From Solirubrobacteraceae bacterium (GTDB lineage Bacteria; Actinomycetota; Thermoleophilia; Solirubrobacterales; Solirubrobacteraceae), in NCBI GenBank assembly GCA_017882455.1, contig JADGPL010000003.1, positions 62,001 to 126,000 of the forward strand: DNA of 64,000 nucleotides, read 5' to 3'. Within the stretch, counting starts at the first letter, position 1, and the number at the start of each line of letters is the position of its first letter. Positions 1 to 64,000 of this stretch are shown piece after piece. Under the pieces are notes generated by a model. That model did not search any database. It was not told where the DNA came from and saw nothing but the letters and a program-made list of their open reading frames with translations. The position numbers and the translations under genes are program-made.

Positions 1-223
1 TGGCGGAAGCGGACCGCGTCGGGTGAGCCTGCTTTCTGATCCCGGCCTTCCCCGCCGCAGGCAAGCGGGGCCCGAGACCTCACGGCTTAGCTATTGACTA
101 AGCGGCGAGGGCGTACTCGTGAGAGTCCGCACTTATGTTTTTCCCGGGTGTTTTACGAGGCCGCCCGGGACCTCGACTCGCCACCACCCCCACGAACCGA
201 CCACGTCGAAGCCTGTCGTCCCC
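1..223 (-). ncRNA. ssrA: tmRNA (ssrA), 5' part; 3' end lies outside the window
   Basis: Read on the minus strand, the RNA starts near 223 with GGGGACGACAGGCTTCGAC, the usual start of a one-piece tmRNA. The tag reading frame runs from 130 to 98: GCG GAC TCT CAC GAG TAC GCC CTC GCC GCT TAG, encoding ADSHEYALAA. The C-terminal ALAA matches the degradation signal of known tags. The tag is followed by a TTAGTCAATAGCTAAG hairpin (about 102-87) that includes the stop. tmRNA with SmpB rescues stalled ribosomes, and smpB lies about 1.3 kb away on the same strand. The tRNA-like 3' end is cut off at position 1. Confidence 0.95.
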
Positions 224-561
224 TGGGAATGTTGCTGCCCGCTCATTCTAGCCGCGTGTAGCGGCTCTGCAGGGGCGTAGAACAAAAGCGACGCGGTTCC
301 GGGCCGCTTGAGGAACCCGCTCGGTCCAGCCCGAAGGCCTTTCTTCGTGGGTGGCGCGGCCTCACACCTCGGTGGCCTCGCTCTTTGCGGCTCGGTTCCG
401 CGTCTGGATCCAAGGTAGCTCGCGGTGTCGAGGCGCGCAACCCCCGCTGAGCGTTGATCCCGCTCGTTCCGAGGAAAACGCTCGGGGCAGTCTCGAGCAT
501 GGGCGCGGTCGGCCCTGGAGATCGATTAGGCGGCGCTTATGGGTGCTGCCACAATGGGCAC
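224..561. other. Intergenic stretch between tmRNA and the M50 protease
   Basis: This 338-base stretch separates divergent transcription units. Apart from the possible tmRNA promoter near 245-250 I see no gene in it. Open frames across it are out of register with anything recognisable and read like random GC-rich translation. The in-frame extension of the M50 protease from 454 to 561 lacks protease similarity and is probably not translated. Confidence 0.6.
245..250 (-). promoter_or_regulatory. Possible -10 box for the tmRNA
   Basis: TAGAAT on the minus strand, 21 nt upstream of the mature tmRNA 5' end. This would fit a short 5' precursor removed by RNase P. A -35 element is not obvious; CTGCAG, 16 nt further upstream, is the only weak candidate. 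Confidence 0.4.
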
Positions 562-1491
562 ATGGACAATGGCGAGTTCTCCCTACGCGCTTCGGTCCCG
601 GCGATCCAGCCCCCGCCCGTGACGGGCGAGGTCCTCTCCTCCCCCACGCCCCACGCGCACGAGGATCCGTTCGGTCAGCGTCGCGAGCGGCCCCTGAGCA
701 ATCTGCGCCGGCGAATGGGCAGCGCGCTTGCCGCGGTCGTGGCGCTCGTGGCCAAGTTCTTCGCGGCCATCAAAGGCGGGCTGCTGCTGCTGCCCAAGCT
801 CAAGCTGCTGACCACGGGCGCGACGGCGCTCGTCTCGGTGGCCGCCTATTCCCTCTTCTGGGGCTGGACGTTCGCGCTCGGCTTCGTGGTGCTCCTGTTC
901 GTGCACGAGATGGGTCACGTGATCCAGCTGCGACGGGAGGGCCTGAAGGCGAGTGCGCCGATGTTCATTCCGTTCTTCGGGGCGGTGGTGATGGCCAAGT
1001 CGCTCGGAGAGAACGCGCTGGCCGAGGCCCGCGTGGGGCTGGCCGGGCCGATCCTCGGCACGATCGGCTGCGGGGTCTGCCTGGCCATCGGCGAGGCGAC
1101 CAACAGCGACATGCTGAGGGCGCTCGCCTACGTGGGCTTCTTCTTGAACCTCATCAACCTCGTGCCCGTGGTGCCGTTCGACGGCGGACGCGCGATGGCG
1201 GCGATGGCGCCCGTGATGTGGTTCATCGGTCTCGGCGCCCTGGTCGCTCTGCTCGTGATCGTGGGCAATCCCTTCCTGCTCCTGTTCGTGTTCCTCGGCG
1301 GCATGGAGACGTGGCATCGCTGGAAGCAGCGCAAGACGCGCTCACTCGAGCAGGCCGCCTACTATCGCGTGTCGCAGCGCAACCGCCTGCTGGTGGGCGT
1401 GGTGTACATCGGACTGATCCTGGTGCTGGTGCTGGGCATGGAGCAGGCACACGTCCTCTCCTCCGCCGGGCATACCTTCCGCTCGATCTAG
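562..1491 (+). CDS. Site-2 protease family (M50) membrane metallopeptidase
   Basis: This 309-residue membrane zinc protease carries the M50 motif HEMGH, in FVHEMGHVIQL after a hydrophobic helix. The second family motif appears downstream as NLVPVVPFDGGRA, whose Asp completes the zinc site. Several hydrophobic helices follow. Family members cut transmembrane segments, often of anti-sigma factors; the substrate here is unknown. I chose ATG 562 because the longer frame from 454 adds 36 residues without family similarity. CACAAT ends 6 nt before this ATG, so a leaderless message is possible. The gene converges with smpB and overlaps its end by 4 bases. Confidence 0.85.
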   Translation: MDNGEFSLRASVPAIQPPPVTGEVLSSPTPHAHEDPFGQRRERPLSNLRRRMGSALAAVVALVAKFFAAIKGGLLLLPKLKLLTTGATALVSVAAYSLFWGWTFALGFVVLLFVHEMGHVIQLRREGLKASAPMFIPFFGAVVMAKSLGENALAEARVGLAGPILGTIGCGVCLAIGEATNSDMLRALAYVGFFLNLINLVPVVPFDGGRAMAAMAPVMWFIGLGALVALLVIVGNPFLLLFVFLGGMETWHRWKQRKTRSLEQAAYYRVSQRNRLLVGVVYIGLILVLVLGMEQAHVLSSAGHTFRSI

Positions 1492-1970
1492 CGGCGGGCC
1501 TCGCGCACGGCGCGTTCCATGTCGCGCTTGGTCTCGCGCTCGCGAATCGACTGGCGCTTGTCATAGAGATCCTTGCCGCGGGCCAGCGCGATCTCGACCT
1601 TGGCGTTGGCGCCAGAGAAGTAGATGCGCGTGGGCACCAGCGTGAGACCGCGCTCCTTGGCGCGCGCAGCGATGCGATCGAGCTCGCGGCGATGCAAGAG
1701 CAGCTTGCGAGGGCGCTCCGGGTCGTGGTTTTCGCGCGAGGCGGGACCGTAGGGCGGGATGTGGACCGAATGCAGCCACAGCTCCCCTTTGGTGATCGAG
1801 GCATAGCCGTCCTTGAGCTGCGCGCCTGAGGTCCGCAGCGCCTTGACCTCGGTTCCCTCGAGCACGATCCCGCACTCGAGGCGCTCGATCAGCTCGTAGC
1901 GGTGCGAGGCGTAGCGGTTGGACGCAACGTCCCCCGCGCCGATCTTGCGCTTTCCCTTGCCCTTGGCCAT
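1488..1970 (-). CDS. smpB: SsrA-binding protein SmpB
   Basis: This 160-residue protein binds tmRNA and delivers it to stalled ribosomes. The N-terminal NRYASHRYELIERLECGIVL and the following GTEVKALRTSGAQLKDGYA are the typical SmpB core. The basic C-terminal tail that enters the empty mRNA channel is visible as KRQSIRERETKRDMERA. Length is normal for the family. It lies 9 nt downstream of the rnr stop, so ctp, rnr and smpB are probably co-transcribed. rnr-smpB linkage is common, because RNase R degrades the non-stop mRNAs that tmRNA releases. Confidence 0.97.
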   Translation of the reverse strand: MAKGKGKRKIGAGDVASNRYASHRYELIERLECGIVLEGTEVKALRTSGAQLKDGYASITKGELWLHSVHIPPYGPASRENHDPERPRKLLLHRRELDRIAARAKERGLTLVPTRIYFSGANAKVEIALARGKDLYDKRQSIRERETKRDMERAVREARR

Positions 1971-1979
1971 GCCCCGAGC

Positions 1980-3956
1980 CTAGCCGGAGGGCAGCAGGTC
2001 GACGCGCCCGCGGATCGTGTCGACCCGCGCTACGCGCACCTCGACGGGGTCGCCCAGCCTCAGCGCCGCCCCGGTGCGCTCGCCGCGCAGGATGGTGCCC
2101 TGCTCGTTGAGCTCCCACCACTCACGCCCCTCATCCCTGTCGGGCACGCCGCGGCCGCCAGCACGCGCTAGGGGGGCGCCGCCGCGACCCTTGGTGCCCC
2201 GTTTTCCCCCCTGCTCCGCCCGCCCCCCGGCGGCGCTCGGCGCGCGCAGGACCCGCACCGGCAGCATGCCCTCGAATTGCGGTGAGCCTCCAGCTGTCTG
2301 CTCCCAGGCAGGGTCGGGGGCGAAGGCCACGAAGGCCCCGGCTGAGATCAGGCCGGTCACCTCTCCCGCGAACACCTGTTGGAGTCCCCTCTCGAAGAGC
2401 GTCTGCTCCAGGGCGAAGCAGCGTGCCACGTCATCGGTGTCGCGCTCGATCACCATCGCCTCGCGTTCGCGTTCGGAGCTCCAGGCGCCGAGCTCCACGA
2501 GCTCGCCCGCACGCGGGGCAGACTCCCCGGCGCCGACCGCCGAGAGCAGAGCCCGATGGCAGACGAGGTCGGGGTAGCGGCGGATGGGCGAGGTGAAATG
2601 ACAGTAGGCGGAGGAGTGCAGGCCGGCGTGGCCGAGGTTGTGCGGCGAGTAATAGGCCTTCTTGAGCGAGCGCAGCACCAGCGAGCTCAACGCGATCCGC
2701 CCGTGGCCCGTGCGCCGCACGTGCTCGTCCACGCGTCTGGAGATCGCGCCCACGAGCTCTGCCGCCTGCGAAGAGGACAGCGGCTGCGGCAGTGGCGGCG
2801 TGGGCGCATCGAGCGAGGCGAGCTGATCGACGAGTCGTTCGATGCGCTCGGGCTCGGGGCGCTCGTGCACGCGATAGAGGCACGGCAGCTCGCGCTGGGC
2901 GAGCAGGCTCGCGACGGCCTCGTTGGCAGCGATCATCAGGTGCTCGATCAGGCGATGGGACTCGGTCTGCGCGCGCGGGGTGATCGAGGCGACGTTACCG
3001 TGCTCGTCGAAGGCGAACTCGGGCTCCTCGGAGTCCACCACCAGGGCTCCGCTGCGCTCACGCTTGCGCTGGAGCTCGGCCGCCGCCTCGCGGGCAACGC
3101 GCAGCGACTCCGCCCACGGCTCTGAGGCGGAGGCCATGCCAGCGAAGATGCGGTCGACCTGCTCGTAGTCGAGACGCTCGTCGGAGCGGATCAGTGAGCG
3201 GTAGAAGGCGGTGCGCTGCACCTGCGCGCCGTCGAGCTCGAGCTCCACCGTCACCGCCGGGCGATCGACGCCCGGCAGGAGCGAGCAGGCTTCGCTCGAG
3301 AGCGCATGGGGGAGCATCGGCTCGACGGCCCCGGGGACGTAGACGCTGGTCGCGCGCCTGCGGGCCTCGCGATCGATGAGCGAGCCCTCGCGCACGTGTG
3401 CGGCCACATCGGCGATATGGACCCACACCCGTGCCCGGCCCTCACCCAGCGCTTCGGCCGATACGGCGTCATCGAAGTCGCGGGCGCCGACTGGGTCGAT
3501 CGTGAACGTGGCCAGAGCGCGCAGGTCGCGCCGCTGCCCGCTGGAGCGCCGCACGCGCTCGCCGACCTCGCGGGCCTCGCGCTCGACGGCCGGATCGAAG
3601 CCGCGCTTGAGACCGCGGTCGAGCATCAGCGCCTCGATCACCTCAGCAGCCACGTCGGGACGCCCCAGAACCCGCACGATGCGCGCTCCCGAGCCCTTGC
3701 CGTGGGAGCGTTGGGGCACGTGGACGAGCACCAGGTCCCCGGCACGCGCCTCACGACGCCCACGCTCGGGGCGCGGCGAGCGCAGGACGATCCGCTCGGC
3801 GCCGCCGCGCCGCGGTGAGCGCTCAGCGTCGTCGCGGCGGGGAAATAGGGGCTCGGCCGTGAGGAAGCGCCCGCGGCGCTCCAGCACCGCCACGAGCGCT
3901 CCGCGGGGCGCCGGGTCGATGCTCGCCTCGGCCCCCCGCGGGCGGGAGGCGCTCAC
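1980..3956 (-). CDS. rnr: RNB-family 3'-5' exoribonuclease (RNase R/RNase II)
   Basis: This 658-residue exoribonuclease has an N-terminal OB-like region (about 15-100), an RNB catalytic domain and a C-terminal S1 domain. The magnesium-binding motif is IDPVGARDFDDA at 154-165, with Asp154, Asp160, Asp162 and Asp163. The S1 domain is interrupted by a low-complexity Gly/Arg-rich insertion of about 45 residues (after MLPVRVLRAP). It is shorter than E. coli RNase R (813) and close to RNase II; the smpB linkage favours RNase R. Translation starts with GTG at 3956, overlapping the ctp stop as GTGA, which implies coupling. Confidence 0.92.
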   Translation of the reverse strand: MSASRPRGAEASIDPAPRGALVAVLERRGRFLTAEPLFPRRDDAERSPRRGGAERIVLRSPRPERGRREARAGDLVLVHVPQRSHGKGSGARIVRVLGRPDVAAEVIEALMLDRGLKRGFDPAVEREAREVGERVRRSSGQRRDLRALATFTIDPVGARDFDDAVSAEALGEGRARVWVHIADVAAHVREGSLIDREARRRATSVYVPGAVEPMLPHALSSEACSLLPGVDRPAVTVELELDGAQVQRTAFYRSLIRSDERLDYEQVDRIFAGMASASEPWAESLRVAREAAAELQRKRERSGALVVDSEEPEFAFDEHGNVASITPRAQTESHRLIEHLMIAANEAVASLLAQRELPCLYRVHERPEPERIERLVDQLASLDAPTPPLPQPLSSSQAAELVGAISRRVDEHVRRTGHGRIALSSLVLRSLKKAYYSPHNLGHAGLHSSAYCHFTSPIRRYPDLVCHRALLSAVGAGESAPRAGELVELGAWSSEREREAMVIERDTDDVARCFALEQTLFERGLQQVFAGEVTGLISAGAFVAFAPDPAWEQTAGGSPQFEGMLPVRVLRAPSAAGGRAEQGGKRGTKGRGGAPLARAGGRGVPDRDEGREWWELNEQGTILRGERTGAALRLGDPVEVRVARVDTIRGRVDLLPSG

Positions 3957-5161
3957 CTGACCTTGGCGGCGAGCGTGTTCAGTGCCACGGTGAGACCGCG
4001 ATCGGTGTCCACGCCCTTGGGCACCGGTACTTCAGGCGTTATGCCGGCGCCCTGCTTGACGCCACCCCCTCCGAGGTTGCGCCCGCTGGGCGTGAAGTAC
4101 TCCCCCACGGTGATGTCCAGCGCGCCGCCGTTGGCGAGGCCCTGCTCCTCCTGGAAGACGCCCTTGCCGAAGGTGTGCGTGCCAACGACCGTGGCGCGGC
4201 GATGGTCCTGCAGCGCGGCCGTCACGATCTCGGCTGCCGAGGCTGTGTTGGAATCGACGAGCACCACCACGGGGATCTTGGCCGATATGGCATCCCCGGT
4301 GGCCGTGAGCGTCTGACTGGGCTGGCTGCGACCGCGGGTGCTGACGATCGTCCCCTTGGCCACGAAGATGCTCGCGATCAGCTGCGCCTCCTCGACCAGT
4401 CCGCCGCCGTTGCTGCGCAGGTCGAGGACGATTCCACGGGCGCCTCGGTGGAGCGCGTGTTCGACCGCTTCGCGTACTTCGCCATGCGCCCCGGGGCTGA
4501 AGGTGGCGAGCGCCACGACTCCCAGCTTCACGCCGTGCACGACCCTGCTCGCCGACGCGACGACGGGCTCGGAGATGGTGGCGCGGGTGAGCTTGAGCGT
4601 GCGCACGAGCGCGCGAGGGCCATGGGCGGGGCGGGGACCTTCGATCTGAAGCGAGACATCGGTTCCAGGGAGCCCCTTGATGAGCGCGGTGGCAGCGTCG
4701 GGCGAGAGGCCTTCGAGCTTGCGGCCGTTGACCGCCACGATCAGCTCACCGGCCTTCAGACCGGCCCTCGCCGCGGGCGAGGAGTCGAAAACGCGCGCGA
4801 TCAGCAGCCCGCGCTGCTTGGGGCCGACGGCTACGCCGATCCCGGTGAAATGCGGCGGGGAGTCGAATTCGCGGTATTCGCTGGGCGTGAGGTAATGAGA
4901 GAAGCGATCGCCGAGACTCGCAACGACGCCGGAGATGGAGGCGTTGGAGAGCTTGCTGGTGGGGATCTTGCGGTAGTAGTCGCTGGAGATCCGCTGGATT
5001 GCTTCGTCGACCACCTGCGTCTGATGGTTGGCCACGAACGCGTCGCGCAGGAATCCGGGCAGGTGTTCGGGATGCCCTCCCAGCCACAGGCCGACGACGA
5101 GCAGGATCGGCAACATCAGCGCGATCAGGATCCTCAGCGGCTGTCGGTGAAGCAAAGACAT
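3953..5161 (-). CDS. S41 C-terminal processing peptidase (CtpA-like)
   Basis: This 402-residue protein has an N-terminal membrane anchor (residues 10-28) followed by an extracytoplasmic S41 protease. A PDZ domain spans about 105-175 (TGIGVAVGP to LEGLSPDAA). The catalytic Ser308 lies in NTASAAE and the general-base Lys333 in THTFGKG, in the usual order. Such proteases trim or degrade envelope proteins. I chose ATG 5161 because the longer frame to 5302 adds only an Arg/Ser-rich stretch before the signal anchor. TACGCT on the minus strand near 5177 may be its -10 box. It probably forms an operon with rnr and smpB. Confidence 0.92.
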   Translation of the reverse strand: MSLLHRQPLRILIALMLPILLVVGLWLGGHPEHLPGFLRDAFVANHQTQVVDEAIQRISSDYYRKIPTSKLSNASISGVVASLGDRFSHYLTPSEYREFDSPPHFTGIGVAVGPKQRGLLIARVFDSSPAARAGLKAGELIVAVNGRKLEGLSPDAATALIKGLPGTDVSLQIEGPRPAHGPRALVRTLKLTRATISEPVVASASRVVHGVKLGVVALATFSPGAHGEVREAVEHALHRGARGIVLDLRSNGGGLVEEAQLIASIFVAKGTIVSTRGRSQPSQTLTATGDAISAKIPVVVLVDSNTASAAEIVTAALQDHRRATVVGTHTFGKGVFQEEQGLANGGALDITVGEYFTPSGRNLGGGGVKQGAGITPEVPVPKGVDTDRGLTVALNTLAAKVR

Positions 5162-5229
5162 GACTCCGCGCAAGCGTAGTGGAGGCGTGGGGGATTCCGA
5201 GCCGCAGGAGAACCTTCTAGGGTGGTCCG

Positions 5230-6480
5230 ATGGCGAACGTGACGAGCACGACCGTGCCCTCGAACGGCCTGCCGATCCACCGGATCGAGCTGCCGGGCAC
5301 ACGTGCGCTGACGATCCTCGTGGCCTTCGACGCGGGAGCGCGCAACGAGCGCCCCGAGGAGAACGGGATGGCTCATTTTCTCGAGCACCTGGTGTTCAAG
5401 GGTGGAGAGAAGTACCCGACCTACAAGGATGTCAACGAGACAGCCGAGCACCTTGGCGGCGTCCTGAACGCCTACACCAGCCAGGACCTGGTCGCCTTCC
5501 ACATCACCGTTCGCGCCGAGAGCGCGCCGGCGGCGATCGACCTGCTGAGCGACTTCGTGGGCCGCCCGCGTTTGGACGCCGATGAGCTCGACCGTGAGCG
5601 GGGCGTGGTCATCCAGGAGATCAACCGCGCCTACGACCAGCCCTCGATGGTCGCGGAGTACCTGATCGACCGGGCGGCCTTCGGCGAGCACCCGCTGGGA
5701 CGCACGGTGCTCGGCCCCGAGGAGAACCTGCGTAGCTTCACCCGCGAGGGGATCGTGGCTTTCCGCGAGCGTCGCTGGGCAGGCTCGCGAGGCGGCGCGT
5801 TCCTCGCGGGCAACCTCGAGCACCTCCCTCCCGAGGAGGAGCTGCAGGAGCGCTTCTCGCGGTTTCCGGCTCTTCCGGAGCCGGAGCCATACGTGCCGGC
5901 GCCCGACTTCGCGCCGCAGAAGCTCGTGGAGCAGCGCGAGACCAACCAGTCGCATCTGCGCATGATCTACCGACCGGAGATCTCCGTGACGGACCTGCGC
6001 GAACGCGCGGCCCTGTCGATCTACGCCACCCTGCTCGGCGGTTCGATGGGATCGCGGCTGTTCGAGGAGATCCGCGAGAAGCGCGGCCTCTGCTACTCGG
6101 TCTACGCCGCCGACCACACCTTCGCGGACGTGCCGATCCTGCAGCTCGGCTCAGGCCTGGAGTCGGCCAAGTGCATCGAGGCCTACACCCGCATGCGTGA
6201 GATCGTCGATGAGCTGCGCTCGGACGGCCCGACCGAGGAGGAGGTCAAGCGAGCGCGCGCCTACGCCGCAGGGCGCTTCGTGCTGGGCTTCGAGAACACT
6301 GGCGCGGTGGCCCGCTACGGGGCCACGCAGGCGATCGTCTTCGGCGAGGACATCGACCCCGATCGCGCGATCGCGGCGCTCGACGCGGTCACCTTCGAGG
6401 AGGTCCGCGAGGTCGCCGCCGGCGTCGCCGACAATCTCGCGGTCGCCTGCGTGGGACCGCACAGCGTCGAGGAGTTCTAG
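5230..6480 (+). CDS. M16 family zinc peptidase (insulinase/processing-peptidase-like)
   Basis: This 416-residue protein carries the inverted zinc motif HFLEH (His49, Glu52, His53), and the distal glutamates are expected in ERGVVIQEINRAYDQPS. The C-terminal half contains the R/Y motif region (SRLFEEIREKRGLCYSVYA), typical of single-chain PqqL/MPP-like members. It is transcribed away from ctp; only 68 bases separate the two starts. TAGGGT ends 6 nt before the ATG, consistent with a leaderless transcript. The substrate is unknown. Confidence 0.9.
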   Translation: MANVTSTTVPSNGLPIHRIELPGTRALTILVAFDAGARNERPEENGMAHFLEHLVFKGGEKYPTYKDVNETAEHLGGVLNAYTSQDLVAFHITVRAESAPAAIDLLSDFVGRPRLDADELDRERGVVIQEINRAYDQPSMVAEYLIDRAAFGEHPLGRTVLGPEENLRSFTREGIVAFRERRWAGSRGGAFLAGNLEHLPPEEELQERFSRFPALPEPEPYVPAPDFAPQKLVEQRETNQSHLRMIYRPEISVTDLRERAALSIYATLLGGSMGSRLFEEIREKRGLCYSVYAADHTFADVPILQLGSGLESAKCIEAYTRMREIVDELRSDGPTEEEVKRARAYAAGRFVLGFENTGAVARYGATQAIVFGEDIDPDRAIAALDAVTFEEVREVAAGVADNLAVACVGPHSVEEF

Positions 6481-6544
6481 GGGCTCTGCGGCGTTGCCGA
6501 TCCAAGTGCACATCCGGCGGCGATCGAAGAGCCGCCCCGGGAGG

Positions 6545-7084
6545 CTACCCCGACGCGAGGCTCATCAATCTCCTTGCGCGGTCTGAATCCGGGCCATCCA
6601 GCTGCTCAAGCCGCGCAGCGATCCTCTCGACATTGATCGAGCGATGCTCGATCATCGCCTCGATATCCGCCCAGTCCTGGGTTCTATCGAACATCGCCTT
6701 GAAGATGGCCAACGCGCCGCAGTCGAGGACCGGGATCGAATGATCGGCGAGGACGACGTACCGGACCCCCGCCGCTACCTCATCGTGGAAAGGAAGCACG
6801 TTGAGGAATATGTCGATTGGGGTCTCCTCCCACCAGGCCCGCGTCTGACCGTCGCGTTCAACTTGTTCGAAATTTGCGGCGGTCACGGTCACACCGCCGG
6901 GCAGCGCCGCAAAGACTTCACCCACACGCTCTCGGGTGACAAAAACGTTGATGTCCAGATCTCGCGTGCCTCGCGGCTCGCGCGTGCAGAAGCCGAGAGC
7001 TATGGCGCCACCGATCGCGTGCGGGAGCCTGGCCTCGTTGAGGGCATCGTGAACTGCGATGAGGCGATCGACGAGGATGCTCAC
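6545..7084 (-). CDS. AbiEii/MNT-like nucleotidyltransferase, probable toxin partner of the XRE protein
   Basis: This 179-residue protein has a minimal nucleotidyltransferase fold: Gly25-Gly26, then TRDLDINVF with Asp42 and Asp44, and the third Asp91 in TPIDIFLN. The C-terminal IFKAMFDRTQDWADIEAM resembles the K/R-D-x-x-D-I segment of AbiEii-type proteins. Some members are toxins that add nucleotides to tRNA; others are housekeeping enzymes. The ATG overlaps the XRE stop by 4 bases (ATGA), so the two are co-translated. Its codons are visibly less GC-biased than those of the flanking M16 and nadA genes, suggesting acquisition. Toxin activity is inferred from context only. Confidence 0.72.
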   Translation of the reverse strand: MSILVDRLIAVHDALNEARLPHAIGGAIALGFCTREPRGTRDLDINVFVTRERVGEVFAALPGGVTVTAANFEQVERDGQTRAWWEETPIDIFLNVLPFHDEVAAGVRYVVLADHSIPVLDCGALAIFKAMFDRTQDWADIEAMIEHRSINVERIAARLEQLDGPDSDRARRLMSLASG

Positions 7085-7413
7085 TCGGCCAACCGGATCA
7101 GCGGGGGGTACGCCAGCTCGCGGCGCGGCTGGTACGGAATCTGCTCCGCCAGCTCAAGCACCTGAACGAGAATGTTGCCGGCTCGTAGCATCTCCATCTG
7201 ATCCGACGACGGCCCCACCCGGAGGTCCAAGCCTGCCACCCGCGCGATACGCGCGAGGGCGGCCACCGCCGGTTGACGACTACCGTGCTCATAGGCGCTC
7301 AAGACCGAGCTCTGAATGCCGCTCCTCCGTGCGAGCTCGACCTGTTTCAGGCCGCTCTCGTTGCGAATCTGCTTGATCAAGCGCCCGGCTACCTCATCGG
7401 AACCCTGTCCCAT
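7081..7413 (-). CDS. XRE-family helix-turn-helix regulator, probable antitoxin/autorepressor
   Basis: This 110-residue protein has a Cro/C1-type HTH at about 11-65 (IKQIRNESGLKQVELARR, then SSVLSAYEHGSRQPAVAAL). Its roughly 45-residue C-terminal extension has no family I recognise and could contact the nucleotidyltransferase. It is the first gene of a two-gene unit and overlaps its partner by 4 bases. TAAGAT at 7421-7426 (minus strand) lies 7 nt before the start codon and overlaps the first of two perfect palindromes, so negative autoregulation of a leaderless transcript is likely. Confidence 0.82.
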   Translation of the reverse strand: MGQGSDEVAGRLIKQIRNESGLKQVELARRSGIQSSVLSAYEHGSRQPAVAALARIARVAGLDLRVGPSSDQMEMLRAGNILVQVLELAEQIPYQPRRELAYPPLIRLAE

Positions 7414-7422
7414 ACCCCATAT

Positions 7423-7440
7423 CTTAGCGTATCCGCTAAG
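7423..7440. promoter_or_regulatory. Operator-like palindrome 1 of the XRE unit
   Basis: CTTAGCGTATCCGCTAAG is a perfect inverted repeat with 7-bp arms and a 4-bp spacer. It overlaps the putative -10 box (TAAGAT, minus strand) and lies 10 bp upstream of the XRE start codon. Its half-site TTAGCG is shared with the second palindrome. Confidence 0.75.
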
Positions 7441-7455
7441 TCACCCTAGATCTGA

Positions 7456-7473
7456 GTTAGCGAATCCGCTAAC
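7456..7473. promoter_or_regulatory. Operator-like palindrome 2 of the XRE unit
   Basis: GTTAGCGAATCCGCTAAC is a perfect inverted repeat with 7-bp arms and a 4-bp spacer, with the same half-site and spacer pattern as palindrome 1. The two centres are 33 bp apart, about three helical turns, so bound dimers would lie on the same DNA face. Confidence 0.75.
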
Positions 7474-7483
7474 GCTGAGCGCC

Positions 7484-8518
7484 TCAGCCCAGCGCGACCA
7501 TGCGGTCGATGGGCACCCGCGCCCGTACGGCGATCTCCTCGGGCACGCGCACCTCGAACTTCATGTCGCGCAGGGAGTCGCGGAGCTTGGGCAGCGTGAT
7601 CATCTTCATGTACTGGCAGGAGGCCTCAGCGTTGGCGGGAATGAACTCGACGTCAGGCGCGGCCATCTGCAGCGGATAGAGCATTCCGATCTCCGTGGCC
7701 ACCACGACCTGGCTGTGCTTGGGGTGGCCGTGCTCGATCTCCTCCTCGGCGTGCTGGGCGTACTTGAGCATCCCGCCCGTGGAGAGCATGTGGACGCCTT
7801 CGGCTGAGATGTCCCCGGCGGCGACGTACTCCATGACGGCGGTCGTGCAGCCGCACTCGGGGTGAATCAGGAAATCGGCGCCCGGGTGCGCGGCACGCGT
7901 GGCCTCGATGTCCGAGGGACGAATCCCGGCGTGGACGTGGCACTCGCCGTCCCACACGTGCATGGGCCGGCCGAGCTCCTTCTCCACGTAGGCGCCGAGC
8001 CACATGTCGGGGCCGAACAGGATCTCGGTGTCGGGGCCGTGGGTCTCATAGATGTGGCGCACCACCTCGACGGCGTTGGCGGAGGTGCAGCAGTAGTCGG
8101 TCAGCGCCTTGACCTCGGCGGTGGTGTTCACATACATCACCACCACGCCCTCGGGGTAGGTGGTCCGCCAGTCGGCGAGCTGCTCGGCGTCAATCGATGC
8201 GGCCAACGAACAACCGGCGTCGAGGTCGGGGATCAGGACGGTCTTCTCGGGACAGAGGATCGAGGCGGTCTCGGCCATGAAGTGCACCCCGCAGAAGACG
8301 ATCGTCTCGCCCTCGGCCGCCGCGGCCTTGCGCGAGAGCCCGAGCGAGTCGCCCACGTAGTCGGCCACGTCCTGGATCTCGGGCACCTGGTAGTTGTGGG
8401 CCAGGATCACCGCATTCCGTTCCGCCGCAAGGGCGCGCACCTCGTCCGTCATCTCGGCGATCTCGCCCGGCGAGAGGCCGGCGGCGCCAGGGCGAATGGG
8501 AGCCATGGGAAGGTTCAC
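7484..8518 (-). CDS. nadA: Quinolinate synthase NadA
   Basis: This 344-residue enzyme condenses iminoaspartate with dihydroxyacetone phosphate to quinolinate for NAD synthesis. The three [4Fe-4S] cysteines are expected within CGVHFMAETASILCPEK, HPECGCTT and ANAEASCQYMKM, all present. LAHNYQVPEIQDVADYVGDS is the conserved N-terminal segment. I place the start at GTG 8518, which overlaps the nadC stop as GTGA; the longer frame to 8590 lies inside nadC and adds unrelated residues. No nadB is next to this pair, so the source of iminoaspartate is elsewhere. Confidence 0.95.
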   Translation of the reverse strand: MNLPMAPIRPGAAGLSPGEIAEMTDEVRALAAERNAVILAHNYQVPEIQDVADYVGDSLGLSRKAAAAEGETIVFCGVHFMAETASILCPEKTVLIPDLDAGCSLAASIDAEQLADWRTTYPEGVVVMYVNTTAEVKALTDYCCTSANAVEVVRHIYETHGPDTEILFGPDMWLGAYVEKELGRPMHVWDGECHVHAGIRPSDIEATRAAHPGADFLIHPECGCTTAVMEYVAAGDISAEGVHMLSTGGMLKYAQHAEEEIEHGHPKHSQVVVATEIGMLYPLQMAAPDVEFIPANAEASCQYMKMITLPKLRDSLRDMKFEVRVPEEIAVRARVPIDRMVALG

Positions 8519-9351
8519 GGCAAGGCCTCCAATGTGAGGGAGAGATCTAGGGCGGGCGCGGAGTGCGTCAGCGCGCCCATCGAGATCCATTCTACCCCGG
8601 TCTCGGCCACCGCCCGGAGCGTCTGGAGGGTGACACCGCCGCTGGCCTCGAGCTCTGCCCGACCGTCCACCTGGGCGACGGCGGCGCGAAGCTGCTCCTC
8701 ATCCATGTTGTCGAGCAGCATGCGCGGCGCACCGGCGGCGAGCGCCTGATCGATCTCGCCCGGATCGCGCACCTCCACCTCCAGCGTGCCTGCGAGCTGC
8801 GGCGCGGCGGCGCGTGCTCGCTCGATCGCCTGCGCGATCCCGCCGGCCGCGGCGATGTGGTTCTCCTTGATCAGGATCGCGTCGTAGAGCCCAACACGGT
8901 GGTTGACTGCGCCGCCGGCGGCCACGGCCGCCTTCTCGAGGGCGCGCAGCCCCGGAGTGGTCTTGCGCGTGTCCAGCACCCTGGCCCCCGTCCCCTCCAC
9001 CGCTCGGGCTGCGAGAGCCGCAGCGGTGGCGACGCCGGAGAGGTGGGCGAGGAAGTTCAGCGCGGTGCGCTCGCCCGTCAGCAGTGCCCGTGCGCGCCCC
9101 TGCACTGACAGGACCGGACCGCCCTGCTCGCGCCAGGGCCCCTCCCCCACCAGGCGCTCGACGCGAGCCTCCGGATCGAGCGTGGAGAAGACCAGCTCGG
9201 CGGCCTGCAGTCCATAGATCGCCCCGGGCGCCTTTTGCGTGATCAGCGCCCGGGCGCGCGCGTCAGCCTCCACGGTCGCCTCGGTGGTGACGTCGCCGCC
9301 ACCCACGTCCTCTGCGAGTGCGCGGCCGATCAGCTCGGCGAGTCCGTCCAC
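8515..9351 (-). CDS. nadC: Nicotinate-nucleotide pyrophosphorylase (quinolinate phosphoribosyltransferase) NadC
   Basis: This 278-residue enzyme converts quinolinate and PRPP to nicotinate mononucleotide. Family motifs are in order: EDVGGGDVTTEATV near the N-terminus, ALNFLAHLSGVAT, the DTRKTTPGLR segment, NHRVGLYDAILIKENHI, and LLDNM followed by LEASGGV. Length is normal. It is upstream of and coupled to nadA, so the two consecutive steps of de novo NAD synthesis are made together. It lies only 5 nt downstream of prfB and may share its promoter. Confidence 0.96.
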   Translation of the reverse strand: MDGLAELIGRALAEDVGGGDVTTEATVEADARARALITQKAPGAIYGLQAAELVFSTLDPEARVERLVGEGPWREQGGPVLSVQGRARALLTGERTALNFLAHLSGVATAAALAARAVEGTGARVLDTRKTTPGLRALEKAAVAAGGAVNHRVGLYDAILIKENHIAAAGGIAQAIERARAAAPQLAGTLEVEVRDPGEIDQALAAGAPRMLLDNMDEEQLRAAVAQVDGRAELEASGGVTLQTLRAVAETGVEWISMGALTHSAPALDLSLTLEALP

Positions 9352-9356
9352 CGCCG

Positions 9357-10473
9357 CTACTCGCCTGAGGCTGCCGCTGCGAGCAGCAGCGCTCGCACGA
9401 AGCCGTCGAGGTCGCCGTCGAGCACGCGCTGCACATCCCCCATCTCAAAGCCCGTGCGATGGTCCTTGACCATCGTGTAGGGGTGCAGCACGTAGGAGCG
9501 GATCTGCGAGCCGAAGTTCACGTTCTGCGCCTCGCCCTTCTCGGCCGCGATCTCTTCCTGGCGTTCGCGCTCCTTGCGCTCGAGCAGCTTGGCGCGCAGC
9601 ATCGCCATCGCGGTGGCGCGGTTGGAAGACTGCGAGCGCTCGTTCTGGCACTGCACCACGATGCCACTGGGCCGGTGGGTGATGCGCACGGCCGAGTCGG
9701 TCTTGTTCACGTGCTGGCCGCCGGCGCCAGAGGCCCTGTAGGTGTCGACCTGGAGGTCGTCCTCGTTGATCTCCACCTCGCCTGTGTCCTTGACCACGGG
9801 CGCCACCTCCACCCCCGCGAAGCTCGTCTGGCGCCGGTGGGCGGAGTCGAACGGGGAGAGGCGCACGAGCCGGTGCACGCCGCGCTCGGCACCGTAGAGG
9901 CCGTAGGCGTTCTCGCCCGAGGCCTGGAAGGTGGCGGACTTGATGCCCGCTTCCTCGCCCTCGCTCACCTCGAGCAGCTCGACCTGGAAGCCCCGCCGTT
10001 CGGCCCAGCGCATGAGCATCCGCAGCACCATCTCGGCCCAGTCCTGGGCATCGGTGCCCCCGGCCCCGGCATTGACGGTGACGAGCGCGTCGCCCGCGTC
10101 GTAGCGCCCGGAGAACAGACGCTGCTCCTCGAGCGTCGCCAGGCGCTCCTCCACCGAGGCGATCTGCTCGTCTACCTCGTCCTGCAGCGATGCGTCCTCG
10201 GCGGCCATCTCGGCCAGGCCGTCGAGATCCTCGACGTCGCCCTGCAGCGAGTTGAACATCTCCAGGCGCCTGGATGCGCGCGAGTGCTCCGCCGACACCG
10301 TGGCAGCCCGCTCGGAGTCATCCCAGAAGCCCTCCGCGCCCATCTCGCCCTCGAGCGCCGCCACGCGCTCGGCCAGCTCAGCCGGGTCAAAGATAGTCCG
10401 AGAGCAGCTTCAGCTGCTCGCGGATGGCAGCCAGGCGCTGAGGGGTCGACTCGCTGGGCGCGGCTGTGGCCAT
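9357..10473 (-). CDS. prfB: Peptide chain release factor 2, with programmed +1 frameshift
   Basis: RF2 terminates translation at UGA and UAA. Frame 0 starts at ATG 10473 and reads 28 codons up to CTT TGA C (10392-10386); a +1 shift joins it to the main frame, giving about 371 residues. The stop-recognition SPF motif is in [12 protein letters not shown], and the catalytic GGQ in [17 protein letters not shown]. The slip site TAT CTT TGA C matches the classical autoregulatory site. A strong Shine-Dalgarno-like stimulator just before it is lacking (TCGGAC instead of AGGGGG). A gene caller that ignores the shift would start wrongly at GTG 10364. Confidence 0.95.
10386..10392 (-). promoter_or_regulatory. 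Programmed +1 ribosomal frameshift site of prfB
   Basis: CTTTGAC on the minus strand: CTT at 10392-10390, then in-frame TGA at 10389-10387 followed by C. When RF2 is scarce the TGA is read slowly and the ribosome slips by one base, resuming at GAC. This is the known RF2 autoregulation. Confidence 0.93.
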
Positions 10474-10556
10474 GCCCTCACGCTATCAGTCGTCCAGGGC
10501 CGATCCGCAGCACACCGGGAGTGGCGGGGGCGGGCGGACGAATATGTTGTCTGCCG

Positions 10557-10937
10557 ATGTCAGCAAGCTCACCCGAGGCCCTCTCTGCCGCGTTCGCCCA
10601 CGCGATCAACGCCCGCGACGTCGAGGCCGCGCTCGAGCTGTGGATCGAGGATGCCGCGATCCTGCGCCCCGACGGGCAGACGGTGCGAGGCCTGGACGCG
10701 ATCGCGTCCGCCCTGCACGCCCTCGTCGACAACGGCGCGAACGTAAAGGTCGAGGTCTCGCAGCTCTTCTCCGCCGGCGACGTGGCCCTGGCCACCGGCA
10801 CGCTCACCCTCAGCGGCTCAGACGCACACGGCAATCCCTACACCCAGCAGAGCCGGTCCGTGGTCATCTACTGCCGCGGGCAGGACGACCGCTGGCGACT
10901 GGCCATAGACGCCCCCTGGGGCCTGCCGAGCCCCTAG
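10557..10937 (+). CDS. SnoaL-like/DUF4440-type small protein
   Basis: This 126-residue protein has the NTF2-like (SnoaL/SgcJ) pattern: an N-terminal helix with HAINARDVEAALELW, then DAAILRPDGQTVRG, and a C-terminal beta sheet ending DDRWRLAIDAPWG. Members range from ketosteroid-isomerase-like enzymes to proteins without known activity, and I cannot assign a substrate. It is divergent from prfB and converges on secA. TATGTT ends 8 nt before the ATG, suggesting a very short leader. Confidence 0.75.
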   Translation: MSASSPEALSAAFAHAINARDVEAALELWIEDAAILRPDGQTVRGLDAIASALHALVDNGANVKVEVSQLFSAGDVALATGTLTLSGSDAHGNPYTQQSRSVVIYCRGQDDRWRLAIDAPWGLPSP

Positions 10938-10980
10938 CCAAGCGATCGAGGACGCCGGCCAGCGCCGTGTCCACGGTCGT

Positions 10981-13905
<2,925 letters not shown>

Positions 13906-14014
13906 GGCCCAAGGATAGCTCTCGCCGCGCGCTCGGACGCCGCGAGCCGGAGGCGGTGCTCCGGCTCGCGCACGCCCTCTGTGTCCACCTCCTCTCCGTG
14001 GTGGATCCGGAGCC

Positions 14015-14386
14015 TCAGATGGAGGGCAGCGTGGCGCCCTGGGCGGCCGTGCGGGCGGCACGGGCCGCGAGCGCGTGCGCCTCGCGACGGTGGCGCAGTT
14101 TGTCGCGGTGGCGCTTGACCTGCCGCGCCAGCTCGTCGACCATCAGGTTGAGCGAGTGCAGCATCTCGGGTGAGGCGTCCCGCGCACGCAGCGTCACGCC
14201 CTTGAGGTACAGCGTGCCCTCCGCCACCTGGCAGTCGGAAACCCGCGGATTGGGCTCCTTGAAGATCTCGATCTCCAGCCGGGCGAGGTCTGAGACCTGT
14301 CGCGTGACCTTGGTCAGACGGCGCTCGGCGTGCGTGCGCAGCACGTCGGTGACCGGGACGTTTCGACCCTTGATGTCGATTTGCAT
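14015..14386 (-). CDS. hpf: Ribosome hibernation promoting factor (HPF/RaiA family)
   Basis: This 123-residue S30AE-domain protein starts MQIDIKGRNVPVTDVLRTHA and contains the family pattern RLTKVTRQVSDLARLEIEIF. It binds the 30S decoding region and helps store inactive ribosomes. The basic C-terminal tail (RHRDKLRHRREAHALAARAA) lacks the full dimerisation domain of long HPF, so this is a short to intermediate form. GGGAG is placed 7 nt before ATG 14386. It is immediately upstream of secA. Confidence 0.88.
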   Translation of the reverse strand: MQIDIKGRNVPVTDVLRTHAERRLTKVTRQVSDLARLEIEIFKEPNPRVSDCQVAEGTLYLKGVTLRARDASPEMLHSLNLMVDELARQVKRHRDKLRHRREAHALAARAARTAAQGATLPSI

Positions 14387-14571
14387 CACAGGCTCCCTTC
14401 GGTCGACCTTTTCTCTGCCTATGTTTCCGATGCTACGCCTGAACGCGGCGGATGTAAATGGCCTTCGACGGATTGCGGGAAATCCGCGGATGGGCTCGCC
14501 GAAGGGGATCTGCCGGGCGCGAGCGATGCCTCGAGGCGCCACGGCTGCGCTGAGTGGGACAATCGGTGCGG

Positions 14572-15387
14572 ATGAGCCCCGACCTGTCCTGGACGCTCAG
14601 TCCCGGCGTTCTGATCGGCGCCGCGATCGTGGCCGGCGTCTACGTGCGGCGTTGGCGAGCCATCCGTGGGGGCGCCTCGCCACGGCGCGCCGCCGAGGCG
14701 CCCGTGTGGCGACTGTGCTGCTTCATGGCGTCGGTCCTGCTCGCGCTGCTGGCGCTGGTCTCGCCGATCGACGCGCTCGCCGACCAGCTGTTCTTCGCTC
14801 ACATGATCCAGCACATGCTGCTGCTGGACGTCGTGCCGGTCCTGGCGATCCTCGGCCTGACCAAGGTGATCCTGCGGCCCGTCACCCGCGCGGTGCACGA
14901 CCTGGAGCGCCGCGCAGGTCCGCTCGCCCACCCCGCCTTCGCGGTGCTCCTGTATGTGGCGGTCATCTGGGCCTGGCATGTCCCGGCGGCATATGACGAG
15001 GCGGTGCGCCATCCGCTGGTGCACGTGCTCGAGCACGTGAGCTTCGTTCTCGCCGGCTCGCTGTACTGGTGGCACCTGCTCTCACCGATCCGTGCCCGCC
15101 TGCGCCTGGACGGGATGGGCCCCGTCATATACATGGCGAGCACCAAGCTGTTCGTGGGGGCGCTCGGAATGGGGCTCGCGTTCGCGCCCTCGGCCCTCTA
15201 TCCCTACTACGTCCACCATGCCCGCGTTTGGGGCATCTCGGCGATCGATGACCAGTCGATCGCGGGGCTGATCATGGCCGTGGAGCAGTCGCTGGTGATG
15301 GGGGTCGCGCTGGTCGTCCTGTTCATGCGCGCCCTGACCGAGTCCGAGCGGGCGCAGGAGCGTCGCGAGCGCTACGAACTCGCGTAA
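14572..15387 (+). CDS. CtaG-type (caa3) cytochrome c oxidase assembly membrane protein
   Basis: This 271-residue protein has about seven hydrophobic segments and the caa3_CtaG pattern FFAHMIQHMLLLDVVPVLAILG, then WAWHVPAAYDEAVRHPLVH and LEHVSFVLAGSLYWWHLL. The conserved histidines (AHMIQHM, WHVP, EHVSF) could bind copper or haem. Family members help mature caa3-type terminal oxidases, so a role in respiratory chain assembly is inferred. The gene is isolated between divergent hpf and a convergent sugar-nucleotide gene. No oxidase subunit gene is in the window. Confidence 0.85.
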   Translation: MSPDLSWTLSPGVLIGAAIVAGVYVRRWRAIRGGASPRRAAEAPVWRLCCFMASVLLALLALVSPIDALADQLFFAHMIQHMLLLDVVPVLAILGLTKVILRPVTRAVHDLERRAGPLAHPAFAVLLYVAVIWAWHVPAAYDEAVRHPLVHVLEHVSFVLAGSLYWWHLLSPIRARLRLDGMGPVIYMASTKLFVGALGMGLAFAPSALYPYYVHHARVWGISAIDDQSIAGLIMAVEQSLVMGVALVVLFMRALTESERAQERRERYELA

Positions 15388-15438
15388 ACTGTGGCCTTCG
15401 CGGACTACACGTCAACGACATGTAGCCAGCTATCTGCT

Positions 15439-15458
15439 ACTATGACAACTGTCATAGT
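15439..15458. repeat. Perfect palindrome in a convergent intergenic region
   Basis: ACTATGACAACTGTCATAGT has 9-bp perfect arms around a 2-bp spacer. It lies between the 3' ends of the CtaG-like gene and the pyrophosphorylase gene, where no promoter is expected. It lacks a T-run, so it is not a typical terminator. A regulator site or a very short hairpin are both possible. Confidence 0.55.
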
Positions 15459-15471
15459 CTCACTTTCCGTG

Positions 15472-15497
15472 AAGGGGCTCGCTTCGGCGGGCCCTTT
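15472..15497. terminator. Bidirectional hairpin terminator
   Basis: AAGGGGCTCGC and GCGGGCCCTTT pair through an 11-bp stem (two G-T pairs) closed by a TTCG tetraloop. It sits between two convergent genes, and short T-rich tails follow on both strands (TTTCGCGTTCT; and TTCACGG on the other). This fits a weak Rho-independent terminator serving both. Confidence 0.65.
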
Positions 15498-15503
15498 CGC
15501 GTT

Positions 15504-16490
15504 CTAGCGTCGGCGCAGGCTCTGCAGGATGCCGCTGTGGCCGGCGATGGCATCGATCAGGATCGCGCCCGCCGCGATCTGGGTCCCGGGGAAGACGATG
15601 CTGGATCGCAGCTGCGCCCCGTCGCCGAGCACGACGCCGTCCCCGAGCACGATCGGTCCCATCAGTCGCACGCCCTCCCCGATCTGCACGTCGCGCCCGA
15701 TCCAGGCCGAGCCGTCGATCTCGGTGTCCTCGCGCAGCGGCGAGAGACCGGCCGCAACGACGCCAGGGGCGACCTCCTCGCCCGCCAGCTGCAGGCGCAG
15801 CTCGCCGTACAGCGCATCGAAGGTGCCCTGGCGCAGCTCGGCCAGCGAGCCGACGTCGTTCCAGTACTCGCGCACCTCGTGGATGTGGAAGGGCACGTCG
15901 TTCTCGAGCAGCACCGGAAAGACGTCTTTGGCCCAGTCCACGAACGGGCGCTCGGGAAAGTAGTCGAAGATCCTCGGGTCGAACACGTAGATCCCGCAGT
16001 TGCCGAGGTCAGACAGCGCCTCCTCGGGCGCCGGCTTCTCCTGGAAGCCTGTGATCCGACCCTGGCGATCGTGCAGCACGACGCCGTACTCGCGGGTGTC
16101 GGGCACCTTCTTGACCGCCAGCGTCGCTATCCCACCGGCCTCGCGGTGGCGCGCCGCGAGCGCCGTCAGGTCGATGTCCGTGAGCGCATCCCCCGAGATC
16201 ACCAGAAACGGCTCCTCGCCGAAGAACTCCGCGCACGCCCGCACGCCGCCGGCCGTTCCCAGCAGCTCCTCCTCGAAGCGGTAGGAGAGCCTGTCACCGA
16301 AGTACTCGCGGATCGAGTCCGGGAAGTAGTGCAGGTTGGCGATCACCGACTCGAAGGAGTGGCGGTCGAGCAGGTCGAGGATGTGCTCCATCACCGGCCG
16401 GTCCAGCACCGGCACCATCGGCTTGGTGATCTCATATGTCAGCGGGCGCAGGCGGGTCCCGAGCCCCGCCGCGAGGACCATCGCTCTCAT
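15504..16490 (-). CDS. NDP-sugar pyrophosphorylase (mannose-1-phosphate guanylyltransferase-like), copy 1
   Basis: This 328-residue protein has an N-terminal nucleotidyltransferase domain with MVLAAGLGTRLRPLTYEITKP and the metal-binding VISGDALTDID. A C-terminal left-handed beta-helix follows (DGSAWIGRDVQIGEGVRL). The signature is common to GDP-mannose and glucose-1-phosphate uridylyl/thymidylyltransferases; I favour guanylyltransferase because a PGI/PMI gene is in the same block. It lies 22 nt downstream of ahcY. A second, only distantly similar enzyme is encoded at 19280-20371. Confidence 0.85.
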   Translation of the reverse strand: MRAMVLAAGLGTRLRPLTYEITKPMVPVLDRPVMEHILDLLDRHSFESVIANLHYFPDSIREYFGDRLSYRFEEELLGTAGGVRACAEFFGEEPFLVISGDALTDIDLTALAARHREAGGIATLAVKKVPDTREYGVVLHDRQGRITGFQEKPAPEEALSDLGNCGIYVFDPRIFDYFPERPFVDWAKDVFPVLLENDVPFHIHEVREYWNDVGSLAELRQGTFDALYGELRLQLAGEEVAPGVVAAGLSPLREDTEIDGSAWIGRDVQIGEGVRLMGPIVLGDGVVLGDGAQLRSSIVFPGTQIAAGAILIDAIAGHSGILQSLRRR

Positions 16491-16512
16491 ACGCCGGCCA
16501 GCGACTCCCTGA

Positions 16513-18081
<1,569 letters not shown>

Positions 18082-18110
18082 GCTCGACGCTATCACAGGC
18101 CGGCGGCGGC

Positions 18111-19193
18111 TCAGCGGTTGGCCAGCGCGGCCTTCAGCTTGTCGATCACCTTCACGGGGCCCGGGTCGACGCCACGCAGCGTGGCGAGGTAGATCGAGAC
18201 GAGGTCGCCCAGCAGGACGAGGGATATCACCCGCTCGATCGCCGTCTGCCCACGTGTCTCCAGACGGAAGCTCGCCACCGCATTGCCGGCGATCAGCCGC
18301 TCGGTGATGTCCATCCTGTCCTTCACCCGGGGATGGGCGTCGGAGTCGTCGAGGAACACCGCCGAGAAGCGGCCGACGTCACCTGCTCCCTCCCAGCCGA
18401 CGATCTCGTTGTGATCGAGCTCGGGCAGTTCGTGCCAGAAGGCCGGCTGCTTGGCGTTCTCGTTGATCTGCGTCTTCCAGCGATAGGCGATCGGGGTGGT
18501 CAGTCCCGCACCGGCGATCACGGGGGTGCTGCCCACCAGGCCACGGGCCACCACCTTGGCGAGCGAGTCTTCGGGGGCGTCCGGGCCCCACTCGGCTACG
18601 AGCTGCTCTATGTGCGAGGCCGCCACGTCGATCTCGGAGGTGAGGCGCGGACCGGCGCCACAGAGCGCGGCGACCTCGAGCGCGGCCACGATCATGTAGG
18701 CCACAGCCGCGCGGGGCTGAAAGCCGCCGGGGAGTGGGATCACGGGCACACCGTCGGCTCGCGCCATCTCTGCCAGGCGCCCACCGGTCGTCACGACGGT
18801 GCGCTTGGCCCCCAGGGCGCCCGCGGACTCGTAGCAGGCGAGGGTCTCCTCGGTATCCCCCGAGTAGCTGGCGCACAGGACCATCGTGTCGGGGGTCGTC
18901 CAGGTGGGTATCCCGTAGGCGCGGGTCACGAAGATCGGCCGCGAGGCATGATCGCCGAGGGCAGCCCGCGCGAGCGCACCGCCGATGGCCGAGCCGCCCA
19001 TACCGGCGACGACCAGTCCGGCCGTCGTGTCCCAGTCCTGCATGATCGCCGACTCCACCCGCCAGAGCGCGTCACGCAGATGCTCGGGCAGGGCGAGCAC
19101 GTCGCCCAGCTGATCGGAGACGTCGACACGTGCGATCGCGGCGCGCGAGAGCTCCTCGGCAATCGGTGTGGCGGTCGCGCCGGTGTCGCTCAT
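18111..19193 (-). CDS. Bifunctional phosphoglucose/phosphomannose isomerase
   Basis: This 360-residue protein contains two SIS folds with the family signatures GMGGSAIGG and CASYSGDTEETL, and QINENAKQPAFWHELPELDHNEI in the C-terminal half. That segment is characteristic of the bifunctional PGI/PMI group rather than classical Pgi. It would connect fructose-6-phosphate with glucose-6-phosphate and mannose-6-phosphate, feeding the neighbouring pyrophosphorylases. AGGAGG lies 11 nt before ATG 19193. It lies between a pyrophosphorylase gene and ahcY on the same strand. Confidence 0.9.
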   Translation of the reverse strand: MSDTGATATPIAEELSRAAIARVDVSDQLGDVLALPEHLRDALWRVESAIMQDWDTTAGLVVAGMGGSAIGGALARAALGDHASRPIFVTRAYGIPTWTTPDTMVLCASYSGDTEETLACYESAGALGAKRTVVTTGGRLAEMARADGVPVIPLPGGFQPRAAVAYMIVAALEVAALCGAGPRLTSEIDVAASHIEQLVAEWGPDAPEDSLAKVVARGLVGSTPVIAGAGLTTPIAYRWKTQINENAKQPAFWHELPELDHNEIVGWEGAGDVGRFSAVFLDDSDAHPRVKDRMDITERLIAGNAVASFRLETRGQTAIERVISLVLLGDLVSIYLATLRGVDPGPVKVIDKLKAALANR

Positions 19194-19279
19194 CTGCTGC
19201 TCGCCTCCTGTTGTGCGGGGTTGGTCATGGTCTCAGGGGAATCTCGTGTCTGCGCCGGACACTGCAAGGCGCTGTGGGC

Positions 19280-20371
19280 CTAGAACTCGATCGCCCGATC
19301 GGGCAACTGCACACCAGGGAAGATACGCGCCCCGCGCGTGATCACGTTGTCCGCCCCGACGCTCACCCCCTCGCCGAGCACCGCGCCACCGGTGATCTTC
19401 GTGCGCGATCCCACCCGGCAATCGGCGGCGAGGATGCAGTCCCGCAGCTCGCAGCCGGCGCCGATCTTGCTCCCACGAAGGATAACGGCCCGCTCGACGA
19501 CGCTCCCGGCACCGATCGAGACGTCCTCGCCGAGCACGACCAGGCTGCCGACGTGGGCGCCCTCGGCGACGTGAACGCCGCGCTCGAGCAACGCCGGCGG
19601 GATCACGCGCCCGCGCACGTCGGCGTCCTCGTCAACCGACAGCCAATCGCTGCCCAGGCGCTCCTGCACGGCCGTCTGGACGTTGCCCTCGATGATGTCG
19701 AAGGTCCCCTGCAGGTAACGCGCGGGGGTGCCGATGTCGAGCCAGTAGCTCTCCGAGGGGAAGCCGTAGAGCCCGTCGCCAACCAGCACCGGCCACACCT
19801 CGCGCTCGATCGAGACGTTGCGCCCTGGCGGCACGAGCTCGAGGATCTCGCGCTCGAGCACGTAGGCGCCTGCGCTGATCAGGTTGGAGGCGGCCGTGTC
19901 CGAGCTCGGCTTCTCGACGAAGTCGCGCACCGAGCGGTCCTCCTCGAGCACCACCAGTCCGTAGGCGCTCGGGTCGGCGACGGGCACGAGTGCCAGCGTT
20001 CCCCGGGCCCCGGTCCGCTCGTGCTGGGCGATCTGGGCGCTCAGGTCGATGTCGGTGAGGACGTCGCCGTTGAGCATCAGGAAGCGCTCGTCGAGCATCG
20101 GCTCGGCCAGCTTCAGCGCACCGGCGGTCCCGCGCGGCTCGGGCTCCTCGACGAACCGCAGCCGGATGCCCAGTTGCTTGCCATCTCCGAGCACGCTGCG
20201 AACGCCGTCGGCGAGGAACCCGCAGGACATGATCACGTCATCGATTCCGTGCCCGATCAGCCATTCGAGCATGTAGGAGATGAAGGGCCGGTCGACGAGC
20301 TGCACCACCGGCTTGGGGATCTTCGCGGTCAGCGGACGCAGGCGCGTACCCTGCCCCCCGACGAGGATCAC
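19280..20371 (-). CDS. NDP-sugar pyrophosphorylase, copy 2; start codon uncertain
   Basis: This roughly 363-residue enzyme has ILVGGQGTRLRPLTAKIPKP at the N-terminus, LNGDVLTDIDL as the metal site and a C-terminal beta-helix with hexapeptide-like repeats. It probably makes GDP-mannose or a UDP/dTDP sugar; ugd directly upstream would suit UDP-glucose. The annotated GTG (20371) gives a protein that begins unusually close to the GG motif. The in-frame upstream reading is ATC CAG GCG GTG (IQAVILVGG), matching the family start MxAVILAGG. An ATC start at 20380 preceded by GGGAGG is therefore possible. Confidence 0.85.
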   Translation of the reverse strand: MILVGGQGTRLRPLTAKIPKPVVQLVDRPFISYMLEWLIGHGIDDVIMSCGFLADGVRSVLGDGKQLGIRLRFVEEPEPRGTAGALKLAEPMLDERFLMLNGDVLTDIDLSAQIAQHERTGARGTLALVPVADPSAYGLVVLEEDRSVRDFVEKPSSDTAASNLISAGAYVLEREILELVPPGRNVSIEREVWPVLVGDGLYGFPSESYWLDIGTPARYLQGTFDIIEGNVQTAVQERLGSDWLSVDEDADVRGRVIPPALLERGVHVAEGAHVGSLVVLGEDVSIGAGSVVERAVILRGSKIGAGCELRDCILAADCRVGSRTKITGGAVLGEGVSVGADNVITRGARIFPGVQLPDRAIEF

Positions 20372-20384
20372 CGCCTGGATGGGC

Positions 20385-21674
20385 TCACCGCCTCCCGATC
20401 CCCTCGTAGATGAGGCCCGCGGCGCGCACGGCCGCCGGATCGAGGGCGTTGCGCCCGTCGATCAGGAGGTTCCCGCTCATCGCCTCGGCCACCCCGACCC
20501 AATCGAGCTCGACCAGCTCGCTCCACTCGGTCACGAGCACGGCCGCGTCCGCATCCGCGAGGGCCTGCAGCGGTGAAGCGGCGAACGTGATCCCCGAGAC
20601 CAGCTTGCGCGCCTGCTCCTCGGCTATCGGGTCATAGGCGCTCACCACGGCGCCATCCGCCTGCAGCCTTGCGGAGAGCACCAGCGAGGAGGCCTCGCGC
20701 ATGTCGTCGGTGTTCGGCTTGAAGGCCAGTCCGAGAAGCGCGATCCGCTTTCCGGCCAAGCTGCCCAGATGCCGCTGCAGCTTGCCGATCACCCGGCGCT
20801 TCTGCAGGTCGTTGACCTCGATCACGGCCGTGAGCAGCTGGAAGTGGTAGCCGGAGTTGCCCGCCAGCTGCTTGAGCGCGTCGACGTCCTTGGGAAAGCA
20901 GCTACCGCCGAAGCCGATCCCCGCCTGCAGGAACTTGGCTCCGATGCGATCGTCGAGGCCCATGCCCCGCGCCACCTCGACGACGTCCGCACCGGTCTCC
21001 TCGCAGACGTTGGCGATCTCGTTGATGAACGAGATCTTGGTCGCCAGGAAGGCGTTTGAGGCGAGCTTGACCATCTCCGCGCTGGCGACGTCCGTGCGCA
21101 CGAGCGGTGCTTTCAGGGGAGCGTAGAGCTCCGCGACCGCGTCCCCCGCCCAGCCGCCCTCGTCGCCCACGACCACGCGGTCTGGGTGCAGGAAGTCCTT
21201 GACGGCCGAGCCCTCCTTGAGGAACTCCGGGCAGGACACATAGCCGAGGCCGTCCTTGCCACTCTCGGCGAACACCCGCTGCAGCGAGGCGCCTGTGCCG
21301 CAGGGCACCGTCGACTTCATCACCAGCGCGTGCTCGTCGGAGGCCGGGATCGCGCCCACGACCGCGTGCACCGCCGAAAGGTCGGCGTCGCCGGAGTACG
21401 TCGGCGGCGTTCCCACGGCCACGAACAGCAGGCGAGCGTGCTCGAGCGCGTCGGCCAGGTCGGTCGAGAAGTGCAGGCGCTCGGAGTTGCGCGCCAGCAG
21501 CTCCGCGAGACCCGGCTCATAGATCGGCACCTCGCCGCGGCGCAGACGCTCGATCTTCTCGGCGTCGATGTCCACACACCACACCTCGCTGCCGAGCTCG
21601 GCGAAGCCGGCCGCGGTCACCAGACCGACGTAGCCGGTACCGATCACTCCGATTGAATCGCTTGCTGTGCTCAT
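20385..21674 (-). CDS. ugd: UDP-glucose 6-dehydrogenase
   Basis: This 429-residue NAD-dependent enzyme oxidises UDP-glucose to UDP-glucuronate. The Rossmann motif is IGVIGTGYVGLVTAAGFAELG and the catalytic cysteine lies in GIGFGGSCFPKD. CPEFLKEGSAVKDF and LGLAFKPNTDDMREA are also diagnostic. UDP-glucuronate supplies envelope polysaccharides, which agrees with the sugar-nucleotide neighbours. Its stop is 4 nt before the alternative ATC start of the pyrophosphorylase, so the two are almost certainly one operon. Confidence 0.96.
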   Translation of the reverse strand: MSTASDSIGVIGTGYVGLVTAAGFAELGSEVWCVDIDAEKIERLRRGEVPIYEPGLAELLARNSERLHFSTDLADALEHARLLFVAVGTPPTYSGDADLSAVHAVVGAIPASDEHALVMKSTVPCGTGASLQRVFAESGKDGLGYVSCPEFLKEGSAVKDFLHPDRVVVGDEGGWAGDAVAELYAPLKAPLVRTDVASAEMVKLASNAFLATKISFINEIANVCEETGADVVEVARGMGLDDRIGAKFLQAGIGFGGSCFPKDVDALKQLAGNSGYHFQLLTAVIEVNDLQKRRVIGKLQRHLGSLAGKRIALLGLAFKPNTDDMREASSLVLSARLQADGAVVSAYDPIAEEQARKLVSGITFAASPLQALADADAAVLVTEWSELVELDWVGVAEAMSGNLLIDGRNALDPAAVRAAGLIYEGIGRR

Positions 21675-21735
21675 GAGGCGGAGTAGGCTAGCCGGTGCAG
21701 GGGCGAGACAGCGCGGGTGGCCTGCGTGAGTCCGA

Positions 21736-22206
21736 TCAAGAGGCGCGGGTCAGATGGAATACCGGGTGCTTGGGCGCCGCCCCGCGCAGCTCCTCCTCGG
21801 GAGAGTCCGGGCCAACCCCGTCGAAGAACACTCCCACCTCGGCCTTCCAGCGCTTGAGGTAGGCGCGCAGGATCTCCACCTTCTGCTCGTCCGCCACCTC
21901 GGCCGCCGTGAACGGCTCGCTGCGGCGTCCGAGCAGCAGCCTGCCCTCGCCGCTCGCCCGTAGGTTGCGCACCCACTGGGTCTCACCCCGGGGAGCCACG
22001 AGGTAGCGCTCGCCGTTGAGGGTCAGGAGGTTCACGGGCGTCCGCCGCAGCGCGCCCGTGCTGCGCCCGCGGACCTCCAGCACCCGCGAGCCCAGCAGGC
22101 TGAGCCCCATGCGGGTGAGGCCGGCGACGAGCGGGTTGAAGACATGAGCCGTGAACCAGCCTGGACGCTTGCGCTCGAAGTGAGCCGCTGCGGGGTCCGT
22201 CTCCAT
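21736..22206 (-). CDS. Deazaflavin (F420)-dependent nitroreductase-family protein
   Basis: This 156-residue protein matches the Ddn/DUF385 split-barrel family: RGRSTGALRRTPVNLLTLNG followed by RYLVAPRGETQWVRNLRA and a C-terminal FHLTRAS. Members use reduced F420 to reduce nitro compounds or quinones; the natural substrate here is unknown. ATG 22206 lies 10 nt after the atpC stop, so it may be transcribed as the last gene of the ATP synthase operon. A second family member is at 54484-54936. Two such genes support an F420-making actinobacterium. Confidence 0.82.
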   Translation of the reverse strand: METDPAAAHFERKRPGWFTAHVFNPLVAGLTRMGLSLLGSRVLEVRGRSTGALRRTPVNLLTLNGERYLVAPRGETQWVRNLRASGEGRLLLGRRSEPFTAAEVADEQKVEILRAYLKRWKAEVGVFFDGVGPDSPEEELRGAAPKHPVFHLTRAS

Positions 22207-22216
22207 GTCCCCGCTC

Positions 22217-22633
22217 CTAGCCTCCGACTGCTCCAACCGCGAGGAACGCCTCGTAGCGGCGGATGTCGCGAAGCGCGCGCGCCTTCTCCTCGGTGCCCTC
22301 CTGCGACCGCTCGGCCGCCGACCGCGCTTCGGAGAGCTTGGTCTCGAGAGTACCGCGGTCGAGCGCCTCCGGATCGAGCGCCTCCTCGACCAGCACGAGC
22401 GCGCGATTGTCGGCGAACTGCAGATAGCCCTCGGCCTGGGCGAAGCGCACGATCTCGGACTCCGAGCGATACAGGCGCAGCTCGGTCGGCTCGAGCATCG
22501 CCAGGATCGGCTCGTGGCCCGCGAGGATCCCGATCGAGCCCACGACCGTACGCGTCGAGAGCATCTCGACCTCATCTGAGAAGACCTCGCCCTCGGGCGT
22601 GAGCACTTCGGCTGGGAACTTGGTGCGAGCCAT
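22217..22633 (-). CDS. atpC: ATP synthase F1 epsilon subunit
   Basis: This 138-residue subunit starts ARTKFPAEVLTPEGEVFSDEV, and its beta-sandwich domain contains GSIGILAGHEPILAMLEPTE and GYLQFADNRALVLVEEA. A C-terminal helical segment (about 90-125) is present and may regulate ATP hydrolysis. It connects the gamma shaft to the c-ring. It follows atpD by 3 nt in the expected order at the end of the operon. Confidence 0.95.
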   Translation of the reverse strand: MARTKFPAEVLTPEGEVFSDEVEMLSTRTVVGSIGILAGHEPILAMLEPTELRLYRSESEIVRFAQAEGYLQFADNRALVLVEEALDPEALDRGTLETKLSEARSAAERSQEGTEEKARALRDIRRYEAFLAVGAVGG

Positions 22634-22636
22634 GGA

Positions 22637-24130
<1,494 letters not shown>

Positions 24131-24173
24131 CTAGTCATTCTGTTCAAGTTTTCGTTTCGGTCGGGGACGATCG

Positions 24174-25088
24174 CTAGCTCAATCCCTCTGCGCCGGCCAC
24201 GACCTCCATGATCTCCTGGGTGATCTCGGCCTGGCGGGCGCGGTTCATCTGCAGCGTGTAGTCGGTGATGATTTCGCCGGCGTTCTCGGACGCGCTGCGC
24301 ATCGCGGTCATCTGGGCTCCGAAGAAGCCCGCCGTGGACTCGACCAGCGCCCGATAGATCGAGATCTCGACGTAGTCGGGAATCAGGCGCTTGAGTATCT
24401 CCTCGGGGTCGGGCTCGTAGTTGACCAGCGCCCGCGGCCCAGTCTCGGCGTCCCGCGAGGAGCCGGCAGAGTCCTCGGACTCCTCGCCCGCAATCGTTGC
24501 GTGCGAGAGCGGCAGCAGTCGCTCGTGGGTGACCTTCTGCGTCAGCGGGGATACATAGGAGTTGTAGACCATCTCGACCCGATCCACCTCCCCGTCTATG
24601 TAGGCCTGGATCAGGTCGTCGGCGATGGTGCGCGCATCCGCGTAGGAGGGGCGATCGGTGAAGCCCGTGTAGGTGCCGCTCAGCTCGTAGCCGCGGAAGC
24701 TGAGCGAGGAGACGCCCCTGCGACCGGTGGCATACCAGGAGCTCTGCAGCCCTTCCTCGCCCAGCTCGCCCGCCATGCGAACCCCGGCACGGATGATCTG
24801 CGAGTTGAAGCCACCGGCCAGGCCGCGGTCGCCGGTGACGAGCAGGACACCGACCCGCTCTTCGGAGTCGTGCTCTTTGAGCAGCGGCAGGCGCGAGGCC
24901 TCCGCGCCGGCGGCCTGGGCCGCCTGGCGGGTCATCCGTCTCAGCGCGTCGGCGTAGGGGCGCAGGGCGTCGATCCGCTGCTCGGCTCGGCGCAGCCGCG
25001 CCGCGGCCACCATCTCCATGGCGCGCGTGATCTTCTGGATGTTCTTCACCGAGGTGATCTTGTTCTTGACGTCGCGCTGGGATGCCAT
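24174..25088 (-). CDS. atpG: ATP synthase F1 gamma subunit
   Basis: This 304-residue rotor subunit begins MASQRDVKNKITSVKNIQKI and ends TLQMNRARQAEITQEIMEVV, the two conserved coiled-coil ends that form the central shaft. VTGDRGLAGGFNSQIIR in the middle is also typical. A Ser/Glu-rich insertion lies near residues 200-220 (EESEDSAGSSRDAETG). It is downstream of atpA with a 21-nt gap. Confidence 0.96.
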   Translation of the reverse strand: MASQRDVKNKITSVKNIQKITRAMEMVAAARLRRAEQRIDALRPYADALRRMTRQAAQAAGAEASRLPLLKEHDSEERVGVLLVTGDRGLAGGFNSQIIRAGVRMAGELGEEGLQSSWYATGRRGVSSLSFRGYELSGTYTGFTDRPSYADARTIADDLIQAYIDGEVDRVEMVYNSYVSPLTQKVTHERLLPLSHATIAGEESEDSAGSSRDAETGPRALVNYEPDPEEILKRLIPDYVEISIYRALVESTAGFFGAQMTAMRSASENAGEIITDYTLQMNRARQAEITQEIMEVVAGAEGLS

Positions 25089-25109
25089 GGCGTTTACCGG
25101 AGGACGGCG

Positions 25110-26723
<1,614 letters not shown>

Positions 26724-26727
26724 GTTC

Positions 26728-27264
26728 CTATGAAGCTCCTTGGGCAACGTGCCTGCGCAGCTGCTCCAGTCGGTTGCGAATAGAGGCGTCGAGAATCGAG
26801 TTGCCCACCCTGAGCACGATGCCGCCCAGGATGTCCGGGTCCACGCGCGCGGCCAGCGTGACCTTGCGCCCGGCCCGCTCCCCGATCGTCCTGCCGAGGC
26901 TCTCGGTGGTCTGCTGGTCGAGCTCGATCGCGCTCGTGATCTCCACCGGCAGCAGCTTGTTCTCCTCCTCCCACAGGCGCTCGTACTCGTCGCGGATGCG
27001 GAAGATCACCGGCATGCGGTGGTTTTCGATCAGCAGGGCGAGGAAGTTCAGCAGGATCTCATCAGCTCCCTCGAGCACGCGGCCGAGGGCCTCCTGCTTC
27101 TCCGCGGTGGAGAAGTAGGGGGAGAAGAAGAACACTGCCAGCTGGCGGTGCTCGTCCAGCGCATCGGCGAACTGGGCGAGCTGCTCGCGCAGCTCGTCGA
27201 GCTTGCCCTGCTCGCGGGCGACCTGGAACAGCGAGCGTGCGTAGACCTGGGCGAGCTCCTCCAT
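26728..27264 (-). CDS. atpH: ATP synthase F1 delta subunit
   Basis: This 178-residue stator subunit starts [20 protein letters not shown] and has the conserved C-terminal pattern [20 protein letters not shown] followed by [20 protein letters not shown]. It links the peripheral b stalk to the top of F1. Its start codon overlaps the atpF stop by one base (TGATG), implying translational coupling. Confidence 0.95.
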
Positions 27265-27806
27265 CAGTTGTGCGTTGCGTCCGCGGAGATCGCCGAGAAG
27301 TCGAGCTCGCTCAGCGCCTCCTCGACCAGCCTGCGCTGATCGGCGTCGGTGAGCGTCTTGCGCGTGACCTTCTCGGTGGCCATGATCGTCAGGTCTGCGA
27401 CCTCCTTGCGGATGTCGTCCAGGGCGCGCTTGGTTGCCGTCTCGATGTCGCGCTCGGCTTTCCTGGCCGCCTCGGCGAGCATCTCCTGGCCCTGTTCTTT
27501 GGCCTCGTGCTCGTGCGACTCTGCCGCCTGGCGGGCACGCTGGACGATCTCGTCGGCCTGCGCCCGGGCCTCCTTCAGCCGCTCACGGTATTCGGCGAGG
27601 ATCTGATCGGCTTCCTCGCGCGTGCGCTCGGCCGTGTCGATCGAGTCTTCGATCGACTTCTGGCGGCGGCCGAGGGCCTCTGAGATGCGGGGAAAGGCGA
27701 GCCTCGAGAGCAGGAACATGGTGATCCCGAAGACGAGCAGCGTCCACACCATCAGGCCGATGCCCGGCTTGATCAGGAAGCTTCCGTTTGACGCGATTAC
27801 GGGCAT
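27264..27806 (-). CDS. atpF: ATP synthase Fo b subunit
   Basis: This 180-residue peripheral stalk subunit has one N-terminal membrane helix (LMVWTLLVFGITMFLLSRLA). A long charged helix follows (about 40-160) with SIEDSIDTAERTREEADQIL and EYRERLKEARAQADEIV, suited to a coiled-coil dimer. It is upstream of atpH and 4 nt downstream of atpE. Only one b-type gene is present. Confidence 0.95.
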   Translation of the reverse strand: MPVIASNGSFLIKPGIGLMVWTLLVFGITMFLLSRLAFPRISEALGRRQKSIEDSIDTAERTREEADQILAEYRERLKEARAQADEIVQRARQAAESHEHEAKEQGQEMLAEAARKAERDIETATKRALDDIRKEVADLTIMATEKVTRKTLTDADQRRLVEEALSELDFSAISADATHN

Positions 27807-27810
27807 GGCG

Positions 27811-28083
27811 TCAGACGATGAACGCGGCCAGCAGCCCGGCCACGAGCCCGTAGAAGAAGCAGGCCTCTGTCAGGGCGAAGCCCAGCCACTGCAGCTGGGT
27901 GATCTCGTCGCGCATCTCGGGCTGACGGGTGATCGCTTCGATCGCCTTGCCGAAGATGATGCCGATGCCGACGCCGGCGCCCACGGCGCCGAGACCACCG
28001 CCGACGCCCAGTCCGATCGACTTGCCGGCCTTGGCGGTTTCTTCGGTCGCAGCCGCCAGGAAGGTGATGAAAGCAATATGCAC
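27811..28083 (-). CDS. atpE: ATP synthase Fo c subunit
   Basis: This 90-residue ring subunit has two hydrophobic helices, a glycine-rich first helix (GLGAVGAGVGIGIIFGKAIE) and a polar RQPEMRDE loop. The ion-binding glutamate is in GFALTEACFFYG. The residue after this Glu is Ala, and the Na+-type Gln/Ser ligands are absent, so proton coupling is likely. I place the start at GTG 28083, with GGAG 8 nt upstream; longer frames run into atpB. Confidence 0.94.
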   Translation of the reverse strand: MHIAFITFLAAATEETAKAGKSIGLGVGGGLGAVGAGVGIGIIFGKAIEAITRQPEMRDEITQLQWLGFALTEACFFYGLVAGLLAAFIV

Positions 28084-28097
28084 GACGATTGGCTCCT

Positions 28098-29054
28098 TTA
28101 GTGGTCTTCGGCGACGGCGCCGCCGAGGTAGATAGCTGTGAGGGTGGCAAAGATGAACGCCTGCAGGGCGGCAACCAGGCCGACCTCGAACGCGAACAGC
28201 GCGATGCCGAACGGGAGTGTGAACCAGCCCAGAGCGGTGATCCCGAGGATCACCGCCAGCGCCCCGGCCATGAACAGGATGATCAGGTGGCCGGCCAGGA
28301 TGTTGGCGAACAGACGAATGGTCAGCGACAGGATGCGCATCAGGTTCGAGAGCACCTCGAGGAAGAAGATGGCCACGGCCATCCCGCCCGTGACGCCACC
28401 GGGGATCAGTCCTCTGAGGTAGCCGATCGGGCCCTTGGCGCGCACGCCTTCGAAGGTGTAGGAGAAGAAGACGACCAGCGCGAGCACGAGCGGGACCGCG
28501 AGGTTGGCCGTGGCCGCATACAGGGAGAAGGACGGGATGCTCAGGCCGAACACGCTGATCTCGTGCTCGGTGTTGGTCGGCAGCGGGATGTAGCCGATCA
28601 GGTTGGAGAACATGATGAACAGGAACAGGGCGCCGATGAACGGGAACCACTTGGCCGCCATCTTCTCGTCCATGGCGCTGCCGGTGATGTTGTCGCGCAT
28701 CAGGCTGAAGAGGACCTCGACCGCGGCCTGGACCTTATTGGGTCGAGCCTGCATCCGCCGAGCGATGTAGATCATGCTCACGCACGTGGCCACGGCCGCC
28801 AGCACGAGGTAGAGGACCGCCTTGTTGATCGAGAAGATCCCCAGGTTCACCCAGTTGTCGAGTTTGAACTCGTTCTGCGGTTCGAAGGCGTTGTTGCGGT
28901 GTCCCTTGACGCCGTAGATGGCGGCCAGCACGACGATACCGCCGAGCCACACGCCGGCAGCGAGCAGCAGCTTCTGCTTCGTGCTCAGCTTGCGGCGAGC
29001 CCCATTGGGGGCCGTGCTCGTCGCCGGCCCGGGACTGTGGGCTGAGGCGCTCAT
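28098..29054 (-). CDS. atpB: ATP synthase Fo a subunit
   Basis: This 318-residue integral membrane subunit provides the proton half-channels. The essential arginine is in the LSLTIRLFANILAGHL segment. NLIGYIPLPTNTEHEISVFG and the C-terminal AFIFATLTAIYLGGAV match the family. The N-terminal 25 residues are polar and precede the first helix. It overlaps the upstream AtpI-like gene by 4 bases (ATGA). Confidence 0.96.
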   Translation of the reverse strand: MSASAHSPGPATSTAPNGARRKLSTKQKLLLAAGVWLGGIVVLAAIYGVKGHRNNAFEPQNEFKLDNWVNLGIFSINKAVLYLVLAAVATCVSMIYIARRMQARPNKVQAAVEVLFSLMRDNITGSAMDEKMAAKWFPFIGALFLFIMFSNLIGYIPLPTNTEHEISVFGLSIPSFSLYAATANLAVPLVLALVVFFSYTFEGVRAKGPIGYLRGLIPGGVTGGMAVAIFFLEVLSNLMRILSLTIRLFANILAGHLIILFMAGALAVILGITALGWFTLPFGIALFAFEVGLVAALQAFIFATLTAIYLGGAVAEDH

Positions 29055-29437
29055 GAGGTGCTCGGGGTGCTCTGCGTGGGACGCCCGCTGAGTGGGCTGT
29101 CACGGGTGAAGAAGGACATGACCAGATAGACGGTGAAGGCGGCGAGCAGCAGCGCGGCGGCCATGATCCCGTCGGCCTTGCCGCCCGCGTAGCGAGCGAG
29201 GATGATCGCCGCCGCGACAAGCCATATCCGGCCCATCATGCCGGCGACGTGCAATCCGGCTTTGACCCTCGCATCGCCCATGCGCCGGGCGCGGTCGTGC
29301 GTGAAGGCCACACCCGCCCTCGTCAGCAGCCAGGCACCCGCGCCCACCGCATAGCCGAGCTCGGGACCGCCGCCCGCCAACACAAAGGGCGCCGTCGCGA
29401 GCACCAGGCACACGTCGAGGTAGCGAAGGAAGACCAC
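29051..29437 (-). CDS. AtpI-like small membrane protein at the head of the atp operon
   Basis: This 128-residue protein has about four hydrophobic segments (LVLATAPFVLAGGGPELGYA, then GAGAWLLTRAG, IWLVAAAIILARYAGG, and IMAAALLLAAFTVYLVMSFF). Its position and 4-base overlap with atpB fit subunit I, an assembly or ion-uptake helper that is poorly conserved in sequence. Function is inferred from context. It starts with GTG 29437, one nucleotide after the stop of a possible 30-codon leader ORF. Confidence 0.72.
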   Translation of the reverse strand: MVFLRYLDVCLVLATAPFVLAGGGPELGYAVGAGAWLLTRAGVAFTHDRARRMGDARVKAGLHVAGMMGRIWLVAAAIILARYAGGKADGIMAAALLLAAFTVYLVMSFFTRDSPLSGRPTQSTPSTS

Positions 29438-29438
29438 G

Positions 29439-29531
29439 TCAGTCCCGAGGTCCGAAGGGCTGGCGGCACGCGCTTCCCGGCCCGAAGGCGGGCAGGCAGC
29501 TTAGATCGGCGTTGGCGTCGAAGTCTTGCAT
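29439..29531 (-). CDS. Possible 30-residue leader ORF before the atp operon
   Basis: ATG 29531 opens a 30-codon frame (MQDFDANADLSCL to FGPRD) whose TGA stop is one base before the GTG start of the AtpI-like gene. GGTGG lies 10 nt upstream of the ATG. The tight spacing would allow re-initiation at the GTG, which lacks a good ribosome site of its own. No homology is recognised, and the reading could be accidental. Confidence 0.3.
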   Translation of the reverse strand: MQDFDANADLSCLPAFGPGSACRQPFGPRD

Positions 29532-29621
29532 GTGCGTCGGGCCACCCTACAGACGAGATTTTATCCGCGCTTTATGCGTCAGAGCCATCGAAGCGTCCCT
29601 CAACTATCTACGACGGCGGCG

Positions 29622-30500
29622 TCAGTCTACCGTGTCTTGGACTTCGTAACAAGTTTGTGACATGCGGTACGCGGGATCCGCGGATTTTGCGAGAAACGGC
29701 CGTTTACGAGCAGCCGAGGCAGCCGGCCTGCCGGGACGCAGCGGACGGCGCCTGTACAGCTCGACCACCAGCATCGAGGCGGCGATCACGGCGAGCCCGC
29801 CGAGAATGTCGAGGACGAAGTGATTGCCCGTCGCCAACACCGCCGCGGCGGTCAGGAACGGGTAGGCCACAGCGGCGCTCCGTATCCACCGCCTGTTGGA
29901 GAGCCGCCACAGAGCAACGGCGCACCACACCGCCCAGGCGATGTGCAGCGAGGGCATCGCGGCGAGCTCGTTCGCCTCTGAGGCCAACGCCCCGGTATGC
30001 CACGAGCCGATCGCGTGCGTGGCCGCGACCACGTCTGTGAAGCCGGGGAGCATCCGCGGCGGGGCCACCGGATACAGCCAGAAGACGACGAAGCCGAGCA
30101 GGTTGACGAGCACGAGCGAGTTGCGCAGTGGCCGGTAGAGATCGGCGCGGCGCCACCACAGCCAGCCGAGCAGCGAGAGCGTGACCACGAAGTGGGCGTT
30201 GTCGTAGTAGTCGGAGAGGACCAGGCCGAAGGTGTGATGTCCCGCCAGCCAGCCGTCCAGGGCGTGCTCAGGGTCGATCCCGAGCGTGCTCTCCAGGTGC
30301 AGGATCGCGCGCGCGTGACCGAGCGCGAGCTGCAGGCGCAAGGGCGCGAGGTTGTTGATCGCGTCGTACAGCCACAACAGCCACACGACGACCAGCCCCT
30401 CGACCCACCAGCGCGTACGCGTCGCTGGAAGAGGGTGCGCTCGCAGGGCGGGGATCGCGGCAGCCGACCCCCCCGGCTCGATCGAAACCGCAGTGCTCAA
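29622..30500 (-). CDS. PAP2-superfamily membrane phosphatase
   Basis: This roughly 292-residue membrane protein has about six hydrophobic helices. The two phosphatase motifs are partly visible: AMPSLHIAWAVWCAVAL (SxH) and ATGNHFVLDILGGLAVI (GNHxxxD). This subset resembles the inositol-phosphoceramide-synthase-like PAP2 group of actinobacteria, acting on lipid phosphates or polyprenyl phosphates. It starts with TTG at 30500; no strong ribosome site is seen, so the start is uncertain. Downstream is the atp operon leader; upstream is a palindrome at 30559-30576 that overlaps its putative promoter. Confidence 0.82.
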   Translation of the reverse strand: MSTAVSIEPGGSAAAIPALRAHPLPATRTRWWVEGLVVVWLLWLYDAINNLAPLRLQLALGHARAILHLESTLGIDPEHALDGWLAGHHTFGLVLSDYYDNAHFVVTLSLLGWLWWRRADLYRPLRNSLVLVNLLGFVVFWLYPVAPPRMLPGFTDVVAATHAIGSWHTGALASEANELAAMPSLHIAWAVWCAVALWRLSNRRWIRSAAVAYPFLTAAAVLATGNHFVLDILGGLAVIAASMLVVELYRRRPLRPGRPAASAARKRPFLAKSADPAYRMSQTCYEVQDTVD

Positions 30501-30558
30501 GCGATCGATGTTATCCGCCGACGGTGACGGTCGCGGGCAACATCACCTCGCGCTGTCC

Positions 30559-30576
30559 GTATAACCATGGCTATAC
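30559..30576. promoter_or_regulatory. Near-perfect palindrome upstream of the PAP2 gene
   Basis: GTATAACCATGGCTATAC is symmetric except for one base pair (A/C flanking CCATGG). It includes TTATAC on the minus strand, a plausible -10 element for the PAP2 gene, so a repressor site is possible. The regulator is unknown. Confidence 0.4.
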
Positions 30577-30628
30577 AGAGCTCGCGCGCGGTGGATACCA
30601 CCGCCGCTCACTTGGGCAGCTGCGACAC

Positions 30629-31384
30629 CTATGGAATCGTCGGCTGCAGACCGCGCTCGGCGAGCGTGTCAAGGACCCGCGGCAGCGCTGCGACGGTGCG
30701 TCGCCAGGAGCCCGGCGCGGAGTAGTCGTCTGCGTCGTGCAGCAGCAGCACCGAACCCTCGCCGACGCCGGTGGTCACGCGCGCGGCGATCGACTCGGGG
30801 GTGGCGCGGGCCTCCCAGTCGCGGCCCCACTGGCTCCACAGCAGGGTGCGCCAGCCGCGTGCCCGTGCGAGACGCAGGGCAGCGGCGTTGAGGACGCCGT
30901 ACGGAGGGCGGTAGAGCGTCGGGGAGATCCCGGTGGCGGTCTCGATGATCTCCTGTGCGCGATCGATGTCCTCGCGTACCTGACGGGGCCCCAGCCGCAG
31001 CAGGTTGCGGTGGCGGTGGCAGTGCAGCGCGATCTCGTGGCCGGCGGCGACGATCTCACGCCCGAGCCCCGGATTGCGCAGCAGCTGCTCGCCGACGAGG
31101 AAGAACGTCGCAGTGACCCGCTCCCGCGCGAGCACCTCGAGCACCGCCGGGGTTCCCTGCGCATGCGGGCCGTCGTCGAAGGTGAGCGCATAGCCGCGCC
31201 CGCTGGCCGTGCTGTCCTCGACTCCCAACGCGCGACGCAGCCACGGCGAGATCGGCGCGGGCGAGCGTGGGAAGAGGACGGGCTGGGATCCGGCGAGGGC
31301 CGGCAGCAGGTAGCTCACCATCGCGCCGGCGCCCAGCGCGCCCGTGATGGCGGCCCCTGGAGTGCGATGATCGTGGGCAGACAT
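30629..31384 (-). CDS. Polysaccharide deacetylase (NodB domain, CE4)
   Basis: This 251-residue protein has an N-terminal hydrophobic anchor (residues 11-31) and a complete NodB domain: ALTFDDGPHAQGTP (catalytic Asp pair), GHEIALHCHRHRN (metal His), LYRPPYGVLN and SVLLLHDADD. It likely removes N-acetyl groups from an envelope glycan outside the membrane. Its ATG at 31384 shares the tetranucleotide CATG with the oppositely oriented start of the DMT-type gene. An internal start at ATG 31321 would still keep part of the anchor. Confidence 0.9.
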   Translation of the reverse strand: MSAHDHRTPGAAITGALGAGAMVSYLLPALAGSQPVLFPRSPAPISPWLRRALGVEDSTASGRGYALTFDDGPHAQGTPAVLEVLARERVTATFFLVGEQLLRNPGLGREIVAAGHEIALHCHRHRNLLRLGPRQVREDIDRAQEIIETATGISPTLYRPPYGVLNAAALRLARARGWRTLLWSQWGRDWEARATPESIAARVTTGVGEGSVLLLHDADDYSAPGSWRRTVAALPRVLDTLAERGLQPTIP

Positions 31385-32378
31385 GGTCGATCTGGTGCTG
31401 GGAATCGGGGCGGCGGTGGGGGCGTCGACGCTCTACAGCCTAGGGATCGCCCTCCAGGCGATGGACGCCAAGCAGGCTCCGCGCTCCGAGCACCTGCGCC
31501 TGGCACTCGTTTGGGGGCTGATCAGGCGCGCTCGCTGGCTGCTCGGAACCGGCCTGTCGATCCTCGGCTGGCCGCTTCAGGTGGTGGCGCTGCTGCTCGC
31601 CCCGCTCGTGGTGGTGCAGCCGGCGCTGGCGGCGGGACTGCTGGTGCTGATGTTCCTGGCCGAGCGCATGCTGAACGAGCACGCGGGCCGCTACGAGTAC
31701 TTCGCGATGAGCGCGATCGTGATCGGCGTGATCGGCGCGGGCGTGTTTGCGCCACCGCGCAGCACCACCCACAGCTCCGAGGAGCTGACGATCACGCTGG
31801 TGCTCGTCGGCCTCGGGCTGGCGAGCCTGCTCCCCTACCTGCTGCAGCGGATCGGGCACTCCCGCGCCGAGATCACGATGATCGGGGCGGGGCTGGCGTT
31901 CGGCTGGAGCGGGGTGGCGACCAAGCTCGCCTCCGACGATCTCTCGGGGCATCACCTGCTCGCCGCTGCGCTCTGGGGACTGTCGACCGCCGCCGCCTCA
32001 GGTGTCGGGGTGCTCAGCGAGATGAGCGCGCTGCAATCGCGCCCGGCGATCCAGGTGGCGCCGGTGGTGTTCGTGACTCAGACGGTGGTGCCGGTGGTGC
32101 TGGCGCCGTTGCTGCTGGGCGAGCGCTTCGGCGCCACCCCGCTCAGCGGCGGCCCGCTCGTCGCCTCGCTGCTGCTGCTGGTCGTCGGCGCGGCGCTGCT
32201 GGCGCGCTCGCCCCTGCTGCTCGCCTTGATGGCCGGCGAGCGCATCAGCCACCCCAGCGGCTCCGCGCCCAGTCGATCGGATCCGAGCCAGGAGATGATG
32301 CGTTCGAGCCCGACCACCGAGGAGGCAGATCCGTCGAGCTCGACCACGAGCACGTCGCCCGCCCGCATCGGGCGCTGA
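31383..32378 (+). CDS. DMT/EamA-like multi-spanning membrane protein; C-terminus reads through antisense of a glycosyltransferase gene
   Basis: This 331-residue protein has nine to ten hydrophobic helices up to about residue 282 ([20 protein letters not shown]), typical of the drug/metabolite-transporter fold. Substrate is unknown. From residue 288 on the sequence becomes Ser/Pro/Thr-rich ([15 protein letters not shown] onward) and is simply the complementary strand of the glycosyltransferase gene. The overlap with that gene is 301 bases, tail to tail. The natural end of the membrane domain is near 32246, so the last 44 residues may be a recent extension. Confidence 0.78.
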
Positions 32379-34054
32379 GGCAAGGGAGAGGTGGCGCTGA
32401 TCCGCAACGCCCCCTTGACGGGCGTTGCGCCGGCCGTGCGAGCCAGCACCAGCTGTCCGACAGATAGCCCGTTCCGGGGCTGCAGAAAGTAGAAGCGGTG
32501 GTGCAGGCCCAGGGCGCGGGCCTGCGAGCGCAGGATGCCACGGGTGCGCACCCAGCGCAGGAGCTTCGAGCCGGGCACTTCGGGGAGCAGCTGCTCGCCG
32601 AGCGCACGCATGCTCGCGACGCGCTCGCTGCTCGGCACGCCGGAGTCGTCGGCGAGGGTCACGTGGATTCCCCTGGCGGCCAGCTCGGAGGCCACCAGCG
32701 GGATGTCAGCCGAAGGCGCGTGCACGATCAGGCCCACATCCGCCTGGGAGGTGTTCACGTGGACGAGCGTGTCCACGTCCAGCACCTTGGCGGCGACCGT
32801 GCTCACCTCGTCGGTGGACATCATCCACGAGCCGACGCCGATCAGCAGCACCAGCTGCGTGGCGAGGGCCGCCGCGCGCATCTTCCAGATCGGGATCGGA
32901 CGCACCCTTCGCCGTGCCCTCAGCACCACGTCCACGGCGGCCGGACCCTCGGCGTCCGCCTGGCCGCCCTGCCGGGTCGCCTGCACCCCGTCGCCGGCCG
33001 CAAAGCTGGCCTGAACGTGCTCGCGCAGCTCGTCGGTGTCGTTCGCCAGCCTCAGCAGGTCCAGCGTCGCCATCGCCCGCGTGTTGAGACGCGCGTGACC
33101 GACCGGCAGCCCGTATGAGACCACCGGCGTCCCCGCGGCCTTGGCCTCCAGGCAGGTCACTCCGCCGGTGGAGTGCACCAGCACGTCGGCCGCCGCCAGC
33201 AGGTCGGGCATCTTGTCGGTGAACTCGTATACGTGCACACGGGGTTCGCCGCCGAAGGTCGATCGCAGCTTCTCGGCGAGCTGCTCGTTGCGCCCGGCCA
33301 GGCACACGATGCTCGACACCTCGGGCACCCTCGTGAACTCCTCCACGGCGCCCGCGATGTCGCCCACTCCCCAGCCGCCGCCGGAGACCACGACCATGCG
33401 CCCGTCCTCGGGCAGGCCGAGCTTGCGACGCGCCTCGATCGGGCACCGCGGCTCCAGGAACTCGGCCGAGATCAGCGGACGCACCAGCTCGACGCTGCCG
33501 CGTCCGGCGATCCGCTCGACCGAGTGCATCGACTCACCGTACATGACCAGATGCGTGTCGATGCCGGGCTGGGCCCAGAAGAACAGGCCCGTCAGATCGG
33601 TGATCGTGGCGACCGTCGGGCAGCTCACCACGCCGGTGCGCCGCAGCCTCGCCAGCACGACCGTCACGGCCGGGTAGGTCGAGACGATCACGTCGGGCTC
33701 GTACTCTGCGATCACCCGGGCGAGCGGGCGGGAGCCCAGCGCGCACAACAGCCGCCGGGCCACCATCCGCACCGGCAGCACGTGCTCGAGCAGCCAGTAG
33801 ATGACCGTGTAGGTCCAGGGAAAGAAGCGCAGCTGCACGCGGTAGCCGTCCTCGACCACCGGACGCAGCAGCGGGCCCATCGCGGCGAGACCGTCGATGA
33901 CCGCGACTTCGGCCGGCTTGGGGGACTCCTCGATCTGCTGGGCGAGCGCCCGGGCAGCGGCAGCGTGACCCTCCCCCACGTCGGCGGACAGGATCAGAAC
34001 GCGGCTGGGCCCGGGGGTCCGGCGCGATGTACGTTTGCGGTTGCGGCGTCGCAT
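32078..34054 (-). CDS. MurG/MGDG-synthase-like glycosyltransferase fused to a membrane helix and a degenerate NodB-like domain
   Basis: This 658-residue protein starts with a GT28-type domain (about 17-360): [32 protein letters not shown] and the donor-site motif [21 protein letters not shown] membrane helix follows (about 393-412), then a 430-603 region whose end, [20 protein letters not shown], resembles the last strand and helix of polysaccharide deacetylases but lacks the Asp and His ligands. Residues 604-658 are low-complexity antisense of the DMT-type gene. It probably builds a glycolipid or envelope glycan. ATG 34054 is chosen because the frame upstream is unlike any domain. Confidence 0.78.
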
Positions 34055-34187
34055 ATGGGTTGTGAGCGCGCCCGCGGACGGGCGTCTCAGCAAAACATGC
34101 GCCCGCGTTCGGGGGCCCCCGGCGGGCGCAGCTATGTCATCAGGGTACCGGTCCCGCAAGACACTCGCAGGCCGGGCAGACGTAACA

Positions 34188-35699
34188 ATGGATCGCATCG
34201 AGGCCACGACTCCCATACCCCGCGCCCGCGCCAAAGGCACAGCGCCCGGCTGGAGCAGCCGCCCCGATGCATCCGGAGCGCCGACGCGAATCGCGAGCGC
34301 GCTCGGCGCGCTGGGGCTCCTCGGCGTGCTCATAACCGTCTTTCTGGTGAGCGCCGGCGCCGCCGGATCCCCCTCGCAGTACGTCCCCGCGCGTGCGGGC
34401 GGCTGGCCCGGCTGGCTCGCCGGTCCGCTGGCCGAATTCGACATGAGCCTCTCGAGCGGCACCTTTCAGACGTTCATGCTGGTGATGTGTGCGAGCTACC
34501 TGCTGGTGCTCGCCACGGCGCGCTCGCTGCCCATCGCGGCGCTCGCGGGCACGATCGTGGGAGCGCACGTGCTGCTCCTGCTCGGCCCGCCCCTGATCTC
34601 CCAGGACGTGTTCGGGTATCTGGCGTTCGCACGCATGGGGGCGCTGCACGGCCTCGACCCCTACACCCATGTGGCCGCCGAAGCCTTCACCGACCCCTCC
34701 TATGCGTTCACCTTCTGGCACTTCCAGCACTCTCCCTATGGGCCCCTGTTCACGCTCGCCACCTATGCCATCGCCCCACTGGGACTGGCCGGCGGGCTGT
34801 GGGCGCTGAAGGGGATCGCGGTCCTTTCGAGCCTCGCGGCCGTCGCGCTCGTCGCGCGCGCGGCGTCTCGCCTCGGGCACTCCGCCGGCTGGGCGGCGGC
34901 GTTCGTGGGCCTGAACCCGGTGCTGCTGGTGCTGGCGGTCGGCGGCGCCCACAACGACACGCTGGTGATGGCCGCGCTCGCCCTCGCGCTGGCACTTACC
35001 GCAAGCGCCGACTCGCCCGCGCGCATGCGCGCGGGCGCGAGTGCGCTGGTCGCCGGTGTGGGAGTCAAGCTGACGGCCGGCCTGGTGCTGCCCTTCCTCA
35101 TGCTCGCCCCGGCGCGCGGGCGCGGGCGCGAGCGCCTGCAGGTGGCGGGTGCGGCGGCGCTCAGCCTGCTGGCGCTACTCGCCCTCGGCGTGATCGGCTT
35201 CGGCGTGCACGCGCTCGGCTTCCTCGGCGCGGTGGGGGAGCAGCAGCAGCTGGTGGCCACCCACAGCATCCCGGCCGAGACCGCGCGGCTGGTGGGCCTG
35301 AGCGGGACGCCCTCCTGGTGGCGCCACCTGTTCGTGGCCGGCTTCCTCGCGATCCTCGCGGTGTGCCTGTGGCGGACCGCCCGCGGGGCGGACTGGCGCG
35401 TGGCCGCCGGCTGGGCCACGCTCGCGCTGCTGCTCTCCACGGCGTGGCTGTTGCCCTGGTATGGGATCTGGCTGTTGCCGCTAGCGGCCGTCAGCGGCGA
35501 TCGGCGCCTGCGCTGGGCCGCGCTTGTCTTCTGCGCCTATGCCGTCCTCATCCACCTGCCGCTCGCCGACCCGCTGCTCAGTCCCGGAAGGCACATCTCC
35601 CACCCGCGCCTGCACCTCGCCGTGCCCGGCCTGCGACACGGCCTGGAACTCACCGGTTTCCAGATCCTTGGCCACGTGCACCTCGATCTCGGCTGGTGA
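34188..35699 (+). CDS. GT-C mannosyltransferase-like membrane protein (MptB/GT87 type)
   Basis: This 503-residue protein has about twelve hydrophobic helices. The segment [20 protein letters not shown] followed by HGLDPYTH contains the acidic loop of polyprenyl-phosphomannose-dependent GT-C enzymes. [37 protein letters not shown] and [18 protein letters not shown] fit MptB-like alpha-1,6-mannosyltransferases. Donor and acceptor are inferred. ATG 34188 is preferred; the longer frame to 34035 runs into the divergent glycosyltransferase. The last 73 codons overlap the oppositely oriented WecA-like gene by 219 bases. Confidence 0.82.
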
Positions 35700-36830
35700 T
35701 GCCTCCGGGCGCAGCAGGCGATGGCGCATGGCGTCCAGGCGCCTGAACTTGAGGATCTCGAGGACGTAGACGAGGTACGCGCTGGCGGCGACCACGAGCA
35801 GCCCGAGACCGAGCAGGACCAGCGTCCAACCGGTGTGCAGGTGGCCTTTGTGGTCGCTGTAGGGGATGAAGCGCAGCGCCAGGGCCAGTCCGGCCAGCAT
35901 CAGCGTCCAGGCGTACAGGTAGGCGATCGTGCGCCTGCTGGAGAGCCCGATCCGGGCCATGCGGTGGTGGAAGTGCTCGCTGTCGGGGCGGTAGATCGGC
36001 TGGCGGTACTTCAGCCGCTTGAGCACCACGAAGGTCGTGTCCAGGAACGGCACCGCCAGCAGGATCAGCGGCAGCACGAAGGACACGACGGCCGCGGTCT
36101 TGACGGCGCCCTCGACCGTGATCACGCCCATCAGCAGGCCGAGCAGGTTGGCTCCGCAGTCGCCCATGAAGCTGGAGGCGGGCGGGAAGTTGAAGAGCAG
36201 GAAGCCGAGCGCCGCGCCGGCCGTGAGGGCCGCGAGCACGCCCGGCTGCTGGCGGTCGAGGTCGAAGGCGATCACGGCCATGGTCGCGGCGATGATCACG
36301 CAGACGCCGGCCGCCAGGCCGTCGACCCCGTCTGAGAAGTTGACCACGTTCATCATCAGCACGAGGCCGAGGACGGTCAGCACGGGGCCGGCGTTGGTGA
36401 CACCGGCGTTGGGGAAGCTGAGACGCCCGATGAAGGGCAGCGTGATCGCCTTGACGGCCACGCCGTAGTGCACCACGATCACCGCCGCCAGCACCTGACC
36501 GACGAGCTTGACCGCCGGGTGCAGGTCGAAGCGATCGTCGAGGGCGCCCACGAGCGTGATCAAGGCGGCCGCGATCAGCACCCCCTCCCACAGGTTCTGC
36601 TGCTTGAAGTAGCCGGCCGGCATGAAGATCAGCCCGGCCACGAGCGCCCCGGCGAAGATCGCCAGTCCGCCGAGCAGCGGGGTGGGCCGTTCGGAGAGGC
36701 CCCGCTCGCGCGGCTCGTCGATCGCCCCCACCCTCCTGGCGAAACGCATGGTCAACGGGGTCAGCAGCGCGGTCACGGCCGCTGCGACCAGAAAGGCGTA
36801 AAGCGCGTCGAGCTCGTTCGGATGCGCCAT
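35481..36830 (-). CDS. WecA/MraY-family undecaprenyl-phosphate sugar-1-phosphate transferase
   Basis: This 449-residue polytopic enzyme has RPTPLLGGLAIFAGALVAG, the DD pair at 98-99 (LVGALDDRFDLHPAVKL), NVVNFSDGVDGLAAG at 161-175 and the SEHFHHRMARIG loop (284-295). These are the catalytic and substrate-binding motifs of polyprenyl-phosphate GlcNAc-1-phosphate transferases. It starts teichoic-acid-like or arabinogalactan-type glycans on the membrane. The start is ATG 36830. Residues after about 378 lie in the 219-base antisense overlap with the mannosyltransferase gene and look unstructured. Confidence 0.9.
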   Translation of the reverse strand: MAHPNELDALYAFLVAAAVTALLTPLTMRFARRVGAIDEPRERGLSERPTPLLGGLAIFAGALVAGLIFMPAGYFKQQNLWEGVLIAAALITLVGALDDRFDLHPAVKLVGQVLAAVIVVHYGVAVKAITLPFIGRLSFPNAGVTNAGPVLTVLGLVLMMNVVNFSDGVDGLAAGVCVIIAATMAVIAFDLDRQQPGVLAALTAGAALGFLLFNFPPASSFMGDCGANLLGLLMGVITVEGAVKTAAVVSFVLPLILLAVPFLDTTFVVLKRLKYRQPIYRPDSEHFHHRMARIGLSSRRTIAYLYAWTLMLAGLALALRFIPYSDHKGHLHTGWTLVLLGLGLLVVAASAYLVYVLEILKFRRLDAMRHRLLRPEASPAEIEVHVAKDLETGEFQAVSQAGHGEVQARVGDVPSGTEQRVGERQVDEDGIGAEDKRGPAQAPIAADGR

Positions 36831-36886
36831 CGACTGCCGCACAGCATCGCACGCCCGGAGGTCGTGCGCGCATGTGTGGCGGTTTC

Positions 36887-36981
36887 CTCCTGGCGCATGC
36901 GCCAGGAGCAGGGCGGTGCATGCACCGCCCTGTGGGAGCCGCACATGTGCGGCTCCCGGTCTCGCCACATGTGGCGAGACC
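36887..36981. repeat. Cluster of four back-to-back perfect palindromes
   Basis: Four perfect palindromes are packed into 95 bases: 36887-36908 (22 bp, centre GCATGC), 36909-36932 (24 bp, centre GCATGC), 36934-36957 (24 bp, centre ACATGT) and 36958-36981 (24 bp, centre ACATGT). Gaps between them are 0, 1 and 0 bases. All share a central CATG, yet the arms differ (CTCCTGGCG, CAGGGCGGTG, GGGAGCCGCA, GGTCTCGCCA). In RNA each would form a 9-10 bp stem with a CAUG tetraloop. The cluster lies 24 nt after the glyA stop and 56 nt before the WecA-like start, in the glyA-wecA transcript. Confidence 0.92.
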
Positions 36982-37005
36982 CTCGAACATCCCCAGAGGA
37001 CGGCC

Positions 37006-38313
37006 CTAGACGACTGCTGCTGCGCCCAGGCCCTCGTACAGCGGGTAGCGCTCCACGATCGCGGCCACCCGCTCGGCCAGCTCGCCCGCGCGCGAGTCGT
37101 ATTCGGGCGTGAGGGCCACCGCCAGGATCCGCCCGAGCTCGGCGAAGTCCTCGCGCTGCAGGCCCCTGGTGGCGAGAGCCGGGGTGCCGATGCGCAGGCC
37201 CGAGGCTTCCATCGGCGGGCGCGGGTCGAAGGGCACGGCGTTGCGGTTGACCGTGATCTGGATCTCGTGCAGCCGGTCCTCGGCCTGTTTGCCGCTGAGC
37301 TCCGGCTGGGCCTCGCGCAGGTCCACCAGGATCAGGTGCACGTCGGTGCCGCCCGTGAGCACGTTGACGCCGTGGGCGGGCGGGATCGAATCAAGCAGCT
37401 CCTCGGCCAGCGCCCGGGCGCCGTCCACGGTCCGGCGCTGGCGCTCGGCGAACAGCTCCGAGGCGGCGATCTTGAAGGCAACCGCCTTGGCCGCGATCAC
37501 GTGCTCGAGCGGCCCCCCCTGCTGGCCTGGGAACACGGCCGAGTCGATCTTCTTGGCGTACTCCTGCTTGCACATGATCACGCCGGCCCGGGGACCGCCG
37601 AGGGTCTTGTGCGTGGTGGTCGTCACGACGTCGGCGCCGTGGTCGAACGGGCTCGGATGAAGCCCGGCGGCGACGAGACCGGCGAAGTGGGCCATGTCGA
37701 CCATCAGCAGCGCCCCGACCTCGTCTGCGATCTCGCGGAAGCGCGCGAAGTCCAGCTCGCGCGGGTAGGCCGACCAGCCGGCCAGCAGCATCTTGGGACG
37801 GCGCTCGCGGGCGATGCGGGCGACCTCGTCCATGTCGATCAGGCTGCTCTCGCGATCGACCTCGTAGGCGGCGATGTCGTAGAGACGGCCCGACACGTTG
37901 ATCTTCATCCCGTGCGTCAGGTGGCCGCCGTGGGCCAGCGAGAGGCCCATGATCGTCTCGCCCGGCTGCAGCAGGGCGTGGTAGACGGCCGCGTTGGCCT
38001 GCGAGCCGGAGTGCGGCTGGACGTTTGCATGCTCGGCCCCGAACAGCGCCTTGGCGCGGTCGATGGCCAGCTGCTCGGAGATGTCCACCCACTCGCAGCC
38101 GCCGTAATAGCGGCGGCCGGGATAGCCCTCGGCGTACTTGTTGGTGAGCACCGAGCCCTGGCATTCGAGCACCGCGCGGGGCACGAAGTTCTCGGAGGCG
38201 ATCATCTCCAGGGTGCGCTGCTCGCGCTCGAGCTCGCCGCGCAGGACCTCGGCGATCTCGGGGTCCACCTCGGCCAGCGGGCGGTTGAAGTAGTCGGGGC
38301 TCAGCTCGTTCAC
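37006..38313 (-). CDS. glyA: Serine hydroxymethyltransferase
   Basis: This 435-residue PLP enzyme interconverts serine and glycine with tetrahydrofolate. The PLP lysine is in [14 protein letters not shown], and [18 protein letters not shown] and [17 protein letters not shown] are diagnostic. I choose GTG 38313 ([17 protein letters not shown]), with GGAG at correct distance; the longer frame to 38478 would run through the riboswitch. Expression is probably controlled by the ZTP riboswitch in its leader. tsaC lies upstream, and the palindrome cluster directly downstream. Confidence 0.97.
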
Positions 38314-38345
38314 GGCGCTCTCCTTGGCAGGCGATGAGGACTCAT

Positions 38346-38420
38346 GTGCCCAGGCGCGCGGCGGGTGCGCTGACCGCTTCCCGGTGGTCGCTTCCACCTC
38401 AGGGCGCCAGTCGCGGCAGC
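38346..38420 (-). promoter_or_regulatory. ZTP (pfl) riboswitch upstream of glyA
   Basis: On the minus strand the glyA leader contains the conserved ZTP aptamer blocks in order: CGCGACTGGCGCC (38415-38403), then GGTGGAA and CCACCGGGAAGC, and the terminal CCGCCGCGCGCCTGGGCA (ending near 38347). The GACTGGCG and CGCCTGGGCA pair is the signature of this class. ZTP/ZMP accumulates when 10-formyl-tetrahydrofolate is short, and glyA is a known regulon member. The aptamer ends about 32 nt before the GTG start, leaving room for a translation-control expression platform. Confidence 0.9.
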
Positions 38421-38436
38421 TTCCGAGGAGGCTAGC

Positions 38437-38458
38437 ACCCCATGCGGGGCACAGGCAG
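38437..38458. repeat. Dispersed repeat module A, copy 1
   Basis: The 22-base segment starting ACCCCATGCGGGG and ending CACAGGCAG recurs at 63402-63423 with a single difference (ATGCG versus ATTCG). It includes a CCCC/GGGG stem. It lies between tsaC and the glyA riboswitch, outside any gene. The matching copy also lies between genes. Confidence 0.6.
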
Positions 38459-38496
38459 GGCATGCGCGGAATGCGCACACGCGGAATCTCCGAGCC

Positions 38497-39135
38497 TCAG
38501 CCCAGCGGCGCCAGGGCGGCCTCGACGGACTCGCGCGAGAGCGCGCCCTCGCGCAGCAGGCGCCATGAGCGCTCGGCGGCATAGCCGCGCAGGTCGATCA
38601 CGGTGGAGGGCCTGCCGGGAAGCTCCCCGCCGTCGAGCACGAGGTCGGCTCCGTCACGCAGGCTCTGCGAGACCTCGGCGAGCGTCCGCGCGTCCGGCTC
38701 TCCGGAGAGGTTGGCGCTCGACTGCATCACCGGCGCCCGCATCGCCTCCAGCGCCCTCAGGTTCTCCGGCAGCGCCGGAACCCGCAGGCCGAGGGTCGCC
38801 GGATCGGTCCTGCAGGCGGGCTCGAAGCGCAGCTCCCAGTTGGCGAGCAGCAGCGTCACCGGGCCCGGCAGCAGCGCCTGCAGCGCCTCGCGCTCGACCT
38901 CAGGCAGCTCGGGCAGCGCGTTCAGAGCCGCGTCCAGCGAAAAGAACATGACCGCGGCCGGCCGCGCCGGCGGGCGCCCCTTGAGCTCATACAGGCGCCT
39001 TGCGGCCAGCTCGCTGTTGGGATCGCAGCAGACGCCGTAGACGGTGTCGCTGGGAAACACCGCCACACCCCCGCCCGTCACGCAGGCCTGCAGGTCGGCG
39101 ACGTCCTCGGCGGTGAGCTCTGGGCCCTGGCTCAT
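38497..39135 (-). CDS. tsaC: L-threonylcarbamoyladenylate synthase (TsaC/Sua5/YrdC)
   Basis: This 212-residue YrdC-domain enzyme makes threonylcarbamoyl-AMP for the t6A modification of ANN-decoding tRNAs. Motifs: GGVAVFPSDTVYGVCCDP, RRLYELKGRPPARPAAVMFF, LLPGPVTLLL and MQSSANLSGEPD. The length matches the short TsaC form without the C-terminal Sua5 domain. It overlaps prmC by 4 bases, so prfA, prmC and tsaC form a coupled run of translation-related genes. Confidence 0.92.
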   Translation of the reverse strand: MSQGPELTAEDVADLQACVTGGGVAVFPSDTVYGVCCDPNSELAARRLYELKGRPPARPAAVMFFSLDAALNALPELPEVEREALQALLPGPVTLLLANWELRFEPACRTDPATLGLRVPALPENLRALEAMRAPVMQSSANLSGEPDARTLAEVSQSLRDGADLVLDGGELPGRPSTVIDLRGYAAERSWRLLREGALSRESVEAALAPLG

Positions 39136-39985
39136 GCGCGCGAGCGCTCCCCCAGCGAGCGCTCCCCCACGACCACGCGCTCGATGCCCGCGAGGTCGCG
39201 CTCTGTGTCCACGGTCGCAAAGCCTGCCCCCCGCAGCAGCTCGGCGACCGCCCCGGCCTGCCCGGCGCCGACCTCGAGCGCCACCGTGCCGAGGCGCTCG
39301 CGCGCGCCGATCTGCTCGATCAGCAACCGGATCACCGCGAGCCCGTCGGCCCCGGCGAACAGGGCCTCGTGGGGCTCGTGGCGCATGATCTCCGGCGCCA
39401 GCGACGCGCGCTCGGACTCGGCCACATAGGGGGGATTGGCGAGAATCGCATCGAACTCGTCCTCGACGCCAGCCAGCAGGTCAGCCTGCATGAAGCGGAC
39501 CTCCAGGCCCAGGCGCCGCGCGTTCTCCTGCGCGAGCTGCAGCGCCGGCGCGCTGACGTCGCTGCCGACGACCTGCAGGTCGGGGCGCTCCTCCTTGAGC
39601 GCGAGCGCCACCGCTCCGCTGCCCGTGCAGAGGTCCAGCAGGCGCGCACCGTTGGACAGTCGCAGGCCCACCTCCACCAGCAGCTCGGTCTCCGGACGGG
39701 GGACGAGCGCGCGTGAGTCCACCGCCACCTCGATCCGGCGAAAGCCACGTCGCCCGAGAATGTAGGCCACGGGCTCGCGCTCTATGGAGCGCCTGCGCAC
39801 AGCATCCTGGAAGGCGCGCACGGCAGGTCCCTCCACGGTCAGCTCGCGCTCGGTCAGCAGGCGCTCACGACCGACCCCGAGCACGTGCGCCAGCAGCAGT
39901 TCGGCGTCGAGCCGCGGGCTCTCGCAGCCGGCCGCCGCGATCGCCGTGACCGCGCCATCGAGGGCATCGCGCGTGCTCGTACCGA

Positions 39986-39989
<4 letters not shown>
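39132..39989 (-). CDS. prmC: Release factor glutamine methyltransferase PrmC (HemK)
   Basis: This 285-residue SAM enzyme methylates the GGQ glutamine of release factors. An N-terminal helical domain (1-90) is followed by the methyltransferase fold with LLDLCTGSGAVALAL and the catalytic AILANPPYVAESE. Its substrate RF1 is encoded immediately upstream, with a 4-base overlap, and RF2 elsewhere in the window (prfB). Confidence 0.94.
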
Positions 39990-41035
<1,046 letters not shown>

Positions 41036-41124
41036 TGGTAGTCAGTGTATGAGCCACCCAGCCGTCGGCGGTGAGCTGCGAGCAGGCGAGCGGTGCGGCG
41101 GGGCCGAGCGGGCGACCCGCTGGC

Positions 41125-42273
41125 TCAGGCCACGACCTCGACGCCCACGAGATCCGCGGCGGAGAGCTCGCCTGGCGTCTCCAGCGCGAGCACGGCGTCG
41201 AGCGCGGCGATCGCGACCTCGAGCTGCTCGAGATCGGGCTCGCGGGTGGTGAGCAGCTGCAGCTTCAGGCCGGGCCACATGATCGCCCTGACCCATCCCC
41301 TGCTGCGGTTGCGCCCGGCGAACTTGATCAGCTCGAAGGAGATCCCGGCGATGATCGGCACGCCCAGGATGCGCGTGGCCATCAGCCAGTACCAGGCCGG
41401 GAGCCCGATCGGCGCGAACACGAAGATCGCCACGATCATGACGACCAGCAGGAAGCTCGTCCCGCAGCGTGGGTGCAGCCGGGAGAAGCGCTTGGCGTTG
41501 GCGGGCGTCAGGGGCAGCCCGGCCTCGAAGCAGGAGATCGTCTTGTGCTCGGCCCCGTGGTACTCGAACACGCGCCGCAGGTCTTTCACGCGGGAGAGCA
41601 GGAGCATGTAGCCGAGGAACAGGCTCGTGCGGACCACGCCCTCGACGAGCCAGAACAAGAACGAGGAGCCGAGCTGGTGCTTGATCAGGCTGGTCAGGCC
41701 GACTGGGATCAAGAAGAACAGGACGATCGCGAGAGCGAGCGCCACGACGACGGTCCCCGCCCATACTCCCTTGGGGATGTCCTGTTTCTCGGCCTCCTCG
41801 CCGTCCTTGCTCTCCTCGGGCGGGAGCTGGGCGTTGGCCGAGACCTCGAGCGCGCGGAAGCCGATCACCATCGAGCCGCCGAGCGCGACCACGCCACGGA
41901 TGATCGGCAGGCGCAGCAGGCGGTGGCGCTTCATCGCCGAGTCCAGCGGGTAGGTCGTGACCTCGACATCGCCGAGCGCAGCCTCCTCAGGAGAGAGCTC
42001 GCCCTCGCTGAGCTGCTCGGCGCTGGGCTTGCGCACCGCCACCGCCCAGTTGGCCACGCCGCGCATCATCACGCCCTCGAGCACCGCCTGACCGCCCACC
42101 GGCGCATCGCGCTGGGCGTTCAGCTCGCCGTCTGGCGCGGCGTCGATCAGCGGAAGAGCATCGCCGCCGGACACATCCGGCGGGCTCGCCACGGGCGCGT
42201 CCGGATGAACGGCCGTCGCCTGACTGACGGCAACCGCCGTCATGGGTGAGCCCGCGTCCGAGCGCGCGGACAT
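41125..42273 (-). CDS. DUF1385 family membrane protein (YqhQ-like)
   Basis: This 382-residue protein contains the DUF1385 opening GGQAVLEGVMMRGVANWAVA, then several membrane helices and the HGAEHKTISCFEAGLPLT and HPRCGTSFLLVVMIV motifs, rich in conserved His, Glu and Cys. Function is not established. The rpmE - DUF1385 - prfA order recurs in Gram-positive bacteria. I choose ATG 42273, five bases after the rpmE stop codon region; ATG 42243 is a second candidate. The first 70 residues before the domain are variable and polar. Confidence 0.85.
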   Translation of the reverse strand: MSARSDAGSPMTAVAVSQATAVHPDAPVASPPDVSGGDALPLIDAAPDGELNAQRDAPVGGQAVLEGVMMRGVANWAVAVRKPSAEQLSEGELSPEEAALGDVEVTTYPLDSAMKRHRLLRLPIIRGVVALGGSMVIGFRALEVSANAQLPPEESKDGEEAEKQDIPKGVWAGTVVVALALAIVLFFLIPVGLTSLIKHQLGSSFLFWLVEGVVRTSLFLGYMLLLSRVKDLRRVFEYHGAEHKTISCFEAGLPLTPANAKRFSRLHPRCGTSFLLVVMIVAIFVFAPIGLPAWYWLMATRILGVPIIAGISFELIKFAGRNRSRGWVRAIMWPGLKLQLLTTREPDLEQLEVAIAALDAVLALETPGELSAADLVGVEVVA

Positions 42274-42277
42274 GACG

Positions 42278-42511
42278 CTACTGAGCTGACCGAGCTTGCG
42301 CCGAGTGCAGCCGGCCTTTGGCAACCCTGCGCTGGAAGCGCTCCACGCGTCCGCCCGTGTCCATGAGCTTTTGCTTGCCCGTGTAGAACGGGTGGCAGTT
42401 CGAGCAGACCTCGACATGCAGCTCATCGCGGGTGGCGCGCGTCACGAACTCGTTGCCGCACGTGCAGCGGACATGTGCCGAGACGTAGTTGGGGTGGATC
42501 TTGGCCTTCAT
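42278..42511 (-). CDS. rpmE: 50S ribosomal protein L31
   Basis: This 77-residue protein starts [20 protein letters not shown] and has the zinc cysteines C-x-C and C-x-x-C ([22 protein letters not shown]), so it is the zinc-binding (C+) form. The C-terminal tail is about 8 residues longer than usual. A TAGAAT box (42521-42526, minus strand) ends 9 nt before the ATG, implying a 5' leader of only a few bases. Confidence 0.96.
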
Positions 42512-42520
42512 CGTGGATTC

Positions 42521-42526
42521 ATTCTA
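42521..42526 (-). promoter_or_regulatory. Probable -10 box for rpmE
   Basis: TAGAAT on the minus strand lies 9 nt upstream of the rpmE start codon. Transcription starting about 7 nt downstream would give an almost leaderless mRNA. No convincing Shine-Dalgarno sequence is present between the box and the ATG. Confidence 0.55.
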
Positions 42527-42586
42527 GCGGCATCCGGGGGTCCGTAGCGGCGGTGGCAGCTACGTTCGCGGCCTGGATGCGCGCGA

Positions 42587-43186
42587 CTAGCTCGTGGGGG
42601 TGGCCGGCGGCGGGGTTGAGGCGCTCGGTTCGGTCGGGCTCGTCGGAGACGTCGTCGGGGTGGTGGCCCCCGGCTGTTCGCAGCGACGCGTGCGCAGTTC
42701 GGTTGCCGCGATCAGGCGACCCTTGGCGTTCAGCCAACGGAAGCGCACCGCCGCGCGGTAGAAGGCCGGACCGGAGAGGTTGGTCACCTGCTTCAGGTAC
42801 TTGTAGGCCTTCACCCCCGCCACCGAGGCCCGCCATACGCCCAGCCCCGGCGCGTTGACCGTGCGGTAGGCCGTATCGCCCGGTGAGCGCTCGAGCACGT
42901 CTATGCGCATCTCCATTCGGGCGGTTCCCGGGACGGCGTCCATTTCCCCGGCGAAGGTGGCCGAGCGTTCGTCCTGCGATTCAGCGGTGAGGCACTGCTC
43001 GAGCGTGGCCGACACGCTCAGCCTGCCGCCCGTCGTGAGGCTCCCGAGCGTCGTCGGCGACTGGATCGCCCCGGCGCCGGCTGGCGCCTGCAGGAGCGCG
43101 CAGAGCAGGACGGCCACCGCGGCCACCGAGAGCCGGCGCACACCGTGGGACCGCGGCGCGTGTGTGTCACATCTCGGTTTGATCAC
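42587..43186 (-). CDS. Secreted protein of unknown function
   Basis: This 199-residue protein starts at GTG 43186 and has a signal peptide (basic start, then LSVAAVAVLLCALLQAPAGAGA, cleavage near residue 40 after AGA). The mature part has a beta-rich look, with GRLSVSATLEQCLTAESQDE and YRAAVRFRWLNAKGRLI, and two Cys residues that could pair. It ends in a Pro/Thr/Ser-rich tail of about 25 residues, as in cell-wall-exposed proteins. I recognise no family. It lies between rpmE and the ETF cluster on the same strand. Confidence 0.7.
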   Translation of the reverse strand: MIKPRCDTHAPRSHGVRRLSVAAVAVLLCALLQAPAGAGAIQSPTTLGSLTTGGRLSVSATLEQCLTAESQDERSATFAGEMDAVPGTARMEMRIDVLERSPGDTAYRTVNAPGLGVWRASVAGVKAYKYLKQVTNLSGPAFYRAAVRFRWLNAKGRLIAATELRTRRCEQPGATTPTTSPTSPTEPSASTPPPATPTS

Positions 43187-43256
43187 GACGTCCCTAACAC
43201 TCCGAGGACACCGAAGGTTTCGCGCCCCGGCGTTTCTGTCTCCCCCGGATGAACGC

Positions 43257-45011
43257 TCAGGTCACCTGATAGAGCGGGCCGTCTCCGCCCTCGGGCGTGG
43301 TCAGGCGCCCGCCCTTCGCCGTGATCGCACCACACTGCACGCAGTTGGTGTAGTTCACGATCACGTCCACCTCGCCCGATTCGTCCCCACCCTCCCCGTC
43401 CGCGGGGATCTCATAGACCCCCGCGGGGCACATCCAGCGCCACGTCTCGGCGATCTCACGAGGGACGTGCTTCTGGACGCGAATGTGGTTTGGCGCGTCG
43501 TCGCGGGTGGCGTTGCCGGTGATGAACACCGAGGAGAGCTTGTCGAAGGTGTATTTCCCGTCGGGCTTGGGATAGCTGTCCTTGGTCTTGCCGATGAACA
43601 TCGGCTTGGCGTCATTGCGGTGCCAGGACGCGCGTCCAGGCAGCTTGCCCTTGGTGATCTGCTGGATGCCACTGAGCATCCCGCCGAGGAGCAGACCTTT
43701 CTGCAGGGGCTGGCGTGCATTGCGCACCTCCCACAGCTCCCTGCCCACGGAGGACTGCTCGATCACATCCTCGTATGAGCCGAAGCTCGTCTCTCCGCGC
43801 TTGAGCGCCGCGTAGATCGTCTCGGCTGCGAGCATCCCTGACTTGATGCAGTGGTGCACGCCCTTCAGCGCCATCGTGTCGACCATGCCGGCCGAGTCAC
43901 CCACGAGCAGCGCTCCGGGCATCGACAGCTTTGGCATCGACCAGTAGCCGCCGCCGGGCAACGCCTTCGCGCCCCAGGCGATGCGCTCGCCGCCGTCGAG
44001 GATCTTGCGCACGAGCGGGTGCGTCTTGAACGTCTGGAGAAGGTCGTGCGCCGACGTCGTCGCATCCGCGTACTCGAGCTCCACGACGAAGCCGATCGAG
44101 ACGAGATCCTCGCCGGTCTTCTCGTTCTTCATCGGGTAGATCCAGGTGCCACCGATCTGGCCGTACTTCGGCGAGATCTTCAGCGGCCACGGTCCCATCG
44201 TGTGGATCAGGCGATCGAGCGGCTTGGAAACCTTCCAGACCTCCTTGACGCCGAGCTCCCACACCTGTGGCTCGCGGCCCTCCGCGAGGTCGAACTCCTT
44301 GATCGCGGCGCCCGTGAGGTGGCCCCAGCAGCCCTCGGCGAGCACGGTGGCCTTGGCCTTGATGTCGGTGCCGGGCTCGAAGTTGCCGAGCGGCTCGCCG
44401 TCCTTGCCACGGCCCTTGTCGCCAGAGCGAACACCGACGACGCTCCCCTCCTCCACGACCAGCTGCGTTGCAGCGGTCTCGGTGAGTATGTATGCACCCG
44501 CCTCCTCCGCCTGCTGCTGCTGGTAGCGGCCGAGCGCGGCAACGGAGATGACCTCGTTGCCGTGGTTCTTGAACGCTGGCGGTGTCGGGATCCGCAATGA
44601 GAGCTTTGCCGTGGGCGTGAGGTACACGGCCTCTTTCTTGACCTCGCCGAACGCGAACCCCAGCTCGCGCCACTGCTCGCGTGTGAGGTCTGGAAACAGC
44701 TCTTCGAGCGGGCCCGGGCGCATGACCGCCCCCGAGAGGTTGTGACCGCCGCAGGTCTTGGCCTTCTCGATCACGGCCACCGGCACTTCGCCGAGGCGCT
44801 CCATCGTCTCGGGATCGTCGGCCAGCAGCTGCAGCAGGCGGTTGGCACAGGCCAGGCCGGCGGTGCCGCCTCCGACGATCGCCACGCCGACCTCGATCAG
44901 CTCGTCCTCGGGGTCGAGGCCGCGCTTCACGAACTCCTTGACCGAGTCCACCGGGGGCGGGAAGGCCGCCGGAGCGACCTTGCCGTTGCTGGAACCGCCG
45001 TGGCCGGACAC
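43257..45011 (-). CDS. Electron-transfer flavoprotein:quinone oxidoreductase (ETF-QO/FixC)
   Basis: This 584-residue flavoprotein passes electrons from ETF to the membrane quinone. The FAD motif is VAIVGGGTAGLACANRLLQ, followed by KTCGGHNLSGAVMRPGPLEE and GVHHCIKSGMLAAE. The C-terminal ferredoxin-like domain has CPAGVYEIP and NYTNCVQCGAITAKGG, then PEGGDGPLY. The usual C-x-x-C-x-x-C appears as C-x-x-C-x-x-I, so one [4Fe-4S] ligand seems missing. It lies 2 nt downstream of etfA and completes an etfB-etfA-ETF-QO unit for fatty-acid and amino-acid oxidation. Confidence 0.92.
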   Translation of the reverse strand: MSGHGGSSNGKVAPAAFPPPVDSVKEFVKRGLDPEDELIEVGVAIVGGGTAGLACANRLLQLLADDPETMERLGEVPVAVIEKAKTCGGHNLSGAVMRPGPLEELFPDLTREQWRELGFAFGEVKKEAVYLTPTAKLSLRIPTPPAFKNHGNEVISVAALGRYQQQQAEEAGAYILTETAATQLVVEEGSVVGVRSGDKGRGKDGEPLGNFEPGTDIKAKATVLAEGCWGHLTGAAIKEFDLAEGREPQVWELGVKEVWKVSKPLDRLIHTMGPWPLKISPKYGQIGGTWIYPMKNEKTGEDLVSIGFVVELEYADATTSAHDLLQTFKTHPLVRKILDGGERIAWGAKALPGGGYWSMPKLSMPGALLVGDSAGMVDTMALKGVHHCIKSGMLAAETIYAALKRGETSFGSYEDVIEQSSVGRELWEVRNARQPLQKGLLLGGMLSGIQQITKGKLPGRASWHRNDAKPMFIGKTKDSYPKPDGKYTFDKLSSVFITGNATRDDAPNHIRVQKHVPREIAETWRWMCPAGVYEIPADGEGGDESGEVDVIVNYTNCVQCGAITAKGGRLTTPEGGDGPLYQVT

Positions 45012-45013
45012 GG

Positions 45014-45994
45014 TCAGCTTGCCTTCTTGGCCTTCACAGCCTCTGTGAGCTTGGGAAGGATCTTGTTGAGGTCTCCCACGATGCCGAGGTCGGAGAATTC
45101 GAAGATCGGCGCGTTGGCGTCCTTGTTGATCGCGACGATGTTCTCCGAGGCCTGCATCCCCACCTTGTGCTGGATCGCGCCGGAGATCCCCGCGGCCAGA
45201 TACAGCTTCGGCGCGACCGTCTTGCCGGTCTGTCCGATCTGCGCCGCGTACGGGTACCAGCCCGCGTCCACCACCGCACGGGTGGCCGCCACGGCGCTGT
45301 TGCCGCCAAAGGCGCTCGCGAGATCCTCGGCCAACTGGAAGCCCTCGGCCTTGCCGAGTCCGCGTCCGCCGGCGATCAGGATGCTCGCGCCCTCGATGTC
45401 GACGTCGGCTCCGCGCTGCTCGCCGCGGGAGACCATCGTGGCCTGTGACGCGTGTGGGCTGAGCTCGAAGTCGAGCTGCTCCACGGGCGCTGCTCCCGCG
45501 CCGGTCTCCCTGATCTCGAACGCGTTCAGACGTCCGATGATGATCCCGACCTGCGAGCGGTACTTGATCTCCGAGATCGCCGAGTCGCCGAGGATCGGGC
45601 GCTCCGCGATCAGCTCGCCGCCCTCGGCCCGCACCGCAGTGACCTCCATGGCCACACCCGCGCCGAGGCGCGCGGCCAGGCCGGCGCCGATCTCGAAGCC
45701 GAGCAGGCCACCGCCGAACAGGGCGTAGGAGTAGCCGCCGTCGGTGATCGCCTTGGCCATCGCATCGACCAGTGGCTGAGCGAGCCCCTCGGGGCCCTCG
45801 GCCACGAGCACCTTCTTGGCGCCGTAGTTTCCGAGCGAGGCCGCGAGCTCCTGCGGCACGTTCTCGCCGAGGAGGATCGCGTGAGCCTCGCCGCCCAGCT
45901 CGGCGGCGAGCTTGGCGCCCTCCGAGACGGCGCCGAGTGAGTTCTTGTTGATCGCGCCGTCGTAGTGCAGCGCGTAAACCAGGATGTTGGCCAT
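45014..45994 (-). CDS. etfA: Electron transfer flavoprotein alpha subunit
   Basis: This 326-residue subunit binds FAD: the C-terminal segment AAGISGAIQHKVGMQASENI followed by VAINKDANAPIFEFSDLGIV is the ETF-alpha signature. The N-terminal domain has NILVYALHYDGAINKNSLGA. It forms a heterodimer with EtfB, encoded 18 nt upstream, and accepts electrons from acyl-CoA dehydrogenases such as the one at 52051-53208. Confidence 0.95.
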   Translation of the reverse strand: MANILVYALHYDGAINKNSLGAVSEGAKLAAELGGEAHAILLGENVPQELAASLGNYGAKKVLVAEGPEGLAQPLVDAMAKAITDGGYSYALFGGGLLGFEIGAGLAARLGAGVAMEVTAVRAEGGELIAERPILGDSAISEIKYRSQVGIIIGRLNAFEIRETGAGAAPVEQLDFELSPHASQATMVSRGEQRGADVDIEGASILIAGGRGLGKAEGFQLAEDLASAFGGNSAVAATRAVVDAGWYPYAAQIGQTGKTVAPKLYLAAGISGAIQHKVGMQASENIVAINKDANAPIFEFSDLGIVGDLNKILPKLTEAVKAKKAS

Positions 45995-46012
45995 AACGTT
46001 TTCAGCGTCTCC

Positions 46013-46804
46013 TTAGATGAGCTTGCGCTCGTCGAGCCAGGCGATGATCTTTTCGACCGTCTCGCCAGTGTCCTCGTCCTCGATGATCTCGCCCGCGGCC
46101 TTGGCCGGCGGCGCCTTTGCGGCTATCCACTGGGCGGCCGAGTTCTCGCCGCCCACCTTGGAGGCGTCGATCTCGGCGTCCGCGGCGGTGATGGCGTCGA
46201 GCGGCTTCTTCTTGGCGCCCATGATCGCCTTCAGCGACGGGTAGCGCGGCTCGTTGATCGCGTCACCCACTGAGATCACGGCCGGGAGCTTGATCTGCAC
46301 CGTGTCGTAGCCGTACTCGGCCTGGCGCTCGCAGCGCAGGGCGTCGGACTCGACGTCCATCTTGATGACCTGTGTCAGCGAGGGCATGCCCAGATGCTCG
46401 GCCACGACCGCGCCGATCGTGTAGCACTCGCCGTCGTCTGACTGCTGGCCGAGCAGCACCAGGTCGGGGCTCTCGCGCTGCAGGGTCTTGGCCAGGGCGT
46501 AGCCGGTGGCGGCCACGTCCGAGCCCGCCACAGCGGGGTCGGAGAGGTGGACCGAGCGGTCGGCGCCGAGCGATACGGCCTTGTGCAGCGCGCGGACGGC
46601 GCTGTCGGGACCCATCGTCACGGCCACGATCTCCTCGACCGGGACCGCGCCGCCCTCCTTGATCTGCATCGCAGCCTCGATGGCGTGCGTGTCATACGGG
46701 TTGAGGTTCTTCTCCCCGCTGCGGTCCATGCGCCCCGTCGATGGGTCGATCCTCTTCTCGACGGCGGCGTCAGGAACCTCCTTCACCAGGACGCATATCT
46801 TCAT
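46013..46804 (-). CDS. etfB: Electron transfer flavoprotein beta subunit
   Basis: This 263-residue subunit starts MKICVLVKEVPDAAVEKRID and contains NPYDTHAIEAAMQIKEGG and VLLGQQSDDGECYTIGAVVAEHLG, the AMP-binding and signature segments. It is the first gene of the ETF operon. A perfect palindrome at 46861-46880 lies 57 nt upstream of its ATG and may be a regulator site. Confidence 0.95.
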   Translation of the reverse strand: MKICVLVKEVPDAAVEKRIDPSTGRMDRSGEKNLNPYDTHAIEAAMQIKEGGAVPVEEIVAVTMGPDSAVRALHKAVSLGADRSVHLSDPAVAGSDVAATGYALAKTLQRESPDLVLLGQQSDDGECYTIGAVVAEHLGMPSLTQVIKMDVESDALRCERQAEYGYDTVQIKLPAVISVGDAINEPRYPSLKAIMGAKKKPLDAITAADAEIDASKVGGENSAAQWIAAKAPPAKAAGEIIEDEDTGETVEKIIAWLDERKLI

Positions 46805-46860
46805 ATCTCTGGGCTTCTCCTTGGGTTCTGTTGAGTGCGATCCTACCGCGTCTCGCGACG

Positions 46861-46880
46861 GATTGACTGACGAGTCAATC
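46861..46880. promoter_or_regulatory. TetR-type operator candidate upstream of etfB
   Basis: GATTGACTGACGAGTCAATC is a perfect inverted repeat with 8-bp arms and a 4-bp spacer. The TGACTgacgAGTCA core resembles sites of TetR-family repressors of fatty-acid and amino-acid catabolism in actinobacteria. It sits between the B12-binding mutase subunit gene and etfB. It overlaps the 3' side of the former by a few bases only. Confidence 0.6.
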
Positions 46881-46882
46881 AG

Positions 46883-47314
46883 CTACTTGAGGCTCGCCCG
46901 CTCACCGGTGGCGCCGCGAATGAAATCGACGATCGCCTGCGTGGGCGCGCCGGGCGTGAACACCTCGGCGACCCCGAGGCGCTTCAGGTCGGGGATGTCC
47001 TCGGCCGGGATCGTGCCGCCGACGGTGATCACCACGTCGTCCACGCCCTGCTCGTGCAGGAGCTCGACCACGCGCGGCACGAGCGTCATGTGGGCGCCCG
47101 AGAGAATCGACAGGCCGACGGCGTCCGCATCCTCCTGGATCACCGTCTCCACGATCTGCTCGGGCGTCTGGTGCAGGCCCGTGTAGATGACCTCCATGCC
47201 CGCGTCGCGCAGCGCCCGCGCGATGATCTTTGCGCCTCGATCGTGCCCGTCGAGACCGGGCTTGGCCACGACCACGCGGATCTTCCCCTGAGCTGGAGCC
47301 GCCGCGGGGGTCAT
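46883..47314 (-). CDS. Cobalamin-binding subunit of a methylmalonyl-CoA-type mutase
   Basis: This 143-residue B12-binding domain has the base-off motif DGHDRG (22-27) with axial His24, then [10 protein letters not shown] and [10 protein letters not shown]. It corresponds to the small, stand-alone C-terminal subunit (McmA2/MutB C-domain type). The large substrate-binding subunit is not in this window. I choose ATG 47314; the frame to 47395 adds 27 residues without similarity. Together with meaB at 55734 it points to propionate/branched-chain catabolism via methylmalonyl-CoA. Confidence 0.9.
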
Positions 47315-47447
47315 CTGCGGCTCTCGCCGTAGTGGATTCGTTTGCAGGCCATGGTCAAATCGTCCTCGAACGGGAACATTACGTGCTCGGCGCACTCGCG
47401 CGGCGCCGTCCAGCGTACGCCACGCCCGCTCGCGGGCGATCTGACGC

Positions 47448-48341
47448 TCACCGCCTGCGCCGCCCCCCTGAGGAGCTGCCCCGCCGGGTGCTGCGCGATT
47501 GTATGGCCCGCGTCCTCCCTGATGCGGACCGCACCGCCCGCGACCGCGTCGAGCGCGCCGGTTGCTGGCTCCCTCGCTCGAGCACCAGCCTGCCCACGGA
47601 GGCCACGGCGGTTCCCGCGCCCAGAGCGGCCAGCATCTTCAGACGCCGCCCCAGGCGATCGAGCTCGATCACCTCCCAGCCCTCGGCGAGCGCGATCCGC
47701 CTCAGCTCGGCATCTGGGTTCACGACCACCGCGTGACGCACCGCGCGAAGCATCGGCAAATCGGACTCGGAGTCCGAGTAGGCATGGGAGCTGGACAGCT
47801 CGATCTGCTCGCGCTCGGCCAGCTCTCGCATCGAGAGCACCTTTCCCTCGCGATAGTTGAACGGTCCGGCCGGCCGTCCGGTGTAGCGCCCGTCGACGAT
47901 CTCAGAGCGCGAGCCGAGTCCTCCGTCGAAGGCGAGGACGTGGGCCAGCAGGTCGGCCATCTCCTGGGAGGCGGCCGTGAGGATGTAGACTGGCAGGCCC
48001 GCGTCCTGGTGGGCGTAGGCGCGTTCGAGCATCTGCGGATACAGGCGCGGAAGCACTCCTGAGAGCACCCGCGGAGACAGGCGCTCGAGATCGCGCACGC
48101 GGACTCCGGCGATCATCTCCCCGACGCGCCTACGGACGTCGTCGGCGCGATCGTCGGTCGAGCCCAGCAGGCGGAAGCGCACGTTCTCATACACGTCTCG
48201 GACCAGGCGCCCGCGCGAGATCATGCCCGTCTCATAAGCGGCGCGCGCGAAGAAGATCCCGGAGGACCCTGCCATCAGCGTCTTGTCGAGGTCGAAGAAG
48301 GCGGCCGCCCGCTTCGACGCGTCGTTATTCCCGTCCGCCAC
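47448..48341 (-). CDS. HAD-IB family hydrolase
   Basis: This 297-residue protein has HAD motif I as [20 protein letters not shown], motif II in [19 protein letters not shown], the motif III lysine in YREGKVLSM and motif IV in [12 protein letters not shown]. It belongs to the SerB/PlsC-associated HAD-IB group that dephosphorylates small metabolites or lysophospholipid-like compounds. The final 40 residues are Arg/Ser-rich and probably disordered. The thiolase gene lies upstream on the same strand. Confidence 0.87.
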
Positions 48342-48350
48342 TGAGATGGC

Positions 48351-48374
48351 CGTGAGTCGAGCCAGACAAGGACG
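48351..48374. repeat. Dispersed repeat module B, copy 1
   Basis: A 24-base segment, GAGTCGAGCCAGACAAGGAC with short flanks, recurs at 63377-63400 with two differences. It lies between the thiolase stop and the HAD start. At 63 kb the module is joined directly to module A. Confidence 0.55.
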
Positions 48375-48388
48375 CAGGGAGGGTCATC

Positions 48389-49564
48389 TCAGACCTTGAG
48401 GATCACCGCGTCGCCCTGCCCGCCGCCCGAGCAGATCGCCGCGCAGCCGAGACCGCCGCCGCGACGGCGCAGCTCGAGCACGAGGCTGCCGAGGATGCGG
48501 GCGCCGGAGGCGCCGATCGGGTGCCCGAGGGCGACGGCGCCACCGTTGACGTTGACGCGGTCCTCGTCGATGCCGAGCATGCGGATCGAGTTGAGCGTGA
48601 CCGAGGCGAAGGCCTCGTTGATCTCCCACACGTCGATGTCGCCGGGCTGCAGGCCGGCCTTCTCGAGGGCCTTCTTGGCCGCGCTTGCCGGCGTGGTGGC
48701 CAGGTAGGCGAAGTCGTTGGCGCTCTGGGCGTGGGTCACGATCTCGGCGAGCGCCTCCTTGCCATTGGCCCGCGCCCACTCATCCGAGGCGACCACGAGC
48801 GCGCCGCCGCCATCGTTGACCCCGGGCGAGTTGCCGGCCGTGTGCGAGCCCTCCTTGCTCATGAGGCCCGGGAGCGCGGCGAGGCGCTCCAGCGAGGTGT
48901 CGCGGCGCGGGCCCTCGTCGATCTCGACCACCGTGTCGCCTTTGCGTCCCTTTACCGTCACCGGCACGATCTCCTCGGACAGGCGGCCCTCGTCGATCGC
49001 CTTGAGGGCCAGCTCGTGCGAGCGCAGAGCCCAGCGGTCGAGGTCGGCGCGCGTCATCTCGAGCTCCTCGCCGATCTCGGTCGCCTCTATGAACATCTGC
49101 TTCCCGGAGAACGGGTTGGTGAGACCGTCGTGGACCATCGCGTCGAGCATCTTGGCGTCGCCCATGCGGTAGCCGAAGCGCGCCTGCGGGAGCAGGTAGG
49201 GCGCCTTCGACATCGACTCCATGCCCCCGCCCACGCCCACCTGTACGTCTCCGGCGCGGATCGCCTGGTCGAGGATCACGGTCGCGCGCAGGCCCGAGGC
49301 GCAGACCTTGTTGATCGTCTCCGAGGAGACCTCCTTGGGTATGCCGGCCTTGATCTGAGCCTGGCGCGAGGGGATCTGTCCCTGGCCCGCCTGCAGCACC
49401 TGGCCCACCACCACGTGCTCGACCTGCTCGGGCTCCACCCCGGCGCGCTCCAGGGCCGCGCTCATCGCCAACCCGCCCAGCTCGGTGGCATCGAGCGAGG
49501 ACAGGCCGCCGCCCATCTTGCCGATGGGGGTGCGCGCGGCGCCGAGGATCACTGTCTTGGGCAT
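48389..49564 (-). CDS. Acetyl-CoA C-acetyltransferase (thiolase)
   Basis: This 391-residue thiolase starts [19 protein letters not shown]. The nucleophilic Cys is in [14 protein letters not shown], the His in [20 protein letters not shown] and the second Cys in [16 protein letters not shown]. It either makes acetoacetyl-CoA or performs the last step of beta-oxidation, which the ETF neighbours favour. ATG 49564 is preceded by AGGAGA. The very long frame upstream (to 51799) is the complement of the aminopeptidase gene. Confidence 0.95.
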
Positions 49565-49626
49565 GTGGTCGGCTCTCTCCTGTAGGTCGTGCAAGGTGAC
49601 GGGAAGAGGGAGAATGGTAGTGGACG

Positions 49627-49650
49627 GCCACGCGCGCCCGGCCGCGTGGC
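49627..49650. repeat. Inverted repeat between thiolase and aminopeptidase genes
   Basis: GCCACGCG and CGCGTGGC form perfect 8-bp arms around an 8-bp spacer in the 162-base divergent region. It could be a regulator site for either gene; nothing in the sequence decides which. Confidence 0.4.
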
Positions 49651-49726
49651 GTGGTCGACAAGCGCCCGTGACGGGCTCGCGCAGCGCGTGCAAAGGCGAG
49701 CGGGCAGGCGCTGCACGATCCTGGAT

Positions 49727-51202
49727 ATGGTGGCGAGAATGCAGATATCCGCGATTGCTCAACCCGCTGGCGACAGTGACGCCGACACCGTGGCCGTCGG
49801 CATCTTCGAGGGAGAGGGAGCTCCGCCGCAGGCGCCCGCCGAGCTCGGCGGGCTGATCACCTCGGGTGAGGCCCGCCGCTCGTTCAAGTCGCTGGCGCTG
49901 ACACACGCCGGCGGCAAGCGCTGGCTGACGGTGGGCCTGGGCGCACGCAAGGACTTCACCCCCGAGCGTGCCCGCGTGGCCGCATCGGTCGTGGCTGGAC
50001 GCGCCCGCGAGCTGTCGACCCGCACGCTCTGCTGGGAGGTGCCCGCCGACGGCGACCAGGCGATCGCGGGCGCGCTCGTGGAGGGCACGCTGCTCAGCGA
50101 CTACCGCTTCGACCTGCACAAGTCCGACCCCGAGGATCGCGAGGAGGACGCACCGCCCAAGCACCTCGAGGCGCTGCTCATCGCCGGAGGCGACGGCCTC
50201 GGCGACATCGTCGCCGAGGCGGCGCTGGTGGGCGAGGCGGTCAACCGCGCGCGCGACCTGCAGAACCGCCCCGGCAACGACCTGACGCCGACGGCCCTCG
50301 GCGAATACGCCTCCACGCTCGGCGCGGAGATCCCCGGACTGTCGGTCGAGGTCGAGGGACGCGAGCGCATCATCGCCCGGAACATGGGCGCGTTCGCGTG
50401 CGTGGCGCAGGGCTCCGCGCAGGAGCCCGCCCTGATCACGATGCGCTACGACGGCACGGGCGGGGGCGACTCGGGCGGGCCCACGCTCGGCTTCGTCGGC
50501 AAGGCGGTGACCTTCGACAGCGGCGGAATCTCGCTGAAGCCCGGGCCGAAGATGGCAGAGATGAAGTTCGACATGTCGGGCGGCGCAGCCGTGATCGAGG
50601 CTGTTGCGGCGATCGCGCGCCTGAAACTGTCCGTGAAGCTCGTGGCGGTCGTCGGCGCCACCGAGAACCTGCCGAGCGGTCGCTCGGTCAAGCCGGGCGA
50701 CATCGTGACGGCCGCCAACGGCAAGACGATCGAGGTCAACAACACCGACGCCGAGGGCCGGCTGGTGCTTGCGGACTGCCTCTGCCACGCGGTCGAGCTG
50801 GGAGCCGAGCGGATCATCGACCTGGCCACGCTCACCGGCGCTGTCATCATCGCCCTCGGCTCCACCTACGCGGGGCTGATGAGCAACGACGACGAGCTGG
50901 CCGCCGCCGTCACCGCCGCCGGCGAGCGCAGCGGCGAGATCGTGTGGCGCCTGCCGTTGCACGAAGAGTACGGCGAGCTGGTCAAGGGCTCCTACGGCGA
51001 CCTCGACAACGCGCCCGAAGGACGCAAGGCGGGGACGATCGTGGGCGCCACGTTCCTGTCGAACTTCGTCGCAGACGTCCCCTGGGCGCATCTGGACATC
51101 GCCGGTTCGGCCTGGGATCTGGGCCGTCCCTACGTCGGCAAGGGCGCCTCCGGCTACGCCGTGCGCCTGCTGGTCGAGCTGGCCCGTTCCTTCGCCGCCT
51201 GA
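49727..51202 (+). CDS. pepA: Leucyl aminopeptidase (M17)
   Basis: This roughly 491-residue cytosolic dizinc aminopeptidase has the catalytic region GKAVTFDSGGISLKPG and MKFDMSGGAAVIEAV. The signature NNTDAEGRLVLADCLCH and the following IDLATLTGAVIIALG are intact. The first 180 residues form the usual variable N-terminal domain. ATG 49727 or 49739 may be the start; neither has a clear ribosome site. It converges with the esterase gene, leaving 2 nt between stops. Confidence 0.95.
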   Translation: MVARMQISAIAQPAGDSDADTVAVGIFEGEGAPPQAPAELGGLITSGEARRSFKSLALTHAGGKRWLTVGLGARKDFTPERARVAASVVAGRARELSTRTLCWEVPADGDQAIAGALVEGTLLSDYRFDLHKSDPEDREEDAPPKHLEALLIAGGDGLGDIVAEAALVGEAVNRARDLQNRPGNDLTPTALGEYASTLGAEIPGLSVEVEGRERIIARNMGAFACVAQGSAQEPALITMRYDGTGGGDSGGPTLGFVGKAVTFDSGGISLKPGPKMAEMKFDMSGGAAVIEAVAAIARLKLSVKLVAVVGATENLPSGRSVKPGDIVTAANGKTIEVNNTDAEGRLVLADCLCHAVELGAERIIDLATLTGAVIIALGSTYAGLMSNDDELAAAVTAAGERSGEIVWRLPLHEEYGELVKGSYGDLDNAPEGRKAGTIVGATFLSNFVADVPWAHLDIAGSAWDLGRPYVGKGASGYAVRLLVELARSFAA

Positions 51203-51204
51203 CG

Positions 51205-52005
51205 TTACGCGCTGACGGGCTCGCGCAACCACTGCGTCACGGCCACCCAGGCCGCGCCGCGCGGGTCGATATGCATGCGGTGACGACCCGCCTCGCCCTC
51301 GATCTCGATCAGCTCCACGGCGCCTCCAGCGGCATCGGAGTCGCGCGTGTAGCGGCGCGAGAGCTCGATCGAGACGGTCTCGTCGAGCACTCCGTGCACG
51401 AGCAGCACCGGGATCTCGAGCGGAACGTGCGCCAACGGGTCGCCGATGGCATAGCGCTCGGGCATCTGTTCGGGGGGCCCGCCCATCAGCGCCCTGGCTG
51501 CACCACCGTGCCAGCGTCGGTAGGCGCCCGCGAGGTCGCAGACCGCTGCCTGCCCGATCGCGCGCTTGAAGGCCACGGCGGGCGCGGCGCCGAGCGTGCC
51601 GGCGGGGAAGCGCTCGCGGCTGGCGGCCCACAGCGCCAGATGGCCCCCAGCAGAGTGCCCGAGCACGCTCACGCTGTCGAGATCCACCGGCGCGTCGATC
51701 TCGGCGAGGAGATCGACGGCCGCGGCCACGTCCTCGAAGGTGGTCGGCCACCCTCCGCCCTCCCCCAGGCGCCGGTACTCGATGTTCCACACCGCCCACC
51801 CACGCCTGACGAGGTCGCCGGCGAGCCCGCGCATCACGACCTTGCCGTAGCGGCGGTGCCAGGAGCCGCCGTGGATGACCACCATCACCGGGTGCGGGCC
51901 GGCCCCGAGCGGCAGGTACAGATCGGCGCGCTGAGAGCGATGGGGACCGTAGCGGTAGCTGTGTCCGCGCGTGAGGAAGTCGAGGATCAGGCGGGTGCGT
52001 GTCAT
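51205..52005 (-). CDS. Alpha/beta-hydrolase esterase (BD-FAE/HSL-like)
   Basis: This 266-residue hydrolase has the oxyanion-hole motif VVIHGGSWHRRYGK, the nucleophile in VSVLGHSAGGHLALW, the acid in LLVHGVLDETVS and the His in GEAGRHRMHIDP. No signal peptide is visible, so it is probably cytoplasmic. ATG 52005 is within a 9-3-9 perfect inverted repeat that also contains its GGAGG ribosome site. The substrate is unknown; short acyl esters are likely. Confidence 0.87.
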   Translation of the reverse strand: MTRTRLILDFLTRGHSYRYGPHRSQRADLYLPLGAGPHPVMVVIHGGSWHRRYGKVVMRGLAGDLVRRGWAVWNIEYRRLGEGGGWPTTFEDVAAAVDLLAEIDAPVDLDSVSVLGHSAGGHLALWAASRERFPAGTLGAAPAVAFKRAIGQAAVCDLAGAYRRWHGGAARALMGGPPEQMPERYAIGDPLAHVPLEIPVLLVHGVLDETVSIELSRRYTRDSDAAGGAVELIEIEGEAGRHRMHIDPRGAAWVAVTQWLREPVSA

Positions 52006-52025
52006 CTGGGAGGGATCCTCCCAGA
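52005..52025. promoter_or_regulatory. Perfect inverted repeat over the esterase ribosome site
   Basis: TCTGGGAGG and CCTCCCAGA are separated by 3 bases. On the minus strand the first arm contains the GGGAGG ribosome site of the esterase and the second arm touches its ATG. It could be a DNA operator in this divergent region, or an RNA hairpin that hides the start site. Confidence 0.55.
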
Positions 52026-52050
52026 CGCGACCTGTGAGAATGCCGGCGCG

Positions 52051-53208
52051 ATGGACTTCGACCTCTCCCGCGAGCACGAGCTGATCCGGCGCACCGTCAG
52101 GGAATTCGCCGAGGGCGAGGTGGCTCCCGTGGCCGAGGAGCTCGACCGCACCAAGTCCTTCCCCTATGAGATCGTCGAGAAGCTGGGGAAGCTCAACCTG
52201 ATGGGGATCCCCTTCCCCGAGGAGTACGGCGGGGGCGGGGGCGACACGCTCGCATACGCGCTGGCGGTCGAGGAGCTCACGCGCGTGGACTCCTCGGTGG
52301 CGATCACGCTGTGCGCCCACACCTCCCTGGGGACCCAGCCGCTCTACCTCTTCGGCAGCGAGGAGCAGAAGCGCGAGTGGATGCCGCGGCTGTGCTCGGG
52401 CGAGCGGCTCGGGGCCTTCGGGCTGACCGAGCCGGAGGCCGGCTCGGATGCGGGCAACACCCGCACCAGGGCGCGCCTGGAGGACGGCGAGTGGGTGATC
52501 GACGGCACCAAGCAGTTCATCACCAACGCCGGCACCGACATCTCGGGGCTGGTGTGCATCACGGCGGTCACGGGCGGGGAGGCAGCCGATCCCGCCCAGC
52601 CCAAGGAGATCTCGAACATCATCGTCCCCAACGGCACCCCCGGCTACGAGCAGGGCGAGCCGTACCGCAAGATGGGCTGGAACGCCTCGGACACGCGACC
52701 GCTGAGCTTCAGTGACTGCCGTGTGCCCGAGGAGAACCTGCTCGGCCCCCGGGGCGCCGGCTTCAAGCAGTTCCTGCACATCCTCGACATCGGGCGCATC
52801 GGTGTGGCGGCGATGGGCGTGGGGCTGGCCCAGGGCGCGCTCGACGAGGCGCTGAAGTACGCCAAGGAGCGCCGTGCCTTCGGCAAGCCGATCTCGAAGT
52901 TCCAGGCGATCCAGGGCAAGCTCGCCGACATGTCAACCGAGATCGCCGCCGCGCGCCTGCTGGTCTACAAGGCCGCCCGCGAGAAGGACGCGGGGCGCAA
53001 CTTCACCCTGACGGCGGCCCAGGCCAAGCTCAAGACGGGTCGGCTGGCGGTGCGCTGCGCCGAGGAGGCCGTGCAGATACACGGCGGCTACGGCTTCATC
53101 GAGGAGTACCCCGTGTGCCGCTTCTACCGCGACGCCAAGATCCTCACGATCGGCGAGGGCACCGACGAGGTGCAGCAGATGGTGATCGCCCGCGCGCTGG
53201 GCGCGTGA
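52051..53208 (+). CDS. Acyl-CoA dehydrogenase
   Basis: This 385-residue FAD enzyme introduces the alpha-beta double bond in acyl-CoAs. It contains LGAFGLTEPEAGSDAGNTRT (substrate/FAD contact) and KQFITNAGTDISGLVCITAV. The C-terminal signature is QIHGGYGFIEEYPVCRFYRD, and the catalytic glutamate is expected in GEGTDEVQQMVIARAL, i.e. the short/branched-chain type. Electrons would pass to EtfAB and ETF-QO encoded nearby. It is divergent from the esterase, with 45 bases between starts. Confidence 0.95.
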   Translation: MDFDLSREHELIRRTVREFAEGEVAPVAEELDRTKSFPYEIVEKLGKLNLMGIPFPEEYGGGGGDTLAYALAVEELTRVDSSVAITLCAHTSLGTQPLYLFGSEEQKREWMPRLCSGERLGAFGLTEPEAGSDAGNTRTRARLEDGEWVIDGTKQFITNAGTDISGLVCITAVTGGEAADPAQPKEISNIIVPNGTPGYEQGEPYRKMGWNASDTRPLSFSDCRVPEENLLGPRGAGFKQFLHILDIGRIGVAAMGVGLAQGALDEALKYAKERRAFGKPISKFQAIQGKLADMSTEIAAARLLVYKAAREKDAGRNFTLTAAQAKLKTGRLAVRCAEEAVQIHGGYGFIEEYPVCRFYRDAKILTIGEGTDEVQQMVIARALGA

Positions 53209-53240
53209 AGACTGAGGACGGCGTGACGAGCCGCATCTAG

Positions 53241-53274
53241 TACGCACACTTGCGTTACGTGGCTTTGCGTATGG
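53241..53274. repeat. Left flanking repeat of the AAA ATPase gene
   Basis: The segment contains TACGCA, TGCGTTACGT and TTGCGTA in register with the right repeat at 54442-54475; 26 of 33 aligned positions agree without gaps (acgca-xxxx-TGCGTTACG). It ends 19 bases before the TAGAAT -10 box, so it covers the -35 region. Confidence 0.7.
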
Positions 53275-53293
53275 ATTTCAATGCATGGCAGCG

Positions 53294-53299
53294 TAGAAT
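53294..53299 (+). promoter_or_regulatory. -10 box of the AAA ATPase gene
   Basis: TAGAAT is followed by six bases (AAAGGG) and then the ATG at 53306. Transcription would begin at or next to the ATG, giving a leaderless mRNA. Confidence 0.6.
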
Positions 53300-53305
53300 A
53301 AAGGG

Positions 53306-54451
53306 ATGGCCCCAGAGACGCACACCAATCCCTTCCGGTATGGAGCGCTGGCCCTCGACGACGCCTTCACGGACCGCGAAGGCGAGGTCGTCGAACTGAC
53401 CGACGACGCGCTCAACGGCCAGGACGTCGTCCTGTTCGCTCCGCGGCGCTTCGGCAAGTCCTCGCTGATGTGGAGGGTCTCCCAGGATCTCATCGCGCGG
53501 CGGGCACTCGTGGCCCACGTCAACCTCATGACCACCCCCACCGTCACCAGGCTCGCGGAGAAGCTCGCCCGGACCGTCTATGACGACATCGCCTCGCCGC
53601 TGTTCCGCGCCAAGGAGCGGCTGAGCATCTTCCAGGGACTGCGTGTGCGCCCGCTCGTCACCGTCAACCCCGACGACGGCTCGCTGAGCTTCAGCTTCGA
53701 CGCCGCCCCTCGACCGGAGGACATCGGAGCAACATTGGAGCGGCTGTTGGAGCTTCCCGGACAGCTGGCGGGGGAACGCAAGCGCCCGGTGGTCCTGATC
53801 CTCGACGAGTTTCAGGAGGTGGTGGAGATCGATGCGGGCCTGCCCCGCCTGATGCGCTCGGTCTTCCAGGAGCAGCCCGAGGTGGCCCATATGTATCTGG
53901 GCAGCAAGCGCCACATGATGCAACGCATCTTCAACGACGAGAACGAGCCGTTCTGGCGCAGCGCCAAGCAGGTCGAGCTGGGCGTGATCGGCGAGGAGCC
54001 CTTCGGCCACTACATCGAGCAGCAGTTCGCTCGCACGAGCAGGGGGATCGAGGAAACGGCCGTCGAGGCGATCCTGGCGGTCACCGGGGGACACCCATAC
54101 GCGACCCAGGAGCTCTGCTACTTCCTATGGCAGGACACGCCGGCTGGGAGCATCGCGAACGTCGAGGGAGTGTCGGATGCGCTGGCGGGGGTGCTCAACT
54201 CCGAGCACGCGCACTTCAGCCTCGTTTGGGAGGGCGCCTCGGCTCACCAGCGCGTGCTGCTCAGGGCGCTGGCCGAAGAGCCCGGGCATCCACTGGCAGC
54301 GGACTACCGCCGCCGCCACGGCCTGCCGGCGGCATCCAGCACGCAACGGGCACTCCAGGCTCTGGAGCGGGCCGAAGTCGTTGGTCGGAACGCCGGGCGA
54401 GCCTGGATCACGGAGCCGTTCCTCGCGCAGTGGCTGCTCGATAACGCATAG
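53306..54451 (+). CDS. STAND/archaeal-type AAA ATPase
   Basis: This 381-residue P-loop ATPase belongs to the archaeal ATPase (PF01637-like) group. Walker A is FAPRRFGKSSL (Gly50-Lys51-Ser52), Walker B is VVLILDEFQEV (Asp167-Glu168), and MYLGSKRHMMQRIF is the sensor-like segment. GGHPYATQELCYFLW is the typical C-terminal sensor motif. A winged-helix-like domain follows at about 310-380. Function is unknown; relatives occur in mobile and defence contexts. Related palindromic repeats lie at both ends of the gene, and the right one overlaps the stop codon. Confidence 0.85.
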   Translation: MAPETHTNPFRYGALALDDAFTDREGEVVELTDDALNGQDVVLFAPRRFGKSSLMWRVSQDLIARRALVAHVNLMTTPTVTRLAEKLARTVYDDIASPLFRAKERLSIFQGLRVRPLVTVNPDDGSLSFSFDAAPRPEDIGATLERLLELPGQLAGERKRPVVLILDEFQEVVEIDAGLPRLMRSVFQEQPEVAHMYLGSKRHMMQRIFNDENEPFWRSAKQVELGVIGEEPFGHYIEQQFARTSRGIEETAVEAILAVTGGHPYATQELCYFLWQDTPAGSIANVEGVSDALAGVLNSEHAHFSLVWEGASAHQRVLLRALAEEPGHPLAADYRRRHGLPAASSTQRALQALERAEVVGRNAGRAWITEPFLAQWLLDNA

Positions 54452-54478
54452 TTGCGTTACGCAGCTATGCGTAACGCA
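54442..54478. repeat. Right flanking repeat of the AAA ATPase gene
   Basis: TGCGTTACGCA (54453-54463) and TGCGTAACGCA (54468-54478) form an 11-bp perfect inverted repeat with a GCTA spacer. TAACGCA precedes it and overlaps the last codon. It is a better-formed version of the left repeat, in the same orientation. As RNA it could also act as a strong 3' hairpin. Confidence 0.8.
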
Positions 54479-54483
54479 CTGTC

Positions 54484-54936
54484 TCAGCGCGGCTCGAGCA
54501 CCACGAGCGGGATCTCGCGCTCGGTGCGCCGACGATAGCTTTCATAGCCACCGTAGACGCCGACCATCAACTGCCACAGGCGGTCGCGCTCCTCGCCCTC
54601 GGCGACCCGCGCGCGCACTCTGCGGCGCTGCGAGCCCACCTGGACGGTCGTGTCGGGGTTGGCGCGAAGGTTGTGAAACCAGGCTGGGTTCTTGGGATAG
54701 CCGCCCTTCGACGCCACCAGGATCAGGTTCTCGCCGTCGACGCCGTAGACGAGCGGACTCGTACGCCTTGCGCCAGTCCTGGCGCCGACGTGGTCGAGCA
54801 GCAGCGCCGGCGGCGCGCCGGGAAAGCGGTGGCCGATCACGCCATGGCTGGCGCGGTAGACGGCGGTATGGCCGGCCATCGCCCGCCGCAAGAGCGGCCA
54901 GTTGCGATCGGCCAGGCTGAGATAGTCGACCGCCAT
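54484..54936 (-). CDS. Deazaflavin (F420)-dependent nitroreductase-family protein, second copy
   Basis: This 150-residue Ddn-like protein has HVGARTGARRTSPLVYGVDG, LILVASKGGYPKNPAWFHNL and ANPDTTVQVGSQRRRVRAR, the core of the F420-binding split barrel. It ends IPLVVLEPR. The substrate is unknown. Its ATG (54936) is only one base away from the divergent GTG start of the hydroxylase gene, so one or both real starts could be internal. Confidence 0.87.
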   Translation of the reverse strand: MAVDYLSLADRNWPLLRRAMAGHTAVYRASHGVIGHRFPGAPPALLLDHVGARTGARRTSPLVYGVDGENLILVASKGGYPKNPAWFHNLRANPDTTVQVGSQRRRVRARVAEGEERDRLWQLMVGVYGGYESYRRRTEREIPLVVLEPR

Positions 54937-54937
54937 C

Positions 54938-55732
54938 GTGGGCGGGAGCGTATCCGAGTTAACATCTCTGGCGGTGTCGAAGACGATCGCCGATATCGAA
55001 GCGCTCGCCGCGCCCGATGGAGCTGACCCCCTCACCGCCCCCTCCGAGGCGGTCCCGCCGCGCCGCGCCAAGGGCCCCGTCACGCTCGGTGACTGCGCGC
55101 GGGTCTTCCTGCGTCAGCCTTCCCCGCCGTACCTCCTCGGCGCGGTTGTGCTCGTGCTGGGGCTGCGCATCGCTCAGGGCTCGTGGAGCTGGCGCGACCT
55201 TGTGATGGTGGCCGGGCTGATCGCCGTGACGCCGTTCGTGGAGTGGACGATCCACGTCTACCTGCTGCACTCCAGGCCGTTCGCCCTGCTCGGGCGCAGG
55301 GTGGAGGTGTTGACCGCACGCGAGCACCGGGCGCACCACGAAGCCCCCCGGGTGCTCGGGGGCGTGCTGATCCCCGTCTACGGGGTGCTCGTGTTCCTGG
55401 CGATGATCGCCCTGACCAACTGGGCGCTGTCGTTCCCGATCGCCCTGGTGCTGGGCGGTCCCCGGCTGGCCTGGGCGAGCAGCGGCGCGGTGGCAAGCTT
55501 CGCGATTCTCGCCGCATACGAGTGGACGCACTTCCTGATCCACACGCCGTACCGGCCGAGGCGGCTCTACTTCAGGGCCATCTGGCGCAACCACCGCCTG
55601 CACCACTTCAAGAACGAGCGCTACTGGTTCGGCGTGACCTCGACGATCGGCGACCGCGTGATCGGCACGCTGCCCGATCAGCGCACCGTCTCCCGCTCGC
55701 CCACGGCGCGCTCGCTGCACGCCGAGCGCTGA
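54938..55732 (+). CDS. Fatty acid hydroxylase/sterol desaturase-family membrane protein
   Basis: This roughly 264-residue protein has the di-iron histidine boxes HVYLLH, EHRAHHEAPR, HFLIHTPY and NHRLHHFKNERYWFG, embedded in about four hydrophobic helices. Such enzymes hydroxylate lipids or carotenoids (compare beta-carotene hydroxylase-like members). GTG 54938 gives the longest frame; GTG 54974 (VSKTIADIEALAAPD) avoids abutting the divergent start and may be the true one. It converges on meaB with one base between stops. Confidence 0.85.
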   Translation: MGGSVSELTSLAVSKTIADIEALAAPDGADPLTAPSEAVPPRRAKGPVTLGDCARVFLRQPSPPYLLGAVVLVLGLRIAQGSWSWRDLVMVAGLIAVTPFVEWTIHVYLLHSRPFALLGRRVEVLTAREHRAHHEAPRVLGGVLIPVYGVLVFLAMIALTNWALSFPIALVLGGPRLAWASSGAVASFAILAAYEWTHFLIHTPYRPRRLYFRAIWRNHRLHHFKNERYWFGVTSTIGDRVIGTLPDQRTVSRSPTARSLHAER

Positions 55733-55733
55733 G

Positions 55734-56720
55734 CTACTCGACGGGCTGCTCGACCCCGGCCGCCCGCTCCAGCAGCGTGGCTGCCGCGCTCGCCGGATCG
55801 AGCCTGCGCTCGACCACCTCGTCGAGCAGGTGCTGGAACTCGGAGTCCTCGCGCAGTTCCTCCTCCAGGCGCCTGCGCATGCGCGCAGTGGCAATGGCGA
55901 GCACCTCGTTGCGCAGGTTGCGCCTGCGCCGCTCAGACAGCTGGCCCTTGCTGAGGATGTGGGCGCGGTGCTCGTCGAGAGCGCTCACCAACTCCTCGAT
56001 CCCGCGCCCGTGGGTGGCCTCGGTCTTGATGATCGGCACCCGCCAGCTCCCGCGCACCTCCTCGGGCGAGCGGTCGAGATTGGCGAGCGAGAGCACGCCG
56101 CGGATCTCGCGGACCATCGTGTCGGTGAGAGGGTGCTCGGCCTTGTTGATGACGATCACGTCGGGGATCTCCATCACGCCGGCCTTCAGCGCCTGGATCG
56201 AGTCGCCCGAGCCGGGCATCAGCACCAGCACGATCGTGTCGGCGTGGTCGATGATGTCGATCTCGGCCTGCCCCACCCCGACGGTCTCCACGAACACGTC
56301 CTGGCGTCCGGCTGCGTCGAGCAGCAGCGCCGCCTGCAGCGCCGCCTCGGAGAGGCCCCCAAGGGCTCCGCGGTTGGCCATCGAGCGGATGAAGACGCCC
56401 TGGTCGAGAAAGTGCTCGGAGAGGCGGATGCGGTCGCCGAGCAGGGCGCCGTGCGTGAAGGGCGAGGAGGGGTCGATCGAGAGCACGCCCACGGTGCGCC
56501 CGGCCGCGCGCCGCGCCTTGGTGAGGGCGCCGATCAGCGTGGACTTGCCCACGCCGGGAGGTCCCGTGAAGCCGACCACCTCGGCCTTGCCAGTGTGGGG
56601 ATAGATCTCGCGCACCAGCTCCCAGCCCTCGGGGCGATCATCCTCGACGAGCGTGATGGCACGGGCCAGCGCGCGGCGATCGCCGTTGAGCAGACGCTGG
56701 GCGAGGGAGGTCTCGGTCAT
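55734..56720 (-). CDS. meaB: Methylmalonyl-CoA mutase-associated GTPase MeaB (ArgK)
   Basis: This 328-residue G3E-family GTPase protects and reloads the B12 mutase. The P-loop is TGPPGVGKSTLIGAL, followed by LSIDPSSPFTHGALLGDRIR and FVETVGVGQAEIDI, and VINKAEHPL provides the guanine-binding NKxE/D variant. The C-terminal dimerisation arm contains RRRNLRNEVLAIATARM. I use ATG 56720 (MTETSLAQRLL); ATG 56735 is possible. Its client subunit is encoded at 46883-47314. Confidence 0.95.
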   Translation of the reverse strand: MTETSLAQRLLNGDRRALARAITLVEDDRPEGWELVREIYPHTGKAEVVGFTGPPGVGKSTLIGALTKARRAAGRTVGVLSIDPSSPFTHGALLGDRIRLSEHFLDQGVFIRSMANRGALGGLSEAALQAALLLDAAGRQDVFVETVGVGQAEIDIIDHADTIVLVLMPGSGDSIQALKAGVMEIPDVIVINKAEHPLTDTMVREIRGVLSLANLDRSPEEVRGSWRVPIIKTEATHGRGIEELVSALDEHRAHILSKGQLSERRRRNLRNEVLAIATARMRRRLEEELREDSEFQHLLDEVVERRLDPASAAATLLERAAGVEQPVE

Positions 56721-56792
56721 GGCGCGCGCAATCATCGCAGGGGGCGTCTCGCGTGCCGGCCCACCCGGCCGTCCCCTACGATTCAACGAGCG

Positions 56793-57482
56793 ATGGAGCT
56801 CGTTGCCGAACCGACCGTCGAGGCCCCGGAGGGACAGGGCATTGCCGCCGCGCGCCGCGCGCCTGCGCCGCTGCGCGGAGGCCCCCTGGCGCTGTTGCGC
56901 TTCATGCGCGCCAACAACATGATCAGCCGCGACTACGGGGTGCTGCTGGCGCGCTGGCTGCTCTTGAAGCTCCGCTACGGCCGCCGTCTGCAGACCGACG
57001 GCATCTGCTTCATCTGCCCGAAAGTGAAGCTTGAGATCGGCCGTGGTGCCACGCTGCGAATCGGACGCTGGGCGTGGATCGGGCACGCCAGCAAGATCCG
57101 CGTGCACGAGGGCGAGGTGAGCATCGGAGCCAAGACCGTGATCGGCCAGGAGTGCACGATCTCGGCCTTCCAGCACGTGTCGATCGGGCGTGAGTGCATC
57201 ATCGCCGACCGAGTCATGCTGATCGACTTCGACCATGGCGCGACCGAGGTCGAGCGCCCGATCCGCCTGCAGGGGATCTACAAGCGCGACGTGCGCGTCG
57301 GGCACAACGTGTGGATGGGCTACGGAGCATGCGTGCTGCGCGGCGTGAGCATCGGCGACAACGCGATCGTGGGGACCAGCGCGGTGGTCACCAAGGAGGT
57401 GCCCGCCAACGCCGTCGTGGCGGGCTCACCAGCGAGCGTGATCAGGATGCGCGACGCTCCAACGACGATGCGCTGGGAGTAA
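56793..57482 (+). CDS. Left-handed beta-helix acyltransferase
   Basis: This 229-residue protein has hexapeptide repeats from about residue 75 to 205 (ATLRIGRWAWIGHASKIRV, EVSIGAKTVIGQECTISAF, and NAIVGTSAVVTKEVPANAVV). It ends with the sugar O-acetyltransferase tail VVAGSPASVIRMRD. The catalytic His is probably in IDFDHGATEVERPI. It likely acetylates a sugar or glycolipid. It lies next to the GH57 gene, converging with it with only 3 bases between stops. Confidence 0.87.
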   Translation: MELVAEPTVEAPEGQGIAAARRAPAPLRGGPLALLRFMRANNMISRDYGVLLARWLLLKLRYGRRLQTDGICFICPKVKLEIGRGATLRIGRWAWIGHASKIRVHEGEVSIGAKTVIGQECTISAFQHVSIGRECIIADRVMLIDFDHGATEVERPIRLQGIYKRDVRVGHNVWMGYGACVLRGVSIGDNAIVGTSAVVTKEVPANAVVAGSPASVIRMRDAPTTMRWE

Positions 57483-57485
57483 GGC

Positions 57486-58925
57486 TCAGATCGCCAGCAG
57501 CGAGGCGCGGTCGACGTCGACCGCGAGGTTGCGAAGCCCACTCGGGTCCTCCGGCGAGTCCTGCTGGAGCGCCTGGGCGAGCGCGCGGCGATGCCCCTCG
57601 AAGCGCTCCAGGGCGTAGGGAGCGGCGATTCCCCTGTAGCTCATGAAGGCCCAGTCGCTGGCCTGCAGCGCGAGCAGCTCGCGCACGGCGGTGGTGCTCG
57701 CGCGCTCGGCGGCGGCGAGCACCACCAGCTCGGCCGCGCGCGTGGCGAAGGCGATCTCCGCCACCGCCGGCGCTGACCAGGTCGAGAGATCGCCGTGCAG
57801 TCCCCAGCTGCTGACGGGCCACTCGCGCCCGCTTGCGACCTCGCGGGCGACGACCGGCTCGCAGCGCTCCAGCGCGTCGTCGAGGCGCACCAGCTCGAGC
57901 CCCTGGCGCGTGGACTCCTCCACGACCGCCGCCAGCCAGGCCACGCCCTCATACCACCAGTGGCCGAGCAGCTCGGTGTCCAGCGCACACACGAGGAGGC
58001 CTCCCCCCTCGCTGCGCGCGTCGCGCAGTCGGGCGACGGTGCGGGCGACGAAGTCCCGTGCGTGCTCGCGCGCACGGGCCAGCGCCTCGGTGGGGTCGTA
58101 GGCCTCGCCACGGTTGTTCCAGGGGTTGTGGTGGTGGACGGTGTGATGGTGGTAGTCGCGGTAGGCCCCGTCGGCCGGATAGCCCTGATCGCTCCATACC
58201 AGCGACATCGTGGCGCGGTCGATCGGGACGAGCAGAAAGCCGGCGTCCGTGGCGATCGGGCGCAGCTGCTCGGGCGCACCCAATCCGAACATGTCCGTGA
58301 GCTCGACGCATACGGCGCTCACCCCCGCGTCCTCCAGGGCACGGTCGAGCCACGGCGCGTAGGCGCACTCCGGCAGCCAGAAGCCTCCGCGCCAGCCCTC
58401 GCCGAAGCGGCGCCTATGCGACTGCACACCGCTGTGCACCTGCGCATGCACGCCGGCGTCGCTCGCGAGCAGCGGCAGCACCGCGTGTGTGGCCGAGGAG
58501 GTCCACTGTGCGTGAGGGGCCAGCGAGGCGAGCAGATCGCCCCCGCGCGCGCCCAGGCCCTCGAGCGCGGCCTGGTAATCCCCCCAGGATCGATCGATCT
58601 CGCGGGCCAGGACATCGAAGCCGCCGGCGCGCAGGCCGGTGGCGTCCTGCCGATGGGTTTCGCGGCGAACCTCGCTCACGAACGAGGTGAAACGCTCGGC
58701 GATGCCGGGGGCCTCGAGCTGATCGCACAGCACCGGGGTCAGCGACAGCGTGAGCGGCGCGCCCGCGTCGAGCAGCTCGAGCAGCGGAAGATAGGAGCCC
58801 ACGATCGCCTCCCACAGCCACTCCTCGCCGAAGGGCCAAGTCCCGAAGCCCTCCACGTAGGGCATGTGTGTGTGCAGGACGATCGCAAGCGCACCGCGGT
58901 CGCGGCCGGCGCTCACGGCCGGCAC
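57486..58925 (-). CDS. Glycoside hydrolase family 57 protein (alpha-glucan branching enzyme-like)
   Basis: This 479-residue protein has the GH57 motifs in order: IVLHTHMPYV (His18, His20), the nucleophile Glu186 in GFWLPECAYAP, and the acid Asp316 in LLVCALDTELLGHWW. A C-terminal DUF1957-like helical region follows (SDWAFMSYRGIAAPYA). This layout is that of alpha-1,4-glucan branching enzymes, including the mycobacterial Rv3031 type. It overlaps the upstream methyltransferase gene by 13 bases, as Rv3031 is linked to Rv3030. A role in a methylated glucan is inference. Confidence 0.9.
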   Translation of the reverse strand: MPAVSAGRDRGALAIVLHTHMPYVEGFGTWPFGEEWLWEAIVGSYLPLLELLDAGAPLTLSLTPVLCDQLEAPGIAERFTSFVSEVRRETHRQDATGLRAGGFDVLAREIDRSWGDYQAALEGLGARGGDLLASLAPHAQWTSSATHAVLPLLASDAGVHAQVHSGVQSHRRRFGEGWRGGFWLPECAYAPWLDRALEDAGVSAVCVELTDMFGLGAPEQLRPIATDAGFLLVPIDRATMSLVWSDQGYPADGAYRDYHHHTVHHHNPWNNRGEAYDPTEALARAREHARDFVARTVARLRDARSEGGGLLVCALDTELLGHWWYEGVAWLAAVVEESTRQGLELVRLDDALERCEPVVAREVASGREWPVSSWGLHGDLSTWSAPAVAEIAFATRAAELVVLAAAERASTTAVRELLALQASDWAFMSYRGIAAPYALERFEGHRRALAQALQQDSPEDPSGLRNLAVDVDRASLLAI

Positions 58926-59695
58926 ACCGCGATGAAGTCCAGAGCCTTCTCGAGGTCGGCCTCGCCGGCGCGCCGCAGCTGAAAGTCACGCACTTCGATC
59001 GCGGGCGTGAACCAGCCGTAGAAGCGCCGCGTCACGCCCAGCAGCGGGTGCAGCCGATCCCAGCCGAGCCGCAGCGCAAGCTCGTGGACGCGCAGCTTGC
59101 GCGCGTGGAAGAGCCCGTAGATCTCCACGCTCCCGAAATGCTCACGGCAGAGGGTCTCGAACTCGCCCAGGCGATACTCGTGGACGTGCCAGGGGTTGCC
59201 CGACCTCGAGGCTCCCTTCGGCGCGAGCGTGAGCACGTTGGGAGTCGAGACGTAGAGGACCCCCGCCACTCCCACCAGCGAGCGGAAATGGTCGAGCACG
59301 GCGCCCGGCTGCTCGAGGTGCTCGATCGTCTGCAGGAACACGACCGCGTCGGCCTCCTCGGAGAAGCCGTCGACGAGATCGCGCACGAAGCGCAGGTTGG
59401 GCCGCCGGTAGCGCAGGCGCGCGTGCTCGTGGGCCTCGGGATTGGCGTCGACGCCCACGGCGGACGCGGCGCGGCGCGCGAGGACGTCGGTGCCGTAGCC
59501 CTCGCCGCAGGCCATGTCGATCACGCGCATGCCGGCCAGTCGCGCGGCGATCCACTCGTAGACCACGAGGTGGCGGCGGTACCAGTAGTTCTCCTCGGGC
59601 ACGTCCGGGAGCGTCCGCTCGCCCGTGAGCGCCAGGGGCGGCACGCCCTCCGGCTGGTCTCGCTGCTGGAACACGGTCGCAGGGGTTGGCGTCAA
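58913..59695 (-). CDS. Class I SAM-dependent methyltransferase linked to GH57
   Basis: The roughly 260-residue core has VIDMACGEGYGTDVLARRA (motif I) and SAVGVDANPE. AVVFLQTIEHLEQPGAVLDH resembles motif IV. The C-terminal part (GWFTPAIEVRDFQLRRAG) is distinctive and fits sugar methyltransferases. The start is uncertain: TTG 59695, GTG 59674, or the longer frame to 59815, which would overlap the divergent methyltransferase. Its 13-base overlap with GH57 shows co-expression; it may methylate the glucan made by that enzyme. Confidence 0.85.
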   Translation of the reverse strand: MTPTPATVFQQRDQPEGVPPLALTGERTLPDVPEENYWYRRHLVVYEWIAARLAGMRVIDMACGEGYGTDVLARRAASAVGVDANPEAHEHARLRYRRPNLRFVRDLVDGFSEEADAVVFLQTIEHLEQPGAVLDHFRSLVGVAGVLYVSTPNVLTLAPKGASRSGNPWHVHEYRLGEFETLCREHFGSVEIYGLFHARKLRVHELALRLGWDRLHPLLGVTRRFYGWFTPAIEVRDFQLRRAGEADLEKALDFIAVCRP

Positions 59696-59771
59696 GAGAT
59701 AGCTCCGGGCGAGACGATCATGCCTGGGGTAGGAGGCGGGAGCACGGCGCGCGAGTATATGGTGCCGCCCC

Positions 59772-60683
59772 GTGCCGCCGACCCTGAGCGCCGACGAGAT
59801 CCGCGAGGCCAACACGCGCTACCACGACGTGGCAGCCGGCCACTACGACTCCAAGTGGGGCATCGACTTCGGCGAGCTGGGCCTCAGCCAGGTCACGGCC
59901 AAGCTGCGCAAGGCGCTGGGTCATGAGCCCGGCCACTATGCCCGCTCGCTGGAGATCGGGGCGGGCACGGGCTACTTCACGCTCAACCTCCTGCGAGCCG
60001 GGCTGATCGGGCAGGCGACCTGCAGCGACATCTCCCCAGGCATGCTCGAGACCCTCGCCGACAACGCCCGCCGCCTCGAGCTGGAGGTGCGCACCGAGCC
60101 GGCCGACGCCGAGCGCCTTCCGTTCGCCGACGGGAGCTTCGACCTGGTGCTCGGCCATGCGGTGCTCCATCACATTCCCGACCTGCCCCGCGCGTTCGCA
60201 GAGTTCGAGCGGGTGCTGGCGCCCGGGGGCACCGTCCTGTTCGCGGGCGAGCCCTCACGCTACGGCGATCGCCTGGCCAACGTGCCCAAGCGCTTCGCAA
60301 GCGCCGTGGCCCCGCTCTGGCGCCGTGCGATCGGCGCAGGGCCGGCGCCGAGCAGCGAGGGCGGCGAGCCCGACGTGGCACTGGAGGGTGTGGTCGACGT
60401 CCACGCCTTCGCGCCGAGCGAGCTGTCGAGGGTCGCGCGCGCAGCCGGCTTCAGCGACGTGCGGGTCAGCGGCGAGGAGCTCCTGGCCAACTGGTTCGGC
60501 TGGACCAACCGCACACTCGAGGCCACGGCGAACCCCGAGGAGGTGCCGTGGGCCTGGCGACTGTACGCATACCGTGGCTATCTGGCGCTTCAGGAGCTCG
60601 ACCGCAGGCTGCTCGAGTCGAGACTGCCCCCGGCGATCTTCTACAACCTCATGCTCGCCGCGCGCAAGCCCTCAGCCGCCTAG
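59772..60683 (+). CDS. Class I SAM-dependent methyltransferase (UbiE-like)
   Basis: This 303-residue protein has LEIGAGTGYFTLNLLRAG (SAM motif I) and CSDISPGMLETLADNARR. FDLVLGHAVLHHIPDLPRAFAEFERVLAPGG carries motifs II-III in two parts and is typical of UbiE/Coq5-like enzymes. The C-terminal 100 residues are specific to this subgroup. GTG 59772 is the start; TATAT at 59756-59760 suggests a very short leader. The substrate is unknown. Confidence 0.87.
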   Translation: MPPTLSADEIREANTRYHDVAAGHYDSKWGIDFGELGLSQVTAKLRKALGHEPGHYARSLEIGAGTGYFTLNLLRAGLIGQATCSDISPGMLETLADNARRLELEVRTEPADAERLPFADGSFDLVLGHAVLHHIPDLPRAFAEFERVLAPGGTVLFAGEPSRYGDRLANVPKRFASAVAPLWRRAIGAGPAPSSEGGEPDVALEGVVDVHAFAPSELSRVARAAGFSDVRVSGEELLANWFGWTNRTLEATANPEEVPWAWRLYAYRGYLALQELDRRLLESRLPPAIFYNLMLAARKPSAA

Positions 60684-60748
60684 TCCAGACCCCTGCCGCG
60701 CGGCCCCAGCCGCGCCGGATGTGGGCGGGGGCCACCTAAACTCACACG

Positions 60749-61402
60749 ATGCGCGAGCATTCTGTCCGGGGGTTCCCGCTGTTCCCGCTCGGAATCGTGG
60801 CGCTCCCGAGCGAGAGCGTTCCGCTGCACATCTTCGAGGATCGCTATCGCCGCATGATCGAGCACTGCCTGCAGGCTTCGAGCAACTCTCTCGAAGGCGA
60901 ATTCGGGATCTTGTGGCTCTCCGAGGAGGAGCTCAAGGAGGTGGGCTGCGCGTGCGAGGTCGAGAATGTGCTCGAGCGCTTGGACGATGGACGGCTAAAC
61001 ATCGTCGTGCGCGGCACGCGGCCGTTCAGGCTGCTGGAGCGCCAGGACGATCTGCCCTATCCGGCAGGGGCCATCGAGTTCCTCTCCGAGGAGGCGGAGG
61101 AGAGCGACCCCGAGGCCGCTGAAGCGGCCCATGAGCTCTACCGCGAGCTCGTCAGGGAGGCCACCGACCGTGAGATCAGCGACCCGGAGCTCGCCCAGCT
61201 CGACTCCTATCGCATGGCCGCAACGGTCGAATTCGCAGTGGAGGCCAAGCAGGAGCTGCTCGAGCTGCGCTCCGAGAACGCCCGCATGCGGCTGCTGGCG
61301 ACGCTGCTGCAGAACGCGATCGAGCGACTGGACCTGGTCGAGCGCGCCCAGGCCCGCGCGCTCTCGAACGGCAAGGTCAGGTTCGGCCAGAGCTCGAGAT
61401 AG
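60749..61402 (+). CDS. LON peptidase substrate-binding-domain protein
   Basis: This 217-residue protein matches the N-terminal domain of Lon: FPLFPLGIVALPSESVPLHI, then FEDRYRRMIEHCL, and GRLNIVVRGTRPFRLLE. There is no ATPase or protease domain, as in many stand-alone actinobacterial versions. The C-terminal half is helical (AKQELLELRSENARMRLLAT). It may recognise unfolded protein or act as an adaptor. TAAACT ends 6 nt before the ATG, so the mRNA is probably leaderless. Confidence 0.9.
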   Translation: MREHSVRGFPLFPLGIVALPSESVPLHIFEDRYRRMIEHCLQASSNSLEGEFGILWLSEEELKEVGCACEVENVLERLDDGRLNIVVRGTRPFRLLERQDDLPYPAGAIEFLSEEAEESDPEAAEAAHELYRELVREATDREISDPELAQLDSYRMAATVEFAVEAKQELLELRSENARMRLLATLLQNAIERLDLVERAQARALSNGKVRFGQSSR

Positions 61403-61412
61403 GCCGCGCGCA

Positions 61413-61835
61413 CTACTGCGGCAGGTGGCAGACCTGCTGTGCGGTCTGGAGCACGAACAGCTGGAGCTGGCGCAAGACCTTCGGCTGCTTGGCGGAGTTG
61501 TCGCTGAAGCTGACCGTCCCATTTTCGTCTCGGACGTAGTAGCTCAGCACCGACCCGGGGCCGGGAGCCAGCGACAGATGGCTGGCGGCGGCGTCGTGGA
61601 GTTCTTCCTGGATCGCACGTGCCTGCACTAGCCCCGGATCGCTCAATTTGAGCGTCGGGCCGCCGTTGCAGTGGACTCCGCCTTCTTCGTTGACGAGCAG
61701 GGTCAGACGCGCGTGCGGCGTCGATCCGCCCCGATAGACGATGAACAGGTCGGCGGCCTTGACGCCTCCGCAGCCGGCGAGCACGCTCGCCGCAGCCAGC
61801 GCCACGAGCAGCCCGAGCGAGAACAGCCGTCTCAT
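61413..61835 (-). CDS. Putative lipoprotein of unknown function
   Basis: This 140-residue protein starts MRRLFSLGLLVALAAASVLA followed by GCGG, a good lipobox (LAGC) for lipid attachment at Cys22. The mature part has RLTLLVNEEGGVHCNGG and PGSVLSYYVRDENGTVSFSD, and later cysteines. I recognise no family. Its ATG overlaps the gamma-glutamyltransferase stop (ATGA), so it is translated after that gene. Confidence 0.8.
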   Translation of the reverse strand: MRRLFSLGLLVALAAASVLAGCGGVKAADLFIVYRGGSTPHARLTLLVNEEGGVHCNGGPTLKLSDPGLVQARAIQEELHDAAASHLSLAPGPGSVLSYYVRDENGTVSFSDNSAKQPKVLRQLQLFVLQTAQQVCHLPQ

Positions 61836-63304
61836 GCGCTCACCGCCACCCCGCCGCGGCGGGGGTCGCCCGCTCCGGACAACGCTCCCTCGCTGCGCAG
61901 CGCCGCCTGGACGCCACCGAAGAACAGGTTGTGCGAACCGAAGCGAATGACCTGGGTGCTCTCGTCCAGTTCCCCCAGATCGATTCCGGGCTCGGCGAAC
62001 ACCGCACCGTCTTCGAAGTGCACCCTGGGGGCATCGACCGCCTCGCGCACGTCCAGGCCCCGGTCCACGACGGCGACGATCGTCTGCAAGAGCGCGGAGC
62101 GTATGCGGTTGGACCCCGCGCTTCCCAGCACCAGCTCGACCTCGCCGTCGCGCATGACGATCGAGGGAGCCATCATGCTGGGCATCCTGCGTCCGGCCGG
62201 ATGCAGGTGGAAGCCAAGCGGGTTGAGATCCTCCTCGCCCATCACGTTGTTCAGGTGCATGCCCGTGCCGGGCACGACCACGCCCGAGCCCTCGCCGTTG
62301 GTGCAGGTCGTGCTGCATGCCAGCCCCGCGCTGTCGATCACCGAGATGTGGGTGGTCGAGCCGAGCCGCGTGGCGAGGAAGCGCTCGAGGAAGCCGTCCT
62401 GGTCGAGACCTTCGACGAACTCGACGGTCCGCTCGGACTGAGCCGCGGCCATCGCCTCCACGATCCCCCGCAGGGTCGGCGGCGAGGGACCGCGATCCAG
62501 CAGCGCCAGCGCATAGGCGATCAGGGTCCCGCCCGCCGAGGGTGGCGGGTTGGTGAGGATCTCGCGGTCCCGGTAGGCGACCTTGACCGGTCGGCGCTCG
62601 ACCGCGCGGTAGCCGGCGAGATCCTCCCTGCTGAGCGATCCGCCCCTGCCCCCCAGCCAGTCGCACACCGCCAGCGCGATGTCGCCGCGGTAGAAGGGCT
62701 CGGCTCCCTCCCTGGCCAGGCGCATCAGCGAGTTGCCGAGCTCGGGGTTGTGCAGGATCTCCCCCTCGCGCAGGACGCGTCCGCCGGGCGCCCACAGGGC
62801 GGCGCACTCCGGCGTGGAGGTGAGCAGCTCGGCGAGAATCTCGGCCACGTAGGCCTGGCCGGCATTGAGGACCACGCCCTCCTCGGCCAAGCGAGCAGCC
62901 GGCGCCGCGAGCTCCTCGAGCGGCAGCGTGCCCCATCGGCGCACCGCTCCACAAACACCGGCCGGCGTTCCGTAGACCCCGCAGGAGGCGGGGCCGATGT
63001 GGAAGACCTGGGCAGCGTCGCCGAAGGAGACATCGACGCCCTGCAGCTCGGCCTCCGAGCCGTCCCCGAGGCGAGTGGGCGCCTGCACGAAGAAGTCCAG
63101 GAGCGCCGGCTCCGTGTCCCCGCCGGCCACCAGCATGTAGCCGCCCGCGCCGAGCCCCGTCAGCAGCGACTCGCTCACGAACGAGGTCAGCATCGCGGCC
63201 ACGGCCGCATCCACCGCGTTGCCCCCTTCGCGCAGCACCCTCGCGCCCGCCTCGGCCGTCAACGGATGCCCGGCCGCAACCACGCCCTTTTCAGCTTCGC
63301 CCAT
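61832..63304 (-). CDS. Gamma-glutamyltransferase family protein (GGT-like, Ntn hydrolase)
   Basis: This 490-residue precursor would self-cleave before the catalytic Thr in GSTTHISVIDSAGLACS. ARVLREGGNAVDAAVAAMLT is the N-terminal family motif, and the small-subunit region contains LNNVMGEEDLNP and GSAGSNRIRSALLQTIVAVV. GGTs release or transfer gamma-glutamyl groups, for example from glutathione-like thiols. No signal peptide is evident. I choose ATG 63304 (MGEAEKGVVAAGHPLT); a frame from GTG 63328 adds eight residues. Confidence 0.92.
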   Translation of the reverse strand: MGEAEKGVVAAGHPLTAEAGARVLREGGNAVDAAVAAMLTSFVSESLLTGLGAGGYMLVAGGDTEPALLDFFVQAPTRLGDGSEAELQGVDVSFGDAAQVFHIGPASCGVYGTPAGVCGAVRRWGTLPLEELAAPAARLAEEGVVLNAGQAYVAEILAELLTSTPECAALWAPGGRVLREGEILHNPELGNSLMRLAREGAEPFYRGDIALAVCDWLGGRGGSLSREDLAGYRAVERRPVKVAYRDREILTNPPPSAGGTLIAYALALLDRGPSPPTLRGIVEAMAAAQSERTVEFVEGLDQDGFLERFLATRLGSTTHISVIDSAGLACSTTCTNGEGSGVVVPGTGMHLNNVMGEEDLNPLGFHLHPAGRRMPSMMAPSIVMRDGEVELVLGSAGSNRIRSALLQTIVAVVDRGLDVREAVDAPRVHFEDGAVFAEPGIDLGELDESTQVIRFGSHNLFFGGVQAALRSEGALSGAGDPRRGGVAVSA

Positions 63305-63376
63305 TGCAGAGCGATACCACAGGGGCACCTGCTGGTGCGGAGTGCGCCACGCGTGGGCGCCGCGCCATCTGAGGCA

Positions 63377-63423
63377 CGTCAGTCGAGCCAGGCAAGGACG
63401 TACCCCATTCGGGGCACAGGCAG
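63377..63423. repeat. Dispersed repeat, modules B and A joined
   Basis: Positions 63377-63400 match 48351-48374 (22 of 24), and 63402-63423 match 38437-38458 (21 of 22). The two modules are adjacent here but separate elsewhere, all three times between genes. The surrounding 230-base spacer between ggt and ftsZ contains no gene I can support. Confidence 0.6.
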
Positions 63424-63534
63424 TTTCGCGAAATGTGCTGGCCGAAACGGGGATGCGAGCGGAGCGAGTGTCTCCCGGCTTCGGTACATGAGCGATCGAG
63501 GACGCAGCCTGGCGAAGCGCTGACGTGCGTCAGA

Positions 63535-64000
63535 TCAGAAGTTGGGGAGGAACTCGGGTACTTCTAGTTCGTCCACCGAGAGGCCGCCGCGACGATCGCG
63601 GCTCGGCCGTGCGGGTGCGGCGCGCTGGACCTTCACCTCGCCAGCAGCGGCCGGCTCTTTCAGGCGGCTGAGGCTCTTGCGTCGGCCCTCGTCGCCGTAG
63701 CCGGTGGCCACGACAGTCACCCACACCTGGTCGTCGAGGTTCTCGTCGACCATGGCCCCGAAGATGATGTTGGCGTCGGGATGGGCGGCCTCGGCAACCG
63801 ACTTGGCGGCCTCGTTGACCTCCCACAGGGAGAGGTTCGTGCCGCCGGTGATCGAGAGCAGGATCGAGCGCGCGCCCTCCATCGAGGTTTCGAGCAGGGG
63901 CGAGGAGACCGCCTGAAGGGCCGCCTCGGTGGCGCGGTTCTCGCCCACGCCCATGCCGATGCCCAGCAGCGCGTTGCCCGCCTGGCTCATGATCGTGCGC
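63535..64000 (-). CDS. ftsZ: Cell division protein FtsZ, C-terminal part (5' end outside the window)
   Basis: The visible 155 or so residues include AGNALLGIGMGVGENRATEA, RSILLSITGGTNLSLWEVNE and NIIFGAMVDENLDDQVWVTV, the C-terminal half of the FtsZ GTPase body. A variable linker leads to the conserved tail VPEFLPNF, which binds FtsA/SepF-type partners. The N-terminal GTP-binding half lies beyond position 64000. A weak 6-bp hairpin (63520-63533) follows the stop. Confidence 0.97.
   Translation of the reverse strand, partial: RTIMSQAGNALLGIGMGVGENRATEAALQAVSSPLLETSMEGARSILLSITGGTNLSLWEVNEAAKSVAEAAHPDANIIFGAMVDENLDDQVWVTVVATGYGDEGRRKSLSRLKEPAAAGEVKVQRAAPARPSRDRRGGLSVDELEVPEFLPNF

What the first reader, a model, noticed from the sequence alone, without database searches (positions are those of the whole stretch)
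36887..36981. Four back-to-back perfect palindromes with a shared CATG centre but unrelated arms
Four perfect palindromes (22, 24, 24, 24 bp) fill 95 bases between glyA and the WecA-like gene with gaps of 0, 1 and 0 bases. Two centre on GCATGC and two on ACATGT. Because the arms differ in sequence, this is not a tandem duplication; each unit has kept its own self-complementarity. That suggests selection for a run of four RNA hairpins with CAUG loops (an mRNA stability, attenuation or protein-binding element in the glyA-wecA transcript), four sites for a CATG-reading protein, or a cruciform. I know of no described element with this architecture.
Basis: seen in the sequence. Interest (0 to 1): 0.78.

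Follow-up and report, generated by a model that had tools for sequence, protein, structure and literature searches.

The report
Gene-end arrays of perfect CATG palindromes
The four back-to-back palindromes are one copy of a previously unnamed family of short DNA elements that sit just after genes in one group of soil bacteria, and whose two mirror halves keep changing together so that they stay almost perfectly matched, which suggests that the DNA copies one half onto the other.

Summary
They are not unique to glyA-wecA. The same genome holds about 20 such arrays. Related Solirubrobacterales (the same genus and at least two other genera of the family) hold many more, and I collected 124 distinct arrays (419 units). 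Each array is 3-7 units on a 24-bp pitch, with a fixed YRCATGYR core and 12-bp half-sites of almost free sequence. Only about 1% of arm pairs are mismatched. Arrays sit a median 13 bp after stop codons, are over-represented between convergent genes, and recur at orthologous loci in 2-6 species. Arm pairs change on both sides about as often (0.27 per pair) as neutral sites change (0.30), more than half are transversions, one-sided changes are rare (0.02), and G-T pairs are nearly absent (0.4% against 13% in other 3' hairpins). This points to arm-to-arm copying at the DNA level rather than RNA selection alone. Best reading: a REP-like, gene-end palindrome element, also transcribed as a run of strong hairpins (termination or 3'-end barrier), its symmetry renewed by template copying. 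It lacks REP tags and the REP transposase. New variant of a known kind.

The parts
36887..36908 (.). palindrome unit 1, CTCCTGGCG-CATG-CGCCAGGAG (22 bp perfect; nearest wecA)
36909..36932 (.). palindrome unit 2, CAGGGCGGTG-CATG-CACCGCCCTG (24 bp perfect)
36934..36957 (.). palindrome unit 3, GGGAGCCGCA-CATG-TGCGGCTCCC (24 bp perfect)
36958..36981 (.). palindrome unit 4, GGTCTCGCCA-CATG-TGGCGAGACC (24 bp perfect; nearest glyA stop)
36862..36886 (.). flank on the wecA side; an extra half-matched CATG (possible decayed unit) and GGTTT close to the array, resembling the GYTGTT flank of the family
   Evidence: inference for 'decayed unit'
37006..38478 (-). glyA (serine hydroxymethyltransferase), longest ORF; the array begins 24 bp after its stop codon
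35481..36830 (-). WecA-like gene (probable start MAHPNELDALY.. at 36830), downstream of the array in the same direction
   Evidence: conserved in 23 congeneric genomes
35014..35037 (.). lone 24-bp perfect CATG palindrome of the same form inside the glycosyltransferase-like ORF 34035-35699 (+), coding SPARMRAGA

Best explanation
It is one copy of a dispersed, lineage-restricted gene-end element: 3-7 tandem 24-bp perfect palindromes with a fixed YRCATGYR centre and free outer arms. SHOWN: the family, its location after stop codons, inheritance at orthologous loci, near-identical copies at unrelated loci in one genome, and arms that change together at near-neutral speed. INFERRED: (1) at the DNA level each unit folds as a 10-bp stem with a 4-nt CATG loop on a single strand (lagging strand or cruciform), and a polymerase switches template across it, so that any mutation in one arm is copied to the other and perfect symmetry is renewed without needing a second chance mutation. 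(2) The transcript of the upstream gene enters a run of 3-5 very stable hairpins right after the stop codon, so the element acts like a U-tract-free, direction-independent terminator or 3'-end barrier, which would fit its excess between convergent genes. (3) Copies spread rarely to new gene ends by an unidentified route that is not the REP transposase.
For: Family. Perfection: 37 mismatches in 3771 pairs, G-T 4; stem length sharply 10 bp and spacing 24 +/- 2. G-T pairs 0.4% in CATG hairpins against 13.1% in other 3' hairpins of the same genomes. Orthologous units: 64 both-sided against 3 one-sided changes, 33 of 64 transversional; over 70 locus pairs both-sided 0.268 per pair, one-sided 0.024, third-position divergence 0.303, 57% transversions. 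Position: 97 array-to-stop distances, median 13 bp, 69 within 30 bp; tandem/convergent/divergent 39/29/4 against 126/28/23 for ordinary neighbours. Paralogous copies 88-97% alike with homology confined to the array. Fold: RNA -80.6 kcal/mol, z -9.3; DNA -49.9, z -9.3. Loops CACG, TATA and CTTG occur with good arms, so the centre is a loop and not a strict dyad. Precedents: template switching makes and mends hairpins (PMC8794818); perfect repeats thought to be actively maintained in nematomorph mitochondria (PMC6649704); hairpin clusters can terminate without U-trails (PMC8355165).
Against: No expression data, so termination is untested, and there is no U-tract. One array lies in frame inside an ABC-F gene (Uup-like linker) in six species; an efficient terminator there would cut the gene. 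Generic template switching should perfect other hairpins of the same genomes too, yet these keep 13% G-T pairs, so something specific to YRCATGYR or to tight 4-nt loops is needed. Whole-unit replacement could account for part of the both-sided changes. The copying step itself was not observed.
Confidence: 0.55

Rival explanations
1. Pure RNA element: the array is kept by selection on the mRNA as a run of hairpins with CAUG loops (terminator, 3'-end stabiliser or protein-binding RNA), and the arms coevolve by ordinary compensatory mutation.
For: Position after stop codons, orientation bias of unit order relative to the upstream gene 45:17, strong RNA folding, conserved loop, excess between convergent genes. 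Bidirectional use would disfavour G-U.
Against: Almost no G-U wobble even in the sense strand where one upstream gene sets the direction: 4 G-T and 1 A-C among 20 mismatches, against 13% of pairs in other 3' hairpins. More than half of the double changes are transversions that cannot pass through G-U. Double changes run at near-neutral speed.
Confidence: 0.15
2. Selfish miniature element: an unidentified recombinase or transposase that reads DNA hairpins with a YRCATGYR tip copies the array to new sites; perfect symmetry is produced by that enzyme's own hairpin intermediate; no service to the host.
For: G054 has about ten paralogous arrays, the best 88-97% identical, with unrelated flanks; array numbers vary from 0 to about 20 among congeners; absent from 23 other congeneric wecA loci; in-frame insertion in a protein linker; 12-bp half-sites with a sharp edge and a short GYTGTT flank.
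Against: No transposase found: the Y1 transposase domain is in 1 of 24 congeners and reverse transcriptase in 8 of 24 without match to array number. No target-site duplication seen. Many arrays are old and stay at orthologous sites.
Confidence: 0.2
3. Clustered DNA sites for a structure-reading or YRCATGYR-reading protein (nucleoid protein, gyrase or other topology control at gene ends).
For: Nearly invariant CATG and alternating YRCATGYR core with essentially only transitions at its outer positions; clustering of at least three units; location where supercoils meet, between convergent genes.
Against: A sequence-reading protein does not need complementary arms of free sequence, nor does it explain near-neutral arm turnover. 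No candidate protein identified.
Confidence: 0.08
4. Chance or assembly artefact.
For: The genomes are mostly metagenome-assembled.
Against: Zero control matches in G000; recurrence at orthologous loci in independent assemblies; far outside random expectation.
Confidence: 0.01

Closest known systems
Repetitive extragenic palindromes (REP/BIME; GTAG and CGTC superfamilies, PMC3733652)
   Same: 20-40 bp palindromes, dispersed in tens of copies, downstream of genes, between tandem and convergent genes, occasionally inside genes in flexible linkers, clustered, uneven among species; CGTC REPs also lack a dedicated transposase.
   Different: No GTAG or CGTC tag on the units; arm sequence is not conserved within a genome or family, only length and core are; G-T pairs nearly absent, whereas they are often seen in REPs; runs of 3-7 abutting units are the rule; fixed YRCATGYR core; no RAYT-type transposase in 23 of 24 congeners.
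Double-hairpin and other repetitive hairpin elements of fungal, algal and sponge mitochondria (Paquin et al. 2000, known here through PMC2800124 and PMC7218506)
   Same: Adjacent hairpins, optional presence between related species, lack of flanking duplications (reported for Allomyces).
   Different: Mitochondrial and not shown to be related; stem and loop details of the original paper were not read here.
Perfect inverted repeats of nematomorph mitochondrial genes (PMC6649704)
   Same: Nearly always perfect arms, taken there as a sign of active removal of mismatches, with template switching as a proposed mechanism; may lie in coding sequence.
   Different: Long (up to 142-bp arms), not tandem arrays, no fixed core, animal mitochondria.
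Clustered-hairpin intrinsic terminators without U-tract (PMC8355165)
   Same: Several hairpins within 15 bases, within 80 bases after the stop codon, no U-trail needed.
   Different: Those are ordinary hairpins defined by folding; no fixed loop, fixed stem length, perfect pairing or dispersed family.

Membership tests
REP (GTAG/CGTC tagged) | short palindrome dispersed in many copies, mostly 3' of genes | tested here: met
REP (GTAG/CGTC tagged) | unpaired GTAG or CGTC tag at one foot of each palindrome | tested here: not met
   units abut with gaps of 0-2 nt; the array end carries GYTGTT instead
REP (GTAG/CGTC tagged) | family-wide conserved stem sequence | tested here: not met
   pair positions 5-10 from the centre use all four pair types
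REP (GTAG/CGTC tagged) | associated Y1 (RAYT) transposase, for the GTAG class | tested here: not met
   PF01797 in 1 of 24 congeneric genomes and not in G000
Intrinsic transcription terminator | stable hairpin close after the stop codon | tested here: met
Intrinsic transcription terminator | U-tract (classical type) | tested here: not met
   0.57 T per 8 nt after the stem on average
Intrinsic transcription terminator | transcript ends there | not testable with these tools
   no RNA data; the in-frame copy in an ABC-F gene argues against strong termination in that context
Known structured RNA (Rfam 15) | match above gathering score | tested here: not met
   best scores far below gathering
Palindromes maintained by template switching (quasipalindrome correction) | mismatches removed so that both arms change together, without wobble intermediates | tested here: met
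Palindromes maintained by template switching (quasipalindrome correction) | direct observation of arm-to-arm copying events | not testable with these tools
   needs strain series or mutation accumulation
Phage- or plasmid-borne element | present in viral contigs | tested here: not met
   5 pattern hits in 2.9 million viral contigs, none palindromic; plasmid collection not searched

The most novel reading that the evidence does not exclude
A dedicated system in these bacteria recognises YRCATGYR and writes or rewrites 12-bp half-sites into perfect palindromes, a sequence-independent palindrome-making machinery, and lays such arrays at gene ends.
Probability: 0.2. Interest if true: 0.92.

Novelty: new variant of a known kind. 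Interest (0 to 1): 0.72.

Why it matters
Dispersed palindromes in bacteria are normally recognised by a conserved sequence. Here the conserved thing is symmetry itself plus an 8-bp core, and the arms drift at nearly the neutral rate while staying about 99% matched. That makes these arrays a natural record of arm-to-arm copying, a process otherwise studied mainly in engineered reporters and long organelle repeats, and a caution that covariation alone does not prove selection on RNA structure. If the arrays also end transcripts, they are a mobile or copyable gene-end part of a little-studied group of soil bacteria.

Tried and rejected
Rfam: no family. REP transposase: absent. Reverse transcriptase as a driver: 8 of 24 congeners, not following array number. 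SbcD hairpin nuclease: over the cut-off only in genomes without true arrays (33 of 201 in the order; in the genus only G125, which has no array), but the effect is small and confounded by kinship. Viral carriage: none. Hits outside Solirubrobacterales (Ktedonobacter, Gordonia, Streptomyces, Pseudomonas and others) failed the palindrome test and are simple repeats or chance. Target-site duplication: none seen in G054 copies. A protein search with a wrong frame of the WecA ORF still retrieved the loci through DNA similarity, so it was kept. Gene calls were made by a codon-composition heuristic, not a gene finder, so start positions are rough and gene context at some loci is uncertain. The 70 locus pairs share genomes and are not independent.

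Full report
OBSERVATION. The window holds four perfect palindromes at 36887-36908, 36909-36932, 36934-36957 and 36958-36981, each with CATG at its centre. Random sequence of the same dinucleotide content gave no palindrome longer than 20 bp in 30 window-lengths. The array lies 24 bp after the glyA stop codon and about 57 bp before the probable wecA start.

A FAMILY, NOT A SINGLE LOCUS. A search of the window's own genome (G000, 3.3 Mb, 51 contigs) with the array found other places, and each proved to be another run of 3-5 perfect 20-24 bp palindromes with different arms. The pattern of three RCATGY sites at close pitch occurs 29 times in the genome (about 20 arrays) and its reversed control 0 times. 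In 220 kb of sampled stretches no CATG palindrome of 18 bp or more occurred outside an array; the window has one lone unit, 35014-35037. Among 201 genomes of the order, arrays are frequent in the same genus and present in at least two other genera of the family. In a scan of 84,980 species genomes 110 stretches matched a stricter pattern. Those with palindromic arms are, among the titles shown, nearly all Solirubrobacterales metagenome genomes, many from peat and soil; two carry only broader actinobacterial titles. The hits in other phyla whose titles were shown are simple repeats or chance. Five viral contigs matched the pattern, none palindromic.

ANATOMY. I collected 124 distinct arrays with 419 units. 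Arrays have mostly 3 (89), 4 (21) or 5 (9) units, up to 7; centre spacing is 24 bp in 211 cases and 23-26 in 293 of 295. Arms are paired in 97-100% of units out to 11 positions from the centre, in 86% at the twelfth and then at no more than chance, so the half-site is 12 bp with a sharp edge. The centre is CATG in 413 of 419 units; CACG, TATA and CTTG also occur, so it behaves as a four-base loop. The next two positions are purine and pyrimidine with almost no exception (YRCATGYR). From five positions out, all four pair types occur. Arrays have a preferred unit order and a weak GYTGTT flank at one end; a transcript of the upstream gene reaches this end last in 45 arrays and first in 17.

POSITION. 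Array to stop-codon distance has a median of 13 bp, with 69 of 97 within 30 bp. Neighbours are tandem/convergent/divergent in 39/29/4 arrays against 126/28/23 for ordinary neighbours in G000. The genes are mostly ordinary ones: class II tRNA synthetases, FtsZ, sigma-70 factors, ribosomal protein S7, DXP synthase, pyrophosphatase, acyl-CoA dehydrogenase. In an ABC-F gene the array lies in frame in the linker before the C-terminal part, at the same locus in six species (the frame was translated in two of them).

HISTORY. None of the 23 other congeneric wecA loci has an array (some of these loci are cut by contig ends or have other neighbours), so the glyA copy is probably a gain in this lineage. 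Many other arrays are shared at orthologous loci by 2-6 species, with flanking genes clearly orthologous. In another genus (G054) about ten arrays at unrelated loci are alike, the best 88-97% identical, with homology confined to the array and no target duplication, often 3-14 bp from stop codons on both sides. So the element is both inherited and, at times, dispersed.

HOW THE SYMMETRY IS KEPT. Three tests separate RNA selection from DNA-level copying. First, only 37 of 3771 pairs are mismatched and only 4 are G-T. Under one search rule that allows G-T, hairpins after stop codons in the same genomes have 13.1% G-T pairs when the loop is not CATG and 0.4% when it is. Second, in orthologous units 64 changes affect both sides and 3 one side, and 33 of the 64 are transversions, which cannot pass through a wobble pair. 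Third, over 70 locus pairs (not independent of one another) arm pairs changed on both sides at 0.268 per pair, on one side at 0.024, while third codon positions nearby differ at 0.303. Independent arms would show mostly one-sided change, and compensatory selection should be slower than neutral and transition-biased. Arm-to-arm copying, by template switching on a folded strand or helped by wholesale unit replacement, explains all three. Template switching is known to create and mend hairpins (PMC8794818), and the authors on nematomorph mitochondrial repeats drew the same inference from perfect arms (PMC6649704). What is specific here is that other hairpins of these genomes are not perfected, so the tight CATG loop or an unknown factor must matter.

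FUNCTION. The transcript folds as four adjacent hairpins (-80.6 kcal/mol, z -9.3) and the DNA strand likewise (-49.9, z -9.3). No U-tract follows, but hairpin clusters without U-trails near stop codons are reported as terminators in several phyla (PMC8355165). The excess between convergent genes and the tight fit behind stop codons suit a direction-independent stop or 3'-end barrier. Against it stands the in-frame copy. I therefore hold the terminator role as likely but unproven.

COMPARISON. REP elements share size, dispersal, gene-end position and occasional linker insertion (PMC3733652), but REPs carry GTAG or CGTC tags, conserved stems and frequent G-T pairs; the GTAG class goes with a Y1 transposase, which is present in only 1 of 24 congeners. 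Membership in REP is not met; working like a REP at gene ends is plausible. No Rfam family matches. SbcD, the nuclease subunit that cuts hairpins, was detected over its cut-off in 33 of 201 genomes of the order, none with a true array; this is a weak lead confounded by kinship.

VERDICT. Real, widespread in one bacterial lineage, unnamed as far as I could find in the open papers searched, and unusual in that symmetry rather than sequence is conserved. New variant of a known kind.

Noticed in passing
window 35014-35037: A lone 24-bp perfect CATG palindrome of the same form inside the coding region of the glycosyltransferase-like ORF 34035-35699 (+).
   Followed up: partly
L079:1333-1403, L136, L160, L312, L323, L325: The array lies inside the linker of an ABC-F (Uup-like) gene at the same locus in six species; in the two that were translated it is in frame, so it is probably translated.
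   Followed up: partly
L074:1045-1062 and L082:1301-1318: Near-identical 18-bp palindromes GTATARCCATGGYTATAC occur near two arrays; they look like a separate site, possibly a regulator operator.
   Followed up: no
order-wide: True arrays occur only in genomes without a detectable SbcD hairpin nuclease; in the genus the only genome with SbcD over the cut-off (G125) has no array.
   Followed up: partly
L137 left flank, L147 and L154 flanks, L012:1004-1119, L286: Units with perfect or near-perfect arms but loops TATA, CACG, CGTG or CTTG instead of CATG.
   Followed up: partly
window 36862-36886; L073, L081 and L086 left flanks: Half-matched CATG sequences beside arrays that may be decayed units.
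   Followed up: no
L185, L248, L249, L255, L259 (other taxa): Tandem repeats with GCGCATGC-type cores found by the pattern but without palindromic arms; unrelated short tandem repeats.
   Followed up: partly

Follow-up and report, generated by a model that had tools for sequence, protein, structure and literature searches.

A single ATPase gene that stands between housekeeping genes, with related repeats on either side, raises the question of what these repeats are for: do they delimit a small mobile unit that carries the gene, or do they serve as the operator and the 3' control element of a gene that regulates itself, its winged helix binding them? Both possibilities had been put forward in a sequence-only reading of the window, by which we mean the whole stretch of 64,000 nucleotides of the Solirubrobacteraceae bacterium contig analysed here (genome G000), and we followed them through the locus itself, related genomes and the wider family of the protein.

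The ATPase gene and its two flanking arrays

The gene is an intact open reading frame, present as a single copy in its 3.3-Mb genome, and it lies between an acyl-CoA dehydrogenase (ACAD) gene that ends at 53208 and a convergent F420-type nitroreductase gene (PF04075, TIGR00026) (Table 1). A TAGAAT at 53294-53299 is followed after 6 nt by the ATG at 53306, which suggests a likely leaderless transcript. Because a consensus scan reported no sigma-70 promoter at this start, the -10 box is given as putative, and how the left array lies with respect to the true promoter is uncertain. No RNA family matched the region, the protein had no match in PHROGs and none to a known anti-phage defence family in PADLOC (best E 0.065), and viral contigs contained no relative of it.

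Table 1 Features of the ATPase locus, in window coordinates
Feature	Position	Strand	Basis
Left (promoter) array, ACGCA-CACT-TGCGT-T-ACGTG-GCTT-TGCGT	53242..53270	+	score 18/20
TAGAAT, probable -10 box	53294..53299	+	read from the sequence, putative
AAA+/STAND-like ATPase with C-terminal winged helix, 381 aa	53306..54451	+	weak PF13191/PF01637 matches; AF2; 2qen/2fna fold
Winged-helix domain, residues 313-368	54242..54409	+	secondary structure of the model
Recognition helix, residues 343-355; R348 likely specificity residue	54332..54370	+	column rank of residue 348
Right (3') array, ACGCA-TAGT-TGCGT-T-ACGCA-GCTA-TGCGT, overlaps the stop codon	54444..54472	+	score 20/20

The left and right stretches agree at 26 of 34 positions at an offset of 1202, as the sequence-only reading had placed them, and the perfect 11-4-11 inverted repeat that it saw in the right one is indeed present (TGCGTTACGCA-GCTA-TGCGTAACGCA, 54453-54478). 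Its term "palindromic repeats" needs refinement, since the repeats are real but each is better described as an array of half-sites than as one palindrome. Both follow the layout R5-N4-F5-N1-R5-N4-F5 (F being TGCGT and R its reverse complement) with a period of 15 bp; their cores are identical at 25 of 30 positions (53242-53271 vs. 54444-54473), and the final palindrome of the right array extends to 54478. Taken alone, the 26-base match is unremarkable and not strong evidence, because elsewhere in this GC-rich window the best 33-mer pairs of 1.7-kb pieces reach 24-27 (Markov shuffles, maximum 24). The repeats stand above chance owing to their array geometry, their rarity in the genome, their conservation in a second genome and the recurrence of that geometry at relatives' promoters. 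Among coding control stretches of 160 bp, about 1.7% score at least 18 for this geometry and 0.3% at least 19. Pattern searches of the whole 3.3-Mb genome found exact TGCGTTACGNNGCTNTGCGTA only at the two arrays, TGCGTNACGCA only in the right one and the full palindrome nowhere else, and a single unit recurs at two sites, both within open reading frames and at the control frequency.

Apart from the window's own, just one genome, G023, was found to have the ATPase gene beside the same ACAD gene, and it has both arrays, i.e., no homologue at this locus was encountered without flanking repeats. Between the two genomes, half-sites are retained and spacers are not: 16 of 20 half-site positions vs. 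1 of 9 spacer positions are the same in the left array, 19 of 20 vs. 1 of 9 in the right array (p = 1.8e-5), and 35 of 40 vs. 2 of 18 when both are pooled (p = 3e-8). Judged by this substitution pattern, both arrays, the right one included, have been kept under selection as half-sites of fixed spacing.

Arrays and residue 348 among relatives

Relatives were drawn from 201 genomes of the neighbourhood and GTDB contigs, plus further stretches, which together gave 74 distinct homologues within the order. A motif-blind comparison of upstream with downstream flanks found a match only for the window gene and that of G023, and a geometry-aware scan was needed to detect the arrays of other relatives; repeated palindromes are visible in the 130-140 bp before the gene in most of the 74. 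In the near subfamily (n = 21, including the window's gene), the mean self-match at a lag of 15 was 15.3 of 24 vs. 10.3 (z 12.5), and in a remoter subfamily (n = 51) the self-match at a lag of 23 was 14.2 vs. 10.4 (z 14.4), while none of 300 shuffles rose above 11.9 at any lag. When half-site geometries were scanned, N1/N4 came out for the near genes and layouts of 23 bp for the remoter ones. These promoter arrays overlie the -10 in the relatives, and their half-site letters vary by gene (TGCGT, GGTAT, CGTAT, AACAT, GGCAC and others), differing even among paralogues of one genome, e.g., five in G028.

Right arrays are patchier, being present in about 6-7 of 22 near relatives and absent in about two thirds. 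Matched right arrays at most about 30 bp from the stop codon are seen in the window, in G023 (L114), in L036, L128 and L211, and weakly in L121 and L125; L118, L124 and L126 have two arrays upstream and no right array, and others have one longer array. Ranking each gene's own motif against those of other genes in the downstream DNA did not discriminate, many motifs being alike.

The letters of the half-site covary with one position of the predicted recognition helix. When all varying protein columns of the near group were compared with each half-site base, residue 348 ranked first for both base 1 and base 2 (z 4.7 among 251 columns and z 4.5 among 262), in a test that is not fully independent as the sequences share history. 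All 9 genes with Arg348 have a pyrimidine at base 1, as against 0 of 8 with other residues (p = 4e-5), and Lys348 is paired with G at base 1 in 4 of 5 (p = 0.01). Neighbouring branches switch accordingly, i.e., L118 (Lys/G) vs. L124 and L126 (Arg/C), L041 (Lys/G) vs. L116 (Arg/T) and L039 (Lys/G) vs. L040 (Ala/A). Two genes outside the scan obey the same rule (L211, Arg with C/T; L217, Val with A), and the exceptions are L122 (Lys with A, its array at background) and L127 (Thr with G). Among the near genes, Mantel distance tests reached no significance; the remote group gave modest partial Mantel values (r 0.14-0.19, p 0.014-0.028) and no recognition-helix signal in the column association.

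By eye, homologues in other classes also have upstream arrays (L164 and L165, the latter with a period of 15). The first of these, from another class of the phylum, is preceded by three near-perfect 22-bp units (TGTGCTTTCAAAAGCAC+N5) and offers a clean case for biochemistry. A further ATPase group of the xxFSPSFGNRP type (L179, L180 and L182) has upstream direct repeats of GGAAAAAAGGAAA.

A predicted self-binding ATPase

Residues G50-K51 and D167-E168 of the Walker A and B motifs are invariant in 72 sequences, and the AF2 model of the window ATPase (pLDDT 92, pTM 0.88) has an AAA+ core followed by a C-terminal winged helix. As its PF01637 score of 27.3 bits is below the cut-off of 33.2 (the PF13191 match likewise falls below its cut-off), the protein was placed by structure and profile instead, and on the predicted model we call it "SSO1545-like" and not a "PF01637 member". 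The closest structures are 2qen (PABY2304, Z 25.1) and 2fna (SSO1545, Z 24.5), over 330 residues. These two share the full-length fold at 17% identity and are also the best full-length PDB profile matches, but they are archaeal and the window ATPase is bacterial, and the comparison made here is with their structures only. Archaeal Orc2 (Z 19.1), NLR proteins (18.3) and TnsC (16.4) follow, and Orc1/Cdc6 in complex with origin DNA scores Z 16.6-17.3. We know of no cognate DNA sites for SSO1545 or PABY2304.

Based on the arrays of the relatives, their gene-specific letters, the conservation of half-sites and the covariation with residue 348, each computed directly, we consider it most likely that the gene encodes an autoregulated ATPase with gene-specific operator arrays, one that probably represses itself. 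This agrees with the operator and 3' element, and with the winged-helix site, that had been predicted from the sequence. In such a scheme, the C-terminal winged helix would bind its own half-site TGCGT within ACGCA-N4-TGCGT units every 15 bp, in a promoter array that sits at the -35 edge here and over the -10 in relatives. An ATP-dependent oligomer would probably form along the array, and binding there would most likely repress the gene's own leaderless transcript until a presumed signal releases it. The array at the stop codon may be an auxiliary operator, acting, e.g., through DNA looping or by stopping transcription that reads through from one side or the other. Repression alone does not cover the role of the right array, and many relatives do without one; an auxiliary operator would suit this patchy occurrence better than an obligatory transposon end. 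A broader proposal, which we regard as unlikely, is that these ATPases form a large class of self-recognising single-gene units, whose fast-changing DNA specificity would be set largely by one recognition-helix residue and whose paired arrays would, beyond repression, mark array-gene-array as a unit, e.g., as a relic initiator with iterons or a mover assisted by host enzymes.

Repeated sites at a gene's own promoter that are bound by the gene product are familiar from the iteron and tandem-operator autoregulators of plasmids (Rep, ParA), but these belong to an unrelated protein family and are plasmid-borne, whereas the window ATPase is encoded by a solitary chromosomal gene. Orc1/Cdc6 initiators combine an AAA+ core, a winged helix and DNA sites as the window ATPase does (Z 16.6-19.1), yet the fold match is weaker than that to SSO1545, the sites of the window gene lie at promoters, and the likeness is of fold only. 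IniR, a mycobacterial STAND ATPase regulator, has an AAA+ domain that its authors liken to SSO1545, and it multimerises and binds DNA as a transcription regulator, as is predicted for the window ATPase (PMC5760070). Unlike the latter, IniR combines, in 818 aa, a MalT-like sensor domain with an SdiA-like DNA-binding domain, its target is another operon, iniBAC, which it activates, and the parts of that paper drawn on here describe no self-matched arrays (PMC5760070).

Limited searches of the open-licence literature found no published description of such arrays for PF01637, DUF234 or SSO1545, and no paper giving a function to SSO1545-type ATPases, which are spread over bacteria and archaea. With a DNA site for each gene, a spacing of 15 or 23 bp for each subfamily and a candidate residue for specificity, a first biochemical test becomes simple, and a widespread ATPase family gains a role that can be tested, that of a DNA-binding protein regulating itself. 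If each gene has its own site, cross-talk is avoided, and this would account for the presence of several such genes side by side in a single genome.

Turnover of the gene and competing readings

Comparison of the interval between ACAD and nitroreductase in sister genomes, which had been suggested as a check on mobility, showed empty sites: seven genus mates have gaps of -1 to 76 bp without the gene (G004, G007, G008, G010, G011, G015 and G022), and three more have a rearranged gene order and no ATPase gene. In the rpoB tree, the gene-less G018 and G022 are closer to G000 than is the gene-bearing G023, and the shared site in G000 and G023 is as compatible with an ancient gene that was later lost in places, or with allelic transfer, as with insertion. 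Judging from these genomes, the ATPase gene is dispensable and turns over. Since the 22 near relatives are spread over about 17 unrelated neighbourhoods, it has, by the evidence of gene order, also changed places over time.

Whether it did so as a small mobile unit that carries only the ATPase, with the two arrays as self-recognised ends, is another matter. DNA homology between the window and G023 stops at 54478, exactly at the right array, and together with the empty gaps, the scattered neighbourhoods and the matched right arrays that recur in a few relatives this boundary speaks for such a unit. We nonetheless find it quite improbable, as about two thirds of the near relatives lack a right array, some having two upstream instead, the motifs differ from gene to gene, the unit occurs once in its own genome, and no target-site duplication is visible at the locus, where intergenic DNA is too diverged between species to show one clearly. 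The structural likeness to TnsC also points toward mobility, but it is unspecific given that ORC and NLR proteins share this fold, and the unit is a single open reading frame with AAA+ and wHTH parts only, i.e., it includes no nuclease or recombinase, and a domain for cutting strands is not part of an AAA+ ATPase.

The gap between ACAD and nitroreductase seems to be a small insertion hotspot. In G023, the DNA past the right array holds a probable toxin-antitoxin pair, a toxin with a RES domain (PF08808, RES E 3.5e-9) and an Xre/MbcA/ParS-like partner, at the position of the window's nitroreductase and directly after the ATPase. In G018, ACAD and nitroreductase are separated by 228 bp (L045/L113) that hold a repeated element and no ATPase gene. 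This repeat is ~105 bp long and ends in terminal inverted repeats of 16 bp (GCGATAGCCATCGTAT/ATACCATCGCTATCGC); it has ten related places in G018 (copies L198-L205), its core motif is absent from the window's genome, and it looks like a MITE or a modular intergenic repeat family. A remote-group ATPase (L085, G006:C281) lies beside DNA homologous to the window at about 56.9-57.4 kb, with the nitroreductase ~5 kb off on the same contig, so the window neighbourhood may have received such ATPase genes more than once.

As binding of the ATPase to the arrays is a prediction, a different, trans-acting regulator might occupy them instead. This is very improbable, because letters that vary among the paralogues of one genome mean that no single other factor explains the arrays, and because the best protein predictor of the letters is the recognition helix of the ATPase itself.

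Iteron layouts consist of iterated sites beside the gene, and the arrays recall them; with archaeal Orc2 as the best structural match after the two SSO1545-type structures, and Orc1/Cdc6 on origin DNA not far behind, the protein might be an ORC/Cdc6-like initiator and the arrays the iterons of a relic or cryptic replicon. We hold this to be extremely unlikely in view of the chromosomal position between housekeeping genes, the lack of an adjoining partner replication gene, the few and remote plasmid relatives with none in viral contigs, and a fold that NLR and TnsC proteins have in common. Scarcely any more credible is a right repeat that serves chiefly as an RNA hairpin (a terminator or 3' stabiliser between convergent genes) with an incidental likeness to the left one, for although the perfect inverted repeat at the stop codon folds well in the window (-23.7 kcal/mol, z -3.6), it has no terminator-like T tract and the hairpin is lost in G023 and L036 (z 0.39 and 0.33) while the half-sites of G023 are kept, which makes the DNA sites, and not the hairpin, the thing conserved.

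Two remote ATPase relatives elsewhere in the window's own genome (L191 and L192) are likewise preceded, immediately ahead of their starts, by DNA that is palindromic and repeated, and a fragment of 43 residues with 60% identity to the C terminus of the window protein (G138:C9:46952-47080) is apparently a gene remnant.
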